Below are positions 1 to 64,000 of a stretch of DNA of 64,000 nucleotides, piece by piece. This stretch comes from Capsaspora owczarzaki ATCC 30864 (taxonomy: Eukaryota; Opisthokonta; Filasterea), in NCBI RefSeq assembly GCF_000151315.2, contig NW_011887294.1, forward strand, positions 658,500 through 722,499. The letters are read 5' to 3'. A model generated the notes under the pieces. The model was given only the letters and a program-made list of their open reading frames with translations, had not been told where the DNA came from and did no database searches. Both the position numbers and the translations under genes were made by a program. Each line of letters starts with the position of its first letter. Positions within the stretch are counted from its first letter, which is position 1.

Positions 1-1
1 C

Positions 2-97
2 GTCGATCTGCTCGAGCTGTACGACAAGTACGCTCCGCGGCGGAAATCCCGGCGCTACAAGGACCACCTCAGCGGACGAGGACCTTTGCCGAGGTAG
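2..97 (+). CDS. 3' end of an unidentified gene (partial)
   Basis: An open frame enters from the left edge and ends at TAG (95-97). The 31 visible residues are basic (APRRKSRRYKDH near the middle) and look like a soluble C-terminal tail. The base composition is coding-like and the stop is followed by non-coding sequence. No family can be recognised from so little, and the frame choice rests only on its being open. Confidence 0.35.
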   Translation, partial: VDLLELYDKYAPRRKSRRYKDHLSGRGPLPR

Positions 98-540
98 CCC
101 ACGAAAGCAGCCAAAGGGCGCGTTTCTGGACGTTGATGCGTGTGGGTTGAGCTGTCTGAGAGTCGAGCGGTGGGGCGGTGGGGCGGTGTGGCGGAGAGCA
201 ACGAAGACCTTTGGAAAGCCCTTCCCCCCTACCGTCCAGACTTGCTCGTTCACTCCGAGGCCTCGGGACAGCCTGCGTGCGGATGGAACTCAAAGCACTC
301 GACGGCAAACAGAGCGCGCGTGTTGTACGTTTGCGACGCAGCGAGACACACACTCGTGGCCCCGGCACATGTGGAGCATCATCAGCACAGTCCCCCACTG
401 CGCCTCGAACTTGACATTCAACACAGGGTGGTCGGCACATTCAAAACTACTGTGAAATTGGGAGATTGTCAAGCGCGAACAGGGGGTGAAGGCGTTCGAC
501 TCATCCTGCAAATGGTTTTGCCAATGGTTTTCAATAGGAC
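98..540. other. Intergenic region upstream of TTC4
   Basis: No convincing gene. Several overlapping frames are open only because the stretch is GC-rich. A possible splice acceptor (polypyrimidine then AATAG) lies three bases before the TTC4 ATG at 541. TTC4 relatives carry about 40 further residues before the conserved EKVPLFM motif, so an unrecognised 5' exon may lie here, but no matching peptide was found. Confidence 0.4.
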
Positions 541-1965
541 ATGGAGAAGGTTCCGCTGTTCATGACCAAGTCGCCAGACCACATTGACCCGGACGCGAGC
601 CCCGCACTCGCTGCATTGGCAGCCATCATCCACGAGGAAACAACGCCCGATGGTAAAAAAAAGCACAAAACAAAAAACGCATACATGCAATGGATGGTGA
701 AAGCAGTTTCAACCACGACGAAAGCTTACAAATTTTGGCTCAAAATGGGTGCTTGTTCGGTGTGACAGACAAGGTCGAGTACTACAAGGAGCAAGGAAAC
801 GCACTCTACAAGAAGGCCACGCGCGACGAGCTCAAGAAAGCTGTCATCATGTACTCGGAAGGGTTGAGCGTGCCGGATGCTGTCAACATGCAGCTTCGTG
901 CAACAATGTACCTCAACCGTGCAGCGGCCAATATTCAGCTTGGTACGTGAGTTTGCTCAGCGTGTGCATCCGGCTCTCCGAAGAGAAGGCTCCATGCGTC
1001 CACCTCCATTCCAATCCTCATGTTTTTGTTCTTTCGTTGAGGTGTTTTTGTGTTGATTTTTTTTGTGTGTTCTTTTGGTGCTCGCTGATACAGGCAACAA
1101 CCGCGCAGCACTTGCAGACACGACGCTCGCCAAAAAGACAGACCCGGCCAACATCAAGACATACGCTCGAGCAGCAAAGGCGTGCCTGGCGCTGGGACAG
1201 CACACGGAAGGCATCCAGTGGTGCGACGAAGGCTTGGCGCTCGACGCGACCAACAAGCCCATCCAGGAGGAACGGGTCAAGCTGGTCAAGGCACAGGGCG
1301 AAGCCCAGCGAAAACAGCGCATGGAGGCAAAGCGCTTGCGCGAGGTTGCTGCACAGGAGACGCGGATACACGCTGCCATTCTCAACCGCAACATCAAAAT
1401 GAAGGCGCATCCCATGCACGAAGAGGAAGAGCAGAAGGCTGCCGCAGAAGCTGCGGCAAGCGGGGCATCCGCATCAGACCCTTCGCCTGTGGCCTCGATC
1501 GCCAACGATGCCAACAACAAGGGCACCGCCCAGGCGGTCAAGCTCTTCCGACTGGAGAATCCGTCAGGCGTCAAACCGACGCTCAACGAAGATGGCTCGC
1601 TGTGCTGGCCCGTCTTCTTCTTGTATCCAGAGTACGAGCAGAGCGAGCTCGTGTCCAGCTTCCACGAACAAGCAACCATTGGCGAGCAAATGGAGAACAT
1701 GTTCCCTGACGACGCCCCTCCTGCTCCCTGGGACAGCAACAAGTTTTACACGCGCCACGATGCTCTCGAAGTGTTCTTTGAGGAGCAGTTGCCCGCAAAC
1801 GCCAAGTCCGGCACCATTCCCAAGCTCGTCCGCGTCTCCAAGTCCAAGCCATTACTGCAGGTGCTTGCCGACCCGCGCTACGTTGTTATTGGCGGAACAC
1901 CCACATTCGTGGTGCTCAGCAGTCAATCTCCCTTCCGCGCCAAGTATCTCTCCCGCACCAAGTAG
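541..1965 (+). CDS. TTC4: Tetratricopeptide repeat protein 4 / Cns1-type Hsp90-Hsp70 co-chaperone
   Basis: Exons 541-652, 769-942 and 1094-1965 join to 385 residues. The N-terminus has EKVPLFMTKSPDHIDP, followed by TPR helices (YYKEQGNALYKKA, YLNRAAANIQLGN, WCDEGLALD) and the C-terminal wheel domain typical of TTC4/Cns1 (LCWPVFFLYPEYEQSELVSS; a final SPFRAKYLSRTK). The family binds the C-termini of Hsp90 and Hsp70 through a TPR clamp and is essential in yeast as Cns1. Both introns are GT-AG and in phase. The start is the first Met of the conserved block; animal and yeast proteins are about 40 residues longer at the N-terminus, so either the start is truncated in evolution or a short upstream exon is missed. 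It converges on the arrestin-fusion gene. Confidence 0.9.
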
Positions 1966-2214
1966 CTTTGTTCTGCTTTTTTATGCTTGATAAATTGTTG
2001 TTGGATGATGCTCAAAACACAAAGGGAAAAAAAAAACACACACACTGTCAAAGGGCGCAATGAAAAAACACAAAACAAACAAAACAAATGGTAGTTGGTA
2101 ATTTTCCCCAAAAAAAAAAAACATGCACTGTACTCCATTGAACTGACGCACACGGCGTTCACCACAAAAGATGCATACAACCAATGTTCCAAAACCAAAA
2201 AAACACTCAACTTT

Positions 2215-5200
2215 TTACGCAACGCGCCAGAGAGAGCCCTTGCGGCCGAGGAAGGCACTGCGCTGCGAAGACTGCAAGTCCTTCTCGAGGTCGCGCACCT
2301 GGCGTTCGCGCAGCTCGGGAGATTCCACGGCGCCGGAGGTGGCGGCGGTGCCAGAGCTGGCGCGAATCTTCTCGGCAGCGGTGATCAGCGAGGTGGTGGC
2401 GCGGGTGACGCCACGCGACGACTCTTCAACTTCCTGCTGCGAGTTGCTGTTGACATGCTCCTGCACCTGGGAGGCCGCAACAAGGCGAGCGGAGTCGGAC
2501 GACACGCCGCTGGCGGCGCGGATGAGCGTGTCAATGGAGCCAGAGCCGTTCATGACAAGGTCAGCAGCGCTCACCAAAGCGGTGATGGAGGTGGACAGCT
2601 CGCGAGCAGTCGAGACGAGCACGTCGGTGAACGACCGGTCGCGGTTGGAAAAGTTGGCAGAGTGGAAGTGGCGACCGAGAATAGCAAGCTCGTTCACGCG
2701 GCTACGAGCGCTCTCGACGAGCGACGAGACTGAAATGACGATCGGGAAGATGGCGTCAATGACGGCACCCTGGAGCTGCGAGTCGGAAGCAACCACGGTG
2801 TTGCGATGCGGGCGCGAGCGAGAGTCGGCCAGCGAGCGGTTGGCGCCGGCAATCGACTCGGCAATGAGTCGGAGCTGAGAGTCTGCCTCGAGGTACTGGC
2901 TCGAAACGTCGTTCGCAGGTGCGACGTCGGCAACTGGAGCGCGGCCTTGCTGGATAAAGTCCTCAAAGCTGTCGCGACGAGTCAGGGCAGTCTTCAAGAA
3001 GCGTTGCGCAGGGTTGACGGGCGCAGCGCCGGCAGAAGCAGGCTGCGTGGTGGGGGTGGTGGTGACGGACGCCACGGCCGAGGCAGCCACAGGTACCTGC
3101 TGCTGCTGAGTGCCAGAAGCGGCGGCGGCGGCGGCGGCGATGGACTCAAACTGGGCCTTGATGGCAGCCGTGCCATTGAGGAGAGCACGCATGGACTCGA
3201 CGACGAGCGCGCCAGTATCCTCAAGGGTCTTCTTGGCAGCCGGCGAGCCGTCAATCATGGACTGAGGCACCACCGTCAACAAGCGGACGGAGGTGTGGCA
3301 AATGGCCTTGAGCGCGGTGGAGAGCTGCGAGCGGAGGCGGGCATCGGTGAAAGCCTGGGCCATCTGACGGCCAGCAGCAAGCACTGGTGGCAGAGCCGCT
3401 CGGTAGTTGGTGGCAGCTTGGACCACCAGGGCAACGTGGCCAGGGGTGGCCACGGCCGAACCAAGGCCCTTGAAGGCGTCGGACAGCGCATTGGCACGCT
3501 GGTGGAGCAAATCCGCGGCAGTCACCACGGCGGCGGCCGCAGCCGCGGGGTTGGCGGGCGCGAGCTCGCTGAAAGGGTCGTCCAGGTGCGAGCTGATGGT
3601 GGCAATCGTGTCGATCGCAAGCTGGCACTCGCGGTTGCCGGGCAGCGCTTTGATGATGGCCGGGAGGGCTTGAGAAATGTACTCGGCGAGCGAGGCAAAG
3701 CGGCCGCGGTTTTCACCGACGCCAGGATCGGCAAGAACGGCGCCGACAGTCTCAATCAGCTGGGCAGACTTGTCAAGAATGTCCGTAATGCCACCGAGCA
3801 GTGCGTGCTGGCTGGAAGGGTCGGTCAGCGAGCGGGTCAGCCCAATGGAGGTCTTCTCGAGCGAACGGAGGGCAGCGGCAACGTTGGCTGCGTCCTGGAT
3901 GATGGACAGGGAGGCCGTCTGGTCGCCGGCGCGACGCAAGAGCGACAGGTTGTTGTTGAGCTGCGAGATGGTGGCACCGACGCTGCGGACGGTCTGGGCC
4001 AGCTGGGGCACACGCGTGTCGAGCGGGACGTCGTCGCCGACGCCGAGGTTGCCGGTGCTGACCATGCCGTAGGCAGTCTGGGCAGTGAACAAGCTGTTGC
4101 GCACAACCTGAAGCGAGGCCTGGATGCCCTGCTGGGCCTGCGGCGGGGGCGCGGCAGCGAAGGGGTTGGCAAAGGGGTTTTCGACGGCAGGCGCCGCAGT
4201 GTCGAATGGATTGTTCGCCTCGGGGGCCAGAGTGTTGGTCGGCATATCGTCATCAAAGTTGATGAGGAGGTCAGGCTCGGGCGCGTGGACGGGGGCAGCA
4301 GCAGCAGCAGCAGTAGGGCCGGCAACACGGGGCACAGGGGCAGGCGATGCCGCCAACGCGGGTGCGTTGCTGGTGGCAGAGTGTGCATGTTCGGAACTGG
4401 CAATGGCCTTGGTCGCCTTCTCGGGCTCGGGATAGGAGATGGTGAACGGCAGCTTGACAATGAGATCAGAGCCCATCGCGACAACGGCGTGCACGTTAAT
4501 GTAGTAGCTGACGGTGACGCCTGGGCCGAGATCGGCGGTGGTGTGCGTCAGACGCGTGGTGGCGGCAAGCTGGGCGTTGTCGGCCATGTTGAGCTTGTAC
4601 TCTTGGGCGACGTGGTGCGTCTCCTGGGTCGTCACCTTTGGCGTCACGCTGTACGTTGACGAGAACTCGGAATGCTTCTTGATGGGGCAGCCGCGGGTCG
4701 ACTCGATGGTGGCCACGACGGACTTGATCTTTTCGCGCAGGCTCGTTTCAAAGCGGACCTCGACAATCTGCTTGACGGAGATCTTGATGGCGCACACCTC
4801 CTTCTTGGAGAGGTTTTCAATCTGCACCTTGACGTTGATGGGCTCGTTGTGGTAGAAGACCTCCTTCTCGAGCGTGGCCTTCAGGGTGAGCGGACGCGCA
4901 TTGTCAAACATGAAGCTCTTCTGGCCAGAGGCCGACGGAGGCTTGACGTCTGTGAGCAGCGGGAAAAAGTTGATCTTCTGGAAGGGCAGCGTGACAATGC
5001 TGGTGCGCGTGCCCGACGAGATGCCTGCGAGCCAGGTGCGGACGGTCCAGCTGATGCCGATCGGCTTGCCCTCAAAGTACGACTCGGGCTTGAGGATGAC
5101 CGAGGCGGGCAGGTCGTGCGGGAGGCGGACAATGAACGGGAAGCAGGCGCCGCCCACCTTGCGGACGAGCGCGCGCTGAGCTGCAGTCGTCTCGTACGCC

Positions 5201-6177
5201 TCGGTCGAGTTTGGGTGGAGCTCGACTTGGCGCTGGTAGAAGGTGTCTTCATGGATGTCCCAGTTGGAGTCTTCGTAGACGTAATCGCACGCGACTTGCG
5301 CGATCAGAACTGATTGATTGGAGCAGATGAACAGACAGAGACGTTAGGAGTGAGATTGGCGAGTTGGATGAAGATTCGAGTTGCTATTCCACCACTGTCA
5401 CTCCTATCAGCGCTGTCATCGTCCATTTGCTTTCAGATTCAAGCAAGCGAATTGATGGGCGTTGTTTGTGATACGCTTGTTTGGCACGCCCCCAAAGCGC
5501 AAGCCCCAGCCCCAGCCCAGCCCAGCCCTGCAAGGCGAAAAGGCACGCTCGTCTCCCAAATAAAACACAATCTTCCGCCGTTGCTCATTGGATTCCATTG
5601 GAGTTACCCCCCGTCCCCCCGTCCCCCATTCTCATCAAAAGGAGTGCACAGTGGCAGCGAGTGAGAGAGAGAGAGAGAAGCAGGTCCCGCACGCCAACGC
5701 AACGAAGCAATGGTCGAACCAAGCAGATTCAAGTAAAAAAAAAAAAAAAAAAAAAAAAAACGGGCGAGTCCTTTTGTGAGACGATGACAAAGAGCTGCTT
5801 TTTGTTGGGTTACCCTTGTTCTCGAGGAACTGGCGCTCGGAGACCTTGATGACGCCCTCGATCAGATCAATCTCGCCGCCGTGGTCGAAGATCGTGCGGC
5901 CGCCTGCCCCCCCCCCCAACAGTAACAAAATCCAATTTCAAAAAAACGAATAAAATTTTGAAAAAAAAAAAACGCGTTCAAAGTGAGTTTTCAAAGCAAC
6001 GCGAACAACGACAAGGACAAGAACAAGGACAAGAGCAAGGACAAGGACAAGCGTATGGAAGGCGGGTGAGAAGGGGGGGAAGAGCGAGAGAGAGAAAGAG
6101 AGAGAGAGAGACAAACCGAGATAGACGCCCATGATCTTGTCCTTTGAGTTGCGATAGTTGAATGTACGAGTCGTCAT
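2215..6177 (-). CDS. Arrestin-fold protein fused to an actin-binding I/LWEQ (THATCH) domain
   Basis: Exons 6177-6117, 5903-5814 and 5309-2215 join to 1,081 residues, starting at ATG 6177. Residues 1 to about 335 are an arrestin fold (VYLGGRTIFDHGG, then DYVYEDSNWD, and N- and C-lobe strands with PESYFEGKPIGISWTV). Near residue 397 is a clathrin-box match, LINFD, and at about 417-435 are three NPF motifs, the ligand of EH domains. A long Ala-rich helical region follows. Residues about 900-1035 read as I/LWEQ blocks (LVSTARELSTSITALV, LIRAASGVSSDSARLVAAS, VTRATTSLITAAEKI), as in talin, HIP1R and Sla2, and a final heptad segment (LRERQVRDLEKDLQ) sits where the family has its dimerisation latch. 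Inference: an endocytic adaptor linking arrestin-type cargo to clathrin, EH proteins and F-actin. The domain calls are by eye. I know of no animal arrestin with this layout. Confidence 0.85.
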
Positions 6178-6949
6178 TTGTTGAAACGAAAGAAGAAGAG
6201 TGGACTTGGTTTGGGGAAAATGAAGGAGTATCACTCAAGTGAGAGTAGAGAGAAGTGTGAGAGTGAGAGTTTCAGATTAAGATTGTGAGGGGAACCAATG
6301 TGGAATTAAGCTCGTGAGAGATTGAGAGCTTGAGAAACTGAGAGACTGAGAGATTGAGATGCTTGAGAAACTGAGAGACTGAGAGATCGAGAGTGAGATT
6401 GAGATTGAGATTGGATTGAACTTCTTCAAATCATTCAGCAACAGCAGATCCTGATCCCAACGCTACATACCATCGTCCGTGATAAGGTGATCTAAAGTGA
6501 GGCGACCAGACTCCATTGCACAAAACTCTCAGACTGACCGACTGAGAGCGCAGTCCCCAATTTTGGATCACTGTGAAACAACGCTGACGGTTACTCGCCT
6601 TGTTCGACGCTGCTCCGGTTTGCCTGAACTTTTGCCGAGCATCACCACCACTGCTGTTGTATCTGCTCCACTGTTGTTGTTGTTGTCGTCGTCGTTGAAG
6701 CGTCAAGTTGCAAGCCTCGCGTCCATCTCGACATCCAGACTTGCGATTGATCGGCCTCGGACTCCATCTGCACTGCTGTACCATCCCGGCCCAGGAGTCA
6801 TCACACCTTCACACGCTGCAACAAGAACCATTGCTGCTGCTGCTGCTGCTGCTGCTGCTACTCTTGGCTTGACGCGGTCGCTGCTGCACTCCCAAGCTCA
6901 CTTGAACCAACGAGAACGAGAACGAGAACGACTCCAACGCAAAGCGCAC
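6178..6949. other. Divergent intergenic region with GA-rich repeats
   Basis: Lies between the divergent starts of the arrestin fusion (-) and the METTL2-type gene (+). From about 6238 to 6415 the + strand is a degenerate GAGA/GAGATTGAGA repeat. From 6497 the frame of the METTL2-type gene is open upstream of its chosen start, so part of this stretch is probably its 5' UTR, or less likely an N-terminal extension. No other gene is seen. Confidence 0.5.
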
Positions 6950-8836
6950 ATGGACCAGCCGTCTGCCGCTACGTCGACGACTACCACTGCAACTGCTCCG
7001 AACCCCTTGCCTGCCTCGCACTCTACGTCTACTTTTAGCTCACAGGCAGAGCCGCTGACGGAGCGACCAACCCAGAAACGACCCATGGAGCACGACGAGT
7101 CCAATCCGGATGCAGCTCCCGCAGACACGAGCGACGAGCAACAGGCTGCGAAACGCACCCGCTTCGGCACCCGCTATCTCGAAGACGAAAGCCAGGTGTT
7201 TGAGCAGAATGCATGGTGCGTCTCGCGTGATGGAACCTCGAAAGATGCTGACAGTCCCGATGAGGACACCTTTTTGACCATTGTTGAATGCCTTGTTCGT
7301 GCAGGGACAATGTCGAGTGGGATCCCGAGCAGATCGAGTACGCCAAGAAGGTGGTGCGCGAGCAGGCGTTGACAATGGTGTCTGAAGCTGATCGAGGTAG
7401 GGCTTGCTCTGGTTTTTTTTTTTTTTTTTCCTTTTGGATGCTGGGTGTCGTGCTCGCTTGGTCCTGACGGTTGTCGTGCTGACGTTGATGCTCCTCCTCC
7501 ACCAAATCCACAGAACGTTACGAAGCCGAGGCTGGAGAGTTTTGGAACAAGTTTTACTCTCAGCATGACACAAAGTTCTTCAAGGACCGCAACTGGCTCT
7601 TCACCGAGTTTCCCGAACTCATGCCAAGCGAAGTAAGTGTTGCAAAACCCCTGCAGTGAATCAAGCGCGCGTGTGGGTGGTCGCCTTTGACATGAGATTC
7701 CTTCTTCACCTCATGACGCTTTTTTTTTTTTCGAATGAAATGTCAGAACTCGACAGACTCGTACCACATCTTTGAGCCTGGCTGTGGCGTTGGCAACACC
7801 GTCCTTCCCATCTTGCAGACAAACCGCAACCCCAACTTGCGAGTGTATGCAGCCGACTTTTCCGCACGAGCTGTCGAGTTACTCAAGGTACAGCGGAAAA
7901 TGCGAAAAAACGAGTTTTGCTTTTTGTCCGTTTTCTCCCCCCCCCTCTCCCTGCTGATTGTGTGATTGCTTGATACGTTTTATGCTCGTCTTCCTTTCAC
8001 ATTTCGGTGCTCCAGGAAACTCCGCTGTTCCAGGCAGAGCAAGCGAGGTGCCAAGCATTCGTGCATGACATCACCTCTACAGATCCCTATCCGATTCCGG
8101 AAGGATCGCTCGATGTTATCATCATTATTTTCGTGCTCTCTGCCGTCGATCCCAGCAAAATGCAAGATGCCATGACAAGATTAGCTCGCGTAAGCGAGGC
8201 GACAAGCATCGCTCCCGTGTTCGTTTTGTTCGCTCGCTCAATCATCAGTCATTGTGTCTCACTGATATTTTTTTGTTTCACCTTCGCGTGCTGCAGTTGC
8301 TCAAACCAGGTGGCGCACTCCTGCTGCGCGACTACGGACGGCACGATCTCACTCAGCTCCGCTTCAAAAAGAACAAGATGCTTTCCGACAACTTTTATGT
8401 GCGAGGCGATGGCACTCGAGTGTACTTTTTCTCGCAAGGTTAGCAGACTTGCATTGTGGAATTGGTGAAGGAAGAGTTGGGATTCTGATGAGAGTTGAGA
8501 GTGTTTGGTTTAATTTTTTGGTTTTTTGGTTTGTTTTGTTTTTGTTTTGTGGTTTTGGTTTTGCTTAACTTGCGCTCCTGGCGTGCTACAGACGATTTGG
8601 ACTCGATGCTGACCAAGGCCGGCCTGGTCAAGGAATTCAATCGCCCTGACAACCGTTTGATTGTGAATCGCGCAAAGCAAATCAAAATGTATCGCGTTTG
8701 GCTTCAGGTCAAGTACGTCAAGCCTTTCGCCGACGGATCTCTTCCCGCGCCGCTGGTCAGCACCGCCGTCGTTCCGCCTGCAACCAGCTCTCCGGCTTCG
8801 GGCTCTGGATCCAAGAGTGCTGAGATGGATGAATAG
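6950..8836 (+). CDS. METTL2/METTL6/Trm140-type tRNA 3-methylcytidine methyltransferase
   Basis: Seven exons (6950-7215, 7305-7396, 7514-7632, 7747-7887, 8016-8189, 8297-8438, 8592-8836) give 392 residues. The family signature [19 protein letters not shown], spanning the first intron, is followed by [23 protein letters not shown], and the SAM-binding motif [12 protein letters not shown]; later come [10 protein letters not shown] and [10 protein letters not shown]. These enzymes methylate C32 in the anticodon loop of tRNA-Thr, -Ser or -Arg, depending on the subfamily. Length matches human METTL2 (about 378). The frame is open back to 6497, but the upstream translation is repetitive and the start at 6950 gives the expected size. 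I cannot separate METTL2 from METTL6/8 by eye. A tRNA-Ser-like locus lies just downstream on the other strand. Confidence 0.9.
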
Positions 8837-8990
8837 TGGATCCGATCGTTGAGGGCTTGGTTTCAACTGCAATAAATTCAAGGCCGATCGTGAAAATTGT
8901 TTTGGGATGGTCTTAGAACGCGCGACAATTTGAGGGGTTTTGGTGGATGTGGCTCTGGCGTGTAAAGTAAAAATCAGAGTGTGATGCAAC

Positions 8991-8992
<2 letters not shown>

Positions 8993-9038
<46 letters not shown>
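8993..9038. repeat. 46-nt poly(A) run
   Basis: Uninterrupted A tract downstream of the METTL2-type gene and next to the tRNA-Ser locus. Similar shorter runs occur near 5740, 31110, 53670 and 61660. It could be a decayed retroposed tail or simple slippage; no associated element was found. Confidence 0.9.
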
Positions 9039-9039
<1 letters not shown>

Positions 9040-9042
9040 ACC

Positions 9043-9050
9043 AAAAAAAA
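9043..9050 (-). terminator. RNA polymerase III T-run terminator
   Basis: Eight T residues on the minus strand begin three bases after the tRNA discriminator base, the usual position for a Pol III stop. This supports transcription of the tRNA-like locus by Pol III. Confidence 0.7.
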
Positions 9051-9052
9051 TT

Positions 9053-9135
9053 CGACTGCGACGAGACTCGAACTCGTGCGCCCTTGCGGGCATCAACTTA
9101 GCAGGCTGACCTCGTAACCACTTGAGTACGCAGAA
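9053..9135 (-). tRNA. tRNA-Ser(GCU)-like gene with a mismatched acceptor end
   Basis: Read on the minus strand the 83 nt fold as a serine tRNA: D arm CTC/GAG, anticodon stem TCAGC/GTTGA with loop CTGCTAA (anticodon GCU), a long variable arm GCCC-GCAA-GGGC, T arm ACGAG/CTCGT with loop TTCGAGT, and discriminator G. The B box (GTTCGAGTC) is good. Five acceptor pairs form, but positions 1-72 and 2-71 (T-C and T-T) do not pair. No CCA is encoded, as expected in eukaryotes, and there is no intron. It is either a functional gene with a poor acceptor tip, a tRNA needing 5' repair, or a young pseudogene. Confidence 0.75.
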
Positions 9136-9576
9136 GCCCCGCATGGGCATATGCATATCTGAGTCGAAATGCCGCTCTGCACCATCGAAATCGCACCGAG
9201 TTCCACGAACCATGAGGTTTTGTGCGATCGCTAAAGGCAACGTGTAGCGCAAATATGCACGAGTACAGCTTTTTTGTGTGCACCTTGACTAATGGTACGC
9301 TTGCGCGATATTCTGCATTATTGTTGTGTTTGTTGGTTGTTTGTTTGTTTGTTTGTTTGTTTGTTTGTTGTTTGTTTGTTTGAAACTGATGCCATTTTGG
9401 ACAGCCGTGCACTCCATAAAGATCACCATTTGGCTCCTCTCCAGAGCGCAGACCTGCACCTCACATGGGCACGCGAATCGAATTAATTTAGCTGAGTTTG
9501 AGAAGACGACAATCTGGAATACGGCAATGATTCAAGCAGAAATGAGCAAAAGGCTTGGTGACTTGTGCCTCCTTGA
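9136..9576. other. Intergenic region with a (TTTG)n tract
   Basis: Lies upstream of the tRNA and downstream of the four-TM gene. A (TTTG)n microsatellite with small interruptions occupies about 9327-9382. No gene could be supported. Confidence 0.6.
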
Positions 9577-10743
9577 CTACTTTGCATACTCGTCTTTGTC
9601 AACGACGGCAGATGCTCCGAGAAACAGGATCTGGGTTTGAACGACAACGACATGGTGAAACAAAAAAATGAGCAAACGCATTTTTGTTTCAGTTCGCCAT
9701 CCGGCACCGAATATGAGGACAGCGCGCGCTCCCCTTACCTGTGACAGCATAATCAAAATGAGGCCAGCGAACTGGGCATTGACGCGCGGGCAGTCAAAAC
9801 TAAGATTGGTCACATCCTGCTGAGCCTGCGGCCATTGAAGGCAGAATGTCACCATCGGAGTGGTGATGGGCCCCATTGACAGGTAAATGAAGGACGAAGT
9901 GAACACAAAGGTGTGCAGGTGGTTCAGGATCCAAGGCTTGACGACCGCGATCAATGAGGCAAAGTGGAAGACCCAGATCAAGATGCCGCCCCATGCCAAT
10001 TCCAGTACGGCAGTGCTGACTTCATATTGGAGGTTTGGCTTCCCACGACAAAGCCGTAGCTCACGGATGCGACGAATCCGCCAATCTGTAGCGGAGCATT
10101 GCAAGGTGATTGTTTCAGGTGAGTGAAAGGGAATCTACAAGAAAAAGAGAATCGAGTTTCGGGTTTCGGGTTTCGGGTGTGGCAGAACCAAACCATCGCT
10201 GAACCAAACGAGTCGTGCGTTCGGTCTCGATGAAGTAGATGAGCATTTATGTGCGATATCGCTGAAGCCAGATGGTGACGAGGTGGATGAAGAACGACGA
10301 AAATAGATTGATTCGCGCGAGCAATTTTAGAAACGATCACCATGGTTGTCAAACCGCAAAGCGAAACTCGCTCTCTCGCTCTCTCGCGCGCTCTCTCGCC
10401 TGTTGCACCGACGATGGGAGGAGAATCCCTCTCGTGGTTGTCCAAGCGAACGTCAGGTTCTGTTCCGAATGGAAGGAAGGAAGGCAGTCAAGTCGAAGGG
10501 AGTGCAGCAGGTGGTTTTTTTGCCGGGTAGCATCACCGCCCCCCCCCCCCATGTGTCAGGTTTCTTTGCGGCTGACGCTTCATGGCAAAGGAGCGACGGA
10601 TTAGATTGAGACAGCACGCGGGAGTTGAGATAGCGAGAGACAGAGAGAGATGGAGGCGGTGCGCAACAATTCGTGATTAAACTTACGACGCCGAGCGCGC
10701 CAGCGGTGAGGCGAATGGAGCGAGCAATCGAGCTTCTCGACAT
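9577..10743 (-). CDS. Small four-transmembrane protein, apparent one-base frameshift
   Basis: Exons 10743-10687, 10085-9739 and 9630-9577 have clean GT-AG borders and phase-0 junctions, but the middle exon is 347 nt, one short of a multiple of three. Its first part reads in one frame (GGFVASVSYGFVV, then SALPYWNWHG) and the rest in another (ILIWVFHFASLIAVV, FTSSFIYLSMGPITTP, GLILIMLSQ). The switch falls at a run of four C (9989-9992), where one extra base would restore a 152-residue protein with four hydrophobic segments and a charged C-terminus (DKDEYAK). A sequencing error in the homopolymer, a strain-specific null allele and a recent pseudogene are all possible. I do not recognise the family; the size and topology recall small tetraspan proteins. 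Confidence 0.6.
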
Positions 10744-10989
10744 TATTTCACGTTCGGAAATTCGGAGGTTTGGAGGTTCAGATGAGGAGTGACCATTTCG
10801 ATTTCAATTCCCAATGTAGAGGTGATTCCACAACGCATTGTCCCCCGCCAAGGCGATTCAGCATAACCACCAATTGTCGACAAATCCATGTATTGAAGGG
10901 AGCAACACTGTCAAGAGGAGTAGGGTGGGGGGGGCCGCACAGAAACTAGAATCAAATCAACCTCCCGTTGGCATCTCCAAGGACGTTTT

Positions 10990-13169
10990 TCAACCATCAT
11001 CCTCCGTGGCAAGACGTGGCCGAGTACGTCGTGTACTGGCACGTGAGGACCGAGATCCGCTGCTGCTGCTGCTGCTGCTGCTGCCGGCTACATAATCCTG
11101 CTCGCCATCGTCGTCGCGATTGTAACCACGCGCGGTTCTGCGATTCGAACTTGCATCGCTGTTGCTGCTGTTCTCGCTGGTGGCAGCAGCTCTCTGCCGT
11201 GGACTGGACGTCGCCGATCTGACGCGCGATGTACTCGCCTCCCAAGCACGTTGCATTGTTGCATGGGCAGCCTCGGCAGCCAAATCTTGCTCAAGCGCGG
11301 ATGCTAGCGCATCTCCGCCAGCGCCAGACACCGCAGGTGTGGATGATACAACGAGGGGCGTGAAAGGGTTTGGGGGAGCTGCGGTGCGTTGCTTGCCAGC
11401 GCGCGGTGCGGCACCTTCGCTCAACGCCAGCGCCGCCTTCGAAAACACCGGTGCTCGTGAGCGTGAGCGACTGGGCTTGGCTGTTGCAGGGGTGTGTGTC
11501 GCAGCCGAGGGATCGGTCGTAGCCACCAAGGGCATGTCTTGTGATGCAGCTGCAGCGGTTGGAACAAAACGCGACGGCTGTTTGTTTCGCAGACCGCTAC
11601 TGCCGCCAACTGTGCTCAGGCTATCAGACTCCATGCTGTCGCCAGCGACTGGTTCAGTCGCTGCTTCGCCTGCGCTGCTCGAAGACTCGTTCTGCGCCGA
11701 TGGAGTCTCGCCGTCAGCTTCGGTCGCGGGGAGCTGAAGATATTGACGCAGGATGCGCTCGCATTCTGCCTTGGATTGCTCCGCGCTCATGCGCTTGGCA
11801 TCGAGCCGTCGTGCTTGGGAATTTTGCCGACGGGCAGAGGCTTGGGCGCGCATGGCAACATTTTCGGCCCGCCGCCGCGTCTTGTCCAACTTGCCTTCCG
11901 CCAGTCTCGCACGGTACTCTTCTCGATACTCACCCAAGGTCTTGGCGAGATCCCCCGCGATGGCATTCGAGACAATGTTCAGCGACTTCATTGGCTGCGC
12001 GGGAACGGCAGGGACACCCAAGCCAAACGCGGACGCGCTGTTGCCTGCAGAGGCCGTGTGCATGGTCGCTGGCAGGAGAGAGAGCGATGAGGTTGAAATG
12101 AATGGCGAGGAAGCGCTGCTGGATGTGCCTTGACCCGACTGGAGCAAGGAATGGCTGCTGCCTTCGTGCGGAGCAAATGGAAGTGGAGAAGGCATTGGCG
12201 ACGGGCCAATCGATTCCGCGCCAAGACCACCAAGAGCATGGTGAAGCAAAGCTGTGGAGCCATTCGCAACAGCAGCCGCCGCAGCCGCGGCCGAACTTGG
12301 CGCGTTGTCGCCTGCTGCCAGCGCCGACAGGACACACTTTGCCTCAAAGTAGCGCTGGAACGTCTTGTCCACGAGTTCAATGCTATCCTCGTCAATGATA
12401 CCATTGACGGCACTGCGTTCGCTGAGTTCTGAGGCGTAGGTGGAAGTCTGTCACCACAAACGCCAACGTTGGAAATGATTTGTAAAATGAGTGTTGGTCG
12501 AAGCGCAATGAAAACCCACATCAACAAAAGCATCCAGCCTTGCTGCAAAAAATTCCGTGCTAGACCAACCCTCGGTTTCGCTCTTTTACCAATCTTCGCG
12601 CTCCCATGGCCAATGCCTTATTGGCGTCTCTTGAGACGGGGAGGCCGGCGCGGGAGGCGGTGGCGGTGAACAGAAACGCCTGCGCAGCCTCGAGCTGCTC
12701 GAACGTGTACAGCGCATCAACGAGCTTGTCGGCGACCAGTGTGTCGCGCAAGTGGACGAGGTCGGGGAAGGACGTGATGGGCACGCGGATGCAGACCTTT
12801 GGGTTGCACAGCTGGCCATTGTACAATGCGTACAGCGTGAACATTCCCCACACGCGCGTCTCGATCAGCTTGCTCGCGAGCATGACGTGCAGCACATGTG
12901 CGAGTGCAATCTCCATACTAAAGGGGTCCAAATGGTCCAAAGTCAGCTCCATTCAACTCTCAGTCCGAACGCTCAACAGTCGTTGTTTGTAGGGTGGGGT
13001 GTTACTTTTCAGTCTTCTCGGCATTGTCGCGACCTGCGTAGTGGAATGTCGCAAAGTGCACCTGTCGCCATGCACGGGCGAACGCGGCAAAGTCGAGCCC
13101 ATCGCCCTCGCGGAAGGCCGTCAGCAGCTGCCTCGTGTCGTTCTGGATTGCTCGGCTGCTCTGCCTCAT
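10990..13169 (-). CDS. SNAPC1: snRNA-activating protein complex subunit 1 (SNAP43)
   Basis: Exons 13169-13006, 12917-12590 and 12447-10990 join in frame to 649 residues. The N-terminal half has the SNAPC1 pattern: LLTAFREGDGLDFAAFARAW, ENMEIALAHVL spanning the first splice, FTLYALYNGQLCNPKVCIRV, and LEAAQAFLFTATA. In animals this subunit, with SNAPC3 and SNAPC4, recognises the proximal sequence element of snRNA promoters for Pol II and Pol III. The C-terminal part is long and of low complexity, with a basic heptad-like stretch around KLDKTRRRAENVAMRAQ and Ser/Ala-rich tails; human SNAPC1 is 368 residues, so the extension is lineage-specific. A DNA transposon lies about 280 bp upstream of its ATG. 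Confidence 0.85.
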
Positions 13170-13180
13170 CTGCCCCTTTC

Positions 13181-13254
13181 GGCCTTTCGCCTTTCGCCTT
13201 TCGCCTTTTGCTAGTCTACAGTGCTACTTGCGATTGCGATTGCGATTGCGATTG
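13181..13254. repeat. Two short tandem repeats upstream of SNAPC1
   Basis: A CCTTTCG unit repeats from about 13181 to 13208, and a TTGCGA unit repeats from about 13228 to 13254. Both lie just upstream of the SNAPC1 start codon in its likely promoter or 5' UTR. Confidence 0.7.
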
Positions 13255-13450
13255 CTAAATGGAGGGATTGGCTGGCAAAACACCTCCCCAAACCAGCAAA
13301 GAACACAACAGCAACAATGCAAACTGAAAGGAGACTGAGCGTCTGAGATTGAAGCGTCGCAATTTCCCTGTGTGCCCAAATACAACGTGCAGTCACGATA
13401 GTACAAGCTTTCATTGTTGCCTGATGATGATGCTGAAATTGATAGGATTA

Positions 13451-13475
13451 GAGAGAACCCTCCTTCTACCGGACA
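13451..13475 (+). repeat. Left terminal inverted repeat of the pogo-like element
   Basis: A 25-bp sequence whose exact reverse complement ends the element at 15702-15726. It contains the core CTTCTACCGGACA, which recurs in modified form at two internal sites. Confidence 0.9.
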
Positions 13476-13618
13476 GAAACTGGTGACCATCCTGCATCTG
13501 GCTCTCTTCATATTCTTGTTCAACATTATTAATATAGACGATGTGCAAAAAATGGAGGCGGTCGGAGCAATATGAAATTTTGACTTTGCATTGACCTTTG
13601 GCTGGGCGCGAAAAATCG

Positions 13619-13636
13619 TGTCCGGTAGATGGAGGG
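13619..13636 (+). repeat. Left subterminal copy of the TIR core
   Basis: TGTCCGGTAGATGGAGGG is an 18-bp near match to the inner end of the right inverted repeat, in the same orientation as the right TIR and opposite to the left one. Subterminal repeats of this kind are typical transposase binding sites. Confidence 0.75.
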
Positions 13637-13870
13637 ACAACCTCCGCAACACTCCCGGCACCTTCCAGCCCGTCTCCGACACCGGACATGCAGCGAAGAT
13701 GCAAAGAAAACCGATCTTGTCCGCGTTGGTGGATGATAGGGTCATGCTGCTGGTACTTATGGCCAGGAGCGTGCGCGGGGTCGAATCGGGACAAAGAATT
13801 ATCGTCGTTTAATCAACCCGACACCAATAACATACATAAAATTGCACATAAAGTCATACATGTAACACAT

Positions 13871-14902
13871 TTAGTTCGAATTGGAGAGGTCAGATAGCGC
13901 GAGTCGCTTCCGGCGATCGGTTTTCGGCGTGGACGACACATTTCCCTCGGTTGACACGAGCTGCATCGCCGCCATGTCGTTTGTCAGCCAGCTGCTCACG
14001 CCAATTGTGTTGGCACGACTGAGTGTCACACCTGGAGACGACATGAGCCGCGATGAGCTGCGGGTAGCAAGACGGGGCTCCTTCAGCCGCTCGAGCGATC
14101 TTGACGACAGTGAATAGGTCACATTCTCGTCCGACCCGCCACTCTGTGCTGTTTCAAATGATGGAGCGGCCTCGTCGTCAGAGTCTCTTTCATACATTCT
14201 CTTCCTGGAGCGCGCTGGAGCGGCAGAAGTCACCTGCATTGGCGACGGCGGAATGCCGTCCTTTTCGCATTCGTCGTCAGAGTCGTCCTGCTCAACCGCC
14301 ATCGTCGCAACCGATTGCAAAGCCGGTGCCGCAGCTGCTGCTTTCGAGGCGGCAAGCGCGCGGACGTGTCGGACGTCGGGGCGCTTGGGTTTTGCGGCGA
14401 CCATTTGCTTCACGGTCGCGTTGACTTTGGCGAGCCTCTGCTGGTTCGCGTGAAGTTGCGCACGCACGTCTGCAACCAGAGCGGCTGCCGAGTCATCTGC
14501 CTCGAGTTCTGCGAGCCGGGCCTGGTCGGCATCGATCGTCGACTTGAGTTGGTCCTGCTGATTCATGACGGGCTCAATCTCGTCCTCGTAGGTCCGCATT
14601 GCCCGGTTGTACTCCGCCATGAGAGGCGCAACCTGAGCCTTTTCTTGTTCCCGAGCTTCTCGCTCGTGTTGGGTAGCACGCTGTGCCGCATCTTGCGGCG
14701 AGTAGGCCTTGTTCGGCTTGACGGTTCGGACAGTGGCAGGCTCGGTGCAGCTCGACGACGGTGTCAGCGGGGGCGCTCGCAGCAACTCCTCGAACGTGAG
14801 AAGCGATGGAATCTGTAGCAGGGTGCGCACATCACTCAAGACAGCGTCAAGAAGGCGCTGAGATTCCGGACGCAGCTGAAACTCCGCCCAGGCTCGGCCC
14901 AC
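13871..14902 (-). pseudogene. Transposase C-terminal tail region (pogo-like element)
   Basis: An open frame on the minus strand encodes a charged, partly coiled-coil segment (HEREAREQEKAQVAPLMAEY, LAELEADDSAAALVADVRA) and a basic, Ser-rich end. It overlaps the N-terminal transposase frame by about 65 bases in a different frame. By position it is the tail that follows the DDE domain in pogo/CENP-B-type transposases. No Met-initiated product is implied; the first in-frame candidate is a GTG. It could instead be a second element-encoded protein. Confidence 0.55.
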
Positions 14903-15582
14903 AGCTTCCCTCCGGACTTGTCACAAAGCTCCTGCAGACGCTCAAAGAAGCTTCTGAGGGTTTCCTCGTTCATCGCGGCCGTACGAATGGTTTCGATCGA
15001 GTGTGCAGCGATCCAGCGGAGTTCGTCGGAAAACTCGGCGAAAAACCGCTCCAAAAACGACTCGCTCGGGCCGTTGGGACCGAATTTGCGGCGAGGCTTT
15101 CCATCTGGTCGTGGAGCTTGAGACAGGCGCATGAAGAGTTCGGTTGTCTCGGGTTTGGTGAGGGCGACGTGAGCAAATGCGCTGCGAACAAGGTAGTTAA
15201 CGATCTTGAGCTCCTCCGACCGGAGGAAGACGTTGCGGTCCCCCGAGATGGCGTCATCCTGAACTAGATCAACTGCCTGGTCGAGGGTAGAGCGGGCGAA
15301 GAGATCGGCTTGATGGCGGTGATGCGCGATCCATTTGCCGACAGTAGATCGCGAAACGTTGAAAATCGCCGCCAGCTGCCTGATGGACGGTTTCGTCTCC
15401 TTGCCGCCCGCGCCACCTGGTCCACTGATGTCAGCACATGGTGTAAAGTAGGATTTGAGCACGGCGGCCTTGAAAAAGCGAGGAGAGTCGGCGTCCTTGG
15501 CCTGTCTAGCCTCCCGCAGCAGGTCGAAGGCCAACTGGTTCCGCGGACTGACGTCTCCGCCCGGTGTGCCCAGTGGGTTCAT
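14836..15582 (-). pseudogene. Pogo/CENP-B-type transposase, DNA-binding half only
   Basis: From ATG 15582 the frame encodes 248 residues. Residues about 60-90 form a pipsqueak-like helix-turn-helix (IRQLAAIFNVSRSTVGKWI). Residues about 120-225 fit a CENP-B-type second HTH (LRSEELKIVNYLVRSAFAHV, ESFLERFFAEFSDELRWI, ending FFERLQELCDK). In intact pogo/Tigger transposases a DDE domain beginning with an N/MDETG-like motif follows directly; here the frame runs into about 25 unrelated residues and stops. The catalytic core is therefore missing rather than mutated. The product might still bind the inverted repeats. Confidence 0.75.
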
Positions 15583-15651
15583 CAGATGCTATTTAGTGGA
15601 TATCCGCAAGGAGGGGGTAGCAGAGCAAGACTCAGAGCCACGTATCGATCG

Positions 15652-15669
15652 TGTCCGGTAGATCAAGGG
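15652..15669 (+). repeat. Right subterminal copy of the TIR core
   Basis: TGTCCGGTAGATCAAGGG repeats the core of the right inverted repeat 50 bp inward and in direct orientation. It lies between the right end and the transposase start at 15582, so it may serve as both binding site and promoter element. Confidence 0.75.
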
Positions 15670-15701
15670 AAGCAAAAATATAAATGACTGGAAATGCATT
15701 A

Positions 15702-15726
15702 TGTCCGGTAGAAGGAGGGTTCTCTC
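15702..15726 (+). repeat. Right terminal inverted repeat of the pogo-like element
   Basis: Exact reverse complement of 13451-13475, followed immediately by the TA target duplication at 15727-15728. Confidence 0.9.
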
Positions 15727-15770
15727 TAGAACAGTTCCAGGTCCATTTCCAGGTCCAGTCTTTTGCTGTT

Positions 15771-15968
15771 TCAAGCCCTGTTCTGATGGATGGCCTGCAG
15801 ATTGATCCCCACAAGCGCCATCTGCTCGAGGTCGGTGGCAATGTGCTGCTCGAATCCGAGGAGACTTGCTTTGACGTTGTTGATTGTGATTTTGCGTATG
15901 AGGAGAGGGTGGTGGGGCGTAAGAAGCAAAACTGTCAAACGATTCTCAACGTCCGCGCCAAATTTCAT
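15771..15968 (-). CDS. Possible small helical protein or C-terminal exon
   Basis: A 65-residue frame from ATG 15968 ends 43 bp from the transposon end. The last 45 residues (VKASLLGFEQHIATDLEQMA, then LVGINLQAIHQN) look amphipathic and protein-like. The same frame is open without a Met for about 30 residues upstream (FAASVGQLESSAMKFGADVE), which suggests a final exon of a spliced gene whose 5' part was not resolved. I do not recognise a family; the closing helix vaguely recalls small BORC/BLOC-type subunits, too weakly to name. Confidence 0.3.
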   Translation of the reverse strand: MKFGADVENRLTVLLLTPHHPLLIRKITINNVKASLLGFEQHIATDLEQMALVGINLQAIHQNRA

Positions 15969-16452
15969 TGCGCTCGACTCCAGCTGCCCAACGCTGGCTG
16001 CGAACGCAGACCCGCTCTCGAAGCGAGGGTGGGCCCTCGTTGGTAACCATTGCGTACTTGTTCATGCAGCGCAATCTGAATCGGCCGTCGTTGCTCCCAA
16101 GTCCCGGGCAAGCATGGAAAGATGGAACTTTGTCAACTTTTTTTCCCGCCAAAACTTGGCCAACAACAAAAAAAACCGCGAAAACTTTTTCTGCGCTCGA
16201 CAGCGTTCTGCGCTCCCTCTCTCCCCACCCTCCATCACCACTCCACTCAAACAAGCGATGTCAAGAGGCAGTGCATGTCCCTCTCACCGAGCGTGCGGGG
16301 CCAATCATCGGCCTGGGGTTGCTGGAAGGAGATGCGTGCCTTTTCGTTTCCGCGCCATCTTTCCCCATTCATTCGTTTGCTGATGTCCAACGGTTTGATC
16401 TAACCCGCTCGGTGCTTCCTTCTTGCTCTGTTCTGGGCCTTGTCAGGTTCGC
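15969..16452. other. Region upstream of the tousled-like kinase
   Basis: May hold 5' exons of the small minus-strand gene and the 5' UTR of the kinase gene. The kinase frame is open back to 16423, across a plausible splice acceptor (CTTGTCAG) at about 16438-16445, so an upstream 5' UTR intron is likely. Confidence 0.4.
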
Positions 16453-19400
16453 ATGATGAACGGTCGATCAGCTTCCTCGGGATTGCTCGCAAGCACGCAG
16501 CCAGCCGCGCAGGAATCGTTGTTTGGAGGAGGCCTCTCGCAACAAGCCACGCTTGGCACTGTGCCAATGCAGATTGCTGACAAGGAAGTCTCGACGAATA
16601 GTAGCCCGATCAAACAGATCACGGCAGTAGCAGCAGTGTCTGCAGCCTCGGCCCAACCCCAATCGACCTCCCGCGGCTTGCCACAGGACGTCGCCGCCAC
16701 TGCCCAAGCTGCACATGACCCGCACGAACGGGCTTTGCATCAGCAGCAACTGGCCACGCTTGGGAGCGACCAGCCTGTGCTTGCAAGCGCGCAGCAAGCA
16801 ATCAATGCCAACAGCAACTCGCCATTTTTTGCGTCAGAGCGCTCCAACATGTCCCTGATTTCTGTCTCGTCGGTATCAAGCAACTTGGCGTCCGACTCCT
16901 TGAGCGGGGGCGAGGTGGACACTCACATGGCCAATCCTCTGGGGTTGCGGTCCATCCGGGCCGACGATTCTCGCAGTAACGACGTGGGTTTGGCACGCTT
17001 CCCGCGTCCAGATTCGCCAGGAACGCGCAGCACACCAGCCAGCAAGCGGAAATTCTCAACTGCCGAAGACGACAAGATTAAGGACGGTGTTGATCGGTTT
17101 GGAGAAGATTTTGACAAGATTCGTGCCGCTTACCCGGAGCTCGACCGGACCTCCGAGCAGCTCAAGGCTCGCTATCACCGTAGCAAAAAGCGTGCAGCAT
17201 CTGAAGATGGCCTTCCAGTTCCAGCGTCGCCCCTTCCCCATGGCGCTTCTGCTAGTGCTGCGGTTGCGGCTGCGGCGGTTGCGGCTGTGGCTGCTGCAGC
17301 TGCTGCTGCCGTTGCGCAACGGCCCCGACCCATTACACACTTTTTTGCTTCGGCCTCAAAGTCAACCGTGCAAACCAGCCCAAGCAAATCCTCTGATCCT
17401 GCGGGGATGCATCTGGCATCAGCAACTCGCGCGCCGCAGGTCGTATCGCAAGCAAGTCTCGTTGTCGAGCCGATGCAGACAGAATCACCATTGACAAATC
17501 CGATGATCGGGGCGGCGCCTATTCCTGCACCTACCCGCTTTCTCGAGCCTGGCCCTTCTTCCATCGTTGCTGCTGCGTCTGCTGCTGCTGCTGCTGCTGC
17601 TGCTTCTCCAAAGAAGGCCACGCCTTCTCCCAGGACGCCGCCGAATGCTGCTGTATCTCGATCAATTCGCCCCGACATCATGCAATCTGTGCCCAGGCTG
17701 TCGATGGCACTCCAGACTGAGCTGAGCGGCGGCGATTTGGATCGGCAGAGCGAAGCCGCACAAACCGCACTCAAAACTGCTCACGAGTTGGCACGCACAC
17801 AGTCCGAAGATGCGCAACGGCTTACTGTTGCCCTTCGCGACTCGAATGAACGCCTTCGCGCCGCAGTTGCTCAGGCTGAGGAGGCGACCCAGCTGGCCCA
17901 GGCGCTCAAGGACTCGGAAGAGCGCTTGCGCCTGTCGATGGCTCAGGCGGATCGCTTCATGGCATTCATTCCACAGCTTCTCACTGCGCAGTGCGTTGAG
18001 GAGAAGCGTGCTGCTCGTGAGAAATGCGTCCTGGACAGTCACCGCATTGTCAGCTTTGTGATGAAACGCCGCGGCGCCGAGTTTGTGGAAGCGTGGCAAG
18101 AAGGTGTTGCGTTTGACGAGCACCGAGCCAAGATGCAGGCCATCGTCACCCAGCGCGAAGAGCTCGATCGGCAACGAAAGGCGCTCACCAAGCGCAAGCC
18201 CGCCACCCCAAAAGCGGCCAAGGGCGGCAAGAAGGACGACGATTCCAGCATGGACACGACTGCAGACGGTGTGTTTGCCAAGCCCGCGTTGCCTGCTGGC
18301 ACGGTTTCCAAAGCCGGCAGTGCCGCGTCAGGCACATCTGCCCAAAGCGCGACGAGCAGCAACAATCAGTCCCTCTCCGCATCGTCAAGCAGCGACGAGA
18401 TGTCGGCGATGGAGCTGTACGAATTGGATGAGATCATCAAGATGCGACAGCTCATGCTGAAAAAGGAGGAAACGGTCCTTCTTGAGCAACTCGAAGAGCT
18501 CGAACGTGATCGCAATCTCCACATCCGTGAACTCAAGCGCATCCGCGATGAGGATGGCTCCCGTTTCAACAACAACCCCACACTCAATGGCCGCTACCTG
18601 CTTCTTACTCTTCTTGGCAAAGGGGGCTTTAGTGAAGTGTACAAGGTAGGGGTTTGTCGAATGCGGTCGGATTTTTGGTTGTTCTGCCTCGATGGACTTG
18701 CTTGACTGACAAACACACTTGTTTCTGCAGGCATTTGATTTGAAGCAGTGCATGCATGTCGCTTGCAAAATTCACCAAGTGAACAGCGCGTGGAATGAGC
18801 AAAAGAAGGCGAATTTTGTCAAGGTACGGCGATTGGGTCTATTGCACTGTGTACTTTGGCGTCGATTCTTACTCTTTTGTGAATGTTCTCTCTTTGGCCA
18901 ACAGCACGCTTGCCGCGAACTGAAAATTCACGAAAGCCTCGACCACCCTCGAATCGTCAAACTCTACGACGTGTTTGAAATTGACGCCAACTCGTTTTGC
19001 ACGGTGCTCGAGTTTGTCGGTGGAAACGACCTCGATTTTCACCTCAAGCAGAACAAGATGCTGCCCGAGCGTGAGGCGCGCCTCGTCCTCGTTCAGCTGT
19101 TCAGCGCACTCAAGTACTTGGCCGAGCTCAAGTCGCCCGTCATTCACTACGATCTCAAGCCTGGCAACCTGCTGTTGATGAACGGCGAGGTCAAAGTGAC
19201 CGACTTTGGCCTCTCGAAAATCATGGAGCTCGACCAAACCAACGGCGAGGCCTCGGAGGGGATGGAGTTGACGTCGCAAGGTGCCGGCACCTACTGGTAC
19301 TTGCCTCCCGAGTGCTTCCAGATGGACCCGAAGGCGCCGCCCAAAATTTCGTCCAAGGTGGATGTTTGGTCTGCCGGCGTCATCTTTTATCAATGCCTGT

Positions 19401-19745
19401 ATGGCGTGAAGCCGTTCGGCCACAACCAAACCCAGCAAGCCATTCTGCAGAATGGCACCATTCTCAATGCGCGGCAGGTTGACTTTCCCGCCAAACCCGC
19501 AGTGTCTCAAGAAGCAAAGGTAAAGCAAACCCCGGCTATGGTGATGCTGCAATCGATGGCAAGTCTTTGCTCGTGCTCATTTTGTTCTGGGTTGGTTTGG
19601 GGTTTTTTTTTTTTTTTTTTTCGTATTCTGTGCGTGGCAGGACTTTTTGAGACGCTGTCTTATGTATTCCAAGGAACAACGCCCTGACGTGTTAACGCTG
19701 CTGCGCGATCCCTATCTGCAAATGAAGAAACCGCCGAAAGACTAA
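16453..19745 (+). CDS. TLK: Tousled-like kinase with an N-terminal Myb/SANT domain
   Basis: Exons 16453-18645, 18731-18823, 18905-19519 and 19641-19745 give 1,001 residues. The C-terminal kinase (about 712-990) is clearly of the tousled family: [26 protein letters not shown] (VAIK lysine), [57 protein letters not shown] and [13 protein letters not shown]. TLKs phosphorylate the histone chaperone Asf1 and act in chromatin assembly. Heptad-rich segments lie at about 430-560 and 640-700. Residues about 198-245 ([17 protein letters not shown], then [10 protein letters not shown]) fit a Myb/SANT fold, which TLKs are not known to carry. The rest of the N-terminus is Ala/Ser-rich. Two Met codons at 16453 and 16456 are start options, and the frame is also open to 16423. 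Confidence 0.93.
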
Positions 19746-19896
19746 TGTGTTTTTTCGTTTGTTTGCCGCCGGCCCCAGCTTTTGTCACCAGCTTTCGTCC
19801 TTGTAGTTATGTATTCATTGTATATCTCCATGTATCTTCGAGTCAACATCGATGAGCATTGAAAACAAGTCAAAATTTCGCATTCAATTGTGTCGC

Positions 19897-20994
19897 CTAC
19901 TCGGCCTGGGAACGATCGAGGTTGTCAAACACATTCATCACGTCGGCGTGATCATCCAGAGCCTCCATGAGCCACTCGAACTGCTCTTGTGTTTCGGCGT
20001 TGCCAATCGACACTTGAGATTCGGATAAAAAGTCGATTCGCAGCATGGGCGGACCAACACCAAGTTTGGTCGCGGCGTCGCGAACGGCAGCGCTGTCGCT
20101 CGGTTGACAGATGAACGACAGGGTGGATTCCTCAACATCCGCCTCGGTATCCTCGGCCCCGACATGCACGCCAACCTCCAGGGCTAGATCGTCCCACTGG
20201 GACTGAGTCAAGCTCCGCAGGGGAGCAGATGGCGCACCACCTGTGACGGAACCGACAAGTTTGGCCAAATCCTCGTCGCTGGCCAACCGAATGGTCACCA
20301 CCGCGACGCGCTTGAAAATGTATCCTACGGGCGCCGGTTCACCGCCGACTTTGCTGAGCAATGCGCGGATTTCGGGGAAGGTCCGCCGCGTATTCTCTGT
20401 GAGCGTTTCAATCAGCAACGAAACATTGCCAGGGCCTCGCGCCTCAAAGAAGTGGACCTGCGCCTTGTCGTCAACCTCCTTGCCCGACGCTGCGACCTTG
20501 ATGGCGTTGCGGATCTTGTCGATGGGGACGTCGTTCTGGCGAGCGCGATCAATGATGGCGCCCAGGCGAGGATTGAAGACTGGATCTTCGCCACTTTCGC
20601 GCACGCAGCTGCTAATCTCGCGCGAGAACTTGGTGATGAGCTTGCCTCGCTTGGCGTCGGTGGCTGCCTTGGCGTGCTTGATCGTCTTCCACTTGGAGTG
20701 CCCGGCCATTCCACGCGCTGGTGGCTGCATCCTCACCGCGGCGACCGACACGCGTTTGGCTGCAGACAACGGCACCAGTAATGCTGCTGCTGCTGCAGGC
20801 GTCGCAAACGTAGGAATAGTGATAGTAGGGTGACGCGATGATGGATCGTGGGGTAGCCGTCCGGCTGTGCAGGCGAGTGAGGTGTATGCTGCTCGACCAG
20901 CAACATGTAGACGGATTGTTGATCTGCACAGATGGTGGAGCATTGCGCTGTAGAATGGAGACTGGAAGAAGGGTGTTGTAGATGCATTGATCAT
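19897..20994 (-). CDS. TACO1: YebC/TACO1-family mitochondrial translational activator
   Basis: A single exon of 365 residues. After a Ser/Arg/Ala-rich, acid-poor N-terminus of about 90 residues consistent with a mitochondrial targeting region comes the YebC core: MAGHSKWKTIKHAKAATDAK, FNPRLGAIIDRARQNDVPID, and later ARGPGNVSLLIETLTENTRR. TACO1 promotes mitochondrial synthesis of cytochrome oxidase subunit 1. The start could be Met1 (20994) or Met18 (20943). It converges on the TLK gene with about 150 bp between the stop codons. Confidence 0.92.
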   Translation of the reverse strand: MINASTTPFFQSPFYSAMLHHLCRSTIRLHVAGRAAYTSLACTAGRLPHDPSSRHPTITIPTFATPAAAAALLVPLSAAKRVSVAAVRMQPPARGMAGHSKWKTIKHAKAATDAKRGKLITKFSREISSCVRESGEDPVFNPRLGAIIDRARQNDVPIDKIRNAIKVAASGKEVDDKAQVHFFEARGPGNVSLLIETLTENTRRTFPEIRALLSKVGGEPAPVGYIFKRVAVVTIRLASDEDLAKLVGSVTGGAPSAPLRSLTQSQWDDLALEVGVHVGAEDTEADVEESTLSFICQPSDSAAVRDAATKLGVGPPMLRIDFLSESQVSIGNAETQEQFEWLMEALDDHADVMNVFDNLDRSQAE

Positions 20995-21354
20995 TGTTGG
21001 ATGGATGATGGTTTCAACAAAAGAACTTCAACACAAGAACTTCAACCAAACCACAACTACTGTCCTCTTCAGTGGCAATTGTTCAGGAAGATAACATCAG
21101 ACACAGCCATGCACATCGCAAGTGCGGATTGGAAACAAAGAAACAAGCTGGCAAAGGGTTGTCAAAAAATGTTTTTAGTTTGTTGTTGTGGTCAAAAATA
21201 CGGGCGAAAAAAGACCACACATGCAAGATTGACGTCAAAAAAGGCCTTCTCTTTGGGCTGGGAGTGTGACGAGAACGACTTGAACGAACGAGCAGTACAG
21301 CAAGATTAATAACGGACACAAAACAAGGAATGAAAACGATTGTTCCCAATTTGT
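20995..21354. other. Intergenic region between TACO1 and the ATG27-like gene
   Basis: Holds the TACO1 promoter and 5' UTR and the 3' end of the upstream minus-strand gene. No additional gene is seen. Confidence 0.5.
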
Positions 21355-23608
21355 TTAGATCTTGGAGTAACCGCCGCTGCCACAACGGAAGGTGAACTTG
21401 AAACCATCCTGCTCATCGAAGACAACACGAGACAGCAAGAAATTGGGGTGAGCAAAAGGTTGAGGGACATGGGCGAGACAGCCAAACACTCGCAAAAAGC
21501 ACTCAAAACACTTGCCTTGATGAGGCCAGGAACCTCACGCCAGAAATCAATGTTGGGGACCATCTCAACACCGGAAGCGCCGCTGCGGGTGCGCTTGAAG
21601 ATCATGCCGCCGACAAGGTAAGCGAAAACAGTCGGGAAGAAGCTAGGGTTTGGACAGAACAACAAAAAAATAGAGGGCAAATGCAGAGTGTCAGTCATCT
21701 TTGAACAAATGACACCAGGAGTTGGAAGAGGGGGGGGGAGAAGAATTGCACTTACATGATGAGCAGGATTGAACCACCGCTGAGGCCAGACGATCCAGAG
21801 TCACCACCACCACCGCCGGGGTTGTAGTTGCAGGTCGAACCGGGGCAGAAGCAAGCGTGGGTGAACGCCATCGTGTAGGTAGCAAGGCAGCCAAGATCTA
21901 TGCGACATGAAGAGCGGACAACGCCAATCGTGAAGCATGAGTTGAAGGCCGAGCAGGCAAAAAAAAAAACCAGACACAAACGACAAATCATACCAGCAGG
22001 CTTTTGCTCGGTGGCAGCGGTCACAGGCTCGCCCTTGGTATTGGGGTCGCAGTTGAAAATAACACGAGTGCATCGGGGAGAAGCGTCAGTGGACTTGAAC
22101 TCGACCTGAGATTAGAGAGGCAATCAACGTCAGAAACAACTCTTCCATGTCCAGGCTTTTCTCTTGCAACGAGCTTCACATACAGTGTTGGAGTTGGTGC
22201 CATCGGTTGTGCTCATGAAGTTGGTGCCGATAACATAAGTGGAGCCACCAGTAGACTGCTGGCAGACCTGTAGAAAACAGTCGACCAAAGAATGACAAAG
22301 TGAGTGCATGAGCATCCACGATGACTATTGATAATTGACGAGTATGTGGTGTGTAGATGAATGTTGCAGTGCCACAGAAGCGAACAGGCGATTGTTGGGG
22401 AACGGGTGAGAATGTTGGCGAGTGGCAATTGGAATGGCGGACTGAGTCGTCATCGTCGCAAATGGCCGATGCACGAGACTGTGGCACACTCACTCGTGAC
22501 AATCATAAAATAAAAAGGAATAATAATAATAAAAATAATAATAAAAATAAAAAGGGAGATTTGTTCCATTGTTCAGGGCGGAACGAACCCCCGTGAGGAC
22601 GCATCGTCTGCAAATCCATCGTTCGAGGACGTGCGAGACTTGCTCGCAGGTGATCGATCAGAAAAGCGGGCGAAGGAAAGCAGGTGAAACGAGAAATATG
22701 CGGAAATTCAAAAAGGAAAAAAAAAAAAAAAAGCCATTGTATCGGTTGAAATCTGGCTTTGGCTTTGGCTGGACAACGACAGCCATCGAGAAGAGTATTG
22801 AGGAGTGCTGCGAATGCTCACTAAATGATGAACCAACCCACCACCAAACCCACCAGAACAGTGAAACAAGCCAACGAACGAACAGACAGCAAAGAACAAA
22901 AAGAGAAAAAAAAAAAAAAAAAAAAAGACACAGATCGCTTTTTTTTTTCGCATTGCGTTGGTCCAGGCTTCGATGCCGATGCCGCGTTGCCTCACTCGGC
23001 ACCACTCGGTGCAAAGGTTCGAGTGTAGGTAGAATGCTTACGAGATCGGTGGCAGCGCAGGAGCCAACGGCTTTGCCGAGGCCAGGGCAGAAGTTGTAGA
23101 GGTAGTTGTAGCCGTCAGGGCCGCCAGTCGACGAAACGCCGGGAATCGACCAAGGCGACGAGCGGTGGAACTTTGAGACGGTGAAGGATGTGCCAGCACT
23201 GGTTGCGAGGAGCAAATGATCGCGAGAAGCGAAGCACGGAAAAGAGAATGGAAATCGAACACGACAGCAGAAGAAGGAGGACAAATCGCAAAAAAAAAAA
23301 AAAAAAAAATTGAGTCAAAATGGGACAACTTGTGACCAGCCCGGCAGACGAAACGAAAAGACACAAAAGCACGCATCCTGCTGCGACGGAGACGTACGTG
23401 GTGGTGTACTTGCAGGCGGATGAATCCCAGGTGCCTGCGAGAGCCGAGTTGGCGATCGCCATCACAGCGACGACGCAGAGCAGTGCGCTGAATTGGGCGA
23501 CGGGGGCAAACCAAAAAAAAAAAAAAAAAAAAAAAAATTACAAAAATTTGGTGAGCTTTTTTTTTCTTCCTTCTGATTTTGATTTCACAAAATTCATTCT
23601 CACCGCAT
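21355..23608 (-). CDS. ATG27 / mannose-6-phosphate-receptor-like type I membrane protein
   Basis: Eight exons (23608-23604, 23487-23398, 23198-23042, 22267-22184, 22105-21994, 21897-21756, 21642-21516, 21408-21355) give 256 residues. The order is a signal peptide (MRALLCVVAVMAIANSALAG), a Cys-containing lumenal domain (YNYLYNFCPGLGKAVGSC, FKSTDASPRCTRVIFNC), a Gly/Ser linker, one transmembrane helix (SILLIIFFPTVFAYLVGG), and a short tail with FWREVPGLIKDGFKFTF. The lumenal cysteine pattern and the FW..LPGLVKDG-type tail are those of the MRH/ATG27 group, which cycles between Golgi, endosomes and autophagy membranes. The first exon carries only five coding bases (ATG CG), and the last intron has a GC donor. 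Lectin activity is not predictable by eye. Confidence 0.82.
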
Positions 23609-24606
23609 GATGGTTTGAAAATATGAAGACTGGGGAAGGCGAGTTAAACTTGGACGTCTGAGAAAATCATGACAAATTCATCATCATGTTGGGGTTTAGT
23701 TCCAAGGGGGGTAGACGTGGTTGAGGTGGTTTGTGAATTCAGGAGATTTGGTTTTGGCATTGCAGCTTTTGTGTCAGACAATCGATCAACGAAAACTGGC
23801 CGATCGCTCCACAAACTCAGCTCCTGGGATTCAGAGTCTCATATTTGACAATTTGAATTGATATTCCGGTGGTTGTGGACCGAAGAACAGGGCCGGTGAT
23901 TTTCGGGCGAAAATTGAGAGGCTGGGGTCGGACGCAACTGTGTTTGTCGGAAGAAGACCACAATCTGTGATTTTTTGCTTCAAAGTTACTTGATGGAGTT
24001 ATCTCAGACTAGGATATATGAATCAGCACATTGTCATCTATTCAACATTTTATCGACAGAATATCGAGACTCGACCCACCCCGTAAACACGGAATTCAAC
24101 CAACACCCGACCATTGTTTCATCGCTCTGGGTCTTCGTGTCATGCAAGTTTGAGGCCTGCCAAACTATATTCCTGAGTATTAAATTAAATTTCTCACCAT
24201 TTACAACCGCGGGGACACCAGTATCTCTTGTCGAGGCGTTCCTAGGCAGGCTCAAAGCAGCACTGCTGGAAACGTGGTGGATTGTTTTTGCCGATTCCAG
24301 CATGGATGTGCGCAAGGTGCCTTAGTCCCCATGCTATAGTGCACAACATGCTATTCAACTCAAACCAATCTACGTTCGGTCGGTGTCTCCGAATACTCGC
24401 TTGCAATGACTTTGAAAAGCTAGAAACAGACAAACGGAGGATTTTGGTCGCAGAAATGAAAAAAACTAAATTGTGTATTAACATCCAACTAAGAGATTAT
24501 GTACAGACAACGACGAGGAAATAATGTTCGGCGAGCGCATCTTGATCAGAGCAACCCATTATTGGACAAGGGTTTGCCCGCTACGACGAAGCGCCACGCC
24601 TCCAAT
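23609..24606. other. About 1 kb intergenic stretch, more AT-rich than its surroundings
   Basis: A plus-strand frame of 116 codons at 23975-24325 is open, but it has no recognisable motif, no introns and codon use unlike neighbouring genes, so it is not called. No inverted repeats or target duplications were seen. It may contain the ATG27-like promoter and a relic of a mobile element. Confidence 0.4.
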
Positions 24607-24822
24607 TTATGGTCGGCGTTGGTGGGCCTTGGGTGCAGCTGTTTCTGCGACTTGCTGCCACGGGAAGGGATTGTTGCGATGGTCAAAGACAACATCGGTC
24701 TTTCGTGCAGTGTGGATCATTGATCCGACGCCGTAGGTGACAGCGGTGCCGACAACGGCAAGGAGAGGAAGAATTTCCTTGTACTGCTTGACGTCGGCAA
24801 TGATTGCGGTCATAGCGCTCAT
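24607..24822 (-). CDS. NDUFA4-like small respiratory subunit
   Basis: A single-exon 71-residue protein. A hydrophobic segment (ILPLLAVVGTAVTYGVGSMI) is followed by HTARKTDVVFDHRNNPFPWQ; the RNNP-PW ending after one membrane helix matches NDUFA4/COXFA4, a subunit now assigned to cytochrome c oxidase (human protein 81 residues). The start at 24822 leaves a short N-terminus before the helix, as in the family. TACO1, which supports cytochrome oxidase synthesis, is two genes away, probably by chance. Confidence 0.72.
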   Translation of the reverse strand: MSAMTAIIADVKQYKEILPLLAVVGTAVTYGVGSMIHTARKTDVVFDHRNNPFPWQQVAETAAPKAHQRRP

Positions 24823-25361
24823 GGTTGTGAAGGGGTTTGTGATTGATTACAGAGAAGGAGTGCTTCTAGTGTAGGTTTCGAGGCTTTTTCTTGCTTGTTT
24901 GTGACAACAGTAGAAAAGAGGAGTGAAGGGCAGCTCGGTTTTGGGCGAGCGCTTTTAAAGCAAAAAAAAGTGCGAAAAGCAAAAAGGAAGTGCGAGCCGT
25001 TCTCGCACTTTCCCCTTGTTTCGCGCAGCCTCTCGCTCTTCGTGCCAACCACGAGTGCGAATGTAACCAAGCTCACCTAGAACACCTCAGAAGGAACACT
25101 ACGAAAAAAAAAATCAATGTACTCTTTGCATCCATCGGCATGATGGGGGTTGGCATCGATGCACGACGACGCTTGAAGATCGACAAAAGCGGTTTGGCGT
25201 CACCCGACCTACCCCACTTTGGGCACCGCGACGCCCCGCCTCTTCGTTGTGCTGTCATACAGCGCTCAAACAACATGTCTCTCGCTACAATGCAGTAGAA
25301 TAAAATGTATGTAAAAAATAGTTAACATGAAAACGCTGCAGGCACAACTACAGCTCAACCT
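24823..25361. other. Intergenic region between the NDUFA4-like and CorA genes
   Basis: No gene is supported. Several short frames are open on both strands but show no motif. It should contain the promoter of the NDUFA4-like gene and the 3' UTR of the CorA gene. Confidence 0.45.
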
Positions 25362-28300
25362 CTAACGCCTGAGCCGAGTCTCCATTCGTCGTACCAGGTA
25401 GACAATCGAAAAACTCAACACAGCCATGAACAGCATGACGAAAATAAACGGCCAAAAGGTGTCTGAAAGCGGCTGGTCGCTGCCCAGCTGGAAGGGCAGG
25501 TAAATGTTCATGCCAAAGATGCCAGCCACAAGGGTCAGGGGCAGCAGGACCGTGGCGCCGTACGTAAGACGCTTCATGACGACCGCAATCTCGTTACTGA
25601 GGAAGGCCACCTCGATACTGACTTTGCCAAGGTACTGGGACTGCGCCGTGTTGAGCGTTTCGCGCGAAACCTCGAGACTCATCATCAGACCAAGGACGTG
25701 ATCAAAGACATCTCGAAAGTACAGCATTGTGTTTTTGCTCACATGCGGCATGGGACGACTGAGCAAGGAACTCAGAATCTCGCGCTTGGGGTGCAGCCGG
25801 CGGTACAGATCGGTGAGGCGCTTGCGTGCCTGGCCAGTTCTGCGCAAAAAGTCGGCCTGCTCCGAGCCGCTCAGAGTCACCACGAGGTCGTCAATCGACT
25901 CGACTTCGGCCTCCGACACATCCACTGGCGGCCCGTGCAGCTCGACAATCTCGTCGAGCACAAAGTACACCACCCAGTCAGGGCGGACGTGGCTAGCTTT
26001 GCGCTTGAGACGCTGATACACGCGCGTAATGGGCGGCGAGACCACATCATGGAACGTGATGACGTAGTTGGCAAACAGACAGACAAACACGAGGCCGTTG
26101 TCGTTGAGCGAGTAGTCCATTTCGTTGAGCGAGTACGAGTGCAAGCAGATGAAGAGGTAGTTGTCGTAAACTTCCAGCTTTTCTCGCGTGTCGTCGGAAA
26201 GCACATCTTCGGTGGTCAGCGGATGCAAGTTAAAGACATGCTCCATCATTCGCATGTCGTGCTTGGTGGGCTTGTGAACATCAATCCAAAATTGCTGGCC
26301 TCCCGGCGAGAGCACTTCATCTGGGTTGTGCGAAAGCAGCTCGCTCAAATCAGCGTAGGTGCGGGTCGAATTTGTCTGAGACATGATGGTGTAGCGAGGA
26401 TGGGATTCGGCCAGGCGCGGACGTGCATCCGAGACGAACGAGACAATGCTCCTCACTTCCTCTCCGCTCCTGGACGTGTGGTGCCCGCTTGTCGAATGGT
26501 GCTCGAGCAGATCAGTCATTCGCCTTGCCATGGCTGGGTCGAGGGTTTGGAGCTTGGGGATGTGAGGCAGGCCAGACTGCGGGAGACGCACACAGCCAGC
26601 GCGGTAAGGTTACGCAACAACAAACCAGCAATGCAAAAGGGGCCCCAAGATCGCACACCCCTTTCCGACACCCTTTCCGACACCCTTTCCGACACCCTTT
26701 CCGACACCCTTTCTCCAGACAACACGATGAAAAAAAACCCTACATCATCTCCATCTTTGGCGCCTTGTCTCAGCAGCTGCATCAACCATTGGTCACGATA
26801 GCGGCCCATAAGACTGACGGCGTAGGCGGCCGATTGCTTGTCTTCCGTGCCCTTGTTCCGCTTGCGATTGAGGGTGCGCCGCGTATCATAGTGGCTGCTT
26901 GCGTCTGCCTCGACCCGTTCCTGAATGACAACTCGGCGAGGCTGGCGTGGAGTTGCCAACGAATCTTGTTCGGCCAGCGCAGGACTACTAAATCCGCGAG
27001 TCAGCGGCGGGGTGTGTTGCATGTCTGCCGCCGAGTCATTTCTCGGTACGCCTGGTGCTTCCGAGAAAATAGAGTCTACATGGTCATGGTGGTGGTGGTG
27101 GTGGTGGCTTCCCCCGTGCTCGATATCGTCGTCCTGCGTGTTGTACGCGAGCGGCATCCCCGTGAGTTCCATCACATGGCGCTCATGCCGATCATCAGGA
27201 ATGGCCGACTCTGTGTGAGTAGGCCGTAGCACGGAAGGAGCGCGACGACGCGAGGAGCGCAACATGGCCTCCTCGAGCAAGTTGGTCGAGCTGTGCACTT
27301 CGTTGAAGAAGCGATCGTCGATGTGGTCTTGCATTTCCTCTCGTTCCTGCTCGCTTTCGCGTCGAGCGGCGGTAGTTTCAAACACCTCACGAGTGTCTGC
27401 TTGACCGATAGAAGGCTTGCGGTTGAGTGTCGCGGATGATGCTGGCTGGGCGCTCGCGCTCGTCGGAGAACGGGCACCTCCCAAAAGCGCCGCGCCAAGC
27501 GTAGCGAGCGCCCCCGCCGCAAGGGTACCGTTGGTCGACGAAGCTGCTGCTGCTCGAAGCTGGGGCGAACGCATGACGAGACCCGTCGACTCATCAGCAA
27601 ACGGATCCGAGGACGAGTCCTGGACGGTCAAGGCAACCGTATCGTGGTCAGATGGGTTGCTAGGGCCTGCCTCTGGGCCCCGAGGCGGCACCTTGAGAGT
27701 TGCCATCGCAATCATTTCAGGTGAGAGAATGCTGTTTGTGCGTGACGAGGAAGGAGACGATCGAGGCGTGCGTGCACCCTTCGTGAGCGCGGCCACAGCC
27801 TTTTCAGGCACCAAGCCGTCCAAGTCACATGCGTCCGGCGTAGCTGGCTCCACAGCAGCATCGCTAAGGGCGGATGCGATGCGGGGGATGATCAGATTCG
27901 GACGACTGGCATCCGGCAGTCCTGACGACGACCCGTGAGGCGATCCCAGAAGCCGCACGGGCTCTGTAGAGACAGGATTGGCCGGATATAAGTGACTGTT
28001 CAAGCTGTTCAAGCTGTGCTCTGGAGCTGGAGCTGGAGCTGGAGCGGGATCCTGAGCAGCGGATGCGGACAGTTGCGAGGAAAGCGTGATGGTCGACGCA
28101 GACCGGCCAGTTGCCGACGGGTCTTGCGGGGGGAAGAGGGAATCTTGTCCTCCATTCCCAGATCCTGGAAGAATGCCGGTGGTGCTTGCTTGAATACTGC
28201 CACGGCTCGAGCCTCGACTGGAGTCAGAACTCCCTCCCTCGTCCTCAAAGGTGTGAGCTAGCAGCGGGGCGGTCGAGTCTCCCGAACCAGTCCGATTCGA

Positions 28301-29436
28301 CGACCTGCTCGTGGCAGTTGACGCAGAGTCGGCATCGCGGACATGTGCTTCGTGCACAAGCACGGTTCGACGCAAGGAGCCGTTGGAGTGGTGCACCCCT
28401 TCCGATTTCAGATTTCGAGGTTCTGCGGAGGACTGTCGAGCAAGTCGGTTTGCCTGCCAGTGCGCTAAAAACAAATCTGTCGTGTGCAGCAAATGAGCAC
28501 GCGCGGGCAACAAATGAGTCAAGCGAGCAAACCCAACAAGGTGAGAGATTGCCTGAAAGCTCGTCCGATGAAGCAATAACCTTTGCCCCCCCCCAATTCC
28601 CCAAAAAAGGACAAACCTGGATTGCGAACGGGGCCAACTTTCGGCGGCAATGGTCCAACTCGTGCACACAGCGCGCTTGTTACGAACGAGAGCGCGTCTG
28701 CAGGCCAGGCATCACGACGCCCGAGCTCAATCCACGGCGCGAGCACGTCCAATCCGCCGTCCAATTGGCGTGAGTCGTCCTCGTCGCTGTCATCCGCGCT
28801 GCGCACACACACCGTGTCGCGGCCAAAATGAGCCAGCAGCAATGTGATGCACAGAGCACAATACAGCGATGCGCCGTTGGCCTCCTGGTCGACGCCGCGT
28901 AGCACGACCCGTCGCAACGCCGACAGCGAGACGCCCGAAACCTGCCGCTGGGCCGTCGTGGTCGCACGCGCCTTCTGCAGCAGCGCGCCCAGCCTTGCTT
29001 CGGCATCACCGCTTGCCGCATCCAGCAGTGCATTCTCTGCAGCGCGAGTGTCCTGTGGGAGTGGTGGTGGTGGTGGTGGGGCGGTGGTCGTGGTCGTGGT
29101 CATGAGTCGAAGGGCTTCACATGTGAGTTTGGAGTCAATTCCCACGATGCTCGGCTCCAGCAAAAGCAGCCCAGCAACCAACTGCGGCTGCAGCGTGCGC
29201 ACTGCCAATGCGAGTGCCGTGTCGCGGCCGTCCTGATCGAGCGTCCGGTTGCAGAGGTCGTTCTCCAGTCGCGACGCCGTCGTCGGGTCTGCAGCCGCAG
29301 TTTCAAGCGCTACAGCAACGCTCTCGAGTCGCCTGGGCAATGAGACGGGCTCTGCATCATCCACAAGAGCACGCTGCAAGACGCCGAGGACACAGCCCGG
29401 AGCGTGGGCTACTCGGTCGCACGCCGAGTCGCACAT
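25362..29436 (-). CDS. CorA-family divalent cation transporter with long ankyrin-like N-terminus
   Basis: Exons 29436-28617, 28476-26744 and 26576-25362 close exactly in frame to 1,255 residues. The C-terminal about 400 residues are CorA/Mrs2-like: FWIDVHKPTKHDMRMMEHVF, HPLTTEDVLSDDTREKLEVY, VITFHDVVSPPITRVYQRL, the first TM helix ending in the signature GIFGMNIYLPF (GMN near residue 1204), and a second TM helix near the end, with a basic tail. The first about 270 residues have ankyrin-like helices (GRDTALALAVRTLQPQLVAG). Between lie about 570 Ser/Pro-rich residues with a seven-His run. CorA forms pentameric Mg2+ channels; fungal Alr proteins also have long N-termini. The splice joining the ankyrin-like part to the rest rests on phase and consensus only; without it there would be two genes. 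Confidence 0.8.
26655..26714. repeat. 12-bp minisatellite inside the last CorA intron
   Basis: The unit GACACCCTTTCC occurs four times perfectly in a row from 26667, with a partial copy before it. It lies within the intron 26577-26743 and, in the minus-strand frame, would encode a VSER-type repeat if the intron were retained. Confidence 0.85.
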
Positions 29437-29633
29437 TTTGTGGGTGTGAAATTGCGACGAGCTGCCGAACTGAGACAATGACCAAAGAAGGAGAATAAAC
29501 GAGTGGAGGGGGGGGGGAGCATGAGGCTGAATATGGAATAGCATTTATGATGGAGGACAGGAAACCGTACAACGATGGCAGAAAACATCAAGCACACAGA
29601 AACCAACGAACGAAAGACTCGTCAATCCTGCAC

Positions 29634-32631
29634 TTAGACTTGCATCATTGCGGACGGAGAGGCCACGCTGCTACTGGTGATGGAGCTTGGTCGTGTTAAG
29701 GCTGGGGTGGAGCGACCCGAAGGCGGATTGGACTGACTGGAAGTAAACACTTTACGTTGTTGGAACTTTTCCAGCGCGGCCGAGATCATGTCGGAGAGCG
29801 GCGCCACCAACTGCGGAGGGGGAATCGCAAACAACAAATCACACGATAGGACACAACGGGACACAACGGAATGAGTCGGACGAATTAGACGCGGTTGCGT
29901 GCGGACGGTCCCGCAGCAAAAAATCCTAACTCACCTCGGCATCGTTGGCCGACAGTCCTTGCTTCAGTTGGATGACTTTGGTGTTCCACTGCGACAGCGA
30001 TGTGGCAATCCGTGCACCCTTCTCTTCTTGCTGCTGCGTGGTGATGGGAAACAGCGCCCACATGTGTCGAACCAACTCCTGAACGGCATTGTACTGCCGA
30101 CGAATGACTTCTTTGGTGGTTGTGTGAACATCGGCAACAGCTACACACAAAAACCAAGGACGGTGTTGCAAAACATTCAGTGAGTGAAGTTCACGACACA
30201 GATTTTTCGTTGATCGAGTCGTAACGTACTGGCAGCGGCCTGTTGCGATGACTGACGGAGCTTTAATGAGTGCTCTTTCATTGTCTTTTCTGCTCCGGTC
30301 GAAGGAACAAACTGCGGGACAGCGAATGGAGGCGGTAAGAAGAGGCTCAAGAAGACTTTGAGAAGAGAGGGAAATAACAAAAAGAAGAATGGCCTACCAT
30401 CGTTAACTGGGGTTCAAACTGGCTCACGGCAGACTGCATGGCTATCAAGGTCGACGAGACATCATTCTAAACGCACCCATCAGACAAAGGCGTGGCGGCA
30501 ACGCGCGTAAAAAACGAGTGAGCCAAACAGCCGACACACACGTCCGCTCAGAAATAAGCTCGGCAGGATTGGGAACTCGAACAAACCTCTTCCAAACTGT
30601 CAACCGGACGGCCAGCAAACATGGCAAAACGGGCCTTCTCGGAAAGGGCAAGTGGAATTGTGTCTGCTGCTGGCTCGGGTCGCAAGTCTAACACCTCGCC
30701 GTCGTCAATGGCTGCGGGCTTCGGTCCGGCCGAGTCCATCTGTCCGTCCACTCGAAACAAGGTCAGCGTTTGGTCAACATTCAACAAGGAAGGAAAAAGT
30801 CTCAACCAGAAATACCCCCCCCCTCAAGCAAGCATGCAAGCAAACAAACAAACAACATAAAAAAGTCAAGCCCCACCAGATTTTGATTCGTTTGGAGAAC
30901 CATGGTCGAGTGTCGGTTGAGTTGAGCCACCACAGAGCCCTTGTTGGCAGCAAGTGGATCCTTGCCAAACAATTCTTCAGCCTGCACAACGTTGGGATCT
31001 TTGACCGTTCGCTCGTTTTGGCGATCTCGGTGAAAGTAGTGCGATCGCAAAAATCGGAGCCAAAAGTCCTGCTCGGAAAGCTGGTTTGAAAAACAAAACA
31101 AAACCAAAAAAAAAAAAAAAAAAAAAAAAAAAACCAGGCGGTGGCGCAAGTCAGAGCAGCAAAACCCAATCGGTCATCGGTGGAGCGCAACAATACAAAT
31201 GAACTGCGAACATACTTTGACTGGCACGTTGGTGTCATACGCTTCTCGAACTGTGCAAGGGCAACGAGAAAAGCAAACATCACACAATCAGCACTCTCGT
31301 CACGCTCTGAAAACAATCACTGTTTCCAGGCAAAGGCACACGTGCTGAGCAATACCTTTGGGATAGGTTCGGAAAATGTTGGCAATGTCGACTGGTGTCA
31401 ACGTAAATCGTTTGATGCCGTCTGCTCCAACTTCTACATCCTGCTTCATTTGAAGCAGGAAGGCGCTCGGCACACCGACTTTCTGTGCTGGTGTGCTGCG
31501 ACTTTGCTCGCCCTTTTGGGCTTTCCGAATGAGCTCGCGCTGGCGCTCTTGCCAAAACTCCTCATCGGTGAGGGCGTGGCTCGTTCGGACGAGATCGTCG
31601 TAGAGTTGCTCCAGTTTTCGGTCACTCGCCAGCAGTTTGGCACGCATTTCCGCATTGGGCATTGCCAGATTGCCTGACATGCCAATTACGCTGCTGCTGC
31701 TGGTGGTGCTGGCGGTGGTGGGAACTGGACTTGAGCTGGACGATCGCTCGGATTTGACGACAGCTGCTGGGGACGAAACGGCAGTGGATGCCGCCGACAG
31801 CGGCGAGCCGTTTGCCACCGACGGTGCAGCTGCAGCACTTGTCGAAGGGGACCCTGTTGTTGAAGATGTCTTTGCACGCTGTAGCATTTTCGCAATGACC
31901 TCCTTGGCGAGATCGCGTTCCTCCAAACCCTTGAACGCAGTGAACAGCAAGATGACGGACTGCTCAATCATCTTGGGTGCTGCCGGTCCTGCGCCAGCTG
32001 CAGGTGTCGTCGAGGACGTTGTTGCACCACTAGCAGCAGCAGCGGCAGCGGCGGCAGCAGCATTCGCAGCAGCGGCAGCCTGCCACGAGTAGACCTTCCC
32101 GCCAACGGGAATGACTGGCGTCGGAGCAACCGCTGAAGCCTTTGCGACCTTCGGCGTGGGTGCTTGTTCATTGTACTTGATCATGAGTTTGGGTTTGCCA
32201 GTCGCGATGGCTTGCTCTGTGGGCAATGGCAGCAGCAGCAACAACAAGGTAACGTTGGTGTAACGTTGAGCATTACTACGACACACACCCCTCCCTCCAG
32301 AAAGTGACGAGTTTGGGGAGAACGACGGTTTGTCACCTTTGATGCGGGACCACGGCAGGACAAGCGTCATTGCTTTGGACGCGGCGACGAGCGCTGCGCC
32401 GAGCTGGCTGGGCTGGCCGGGCTGACCGATCTGCCCACCACCAGCCCCAGGTAGCCCGCCAGTCTGACCTGCTGCTTGCTGGGGCAGTGCAGCCTTGCGC
32501 TCGTACCACGCAAAGCGCTTGGTGGTCAGGTGGAGGACGCCCGGACGCTCCTTGATCTCCACTTCAAACTTGTCGAGCTCGGTTTCGTCGGGTTGCAGCA
32601 CAAACCCAAGCCGCGCAGCAACAGAAGCCAT
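29634..32631 (-). CDS. GTF2H1: General transcription factor IIH subunit 1 (p62/Tfb1)
   Basis: Nine exons (32631-32337, 32216-31356, 31250-31216, 31080-30877, 30739-30587, 30466-30398, 30311-30230, 30140-29935, 29810-29634) give 693 residues. An N-terminal PH-like domain (GVLHLTTKRFAWYE) precedes two BSD domains (LTDEEFWQERQRELIRKAQ; LSEQDFWLRFLRSHYFHRDR) and the conserved C-terminal helix ELVRHMWALFPITT. KRFTLTPVDIANIFRTYPK and YDTNVPVK are further p62 marks. The subunit is part of the TFIIH core in transcription initiation and nucleotide excision repair; its PH domain binds acidic activators and XPC. An Ala/Ser-rich insert separates the PH and BSD parts. One exon is only 35 nt. Confidence 0.92.
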
Positions 32632-32981
32632 CTCTTCTGTAGTAGTGTGGGAAATGAGAAATAAGAAAAAAAAGAGAAGTGATACGTGATCGCGAGTTAG
32701 ATCTAGAATGGATGTGTAACAGTGGGAGGCTCAGTTTTCATGGTGCTGAGAATCGACAAGTTTCTGCTTTCCATTTCAATCCGAAATGCGCGTCCAGTTT
32801 CCCCACCCCTCCCGATGAATGCATGAGCACCTATTCGGGACAAAAGAGTCAAGGCGAGAACACAACAACAGTGAGGGTTTGCTCGTGCTGCAACTGAGCA
32901 ACTGTCACTCTGAGATTGTTCGTTTTTGTTCTTTTCTTTTTGGAAGCAGTCAGTTTTTTTCTTGTTTGTTTTGTTCTCAAA
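32632..32981. promoter_or_regulatory. Shared divergent promoter region of GTF2H1 and the LRR-kinase
   Basis: Only 350 bp separate the two start codons, so both promoters and 5' UTRs must lie here. No TATA-like element was identified with confidence. Confidence 0.4.
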
Positions 32982-35549
32982 ATGCTGTCGTATCAGAAAA
33001 TGACAGAGAAACAGCGCGACCTGTTTGACAAGGTCAAGAGCGCGAGTCTCTATCTATCGTAAGTGAAAACAAGCCGAAAGCTAGCTGGAGCAGCGACGTG
33101 TGTGTGTGTGTGTGTGTGTGCTGACGAGACGAGACGACGACGGGAAACAAAAAACAACAGGCTGCATAAAGAGCGGATAGGCGATGCGGAAGCCCAAGCG
33201 ATTGCTGCGGGGCTCAAACAGAACACGGCGCTGACTTCGCTCGTGTAAGGCCAGCATCACTTTGAACGGGATGCATGGGGACGGGCAGCAGAGGGCGTTC
33301 AGAGCGTGCTCACTGATGGAGGAGTTGGGCGGCGCGGAAACCGAGCAGTCTGAGTGAGCAGCAGATTGGCGATGTCGGAGCAATGGCCATTGCAGACGCT
33401 CTCAAAACGAACCGAACCGTGAAGGAGCTCTTGTATGTCATCTGTTTACTTTGATTGATGCATGTGGCATTTGCAGTGCTCACTAATGGAGCCGGGGGCG
33501 CGGAACAACAACAATGGGCAGTTTGGCCAAGAATCAGATTGGCGATGCTGGAACGCTGGCGCTTGCTGAGGCACTCAAAGCAAACAAGACAGTGAGGACG
33601 CTCTAGTAAGTCAGCTCTGACGATCACGGATGCCGCAAAAGGCACTCAGAGTGCTCACTGATGACGGGTTGGGTCGGACAGTCTCAGTGACAACCGGATT
33701 GGCGATGCCGGAGCCCAAGCGCTTGCGGAGGCACTCACGGTCAACGAGACGCTCACTTTTCTTCGGTAAAGATTGATTGCTTCAAGCTGCTCTGAACAGT
33801 CGTTCGACTCATGCTAAAATCGGACGATTGAACAACACCAGTATGGACAAGAACATCTTGACCTCCGCTGGAATCACTGCGCTCACGCAAACAGGCAATG
33901 CCGTTTGTAAATTGGAGTAAGAATTGCATGTTTACTACAGGATTTTTTACATGAAGCAAATTCGCAAACAACAAAACCATTCACTTGTATTGCTGAATTT
34001 CTTTGGTGGCAGCGGTCTTGACAACCAGCGTGTGCCATCGCCTGCCGAATTGGCTCAGAATCAGAGCGCAGCAGCAGCACGTGCCGCAGTCACTCAGCCT
34101 TCTGCCAACCTTCAATCCGCGTTTCAGTTTCTGCGTTCCGACCTCGCTGCCAAAAGTACGCTTCTTGACTCCAAGCTGGCTGCCAAAGCGCAGCAGGTGC
34201 GCACTACCAAAGCGCAGGAGCGTACTGCCAATGGCCAGGAGCTCGCTCCCGAAGATCAGCAATTGCGCTCCAAGCTGGCTGTCAAAGAAGCGGAGCTCGC
34301 TACCAAAGAGCAAGAGCTGAAGCAGCTTCGCTCAAGTCTCGCTGCCAAAGTCCAGGAGCTCGCTACCAAAGATCAGGAGCTCGCTGCCAAAGATCAGACG
34401 CCCAAAGAGCTGGAGCTCGCTGCCAAAGAGCAAGAGCTGAAGCAGCTTCGCTCAAGTCTCGCTGCCAAAGTCCAGGAGCTCGCTACCAAAGATCAGGAGC
34501 TCGCTGCCAAAGATCAGACGCCCAAAGAGCTGGAGCTCGCTGCCAAAGAGCAAGAGCTGAAGCAGCTTCGCTCAAGTCTCGCTGCCAAAGATCAGGAGCT
34601 CGCTGCCAAGGACCGTAAATTGAAATCAGCTCTTGATCGCATCGACGTATTTGAGCGCAACCAAGCATCCGTTCACGGACCAATCCCGAAAGTTCCATTC
34701 ACAGCTCTTGTCACCGCCACGAACAATTTTTCTGAGGATTCGCTGCTCGGTGTAGGAGCATTTGGTCGCGTGCACAGCGGCAGTTTGCCTGGGCCTCCTG
34801 TTGCCGTTGCCATCAAGAAGCTGCTCGCCGAATCGATCGTTAGCTATACCGCATTTCAATCGGAACTGGACTCTTTGTCGAAATTCCGTCACCAAAACAT
34901 CATTACCATTCTGGCCTGCGCTGAAGGTCACGGTGCATATTGCTTGGTGTACGAGTTTATGCCAAACGGTTCTGTGCGCGACCGCTTGGATTGCACGAAC
35001 AACACCCCTCCGCTCGCCTGGACTCAGCGCCATCGCATTGCTGCTGATGTCTCCCGTGGCATGAACTACGTCCAGACAGCCTTCTTCCCTGACCATGTTC
35101 TGTTCCACCGCGACCTCAAGACAGACAATGTGCTTTTGGACGCGCATTTCAACGCAAAAGTCTCTGATTTTGGCCTCGTTCGTGACGCCCCACACTTCGA
35201 TGATAAGAAATCCCTTCACACCAAGAACTTTCAAGGCACCGGTCCTTACATGTGTCCGCAGCTCCTCGAGTCAGGCCGCATGACCATCAAGACAGATGTC
35301 TACGCCTTCGGCATGATTTTGCTGGAATTGACGACTGCTGACAAACCCGGGATTGGGCTGAAGTCCAAAGCGCGAAAGGCTGTGAGGCACCAAACCATCA
35401 ATGACATGCTAGACCCGGCACTCAACACAACCGACGCAGAGCGCCCGCTCATCAACGAGCTTGTCACTCTTGCACTCGAATGCCTTGAGGATGATGCTGA
35501 CGATCGCCCGTCCTTTAACACCCTTCTTGCTACGCTGAATCCTGAATGA
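32982..35549 (+). CDS. LRR - coiled-coil - receptor-like (IRAK/RLK-type) protein kinase
   Basis: Seven exons (32982-33058, 33161-33244, 33349-33432, 33522-33605, 33682-33765, 33842-33916, 34013-35549) give 674 residues. Exons 2-5 are each exactly 84 nt and each encodes one 28-residue ribonuclease-inhibitor-type LRR (pattern NQIGDAGTLALAEALKAN). Residues about 200-375 are a KEQEL/KDQEL-rich coiled coil. The kinase (about 389-674) starts with the ATNNFSEDSLLGVGAFGRVH signature of plant RLK and IRAK/Pelle kinases; VAIKKL, FHRDLKTDNVLL and VSDFGLV are intact, and the APE motif is CPQ. There is no signal peptide or TM segment, so it should be cytosolic. Function is unknown; LRR and coiled-coil parts suggest scaffolded or ligand-driven clustering. 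Confidence 0.88.
34321..34560 (+). repeat. Perfect 120-bp tandem duplication in the kinase coiled coil
   Basis: Bases 34321-34440 and 34441-34560 are identical, adding 40 residues in frame (residues about 266-345); a third partial copy begins at 34561. Identity at silent sites means the duplication is recent or is kept uniform by slippage or conversion. Confidence 0.95.
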
Positions 35550-35823
35550 CAAGCGAAAGGTGTTGTATCAATGTTGCAGCATTAGGATATAGCATGTAGA
35601 TGGCATGCTGCGAATGAGGGCGTATCTACTCCTGATTCTACACCGTGTTTTTCTGTTACAAGCGTTTTACTTCGTTATCTGCCGTTTCTGTCTCTTTGCG
35701 CATTGTGATTTTTGTATTTGAATGAATTGTTCTGTTCTCGAGACCTCTTCTAGTGCTCTTGCTTGGTCCCAACTCAACTCACTGGACGCGAATTCAATCG
35801 TCTCGTTACAATCGAACAAAGCA

Positions 35824-38353
35824 TCAATTCAAACTTGGTGCAGCAGTGGTGACTGCCTTCTTTTTCTTCTTCTTGTTCTTCTTGTTCTTCTTCTTTTTGC
35901 TCAAGCTCGATGCGGTGGATGTGATGGGAGTGACCGATTCGGCTGCGTTATCATCCTCCTCCTCATCGTCATCGCTCGAGTCCTGATCGACACGCGCCTC
36001 TTTGCGAGGTGGTAGTGCACCATGGTCGTCACTGGTTTCCTCGATTCGTCGTTTCGCCGTTCTGCGCTGGAATAGGGAGACGAAAAAGCCGTTGGTGTGA
36101 TCTTCAGGACCCGCCCGAACGCATTTTGAGCCTGAAGCGGCAATCATCATCAAGCGTCAGCGTCAAACGATCGACATCACTGAACACAAGCCATCACCAA
36201 GCATTCAACAGCAAACGGGCCGTGTACCGAAAGGATGGGTGTCAAGGCCTCGGTGCGGCCATTGAGGAAGCGCGTGAACCACTTCGAATGCGGGATTCGC
36301 AGCCAAGACTCGCGCAACCACACCCTCGTTCTCTTGCTCGTGAATGGAGCAGGTCGAGTACGAGACTTTAGATACGTTGGAGACTGCTCGAGGAGGAAAG
36401 CGATCGCGTCAACGTTCAGACTAGCAGATTGGTTTTCACTGGCAGCAATGGCGACTCACATGTCATGGCATGGCTAACTGTTTGGAACTGAAAGTCTGAT
36501 AGTGCTGTCAGGCGCTGCTCCTGCGTCTCGGTGGCTTCTGATTCGTTCTCGTCGTCATCTGACAGGCAAATCAACCGGCAAACCTCAGTTGGACCATTCA
36601 CTCATGACGAATATTCAGCAAAAGCGCGCGCAATCAAACCTGCTGCTAGATAATCCAGGCGGTTGACGATTCCCGAACCAGAGCAAGAGGGATCGAGGAG
36701 AATGGCCGATACCTGAACCAAGTACAAGCCGAGCCAAATTCAATACTGGCGGTTCAGACAGAAAACCTTCTCATGATATGATACGGCGTCCTACCTTTGC
36801 ATATTTGGGGTCTGTCGGCTTGATTTCAAGGAAGTTGCCGTTCATGCACTCCACATCTTGAACAACCGAGTCAGAGCCGAGTCAGAACCGCGTCAGAGTC
36901 AACGCCCAGCAACACGACCATCCTTACTGGAAGCACCAAACTTGCGCATGGCATTTTGCATGGTTTTAAATCGACGAGGATCCAAATCAAACGCGTGAAC
37001 ATGGCCCTTCAGGCCGACGAGCGCCGCAACGTGGGAAGTCTTGTTGCCCGGAGCAGCGCACCCGTCAATCACGGATTCTCCAATCGATGGCGAGAGCACA
37101 TGTGCCGGAAAGCAACTCGCCTTATCCTGCATCACACACAGTTGAGCAAGTGTGGAGGACAAAGTCATCGCAACAGCGGAGGAATGAGTACCTGCAAAAT
37201 CAGTACGCCAGAAGTGTACAGTTTATGATCGTGAAAGTCTGTTCCACTGGGAAACACGAGCAAGTCTTTCAAGTGCTCGTCTTGGCAGAAGGAGCGCCCA
37301 CTGCGAGTCAAGCGAAGATGAGGACCGAGCGCACAAGCCGGACCAGCAGCAATCAAAAAGACCATCAATCAAAATAAACCGCCCAAAGACCAACATGAGC
37401 CCAAGTGAAGCGGAACTGGCACGTACCTGAGAGCCGAAATGTCGGCGGGGCGGTCCACAAGGGCAAAGCCTCCAGGCTGTTGCTGAAGTGCTTGGACGGC
37501 GGCCGCAACAGACATTTTCAGCGTGTTAACACGGACGTAGCGAGGGATTACAATCGCATCCTGCTCTCGAATTGCAGCAGGCAGCAGATCGCGCACATCC
37601 TTGACCTTTGCGCGAATTTTCATGCGCACGAGCGCGGCGTTGAGGTCGCCCTTGCTTTCCGTGACGGCGCGCTTGATGACGCCGCCGCACTCAATGCTTC
37701 CTCGTCCAATCAGCAGGTCATAGACTGCGACCAAAGCGACCGACGGTGCAATCTGTGCGAGTTTTCAAGGATCCAGCTTTTGTTAAGATGTGCGCTTTTG
37801 TGTTTGTTTGGAAAGTGAAACCAATCTTAGAAAACAATGTTTTTACCTCCTTGTTTTTCTTTGTGAATCCGGATACTTGGAGCAGTTCTTCGACGACGGT
37901 TCGATCTGACGCATTGCAACAATAGCAATTTCATGAGTGTGGTCTCTGAGATTCTGCTTGAAGTAGTAGTAGTAGTATCCACATGGTCAGGTGGTTTTCG
38001 GCTTGAAGACGCTTCACTCAATCTCAGTCCCCCTTCCACTTCTCCACTCATCATCACGCTGCGCACATTGGTTTTTTATTACATTTGAGTGCCTCGCAGA
38101 TGAGTGCAAAGAGGCGCTTCTTGTCGTGGAAGGCACATGCGAACGCGAGCGACTTGAGCGATCCCCGCTTGTCCCGCAGCCGATCAATCACCGACGCAGC
38201 CGCAAAGTAGACATTTGTGAACGTCTGCTGCTGTTCTTGTCCTTGTCCTTGGGGTTGAGGTTGGACTTGTCCTTGAGACTGAGGTTGGACGTGCTGCTGC
38301 TGCGGTGGTGCGTTCGAGCGAGACTTGTGCTTTGGCCATCGATTCCCAGCCAT
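35824..38353 (-). CDS. NSUN5: NSUN5-type rRNA cytosine-5 methyltransferase
   Basis: Ten exons (38353-38083, 37905-37847, 37752-37427, 37300-37192, 37126-36928, 36856-36795, 36712-36640, 36558-36460, 36383-36228, 36131-35824) give 553 residues. Motifs in order: RGSLKSLAFACAFHDKKRLF, LVAVYDLLIGRG, PRYVRVNTLKM, the SAM site VIDGCAAPGNKTSH, AFDLDPRRF, motif IV DPSCSGSG and motif VI SYSTCSIHEQENE with the catalytic cysteines, then QWPHRGL and NGFFVSLFQRR. NSUN5 (yeast Rcm1) methylates one cytosine of large-subunit rRNA. The last about 70 residues are acidic then Lys-rich (KKKKNKKNKKKKKK), a likely nucleolar signal, and the N-terminus has a Gln-rich stretch. It diverges from the phosphatase gene with 187 bp between starts. 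Confidence 0.94.
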
Positions 38354-38540
38354 CAGTGCAAAGAAGAAGAGACTGGAATGGATGCACTTGGATACAATAC
38401 AAATGAGTGTGAGCGCAGAATGAGTTTGGATGAACATTTGACAGTCAGCTGGTGAGATCGAGCATTGCATCCATCGTCCTCTTTCATTCACTTTCATGAT
38501 TGCAGTCCTGGTTTCTGAGTTTTTTTTTTCCTTGTCAATA
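38354..38540. promoter_or_regulatory. Compact bidirectional promoter, NSUN5 / phosphatase
   Basis: Only 187 bp separate the ATG of NSUN5 (38353, minus) from that of the phosphatase (38541, plus). A short T/C-rich run ends at about 38532. No other motif is claimed. Confidence 0.45.
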
Positions 38541-39241
38541 ATGTCGCAGAATTACATGCCACCGATGGTAAAACTAGATGGAATACCTTTCAGAGTGCTG
38601 ATGATTGTTGACTGACCACCTGTTTGTGCTGTTGTATGGGACTTGCATTGCGCTAGAACTTTGGGATGGTGGAGGAGGACTTGTACCGGTCTGGCCAGCC
38701 GAACGAGCTCAACTTTCCATTCCTCGAGAAGCTGCATCTCAAGACGATCGTCTTCCTAGCTGCCGAAGACCCGTCCCAGGCACTGTACGAGGGGGGGGGG
38801 AAAGACTTGAGGATGGAGGACTAGCGGACTTGACTTGGGCCAATGCAGAACAACTCACACTCGCGACGATGGATGGATGATGCCGGTGAGAGCAGAAGAA
38901 ACTTTGCCGATGACCATGACATCGAAGTGCTGCATCTGGGCAAGGCGCAGGCGTCGGCGCTGACTTGGGCGCCGCTCGCAGAGGAAACAGTCATCGAGGC
39001 ACTCAACGTCGTGCTCAACCCAGAGCACTACCCGCTGCACGTCATGTGCAATCTGGGCTCACACAGAACAGGCACGCTCATTGGCTGTCTGCGCAAGCTC
39101 CAGCGGTGGAACCTCACAAGCATCTTTGAAGAGTATCGGAGACACGCCATGGGCAAAGTACGCCTCCTCAACGAGCAGTTCATTGAGTTTTTCGACACGG
39201 ATCTCGTGCGGATACCAACGCAGCGACCCCGGTGGATTTAA
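38541..39241 (+). CDS. Oca/Siw14-family atypical dual-specificity phosphatase
   Basis: Exons 38541-38567, 38657-38784 and 38896-39241 give 166 residues. The family start [20 protein letters not shown], then [14 protein letters not shown], leads to the CX5R active site CNLGSHRTG, followed by [20 protein letters not shown] and [15 protein letters not shown]. This tail resembles yeast Oca1/Oca2 more than Siw14. The family (PFA-DSP) includes inositol-pyrophosphate 5-phosphatases (Siw14) and less understood Oca proteins of stress response. The cysteine and arginine of the P-loop are present, so activity is plausible. Confidence 0.88.
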
Positions 39242-39594
39242 GTGAGGCCAACGGAGAACGGAGAGAGAGGTCTGTTGAACGTTTCAGATTGCTTGCTTTT
39301 GTTGAATCCGATGATTTTGCGATTGTGGCCAGCCTGGGCCACTACCCAAGGCAGCTGCAATCACAGCACATGCATTGTCCAAGTATCTCGCATCTCGTTG
39401 CTGTGCCTCGCTTGGTGTCGGGTGCCTTTTTTGTTTGTTTCCCTGTCAATTCATCCAATGTCCTCGATTCATCCAATCCTCAAAGCCCACTGTTCATAGC
39501 AAGAACTATTTGCCCATGCTCGCATTACTAAGATTCGCCATGTACGGCATTGCAATTCCCCAGTCCAGTCGTTTCTCATCACCAACACTTGCTC
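39242..39594. other. Intergenic region upstream of the MiaA-like gene
   Basis: Contains the phosphatase 3' UTR and probably the promoter of the next gene. Frames are open in short stretches only, and an ATG at 39540 lies out of frame with the MiaA-like protein. Confidence 0.4.
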
Positions 39595-41346
39595 ATGCTC
39601 GCTGGTGGCCGCCGCGTGCTGGTCGTCCGCTCGCCCGCGCCGTGCACCGCCCTCGTGCTGCAGACAGCCACCAAATTGCAGCAGTCATCCCCCAAGCTGC
39701 ATGTGCAGCAGCCATCCGTCATCAATGGCTGGCCGTCGCTGCTCCTTCGCAAGCCGGACGGGAGCGCAATGCTTGGCACCGAGCCTGACACGAGCTCGGG
39801 CTCGCAACCCCAGCGCTCCACAGGCGCGACTCCCGCCATCTTTGGCAATGCAGCCAGTGCCGGATCTGCCTCTGGGCGCGTTTCCGATCGGATTGTCCTG
39901 CCCGGCGTCCGAGTATCAGCGTGGAACCACACTGCGCACCGATTCCCGTCGTCCTCGTCGTCGTCGTCGTCAGTGTTCTCGTCGACGTCGCCGTCACAAT
40001 CCACAACAATGCTGCTGAGCAAGAGTGCGTTGGCTACAGCACCACGGACGCCGATCGAGTCGTTCGCACGCAACGCGATTGCACACATCCAGGTAATGCC
40101 AAGACAAGGACACGAGGAGGATTTGTGTTGACATTGTCTGAGATTTGGAGCAAATGGGGAAGAAGGAAGAACCTACAACAAAGCAACAAAAAAAAAAGGG
40201 TGCTCAATGGTTTGCTTGTTGCCGCATTTCATCACAGCTTACGTGGCGCAGAGGAGGCGTTCCGATCGTCATGGCATCGCGAGAAATGGACGAAGCGCTG
40301 CAACAAGCTCTCGAGCATGTCGAGCAAGCGTCAAGTTCCGCTGCATCGTCTTTGTCAGAGTAAGGAGCAAACAGCGTGCTGCCTACCCCCACTTTGCTTA
40401 CGTTGTTCAAACTGACCGGATGTGTGTTTGCAGCTCCGAGTCCAACTCGGCACAGACAGGTGCTCTACAAAGGCTCGAGAGCAACACCACACCGTCAGGC
40501 GATGCGAATGCCACCAACATGTCCCGACAGTCGGCAAGCTCGACCAAGCTCGACTATCGCGTCGTCAGCCTTTCAGCGTTGCTCGACATGTATCACCTCG
40601 CCTCGGATCTGCATATAGAGCAAATGATTCATTCCGGCCTCCTTCAAGTACTGATTCCTTGTTGTCAAATTGCCTCATTGCCTCGTCAACCTTTCCCCTT
40701 TGCTGATGGCGGTTGCTTGTACTTTTGCTTGCGCAGGAAGCGACGACCATCTTGAAATCCTATCCCGACGAAGCAGCGGCTCGGCACCTCCTTGGATACC
40801 GACAAGCAATAGGCTACATATCGCACGAATGGCTAAGCCCACGCTCTGTATGTTGCGGAGTTGTGGAGGATTGGACGCGGTGCATGCTGGATGAGGAACG
40901 CTCCAAAAAGCTCACCCAACGTTTGTGTACCCTCCCCTCCATTGTAGGTGTCTGCAGAGCGTGCTACACAGCAATTCTTCCGCTTTTTGCGAAAGGCCAT
41001 GAAGGATGGACGCCTAGCGGTGGATGCCCAGCTTGAAATTGACAACCAAGACCCCGAGACGGGTGGATTGTGGTTGCCACGCACTGCGGTCGAATCAGAT
41101 ACTGCTGCACAGCTTGCCGAGCTTGCTACCATCCCCCGTGCCGAGTTTGAGGAGCGGAGGGACCTGTCTCGTATCCACCGTGTCAAGCCATCGACCACAT
41201 CGCCGGCTGCGCCACGGCGCTACGCCGATGTGGCACAAGTCTTCCATCAGCTTCAACGGCTGGCTGTTGGCGTCAAGACCGCCTTTCCTCCTCCCGCACA
41301 CACGCCACGGCTGGTTGGGCAGCTATGGCACGTCACCCGAACCTAG
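39595..41346 (+). CDS. Degenerate MiaA/TRIT1-like protein (tRNA isopentenyltransferase family)
   Basis: Exons 39595-40092, 40238-40359, 40434-40647, 40737-40920 and 40958-41346 close to 468 residues. The middle and C-terminal parts follow the family: ESFARNAIAHIQLTWRRGGV (canonical helix plus RGK-P strand), DLHIEQMIHSGLLQEATTIL, AARHLLGYRQAIGYI, RATQQFFRFLRKAM. At the N-terminus RRVLVVRSPAPCTALVLQTA aligns with the strand and helix flanking the P-loop, but the GPTASGKT motif is absent. The DSxQVY motif reads as GWPSLLL, and GGTGLY as MASREMD. In bacteria and mitochondria the family adds a dimethylallyl group to A37 of tRNA. Inference: a pseudoenzyme or strongly diverged paralogue. An unseen 5' exon with a real P-loop is not excluded. 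Confidence 0.65.
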
Positions 41347-41656
41347 TAGTTTGTCAGGCTGATTCTTGTGCTGTTTTTCCCTGCCTGGTTGTACTCTTAA
41401 TCAATATTATCAAACCTCCTACTACTTGGAGCATGCATTCTGTAGCATGACTGTTGCTCTTCGGTTGAAAGTGAATGCGGTCCGCCAAACGGTCACAACG
41501 ATAAGGGTACAGGTTGGTTCATTTGATTGAATAGCAGGCGCAGCGAACAGTCAAGCACACATTCTGTATTTCGTTCTTTCAAGACGAGCAGTTGGCCGTT
41601 GTACAGGGACTGCAGAGAGGTGAAGAAGCGCAGGATGAAAGATGGACGTTGCGACA
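41347..41656. other. 3' UTR region between convergent genes
   Basis: Lies between the stops of the MiaA-like gene and mL44. A possible extra mL44 3' exon (acceptor after CACCTCTCTGCAG on the minus strand, near 41618) would replace the stop at 41657 by a short alternative tail; nothing favours it. Confidence 0.4.
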
Positions 41657-43124
41657 TCACCAGGTTGGTCGCTCGCCTTGTTGAGGTGCATCGGCGACTT
41701 CCACATCCGTTGCAGATTGAATGTACTGCACAAACGCCTGGCTTTGCTCGGCATAGTGCTTTGTGAGCGAGTTACGGGAGGCTTCACGCTTGGCCTTCGA
41801 CATGGACGCAGCAGTGCCTTCAGCAAGAAGTTGCGAGCCAGAGTAGGCGCCAACAACGAACGTGGGTGTGGCAGTGGTGCGACCAGCCTCCTTGTGTAGC
41901 TTGAATGTCAGAGGTTCCTGGTTGGCATCCTCCAGGCACGACTGGAGGAGGCGTTGAGGGTTGGTAATCAATATACTATCGGCGGGTCGTGCGGCGGCAA
42001 ACTCCTTTTGGGCGACATCGTCGACAATCTGTCGAACGCCAGCAATGCCCTGATTTGCCAAATGTTTGAAAAAAGATGTCAAGAATGGAGCAAACGTCAG
42101 TTGAACTGTCTGTTGGATTTTGGGAGCAATACGCAAACTTGATGACATGCTGTAGTTGGTTACCTTCACTTCGACAATCGCGGCAATGACTGCAAAGAAG
42201 GAGGAGCGGAGCAGCAGGTCGGACTGCCAAGGAAAGAGACAAACAAAGTCAATCCAACGTGGAAATTGACCAAAATTGCAGTGCCAGAGCTTGTGCCCCT
42301 GCTCGCCTTGATTGCCACAGAGAACACTATCAACATTGCGTGCAACACTCACCTGAGCAAATTGGTGCAGACCGAAGGCACGGGCGTACTGCGAGATGCT
42401 CGGGGCATCCATTACACTCTCAGTGATGGACTGGAGAGCCGGTCCTGGCAAGCGGGGAAATCGTTGAAAGACATGCTCGGCAAACAGGGCATGGAAGTAT
42501 CCTTGGCCTGTGCGAGTGTCGACCAAGAGAGGGAGCAACGACAGCAGTGAGCACTCAGCGTGTGCGCGGGTTTCGATCGACTCGCTCGGGCGCAGAGCCC
42601 CCCCCCCGCGTGCATTGAGACCTACCAAGCGCCGACATGCGCTGAGACGGGCTTTGCCACTTGTCGTTGGACATGAGAGCACGCTTGAGCGCAGCGAGGG
42701 TCTGTGCACCATCGGCCTTGAGGTTGAGCCTGCCAGCGAGCGCGGCAATCTCTGCATGGATGGGCTGTCCGCGTGCGATCGCCGCCACTCGCTTGTGTTC
42801 GTTCTCTTGTGAGTGGTCGATCGGTGCGCGTTGGTGGAACGCATGGACGCCTAGGCAAGCAGGAAGGAAGGCAAGAAGACGAAAGGAAAAAAAAAAAAAA
42901 CAAGAAAGAGCACAGAAAGGATGACAGTGAGTGAGTGTGATTGGGTTGCTCTTCTTTGCCAACGAGCAAGACAAGATCGAGCAATGCAAATGAATGAGGG
43001 GAAGGCGAGGAGCGAGTCAGAGCGAGATAGAAACTGGCAGAGACGGAGCGCAGAGAAGGCGAGATCTCTCGGATGTGGGTTCCAGCGACAACGACAAAGG
43101 GCAGCATGTGTTTTGTTCCGTCCC

Positions 43125-43155
<31 letters not shown>

Positions 43156-43461
43156 GGACGGACGAAGGCACACCAAAGAGGAGGAGTGAGGAGGAGTGAG
43201 GAGTGAGGAGTGAGGAAGATGGAGCGAGAGTGTATTGGCAGCATGCTCGCTTCTCTTCTCTCTCTCTCTTCTCTCTCTCTCTTTGTGGCGGTTGCTTCGT
43301 GGCTGTTTACCCTTTGGCGCTGCAGCGTCGGCGGATTCTGATGATGCTGATGCTGATGATGCGGGTGTGGCGAGCGAGGTCATGCGTGCGACCGGCAGCA
43401 CTGCGCCACGTGCAGGAGCAGCAGCTGAAACGAGGCGATGGCAAAGCGTCGAGGCGAGCAT
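41657..43461 (-). CDS. MRPL44: Mitochondrial large-subunit ribosomal protein mL44
   Basis: Exons 43461-43311, 42850-42626, 42507-42353, 42223-42164 and 42049-41657 give 327 residues, close to human mL44 (332). A likely targeting peptide (MLASTLCHRLVSAAAPARGA) precedes an RNase III-like fold (FHALFAEHVFQRFPRLPGPA, SISQYARAFGLHQFAQ, LLLRSSFFAVIAAIVEVK), then a double-stranded RNA-binding domain (TATPTFVVGAYSGSQLLAEG, SKAKREASRNSLTKHY). mL44 is structural in the mitoribosome; the RNase III catalytic signature is not visible, as in other mL44. It diverges from the Munc13-like gene 241 bp away. Confidence 0.88.
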
Positions 43462-43702
43462 TCAGTAAGGCGACACAAAGGGACTGAGATGTGAACAATG
43501 CTCAGACGAAAGCAAGACGAAAGCAAGATAAAAATGATGGTAATGACAAAATAGTGTCGTTATATGATTGAGGTGGAGGGAGTCAGGTAAGAGGGACTTG
43601 GCTTTGCATTGAAACGAGCTCTCTCCAGTGGATGTCTATGGATTGGGGTCGGGATACCGGTTTTGATATTCCCGTCTCTATTGCATTGTAAATTGTAAAT
43701 TG
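43462..43702. promoter_or_regulatory. Divergent promoter region, mL44 / Munc13-like
   Basis: 241 bp between the start codons of two divergent genes. It is moderately AT-rich with no repeat of note. It must contain both promoters and 5' UTRs. Confidence 0.4.
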
Positions 43703-43917
43703 ATGAATGCCCCAGTCGTTATTCAGTGTGTGGAAGAGCATTCAGCAATGTCGTCTGCTCCTGCAGCAGGACCAGCAGTCGGTGAATCGGCCGCCGCTGC
43801 CACCACTGCTCTTCCATTGCAGCCATTACAGCCAGCCACGCCATTCCGACCGCACCATCGCCGCAACCAGTCGTCCATCTCAACCACCATCAGCCTCACA
43901 GAGCTCGACGTCAACGG

Positions 43918-43949
<32 letters not shown>

Positions 43950-46900
43950 GCGGCAGGTAACTTTTTTTTTTTCAACCGTTTGCTTTCTTTTTATTGTATT
44001 TTGTGGTCGTTTCCCTCCACCACTCCACCACTCCACCACTCCACCACGACTAATGCCAAAAAGCTTCATCCTCTGTCGTGTCGATCCAAATCGCTCGTGG
44101 CATCCATGCCCATCGTCAAAGTAACACAATCATAGAGACATGGCGGAAAACCAGAATTCTTTATTATTTTTTATTATTTTTACTATTATTATTATTATTA
44201 TTATTTTTGAATTTATGAATTCTCAATCGCCGAAGTTAGTGCTCGCTTCACCCACAGTGCCAATGATGCTCACTCTCCAATCCACACCTCTGTGTTTACT
44301 GCTCTCTTGCTTTGAATTTTGCGCCCGCTTTTTGCTTGGGGGATTGTGAACACAAAAAACGAAACAAACACCATCAGTGCGCTGGGACGTAGCGGATCGG
44401 CGAATCAACCACCAGCGACGACCACCATGGCCAGCGCGTTTGCGAGCCAAGGCGACGAGCTCCAGTCCTTCCTGCTGTTTAGCACCGACGTAAGTGTCAA
44501 TGGAACGCTTTCTTGGGCTGCGCTGCATTGCATCACGGACTAGAGACACAGCTCGAAACGTTCAATCTCACCAACCTCGAAATGCGCTCGTCCACCACAC
44601 ACCGACTGCATTTATGGTTGACTCTGTTGGTAGGCGGATGACGACGAAGATGATGCAGACTTTGCGCTGTCCTATGCCCGGCTAAGTTCACTGGCTACAG
44701 AGCTCAACACCACCGTCAAGACATCGCTTCAAGGGAACACCTTGACCCTGTACGCTCTAGCCGTCCGATCCACCTACGAGACACTTCTTGCATCTCCATG
44801 GCGGTCTGCTGCAGCAGTCTCACCGGCAGCAACAGCAGCCGCAGCATCCAAACACTCTGCCCACACAGAGACCGATGTCTTGCGATACAGTGCGACCACG
44901 TTCGGCCCGCTGCTTTGGGATGCACTTACTAGTCGAGCACATCACGAGATTCATATCTCGTTTGACATGCGCGAACGAGTGCAGTTTCTGGTGGCATTGC
45001 GCAACGCCTTTGCTGCCGAAATCAGTGCCACCTTGCAGCTGTTGCAATCCGCTGTCGATTTGCACCAGCTCGCTGCACCTTCCTCGCAGGCGTCAAGCTC
45101 GCTGGCTTCCGCGCTTGATGGTAGCTTGAACAGCAACAATGCGAGCGTCCGACCACATGGCAGTGCATCAAAGAGCGGGTTGACATCAGCAGCAGCGACC
45201 AGCTCCTCCTCTTCTTCTTCTTCTTCTCAACCGGTGCCATCGGAGAACTTGGCTTCGGCCATTCACACACGGCGCGTTGATGTGCTGAGTCGCGAATCGC
45301 TCCTCGCATTTAACGCGGCGCTGTCGAAATGCAAACAGATTATTGACAAGATTTCGCAGCACTCCGAGCTCGCCTTGTGCCGCAGCAACACCTCATGTAT
45401 TGTGATGCTTCGGCGGATTTTCAGAGCGCGACTAGTTCTGTCGTTGCGACAAAACCCGGCCAGCGTTCTTGTCCACGTGCACCGCTTTGAAGCCGTCTGC
45501 GAGGTCGTGCTGCAGCAGCATTACAAGTCCCTCCTCCACCCAACATGTAGCCCAGGTCCCGACAGCCTAACCACTCAAACGCCACCACTATTGTCGCATT
45601 CGACTTTAGAGCAGTCGCTCGCCTTTGGAATGCGTCGGCGGCGAGCCTTCTCACTTCCCTCCCGGTCCAGCTCTATCGCGCACGAGCTTTCCGCAGCACC
45701 CTTCACCACCGCAGATGATGCTCGAGTTAACGGAAAACTTGTCGAGTCCCCTCTACCTTCAGCGGCCACCGCACTGCCAAATTTGCCACCTTCTTCGTCT
45801 TCTTCTTCTTCGTCCTTTTCTCCTTCTTCTACACCCCTGCACAGCGTCGTCGTCTTCTCCCGCGAGAGCCTGCTTCGGCGGCTCAACTACGCCTTCGACG
45901 CGGCCAAGGGCCAGCAGGACTTTGTTGCCCGCGTGGAGCAGACTGCATCTCTCGCCACGCATGCGGTGACTGCCGACGTGCGGCATCATTTGAGCTTGAT
46001 TGTGCGCGACATGCATCCAAACCATCTCCCGTCAATGTACGCCTCAAATGCTGCGTACAATGCGTGGAAGCGCCGCGAGTTGAAGCGAGCCACTTGCATC
46101 TTGCAGCAGATCGACCACTTGCAGCGTCTGCGTCGGGGTCTTGGTGCGCAGCTCGTCTCGTCGTTGTGGTGCCCCGGCGCCCCCGACCACTCGTGGTTTA
46201 CCGGTACCCTGACTGTGCATGTTCTCGATCTTGTTCGCGACCATGCGCAGGGCGAGGACAAGCTCAACCTCGCCCGCCGAAAAGTGCAGCGTCCTGCTCC
46301 CGACGCGGTGCTGCCGGCCATTGCTCGTGACGATGACAGCAACGCTCTCACCAGCGGCGGTATTGTCCCTCATTTCGCTGGCGGAGATTATGTGATTGAC
46401 GCTCCGTTTCCCGTGCGAACGGTTGCCATCGATCTGTGGAACGACGATGTTTTGAGCGACTCGAGTCTCTTGACCCGCCCATTCGATCCATGGCATCGCC
46501 ACGTTCTCGACAAGGACGACATGCTGGGGCGTGTTTCGATCGACTTGACGCACCCGGTTTTCCAGCAGCCTCGCAGCCAGTCCGGTGTTGTCGTCGGCTG
46601 GTTTCGCATCGACGCAGCCGCATCTGCGAGCTCGGCTTTGCGCACGGCGACCTCGAGCAACCCTCTCACTGCTTCTTCAAGCTCCCAGTTCGCAGCCACG
46701 CGACCAGATCTGGGAGATTTGGAAGCAACCTCGACAGGGTTTGCGACTCAGGCGGTCGCCGGGCTCGCCCGCCTCAGCATCCGGTTTACGCGCGAGCCGC
46801 TGGTCACCCCGTCGGCCTGCGTTGTGGCCGCTCATGTGGCGAGTCCCATCCAGCCGACAACACCAGCCGCACCAACGGCTCCATCGGCTCCATCGGCTCG

Positions 46901-49900
46901 AGCTGAAACAGCCGGTCAGGCGGCAGCCACCGACGACGCATCCAAGGTCAACTGGATTACGGCGAGTGGCAGCTGGTACGATGCATCGCATCCGTTCGCC
47001 GCACAGACCATCACCCTGCCGCCTGTGGCGTCACCCGTGGCATCCATTCCGCTTCCGCCGTATGCATCCATGTTCCAGCAACTCGCGTCGCGCATGGTCG
47101 AGTCTGAGCTTGAACAGCGAGTCCGAGAAGCAGAGCTTCATGACACTGCCGTGCTGAGTGTCGAGCAGGCCGAGTCGCTTGCGCTTTTGCGCCAGCAAGG
47201 CCGATCGTACTCGCAAGAGCTCTTGCCAGGACCGGCTTCAGCTCCCTTGAGCGGGCGTTCAACGCCACCACCGTCATCTCAACCACCCACTCTGGGCCAT
47301 CAACGCCACGCGTCCTTTGGCATAATTGAAACGACACCAACTCTCTCAGATTCGAGCGGTTCCCTGTCCTTTGGCGGCGGCGGTGGCGGCGGCCCATCCA
47401 CACCCGACATTTTCGGTGGCCCAACGCACAACCCTTTGACTTTGCCATTGAAAGCTCGCTCCAAGGCGGTCGAGCGCCAGCTGTCAGTGGAAGCGCCGGC
47501 GGGAAGCTCGTCGTCGCATCGGGCATCCTTGTCCACCGCTCCATCCGGCTCGACGGGCAGTCTCAAGCCGCCGACAAACCCCTCGGGTCGCCGAGCCAGC
47601 ACGGTGGCTGCCCTGGAGCAGGCGACCACCCCAACGCTTCCCGACACTGACGATCTTGTGGCGTCTGTGGCCAACGTGCGCCAAATGTTTGGTCACTTCC
47701 CAGGTCCGTTTTCCATCCACTCGCTCTGCCTCTTGGAGGAATTTGGTGCTCGATATGGAATTGGCATCACAGCGCGGCGATTGGCGCTCTTGGATGCCCT
47801 CCTTGGCGAGCACGACCGTTGCGGATCCGTGGATACGATTGTGCTGCAGCGGATCGTGGAGGACATTTTGCGCGACGCCGGTTACGAGTGCGACCTTCCT
47901 GTGAAAGTCTCGCCACTCACCCAGCCCAAGCTGGTTGCTCAGACCAACCCGACAAGGCTGACATTCCCGGAAGTTCGCAAGCAGTCCGCTGCCGTGAATC
48001 CGCTTACACCTGGCGAGCAAGAGCAGTTTTTGAATACGCTCGACCAGCTCGTGGAGCGCTTGGTTGACCAGATTACAAAGTACAAGTACATTTTCCCGAC
48101 CGAAGAGATTGCCACTTGCGCCTTCTCTCGAACCATCAACTGTCTGACCTTTGTGCTGTCTTCCTCATTCTACCGTCTTCGGCACGCCAATCCGTTTGAG
48201 CATCACCTCAACCTCATGAAACAGCAAAATATTGCCCAGGAGCAGTCCTTCCGCATGTTCAACGCGGGCGCGACCGAAGTGGCAGGCGGATTGTCTTACT
48301 CTCCCTACTTTTCACGCGTCAAGTCACCCTCTTCAAGCACATCCAAGAAGCAGCAAGCCGCTGGCAGCCCGTTGGCTCGATCTGGCAGCTCTGGCAATGC
48401 ACCGCCACTCGACGATGCTGCATCGCAGTCGCCTGCCCCGTCTCCTTCTCCTCTGGGAATGCGCCCAATGCCACAGCACCTCATGACGCAGCAGCGCTTG
48501 TTTGGCACCACCGAGTCATCGGCGGACCTGCTGAGCTTGCTCACAACGTGCATTGAACGTGGTGCTGCGGACAACTATGTTGTCATGTCTGCGATGGCCG
48601 CGCCGAATGACTCTCTGTCCAGCACTGTCAAAAAGACTGCGCATGTGCTTGTTGTCAAGCTCGTTGCACTGTGCGAGCGGATTGTCGAGGCGGTGCGCCG
48701 CGACCTTGCCTTTGTGCCGGAAATCTATGGGATTGATGTGGCGGCAATTGCCGCACATCTCTACCTGATCCGGTTCACCGCGGAATTGGATGTGTTCTTC
48801 ATGTCGATGCCAGTCGAGTCTTCCTCCGGCATGTTTGATCTGTACTTTGCCCTGCGCGACATGCGACGACAAATGACTGCCATGCTCCGAAACTCGACCA
48901 TTGAGACGCTGCTGGATGAGCGCATGCTGCTTTCAGAGTGGTTTATTCCCTTCGTGTTCCGATGGATTGAGCAGAAGGGCGACAAGATGCTGTCGTGGGC
49001 TGATTCCGTGCTCGAGTCGGATCAGGTAATTTTTGAAAGTGTTGGTGCCTGATGGATGACATTCGCTCGTTTTGTTTGGCCGTTTACTCACATCCCCGCG
49101 CGCGTCTTGCATGTCGTGCTTTGATCTTGGTACTTGTTCTTCTTGCGACCAGCTGTTGCATCGTTCTCGTACCGAGCTGCAGTCCACGTCCGTCAGCGAC
49201 ATTTTTGACAACATTCAGCAGAACGCTGGGTTTCTCGTTCGTCTGGATTGGGTCGATCATCACATGTTTGTGATCTTTGTCGCCCGATTTGCAGTGGTGA
49301 GGAGCAGCGACGATCGAGAGTTTTCCTCTCTCTCTCTCTCTCTTTTTTGTTTTTTTTTAAGGGGGTGGGGTTTTGCCGAGGTTTGTCGAGTCGTCGTCAT
49401 CCTGTTCACATTTTTCACTTGATCATTTGTCTGGCATGGTTTATGTTGTCTATAGTGCATTTGTCGTGTCCTCGACTTGTACAGTGCAGCCCTTCGCCGC
49501 ACTGTCGCAAAACGACTGGCACGCAAGCCAGACCACATTCTCGACATCAATGTCATGCTTGGCCAGTGGATTCAAGGCCACCATCACAAGCAGAGCAAGC
49601 CAGATGCCGCGAAGCGGTTCCAAACACAGCGCGAGGTAATACGTTGTTGTTGGAGCGCTTTGTTGTTTTTTGTCGCAACGAGTGTGTTTTTTTGCGTGCC
49701 TGACTTTTTTTGATTGCTGCTTCTAGGTTTGCGTTTGCCTGGACAACATTGAGGCATCTCGTTCGCACCTCCAGCGCTTTGTCTCATCCATCCTCCCGAC
49801 TCCCAGCGCACCCATGGTCGCGCTTGGGATTCACAGCGCCATCGTCGACGAGCTTCCCGTTCATGAGATGTTCAAGGAGGGTGTCACTGCGTTGGATCGC

Positions 49901-51138
49901 AACATGCAAGCAATGGTTGAGATGGTAGCTGGCGAGGTGAGCCTTGTTGCATGGCGAAAACCAAACGTTGAAGCCGGGGGGTTTATATTTCAATGTTGCT
50001 CACTCTCAAATCCTTCTTCCACCGGGGTCCGATGCGGATTGCTCGTGCTCTCCAGATTCACGATTCTATCTGGCTGATGCTGACAGTTGCAACTAGCACC
50101 ATCCCAGAGCGCCAAGCGATTCGGGAGAGTCTCGTTGCGACATCGACTCTGGTTGCTCCTCCGCCTCCCTTGTCCGCTTCATCCGCGACGCCGGCACCTC
50201 CGGCTCCTGTGTCAGCCACAAATGCATCAAGCCACTCGAGCCTTCCCAGCGTTCTGACGCACGTTCCGACCAAAGCCGCTGCCATCGTCGTTGCCGCCGT
50301 CTCAAAGTCGGGCGGCACTGCCACCTCGATGCTCTCCAAGTTTGCGAAAAAGCTTGTTGGTGGCAAGGAAAAGGACCGTGACTACTTTAGCATTGGCATC
50401 ATGGAACCCGGGGAGGAGGTGGACGAGTCAGAGTTCCATGCCATTCTCAGCCCCGTTGCCGACTATCTGCGCACGAGTCTCGCACAGCACCACGAGCACC
50501 TCTTCCACAAAGTCTTTATCGAGGTTCTCGAGCGGCTTTGGAGCCGCTTTGTCACGACCTGCCTCGCCGTTCTGGGCGTGGCACCCTCCGGCAACCTGTC
50601 CAATCAACAGCTTCCCCTCGTCCAAGTGATGCTTTTGAGATCACTGGTTGCAGTAAGTCGAGCAGAGCGTGAAGCGAATTGTTTGGGGGGGGGTGAAGGG
50701 TTTGCTGCTGGCACGTTTGCTGACTTTTTCTTGTTTTCTCTCTCTCCCTCTCTCCCCCCCTCTATCTCTCTGCTGCAGATTGTGAAACCAGTGTTTGCAT
50801 CTGAAGACAACCAACGCCTTACTTTGGCTCAGCTGGAGACACCCGCGTTCGTGACGCTGACTCAAGCGTTGGATCTTGCTCGCAAACCGTCCATCGCTGT
50901 CATGCAGGTGTACCAGCAAGCACCGCGCACCGATCCCATTTGCCGCATGTGCCTGCTTGTGCTCAAACTTCGAGCGGGCAGCGATTCTGCTGTTGCCGAC
51001 TTTCTCAAGCACAACGACTCGGCCTCCCCGACAACGCAAGCGCCCTCCTTCTGGGAAACCGGGCTGGGTGCTCAGATTGGCGCTCACATTAGTGGCTCGC
51101 ACAGCAACCGGTCGTCGGACGGTCGACACAAGCCCTGA
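43703..51138 (+). CDS. Munc13-like (MUN-domain) protein with an internal C2 domain
   Basis: Eight exons (43703-43956, 44378-44489, 44634-49025, 49153-49296, 49456-49635, 49727-49936, 50056-50652, 50779-51138) give 2,082 residues. An acidic N-terminus (ADDDEDDADFALSYARLSSL) leads into helices. A C2-like fold lies at about 643-765 (GTLTVHVLDLVRD, VAIDLWNDDVLSD, DMLGRVSIDL), with an insert. From about 1240 the MUN region is seen (NTLDQLVERLVDQITKYKYI), with MHD1 at about 1545-1700 (WFIPFVFRWIEQKGDKMLSW, VLDLYSAALRRTVA) and an MHD2-like part at about 1840-2040 (LFHKVFIEVLERLWSRFVTT). Munc13/BAIAP3 proteins prime vesicles by opening syntaxin. It lacks visible C1 or calmodulin sites, so it resembles the BAIAP3/Unc13D or plant PATROL1 types. 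Long Ser/Pro linkers are present. Confidence 0.82.
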
Positions 51139-51360
51139 AAACAGGCGACCGCCTGTGTGTGTGTTTGCGTGATTTCACAATGGGCCTTTCCCCCTCCTCC
51201 CACGCCACCCCACCCATCCATCTTTTTTCAGTACCATGTTTATTTATTACACGCTTTCTTGTTCCAATCTATGCGCCCCTTTCCCTCCAATTCCCAATTC
51301 CAAAATCAGTTTGGCAGGGCAGTTCACATTCAATTCTGAGCACTTTCTTTGTGGCGGGAA

Positions 51361-53662
51361 ATGGAGTTTGGTCGCTCGCCGTTCTCCCACGCCGCCTCCG
51401 GTGCTGCCGACGGACCTCCACCACCACTGTCGCTGTCTGGATTTGTAGCAGCTGCCAGTAGCGGCAATGGCCCGGACGATGCGACAGACTGGACAATGAC
51501 AGAGCTGCGCAATCTCGACGCGCTGATGCGATGCGCGGTCTGTCTCGAGTTTTTCAACACGGCCATGATGGTGACGCACTGTTCCCATACATGTCAGTCG
51601 ACACACGACGGTTGGGTGATTTTAAATCCGAGGAGAGATGGGGGGGGGGTAGAGATGAGGCAAAAGTGTGTGTTTTTTTGTTTAAATCGACTTCTGGCTA
51701 CTGTTCTGCTTACTGACCCGACTTGCATTTTGCTATTTCGTGTTCGATACTGTTTCATTCATTCCTTTCTTTTTCTCGGCTGTTTTCCCCCAGTCTGCTC
51801 GTTGTGTGTCCGTCGGCACGTTGAGGCTGACGGTCGCTGTCCTTCTTGTCTCAAGGTACGCGCTTTCTTCCATCCCATCCCATCTTGGCCTCTCAATCAT
51901 CCTCAATCTCAATGCAGCTGCAGCAAACCTTTTCCCGCCATTTCATGCAATCCCGCGCGTTTCCCCCCCCCCCGGGCTTTCAGTCCAGCGACGTCGTTCT
52001 GACGATTTACATCGTGTTACTTGTTCCAATTCGATCACCACGAAATGAAAGCCGGTGGAAGAAAAGAGAAAGGCCGACACACATCTCAATCATCCCCTTT
52101 TGCTTTGAACAGGCGACATCCTCGCTCGACCTCAAGAACAATCGATTGTTAGACGACCTCGTAGCTGCATTCGTACATGCTAGGTATGGAAAAAAGTACT
52201 GCGTGGGAGCTTCAGCATTCTCGAACATTCAACCCCTTTTTGTTTAATTTTTTTTTTGGCTTTGTTTGGCAGACCTCGGTTGCTTGAGCTGCAACGATCA
52301 TCCAATACGACGATGGCGATGACGACAGGCGCACAAGCTATACCAAGTAGTGGAAGCCCCGGAGTAGCACCTCCGATCGTCACAGGATCGGCAGACCATC
52401 ATCGCCGACCATCTCAAACTGTTAACACTCAACCCGCTTCTTCGTTCGTCCTTCGGTCCACCGCTCACGGTACAGCAGCAGCAGCGTCGTCAGCGAATGC
52501 GGCGTCTCTTGGAAGTATTGCTGCTTCTGCTGCTGCCACGGGTACATTTGCTCCCAGCACCGGAGCGTCGCGAAGCCCTCCGTCAGATTTCGACGACGCA
52601 GACTACATGCCTTCTCGGTCTGCAGCCCAGAGGACTATCACAACCACAACACCAACAACAACAACAACGTCGACATACTTTCAAGCTCGCAACCAAAACG
52701 CTGCACCGACGGTTCCGGCCAAAGATGCAGTTGCGTGCCCTGTTTGTTCGCAACTCGTGGCTGGTGCGACCATCAACGTACATCTTGATGCTTGTCTCAA
52801 TGGTTTGGAGGCGTCAAATCCACGCAGGTATGGTATCGTCGAGGGTGTGGAGGCATTGGTGGTTTTGATTCTTGTCCCTCCCATTGATTTTCGCCCCCTA
52901 TTTTCCGTTGTTCTGTGTTGTTCTTGGCAGAGTTTTCGGCAGCAACAACGCCGGGACTCCTTCGCCACCCGAAGTACAGCCACCCACCACTCGCGCATCC
53001 TCCGTTTCACCCTCTTCTGAGCGCCGTCAACCGCTCGCAAAGCCTGTTTATAATGTGATGACTGAGAAAAATCTCCGGAAAGCTCTGAAGGATCACGGTC
53101 TTTCTTCGACTGGCGATCGTTCGGTAAGAAGATCCTGCCTGTCTTGGCTGTTTGTCGCATCGTCCGGCGGCTGCTTTGCTTGCGCTTTTGGCCACTCATT
53201 CCTGGCCTTGGTTTGGTTGCAGCTGTTGATTTGGCGACACAAGGAATTCGTGCTGCAGTACAATGCTCAGTGCGACGCATTGCATCCCAAGCCCATGTCT
53301 TGGATTCTGCAGCAGGTGGAAAAAGAGGAAAAGCACGCTGGCAAGGAGCGAGAGCGTGATCGAGCGCAATTACTAGAGCGCGACAAGGAGAAGGAAAAAC
53401 TTGAGACGCTTAGTCGACTCCATCAGCAGCGCAAGCTGCTCGCTCCTCTGAGCGATCTTTCGCGCTCGTCCACTCCTACTACTGATGCAAGTACCACTCC
53501 AACCACGCCCGGCGCAATATTTTTGGATGCTACGCAAGCTGCTGAACAAGCCGCCGCCGCAGCTGCTGCCTCTGCCGCGAACAATAGCACTCCAGTCGTG
53601 GAGCAAAATCGTGGATACGGTATAGACACACTACTCATCTTTGTTTCGTCGTGCGTGCGTCG

Positions 53663-53693
<31 letters not shown>

Positions 53694-54404
53694 TGATATC
53701 ACGCTCACTTCGCAAGCCGATTTTGCTTTGTGAAAAAACAAACACAAAAAACCAATTGCAGTTCAGCAACACGCTTCTCAATTTGCGGCACTTATTCAGC
53801 AAGTTCGACAGCAGAAGCGGAAGCTTCAGGCAACATCAACGGCCGATTCGGAGGAAAATCCCGCTCCCGAGATTGACGACGACGACGACTCGACAGGGAT
53901 GCGAAAGCGATTTCACTCGTCGACCGAGTCGACCAGCTCCACTGCACCAGTCATGCACAGTACCAACGCAGCGGACGAGGCCGTGTACGCCGCTGAAAGT
54001 CCAGAGGCGGCCCCAGCGCCGGCAATGGTCGTGGATGATCAAGACGAGTTCCAGTTTTTGGACGATGACGACGTTATTTTAACTCAGGCCGCAAGTGTGG
54101 CAGAAGCAACTGCTGCTGTCGCGACGACTGCTCTAGCTGCTGCGGCATCTCCCTCCGAGCGCTCCTCACCCGCTTTTAGTGACAGGTAGATTCCTTCTCT
54201 CCTCGACAAACGGACCGCAATCCGCTGCTTTTCGTGCTGACTTTTTTTGTGCATTGCTTCTTCAATAGTAGCAATCATTCCCCTCGCCGCCGAACACGCC
54301 GAGCAACATCCAGTGATAGGGCGTTGGATCCTCCAATTCCGACAACGACTCGACCAAAGCGGACATTATCACGGTTGCGGGCTTCCCAAGAGATGACTCC
54401 ATGA
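51361..54404 (+). CDS. RAD18: RAD18 E3 ubiquitin ligase
   Basis: Eight exons (51361-51592, 51794-51855, 52113-52183, 52273-52827, 52931-53123, 53223-53619, 53762-54185, 54269-54404) give 689 residues. The order is the RAD18 one: a C3HC4 RING at about 58-98 (CAVCLEFFNTAMMVTHCSHT, CSLCVRRHVEADGRCPSCLK), a UBZ4 zinc finger at about 276-300 (VACPVCSQLVAGATINVHLD), and a SAP domain at about 348-384 (MTEKNLRKALKDHGLSSTGD). A basic coiled stretch follows, then an acidic patch and a basic C-terminus. RAD18 with RAD6 mono-ubiquitinates PCNA to start translesion synthesis. The protein is longer than human RAD18 (495) through Ala/Thr/Ser-rich inserts. Its RING is split by the first intron. Confidence 0.93.
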
Positions 54405-54609
54405 ACACTACAACAGCAGGCTTTTGGCAGTTTGATGTAGAAGGTGTCAAGTCGAATTATTATTGCGTTAACGTAACGATACAGCTAGCTCCAAGATCAA
54501 TCAAAGAGCAAAAGCGTTCATAAAACTACAAAGGAGAAAAGATTTTGAAAAGCAAAAGTCAAAGCGACCAAGCGGAAAAAAAAAAGAAAAAAAAAAACGG
54601 CGCACGGTG

Positions 54610-57600
54610 TTAGATCAACTCCAACGGCAGCTCGTGGGCTTCGGGCTTTTCGTTGAGCGCACGCAGCACCGCTGCTGGGTCGGGGGCTGACCAAGTGGGG
54701 ACAAGCGAGACCACGAGAGCAGGCTCGGACGAATCGAGTTGAGGCGGTGGTGCTGACGACGAGTGTAGCCCATGGAGGACATCCCTCGGCGGTGCTGCGA
54801 CTGGCTGAGGTTGCGGTGATGGTGCGAGCAGCGGTGCGGATGCAGGTCGCGACACGCTCGCCATCGAGCCATCCTGCGGCCTTGCGGGACCGGTCGGATT
54901 CTGCCCAAACAATGTGACTGCAACGCGGGCGAACAACCGCTTTTGCAACTCAATGTAGTAGGGCAAGGGCATGCCCAGCATTGACAGATTGTTCTCGCTC
55001 CACTCTCGGACAACTCGAGCAAACTGCGCGCCGACAGACGTCAATAGCGCAGTGCCATTTGAGGGATCTTGCGCCACGAGCGAACGACAGTTGTAAAGCA
55101 GCTGATGTCCGACGGGGTGAAGGTATGCTGATGGGTTCAACGTACTTGCAAGACGAAGTACTTGCTGATGCTCCATCGGCAGTTGCTGCTGCTGCTGCTT
55201 TTGGGTTGGGGCGCGTGCACGGGAGCCGATTTGAGAGGCTGGTGATGCGTTTTGAAAGGCTGGTGATGCGTTGGCATTGGGAGCAGCCGCGATGTGTGGA
55301 AGGGGAGTTGCGGCTGGTTGGACTGCAGCCGCGCTGAGTTTGGGATTGGCAGGTGCGGCGATCGCAGCGACATTCTGCTTGGCTCGCGACTTGCGCTTCT
55401 TCACCAACGGAGGTGCAGCAGCAGCAGCAGGTGCAAATGACGACCAGCCCGCGGGGTTACTATGCACCACTGGGTCGACTTGGCGTTTCTTCACCAACGG
55501 AGGTGCAGCAGCAGCAGCAGGTGCATATGACGACCAGCCCGCGGCGTCACTACTCACCACGAGGTTGACTTGGGCGACTTCTTGCTCAGAGTCAAGCTCA
55601 TCGGCATCGGCGACCTCAAGCGTCATTGGGTCGGCTTGTTGGGCAACTGCTTCTTGCGCAGGGTCAAAGTCATCGTCATCAGAGTCTCCCTCGGGACTAG
55701 TGTCGCCACCATCTTCACAAATAAACTCGAGAATGTCTGGCCGTAGCTTCTTGCCGACAGGAGAAACAACACTCTCCGACGCGTCAGGTCCATCAGCACC
55801 CATCGGTCGTTTGGCGGAAATTCGAGCACTACCGGGGTCCTCGCTGGTTGAGGCCGAAGTGCCGGCACCAGATGTCGCAACGCCATAGTAACCGACATTC
55901 TTCCTCCGGCGCTTTCCTTTGCCATACTCTTCGAGCTGTTCCAAGGTCAGATCTGACGAAAACATGTCGAGAGTACCTTTGGATGTGTCCTCTTCACGCT
56001 GTCGGTTTTGAATAAGACGGTCCCAGAACTCGGAGGCTTGGCCGGAAGTTGCTGTTGTTGTTGTTGTTGTTGTTGTTGTTGCTGCTTTGCCTTCGTCACT
56101 GCTGGCGCCTGCCGCGACGGTGGCGGGGGTAGGCGACGGGTTGACTGACATTTCAGCGCTCACGGGACCGGTAGAAGACGCGCCGTCCATGGGCTTGATG
56201 TTGGCATCAGCCGCATCTTCATCCGTCCAAACTTTCGCCGTCTTGAAGACAAGACCAAGGCTCAGCTGGGAAGGATTGTCGCCACTGGCAGCCTGATCAG
56301 CGTTGCCCTCGTTGGTGTCATTATTTTCCTTGGCGTGGTCGGCAACAATCTTTTCACGATCGAGCAGGTTGTTCAGCAGCTGTGGATCGTACTTGGCAGC
56401 AACAAGCTTCTTGCTGGATGGCTTGCGGTTGTTGTTATCGCCGGGCTCGGCGAACAGCTCTTCGGCGCCGAAACGCAAGAGCCGATCGAGGTCGTTCGAG
56501 TTGATGGACTTGCTCATCGAGTCAACGACAACGTGCTCCAAGAAAAGTTTCGACTGCGAGCGGGTCCAAATGGCCTCCTCAACCGTTCCGACAGTCACAA
56601 AGCGGTAGGCCACGACAGGGTGGGTTTGGCCATGACGATGTGCACGCGCAATCGCCTGTTGATCGGCTTGCGGGTTGAAGTCAGAGTCAAACAAAATGAC
56701 AGTGTCAGCAGTGTACAGATTGATACCCAGGCCACCGGCACGCGTGGAGAGCATGAAAATGTTGAGTCCTTCTTCGCGTCGATTGAAGCGGTCAATGAGG
56801 TGCTGACGCGTGTCGGACGGCGAGTCACCGTCCAAACGGCAAAAGTCGGGGTAGCCGTTGGCAATGAGATAGTCGTGCAGCACGTCCAGCACAATCTTGA
56901 AGGTGGAAAATATCAAGACACGATGACCAGCCGCGAGCAAACGAGGAAGCATGATGTGCAAAAGCAGCAGCTTGCCAGACGCCTCAATGAGCGCAGTGTT
57001 CATCTCCTCTTCGGTGGCAAACTCGGGTTCAATCCCGTCGCGACAGAAAGGATGATTGAGAATCTTGCGGAGCTCCATCAGCACGTTGTTCAAGGCAGAC
57101 TTGTGGCCGGGTTTATTGCCTGTGCTTGAGAGTGTGGCGAGGTAGGTGACGTTCTCAAACAGGAGGGCCTTGTACAATTCGCGCTGCAAGGAGGACATGC
57201 GACAGGGCACAACGACCTCCACACATGGCGGAATTTTCAGCACATCCTTCTTTAAGCGTCGCAAAATGTGCGGGCGAATGAGCTCGTGCAGCTGCATCAC
57301 TTTGTCTGCCTGCGTCGGGTTTTCGCCGGCCGCTTCTTGCGTCGGAGACGACAACATGCCAGTGTCTGTGGAGGTGAGCTCTGCGACAGCAGGAGCGGGT
57401 GCATCCTGCACGGCCGCTTCACCAGCCATAGTAGTGACAGACGTGGGCGCGTCCTGCTCGAGCACCATTGCCTCCACGGGACTTTCCGCGCCTTCTTCAC
57501 TGGTGACAGCCGAAACAGCGGTGGACTGCTGCTGTTTTGCGTGTGCTGGGTCTTCTGACGCCTCCTCCGCATCCAGCTCCATTGCCTGGGCATGATCCTC

Positions 57601-59139
57601 CGTGCCACCAACAACATCATCACCATCTGGCCGGACGTCCATCGCCTCGGGTTCCGACTCATCTGGTATTATTGCCACAACCTCGTTGGCCACTGGCGGA
57701 GATGCAGCCTTCTTCTTGTTGCCCAGAGAAGAGCGGTTTCTTGGCGTCGTCGCCGCGTCATCCTGTTGCGCGGAACCGCGATCCATGATCGGACGATGAA
57801 GGCCCTTTGAGACGTCGTCCAGATGACGGATAAACTCGGAATGCTGAGCGAAGCGCTCCTTGTCGAGGAACAAGAGCAGGTTGGCGAGCTCGTCCATGTT
57901 GTTCTGCAGCGGTGTGCCTGTGAGCAAGATTCGGTGTTTGACTGGAAGCGAGAGAAGAGTGGCAAAGAGCTTTGAGTCGGCCGATTTGACGCGATGACCT
58001 TCGTCAATAATCAGTGACATCCATTCGAACGACTGAAGCAGGCTGCGCTCTCGCAACGCCGTCTCGTACGAGGTGACCATGATGTGAAACTTTGGCGGGC
58101 CCCGGCCTCCTCGCCTTCCGTTGCCCGTCCCAGGGAATCTGAGCTCAGTCTCGGTCATGAGCGTTCGAGACACGTTTTTGCCGGTGAAGATGATGGTGGT
58201 GAGATGGGGCACCCAAGTAGCAAGTTCGCGCTCCCAGTTGCTACAGGTTGTGAGCGGCGCCACCACAAGAAATGGGTACTCTTGGGTCACGGCATGCACA
58301 ATGCCCATGTATGCCGCGGCTTGCACTGTTTTGCCCAGGCCCATCTCGTCGGCCAGAATGCAATGGTGGCCCTGCCGGCGGTTGAACAGCATCCAATTGA
58401 CACCATCGAGTTGGTAGTCCTTCAACTGCCCGACCAAAAAGTCCGGCTGGACTTTCAACGCACGGAAGGACTCGGGACCCTTGTCGTCCGGCTGAAACAT
58501 GCGACGGTACTTTTCCCGCTCGGGCCAAACCGGGGTGCTCAACTTGACAAAATCAACGGGGTTTGATTTGCCGCGAAAGCGAGCGAGAGCTTGACGCCCT
58601 TGCGGATCGGCAAAAATGTGTGCCTCCTCTTCCCACGTCGCTTGTTCGACCGCCAGGCCGACCCATTTGACCTGGACAATGCTCGCAACATCGTCTTTGT
58701 CGTCGTCGTCGTCGCCGCCGCCGTCGTCAGGGTCTCGCTGAATGATTCGGTCCACCTGCAGCCAATCTCTTCTCACGGCCTGGTACTCGTCTTGCGGCAC
58801 AATGACCTGGGAAAACTTGCGAACATAGTAGCGAATACGAGCCGGGTCCATGCGCATCAGCCAGTACCCTGGCACCCATTCATCGTGGCGGTGACTGAGG
58901 TGCTTCCACTTGACGAGAAATTCGGCAACGTCAGGGCGCGCCGTTTGCAGTGTCAATCGATGGGCCTGGTTGCGTGAGAACGTTGTTCCCGCCACAGCAC
59001 CCTTCTCCATCGCAGAGGAGGAAGAAGCTGACGTTGCAGCAGTTGCTGAGGGTGGTTCAGCAGCAGAGGCAGCGGTGGCGGCTTTGCCATCCGTTCCAAC
59101 CAGCGGCATGACATCCGTGTGGGGCTGCGACAGACCAGC

Positions 59140-59183
<44 letters not shown>

Positions 59184-61956
59184 CATCATCAGTCGCGACG
59201 CCAGTTTCATGACGTTGAGGAGGTCGAACAAACCGGTGCGTGATAATAGATTCGAGCGAGTTGGGCCAGAACGAACAGTCGATGCAAAACCAAATGATGG
59301 TCGAGTCGACTTTCGCGGACACGACAAAATCAGAGTCATCGGATGCATCAACGTCCGCCCAAATCGCATAATCCCGCTCTGTAAACGGACCCGGAATGCG
59401 CGGCCGTTCCCAGGGCTCGAGTCGCGACTGGCGCACCGTCGTCAAGGTCAACGATCGGCGATTGAGGTGAGGGTAGACACGGTCGCGGTGGTCTGTGGTT
59501 GGGTTGATCAAGTGGCCGAGGTCGGACGTGCCAGCACGCAAGCACGTCTTGTGGAACCAGCCTTGACAAGCATAGCAACGCCGCATCGGTTCGTCGCTGA
59601 GAGACGGTTGAGGTGGCGCCTCCGTTGCTGTCGGCAGGGCAAGCTCGGGGGCAGGGAGGGCAAGTTTGGGGGCAGGGAGGGCAAGCTCGGGGGCAGGGAG
59701 GGCGGCGTCTGCAGAGTCTGAGGCGTCTGGCGGTGAAACGTCCATGACGGCAGCTTCGTTGGTGGAGGCGGGCGCTGGGAGGGGCTTGTGTGACAAATCG
59801 CAAATCGCGCATTGGGGATTGCAGCGTGGGCAGTACCACATGGCGGGAATGCGAGATGGGTCGATGGCCGGTTTGAAACAGAACGTGTGGTAGACCGAGG
59901 GGCAGCCATTGCACTTGAGCATGAGTTCGGCAGGCCCACCAGAGGAGCACACATGACAGACATCCTGGTGTTTCCATCGACTGACGTTTGCCGCAGCCTG
60001 TTTGGCTTGGTCTTTTGATGATGCAGATTTGGTTTGGCGAAGCGAGTACGTCGTGGAGCCGTTCCTTGTACGACCGCCAGCTGATTTTGGCTTTGACTTG
60101 ATCGAGTACGTTTCGTCCTCCGAGTCTGACTGATCATGCTGAGCAGTCTCGTCCAAGGAAGCCTCGTCCCAGCTGTCGTCGTCTAGCTGTTGCTCTTGTC
60201 GAGAAGCTGATTGTTGTCGCGGCGCAGATTTTGGTGCTGATTTTGGCAGCGGCTTGGGCTGCGGTTGTTGACGTGACGCCGACAGGCGGGAAGAAGCACC
60301 GCGCGTGCTTGACCGGCGTTGGCCATACTCGTGGTCGACTTGTTCGTCGGCCGAGAGACTTTCGTTGAGGTCGGAGTCGACCGTCGTTTCCTCCTCGGAA
60401 TCGGAACGATCACTGCTCTCGCTGCTAGGACTGGCGCCGGCGTTGTCACGCTGCTGGCGTTGTTTGGCGCTCAGGAAGAACTCTTCGTCGAGTTCAATAT
60501 TGTGGGACTTGCGCTTGGCGGGTTGCTTGACTTTGGGCTTTACGACCGAGCGGGCAGGTTTTGTCGATGTCGCGGCGGCGGCGGCGGCGGCAGCGGCGGC
60601 AGCAGCGGAATGATTACTGCCAGTGGTGGGTTTGCGATTTGGTGACTTGTTGGTTTTGCCTTTCGGAGACGACGAGAGATCAAAGTGCTCTGGCACTTGC
60701 ATCAAATCCTCCCCATCGTCGATGGTACCGTCTTCCTCGCTCGCGCCGTCAATAGCATCTTCTTCGTTACGATCATCCTCGACGAGGCTTATGTCTTCAC
60801 TACCATCGTCGTCCGATTCCGGCAATTGGGCGGCTTTCGAGGACGCCGCCGCTGCTCTGCGAGGCTTGCTACGGTTGTTTTCGCTGCTGAGATTGCTGCC
60901 GGGCCGAACACTCGCAGCGCGTATTGGCGCATCACCCGAATCATCGGATGAGAGGAAGTCGGCCTGGTCAGATTTTCGTTGCTGTTGCTGGCGGTGCTGA
61001 CTCTTGCTGATGCGGTGGGGTTGCGATGCTTTTCGATGCTGTTGGCGCGATCGAGGTTGCTCGTCCTCAAGCTCTTCCGATTCCTTGCTCTCCGCTATGG
61101 CATGCCGAGAGTTGGAAACGGCTGCGGCACGGACATTGCTCGACCCGCGCTTTCGGCGCGAGCGAGGCTGCTCGTACGACTCTTCTTCTTGGAATTGCTC
61201 TGAATCCTCGCTCTCGTCCGCTGTGACAAATCGAGGACTGGGAGCAGCCCTCACACGTGCATCGCTCGATCTACTCCTCTGCCGCGATCTGGCGGAGGCT
61301 TTGGAGCGAGCGTCCTCGTCGTTGGCGCCCTCATCGGCGCCATCGTCGTCGCCGTGCGCGTGATGACGCGAGCGAGGACTAGGAGTGCCAGCAGGAGCTG
61401 ATACCTGTCTAGTTCCTACTGCAGGACTCTTGACATGGCTGCCAGCGGCCTTGGCGGCTGCCTTGACTTTGCCAGGTGGCGCCGCTGGTGTTGACTTGAG
61501 CGAGGACTCTTCGAACAACGCGATCAGTTGCGGATCGAGGATGTTCTCGGGCGGCTCCCAGGTGTCTGCTGACTTTGAGAATCCTGTCACAGCAGGCACG
61601 CAAAGTAGGGTCAGAGGTCCACAGTGTCAGAAGTTGATTGTCAAGCGAGTTTCGCGCCAAAAAAAAAAAAAAAAAAAAAAAAAACCAGGAGAAAAAAAAA
61701 AAAAAAAGCGCGCCAAAGTTCGAAGGCAGTGTGCCCCGGATCAGCGCAACCGTCCGTCCGCCCACCGACGCATCAACACACGGAGTGGAACATGAGTGGT
61801 AGGGAGGCCTGGGCTGAGGCAGGGAGGTTGGCCAGGAGCAGAGGGACTGGACAATGCAGCGATGCACGCACCTTGCCAGCGAACGAGAAACTCTGTCTGG
61901 CCATTCCGCACACGCTTGGCGAGAATCGAGTCGACTTCGAAAACGTCTTCAGCCAT
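54610..61956 (-). CDS. CHD (Mi-2-like) chromatin remodeller with an extra N-terminal chromodomain
   Basis: Exons 61956-61872 and 61583-54610 give 2,352 residues. The very N-terminus, spanning the intron, is a compact HP1/Polycomb-type chromodomain (EDVFEVDSILAKRVRNGQTE, FLVRWQGFSKSADTWEPPEN). About 500 acidic/Ser-rich residues follow, then a PHD finger at about 567-615 (CHVCSSGGPAELMLKCNGCP), a second zinc-binding part near 697 (CYACQGWFHKTC), tandem chromodomains at about 900-1040 (FLVKWKHLSHRHDEWVPGYW; VKWVGLAVEQATWEE), and a SNF2 ATPase at about 1080-1720 (LADEMGLGKTVQAA, LIIDEGHRVKS, ARAHRHGQTHPV). PHD plus chromo plus SNF2 is the Mi-2/CHD3-5 layout, the ATPase of NuRD. The N-terminal chromodomain is additional. 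The ATPase lobes are separated by a long acidic insert, and the C-terminus holds two near-identical 23-residue repeats (about 55395-55560). Confidence 0.93.
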
Positions 61957-62415
61957 GAGCAAAAGACTGGGGGAAACAAACGAAGCGGCTGAAAACAAAA
62001 AATATCGAACTAAGAAACAAAGAAATAAAGAAGAAATTAAGAAACAAAGTGCAAAACGAACAACAACAGAAACAAAATCGACGCTGGATGCGGAGGATCA
62101 GAGACCATAGACCACAGTGCAAGTCTTGCTACACATCGAGATCAACCGAACGCAAAAAACTGCAAGAGAAAATGGAGTCGATCGAAAGCACTGAACTGAA
62201 TGTTGCAGCTTGGGGGAAAGCTGGCATCCTACAGCACGCTGCATCACAACTCTGCACCCAGAGACACAAACCTCAAAAACACATGAATCATGAAACCAAA
62301 AGCTTTGGATTGATGGACAAGCACAACTGCAAAAGAGCAAGGACACTGCAAATCGCGCAAAAACCCAAAGATGAGAGACTCTGTACGAAAGGATCCAGAA
62401 CCAAATTCTTGTTGT
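61957..62415. other. Intergenic region between CHD and eL21
   Basis: Holds the CHD promoter and 5' UTR and the eL21 3' UTR. No further gene is seen; the minus-strand start context GCCATGAG of CHD lies at its edge. Confidence 0.45.
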
Positions 62416-62886
62416 TTAAGCAAGCTCGTCGAAGGGGAGGGGCGAGAGGGTCTCGGGGGAGACCTTCTTGGTGCGGACGACGTGGCCGACGCGGGGCTGC
62501 TGGGGCTGGCGCTTGAGGGAGACCTGGACGCCATCCTTCTTGGCAGCGAGGCGCTTGGCCTCGTTGACCTTGACGCGGTCGAGGAAGTCGTGACGGCAAG
62601 TGGAGTGCTTGACGTGCTCAATGCGGAGGTTGACGCGCTTGTTGATGATGCGGTTGCCGACCTGCTTGTTGACAACAACACCAACGGCGTGGGGGGTCAC
62701 GTTGAAAACGCGGCCAGTCTTGCCGTGGTAGTACTTGTAAGGCATGCCGCGCTGGACAGCACCGTTGCCCTTGATGTCAACAATGTCGCCCACTCGGTAG
62801 GTCTTGAGGTAGGTCGACAGGTGGACGGCACCATGTTGGCGGAACTTTCGCGCGAAAAGGTGACGAGTGCCTTCACGGTAACCCAT
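62416..62886 (-). CDS. RPL21: 60S ribosomal protein eL21
   Basis: A single exon of 156 residues. It matches eL21 throughout: [74 protein letters not shown] and [18 protein letters not shown], ending LPFDELA. Human eL21 has 160 residues. The start [11 protein letters not shown] is at the expected place. Its pyrimidine-rich upstream (CT repeat on the minus strand at about 62905-62923) fits a highly expressed ribosomal gene. Confidence 0.96.
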
Positions 62887-64000
62887 TGCTTAAGATCTGA
62901 GTGTTGAGAGAGAGAGAGAGAGAGAAAGTGTGTGTGTCAAAGCGACCACGAGCAAGAGAGCGAGAAGAGTGAGTTTGGCGTGCATGGCTGAAAGGACAAG
63001 GAGAAAAAAAAAAAAAAAAAAAGAAAATAAAAAATGCGTGCTGGGTTGAGCTTTTCACGCTTCGTCGCCTCATGGAGGGTCAAAACGGCTGCATGACACG
63101 GATCGAGGACAGGGATCGAGTCGAAAGTGTCATGGCGTCCATCGGACTGGAAGTGGAGGAGAAAAACAAAAAGGAAAAAAGAGAGAAAAAAAGAAAAAAA
63201 GAAAAAAGAAACGAAAAAGCGCGACCGCGTGGATGAAAGCCAATGTCAATCCATACAAAAAAAGAAAAAAGAAAAAAAAGAAAAAAAAAACAGTTCCAGA
63301 CGTGCGTTCACCGAGGCGACGATTGCATGGAGCTGGATGACACAACACACACGTGGCAAATGGACGAGGAACAGGGGACGCCAGGCTTGACAGCGGGGCG
63401 ACCAAAAAGAAAAGCAAAGAAAAAAAAACCAGCAAGGCTCGAAAAACGAAAAAAAAAAAAGGCAAAAAAAGAGAGCCAGCTTCGAGTGCTAGTCTCCTGC
63501 CGCTCGCTGCTCGCAAGAGCCAGGGAAAGCCAGAGATGCGTTGGCTGCAACTACGCGCACCACGGGTGAGCGCGGGAGAGGTCCACGAGCAAACGCGCCG
63601 GCAGGAGACCGAGAGGGAAAACCAACAAAAAGGACGAGATGTCTTTTTTTTTTTTTTTTTTTTTCCAAACGTCCCTTCTCCCATCCTTTCAAGCGCTCCT
63701 ATTTCCCCACTGATCGCTGGTCGATGCCGATGCCTGATCCCGTCTCCCACTCGCTGAAAACACTGCCTTGATGACAAACAACGCCAGTGCAAATCCCCGA
63801 CCACTGCCAGCCCGAATGCTGCGTATTTGTGCAATGCTACACACCTGGATGAAAAAGAAGAGAGCGAGCAAAAGACAAAATGGACGAAAATATAAAAAAA
63901 AATCAAAAAAAAAATCCAAAAATAAAAAAAAAACAAAAAAAAAAAAACCCTAACAAAAATCCAGTCAGAAAAAAATCAAAAACAACGTGGGTAGGACTTT
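62887..64000. other. A-rich, low-complexity region upstream of eL21
   Basis: Contains several A/G-rich tracts and poly(A) runs (about 63005-63030, 63170-63215, 63255-63292, 63415-63470, 63890-63950). Open frames here are Lys-rich or Phe-rich translations of these tracts and are not credible genes. It should contain the eL21 promoter; what lies beyond the window edge is unknown. Confidence 0.5.

Follow-up and report, generated by a model that had tools for sequence, protein, structure and literature searches.

A Capsaspora owczarzaki gene joining a β-arrestin-type head, clathrin-box and NPF motifs, a talin-type rod and an I/LWEQ domain: a candidate single-chain coat adaptor

In animals and fungi, the selection of cargo, the building of coats and their coupling to actin are usually split among separate proteins, with β-arrestin selecting receptors for uptake. 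A gene in a stretch of 64,000 nucleotides of the Capsaspora owczarzaki genome (hereafter the window) raises the question of whether a single chain may combine all three. In agreement with this origin, the two published GAPDH qPCR primers for Capsaspora (PMC9170242) have exact matches in the genome, spaced by about 0.5 kb; a 90-base coYki homology arm from that paper gave no match.

Gene structure and domain order

The gene is composed of three exons, which give one frame of 1081 codons with in-frame joins, GT/AG borders and a TAA stop. Its features are as follows, with the basis of each assignment.

6117..6177, minus strand: exon 1, which opens with the start codon at 6177 and encodes the beginning of the arrestin N-domain; aligns with the β-arrestin start
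5814..5903, minus strand: exon 2; the joined frame follows β-arrestin
2215..5309, minus strand: exon 3, TAA stop, most of the arrestin and everything downstream; third-position GC
4414..6177, minus strand: arrestin core, residues 1-349 (limits include introns); Pfam Arrestin_N and Arrestin_C, β-arrestin-2 at E 3.9e-43
4144..4413, minus strand: linker, residues 350-439; no Pfam match between the arrestin and Talin_IBS2B
4252..4266, minus strand: clathrin box LINFD, residues 399-403; motif pattern, the sole one in the protein
4204..4212, minus strand: NPF, residues 417-419; sequence
4171..4179, minus strand: NPF, residues 428-430; sequence
4159..4167, minus strand: NPF, residues 432-434; sequence
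3106..4143, minus strand: residues 440-785, talin-type rod resembling R5-R6, probably with two bundles of five helices; talin matches and a low-confidence model
2896..3105, minus strand: linker rich in Ala, Gln, Thr and Pro, residues 786-855; sequence, pLDDT below 50 over most of it
2296..2646, minus strand: match to I/LWEQ (THATCH, talin R13-like), residues 939-1055; Pfam, and over a wider stretch talin R13 and HIP1R by phmmer
2461..2469, minus strand: QVQ, residues 998-1000, at the KVK actin site of talin and HIP1R; alignments
2221..2319, minus strand: predicted short C-terminal helix instead of a dimerisation/latch helix, residues about 1048-1080; low-confidence model

Exon 3 is a single open exon of 1030 full codons, and the window contains no N. 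When exon 3 was divided into ten blocks, the third codon position was the GC-richest of the three in every block (tied in one), as expected for one coding frame. The uninterrupted 3.1-kb exon with two small in-frame 5′ exons, as described in the original prediction, is thus borne out by the 1081-codon join and the N-free window, and its claim that the fusion is not a splice-join artefact holds, the frame being single and gap-free with coding bias throughout the long exon. On the same grounds a mis-joining of genes was rejected. That two neighbouring genes, or an assembly mis-join, have been read as one is extremely unlikely in view of the 1030-codon open exon without N, the coding bias along its whole length and the linker, which continues in the same exon past the end of the arrestin homology.

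A Pfam scan of the 1081 residues at E up to 10 matched four families, all above their cut-offs: Arrestin_N (9.1e-12, residues 18-144), Arrestin_C (2.4e-13, residues 189-341), Talin_IBS2B (1e-12, residues 498-608) and I_LWEQ (PF01608; 8e-18, residues 939-1055, 65.4 bits against a curated cut-off of 27.5). Neither a FERM family nor ANTH is among these four. The profiles for both arrestin domains and I_LWEQ, named beforehand as a check, therefore all score above the curated cut-offs, and the significant I_LWEQ match, whose absence would have spoken against the fusion, is present. The predicted one-chain order of arrestin, clathrin box, three NPF motifs and I/LWEQ agrees with the Pfam and motif positions; the Talin_IBS2B match had been missed.

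The arrestin head, its unfused paralogue and the linker motifs

In a PDB sequence search, residues 3-349 match β-arrestin-2 at 3.9e-43, and arrestins make up all of the best 60 among the 66 PDB sequences matched. By these matches and the two Pfam arrestin families, the head possesses a two-domain core with β-arrestin-type sequence. The aligned identity is 31-32% to β-arrestins and 29% to a second Capsaspora arrestin. The switch residues are mostly altered. In β-arrestin-1 numbering (D26, R169, D290, D297 and K294), the alignment places T24 at D26, T157 at R169 and E287 at D290, while D297 is retained as D294 and the lariat K294 is N291; of these five sites, one is kept and one is a D-to-E change, and the canonical polar core and phosphate switch are thus not found. 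N and R stand at the two strand-I lysines, in a region aligned with less certainty. Relative to both β-arrestins and the paralogue, the finger-loop stretch shows a four-residue gap and an adjacent one-residue insertion, and is therefore not of full length.

From these substitutions we infer that the usual latch does not keep this arrestin closed. In arrestin-1, neutralisation of the polar-core arginine was reported to remove the need for receptor phosphates, and in the other arrestins reversal of its charge has the same effect (PMC11173308). In solved complexes this arginine makes no contact with phosphate, while the lariat lysine does (PMC11173308). However, the polar cores of invertebrate arrestins are less conserved (PMC11173308), and the changed polar core of the window arrestin is therefore no proof of altered function. 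Because both the phosphate switch and the finger loop are changed, recognition of active phospho-receptors is doubtful, and receptor binding may differ from that of known arrestins because the finger loop is shorter and K294 is N. The earlier expectation that this protein couples receptor-type cargo is thus upheld as to the arrestin fold and the β-arrestin homology and weakened as to phospho-receptor recognition.

The second arrestin gene (contig C1, L028) encodes 461 amino acids with both arrestin domains and no tail. At the D26, R169, D290, K294 and D297 sites it reads E, R, D, T and D, and both strand-I lysines are present; K294 is thus also altered in the unfused paralogue. Near its end lies the AP2-type motif FAKFISDR, and neither a clathrin box nor an NPF was found in its last 32 residues. 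The polar core and AP2-type motif of the paralogue, together with the missing clathrin box and NPF, suggest a division of work between the two arrestins. For C. owczarzaki, a study from 2012 gives the number of arrestin-like proteins as two (PMC3307776), which are probably the fused gene and this paralogue. Further Capsaspora loci show single arrestin-domain matches.

β-Arrestins carry a clathrin box (L-hydrophobic-x-hydrophobic-D/E) in the linker after the core, and bind AP2 through the pattern FxxFxxxR, searched here as F..[FL]...R. The window protein likewise has its sole clathrin box in 1081 residues, LINFD at 399-403, after the core; the AP2 motif was not found in residues 346-445. When these residues were shuffled 100,000 times, a clathrin box arose in 0.76%, an NPF motif (one or more) in 5% and a set of three NPF motifs in 0.001%; the clathrin box and NPF motifs are commoner in the linker than its composition predicts. 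Against a coat-adaptor reading, both LINFD and NPF are short motifs. As to partners, a clathrin heavy-chain segment was matched in the Capsaspora genome, and the EH domain gave seven matches at five places. Three EH frames were scanned: one combines a dynamin-like domain with EH (EHD type), one has EH alone above the cut-off, and in the third EH just reaches its cut-off (22.0 against 22), while a coiled-coil family falls short of its own. The third belongs to the C11 place with three EH matches, an arrangement resembling that of Eps15-like proteins. The claim that the sequence contains hooks for clathrin and EH proteins is therefore supported: LINFD and three NPF motifs are there, and the genome itself offers likely partners.

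The talin-type rod and the C-terminal I/LWEQ domain

The stretch between the linker motifs and the C-terminal domain had been described as a helical spacer. Residues 440-785 align with about 1087-1349 of talin-1 (R5-R6) in three of the four PDB sequences matched at E up to 5 (E 8.4e-11, 2.9e-10 and 5.5e-10); the fourth is MICAL1 at 0.16. These three talin-1 sequences and the Talin_IBS2B match above its cut-off identify talin rod bundles. In the part of the Capsaspora talin gene that was scanned, Pfam finds FERM parts and Talin_R4, followed by Talin_IBS2B, whose best stretch is 1059-1220, and by TLN1-like_RS at 1219-1372. Talin_IBS2B matches the window protein in three stretches; however, TLN1-like_RS, although present in Capsaspora talin, has no match in the window protein in Pfam at E up to 10, and the second rod bundle therefore rests on alignments. 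Without composition adjustment, the rod scores 76.3 bits against residues 1105-1367 of Capsaspora talin, and the best of 1000 shuffles reaches 41.2; with the adjustment, the score is 50.1 bits (E 2.7e-10). At the bundle junction, LPG[QN]R is common to both (LPGNREC at 606 here, LPGQRDV at 1217 in Capsaspora talin), the pattern having been picked after the alignment was inspected.

The structure models of the window protein have low confidence. A single-sequence model predicts ten helices in the rod at low confidence, and a rod-only model, also of low confidence, returned no talin among the best 50 entries listed in either of two structure searches. Compared with Capsaspora Sla2, the rod gave no signal, 264 of 1000 shuffles scoring as high, and a Sla2-type rod was accordingly rejected as an identity for the spacer. 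What had been described as a helical spacer is thus homologous to talin R5-R6, with helices predicted at low confidence. With this talin-type rod, the tail resembles talin no less than HIP1R/Sla2, and the original comparison with HIP1R/Sla2 stands for the THATCH-type C-terminal domain, the middle being talin rod.

The R5-R6-like rod is also the starting point of the main rival to a coat adaptor, in which the protein would be a β-arrestin-talin chimera that works at adhesions, integrin-based or filopodial, and provides receptors there with the functions of a talin-type rod and with turnover by endocytosis. In its favour, human β-arrestin1 was reported to bind talin1 and integrin β1 directly (PMC9886921), and talin was recruited by Capsaspora integrin tails in an assay (PMC6450878). 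However, FERM was not matched in the Pfam scan, so that the protein has no known integrin-binding part, a separate talin with a FERM head exists in the Capsaspora genome, and the linker carries coat-type motifs. We therefore regard an adhesion role as unlikely.

The C-terminal domain matches talin R13 at 8.7e-9, HIP1R at 1.5e-7 and Sla2 at 4.6e-5 (phmmer). In the alignment it is about equally far from each of four domains (talin, HIP1R, Capsaspora Sla2 and one other, the R13 of Capsaspora talin not being among them), with 22.6-24.8% identity. The Pfam name I_LWEQ alone is no proof of R13 because this family also matches other talin rod bundles; in a profile search of the genome, such bundles of Capsaspora talin reach at most 37.7 bits per stretch, against 70.1 here. 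At the actin site, the window protein reads QVQ (998-1000) instead of KVK as in talin and HIP1R, RVK as in Capsaspora Sla2 or STR as in the fourth sequence, and F944 stands where all four other aligned domains have tryptophan. KVK is an actin-contact site (PMC11665552, PMC11075885), and KVK-to-DDD mutants of talin R13 were reported to lose 40-73% of in vitro actin binding, not all of it (PMC11075885). Positions 118-151 of the I_LWEQ model, its final 34, are unmatched, and a short C-terminal helix is predicted there at low confidence, which may take the place of the dimerisation/latch helix. The "latch-like tail" of the original prediction would thus be only this short helix. Because of QVQ, F944 and the 34 unmatched model positions, actin binding may be weak or gone. 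F-actin binding, and with it the claimed coupling, is therefore plausible yet doubtful.

One could also suppose that the protein is a Sla2/HIP1R-like actin tether, in which the arrestin replaces the membrane-binding ANTH and cargo choice is secondary. In favour of this, Capsaspora Sla2 gives a good match to the C-terminal domain (39% identity across 94 residues; 73.6 bits, with none of 1000 shuffles as high). However, the rod match to Sla2 is not above shuffles, as given above, and QVQ is found here while Capsaspora Sla2 keeps RVK. Moreover, ANTH and I_LWEQ matches lie side by side on contig C12, so that a regular Sla2 gene probably exists in Capsaspora. This reading is quite unlikely. The alteration of several canonical switch and binding residues could furthermore indicate a gene in decay, whose fused protein is losing its arrestin and actin functions; against this, the frame is open over 1081 codons, third-position bias is kept and the coat motifs are above chance, which makes decay very unlikely.

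Proposed function and comparison with known systems

With slightly better than even confidence, we explain the protein best as a single-chain coat adaptor. Membrane cargo would be bound by the arrestin head, whose degraded latch probably leaves it open for much of the time, so that cargo choice could, we propose, proceed without dependence on the classical phosphate switch. The linker would recruit clathrin via LINFD and EH proteins via the three NPF motifs, and so stand in for the AP2 motif that is missing. Behind it, the talin-type rod may act as a spacer able to bear force, while the R13/THATCH end would contact the actin cortex, perhaps weakly or only when clustered or under load. The sequence analysis itself establishes the gene, its domain order and homologies, the motifs, the lost or altered switch residues and the candidate partners encoded in the genome; binding of cargo, clathrin and EH proteins, the open state, the actin contact and the transfer of force are inferences from these. 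As to the cellular setting, LDL uptake by Capsaspora was reduced by a dynamin inhibitor, and its aggregation, reported to need clathrin-mediated uptake, was stopped by inhibitors of clathrin, dynamin and Arp2/3, although the authors caution that motility may underlie the effect of the Arp2/3 inhibitor CK-666 (PMC13171883).

Because Capsaspora is transfectable and gene-editable (PMC6001378, PMC9170242), one chain that may select cargo, take part in building the coat and couple it to actin would provide a minimal module open to experiment. The fused gene also bears on the origin of the β-arrestin/talin interaction. A tentative idea, to which we give limited credence, is that β-arrestin and a talin rod on one polypeptide reflect an old partnership of receptor uptake, integrin-type adhesion and actin, in which the fused head is phosphate-released and the paralogue phosphate-controlled. 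If so, the human β-arrestin-talin contact would reflect an old partnership, seen fused in a close unicellular relative of animals.

No description of an arrestin-talin or arrestin-I/LWEQ fusion was found in the literature searched, which mostly excludes subscription journals. The available text of PMC12716839 and PMC4824007 describes no such fusion, nor does the main text of PMC12686525, in which the word "arrestin" does not occur. The original prediction, which knew of no described arrestin of such a layout, fits this literature. In collections of viral, bacterial and archaeal contigs, searches for relatives gave 5 and 24 pattern matches, none of which was confirmed; absence from such DNA says little about protists.

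Arrestins fused to other domains are known in Dictyostelium, where AdcA-F share with the window protein an extended arrestin core and AdcA has a potential clathrin box; their extensions, however, are FYVE, C2, SAM, MIT or LIM, and neither a talin rod nor I/LWEQ is mentioned in the available text (PMC2699828, PMC3001460). With HIP1R/Sla2, the window protein shares the C-terminal THATCH-type domain and the proposed coat-to-actin coupling, but it possesses an arrestin instead of ANTH, and its rod is like that of talin rather than that of Capsaspora Sla2. In common with talin, it has a colinear R5-R6 match and an R13-type domain with the order kept, whereas it lacks the FERM head and has a partial rod, QVQ for KVK and a short predicted C-terminal helix. 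Compared with visual arrestins and β-arrestins, it retains both arrestin domains over residues 3-349 at 31-32% identity (the value given above for β-arrestins) and a clathrin box after the core. However, its polar core is mostly changed, its finger-loop stretch is shorter and FxxFxxxR is absent from residues 346-445, while it adds NPF motifs and a 640-residue talin/THATCH tail.

A second arrestin and further arrestin-domain loci

Further loci with an arrestin gene or with arrestin-domain matches lie elsewhere in the C. owczarzaki genome:

Contig C1, about 3,447,000, minus strand: L028, unfused beta-arrestin, 461 aa
Contig C11: L032, Arrestin_C match (2.6e-8)
Contig C13: L033, Arrestin_C match (6.1e-6)

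The unfused beta-arrestin retains the polar-core arginine and carries an AP2-type motif at its end, and therefore the endocytic motifs seem to be divided between the two arrestins of this genome, i.e., the fused protein and L028. At L032 and L033, Arrestin_C was the sole match in the two frames scanned, and both loci are possibly of the alpha-arrestin type.

Surroundings of the fused arrestin gene

The fused arrestin gene is closely flanked by two genes on the opposite strand, both of which were named by sight:

538-1965, plus strand: TPR protein, presumably TTC4-like
About 6950-8840, plus strand: gene taken to be methyltransferase-like

A frame of 641 codons without stops (window 2734-4659, plus strand) runs antisense to the long third exon of the fused gene; it is probably a mere by-product of GC-rich codon use.

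A further I_LWEQ gene

An additional I_LWEQ gene is encoded in the same genome:

Contig C17, about 630,000: L030, I_LWEQ match (1.1e-32)

At the position of the KVK motif, i.e., the actin site of talin and HIP1R, this protein reads STR.
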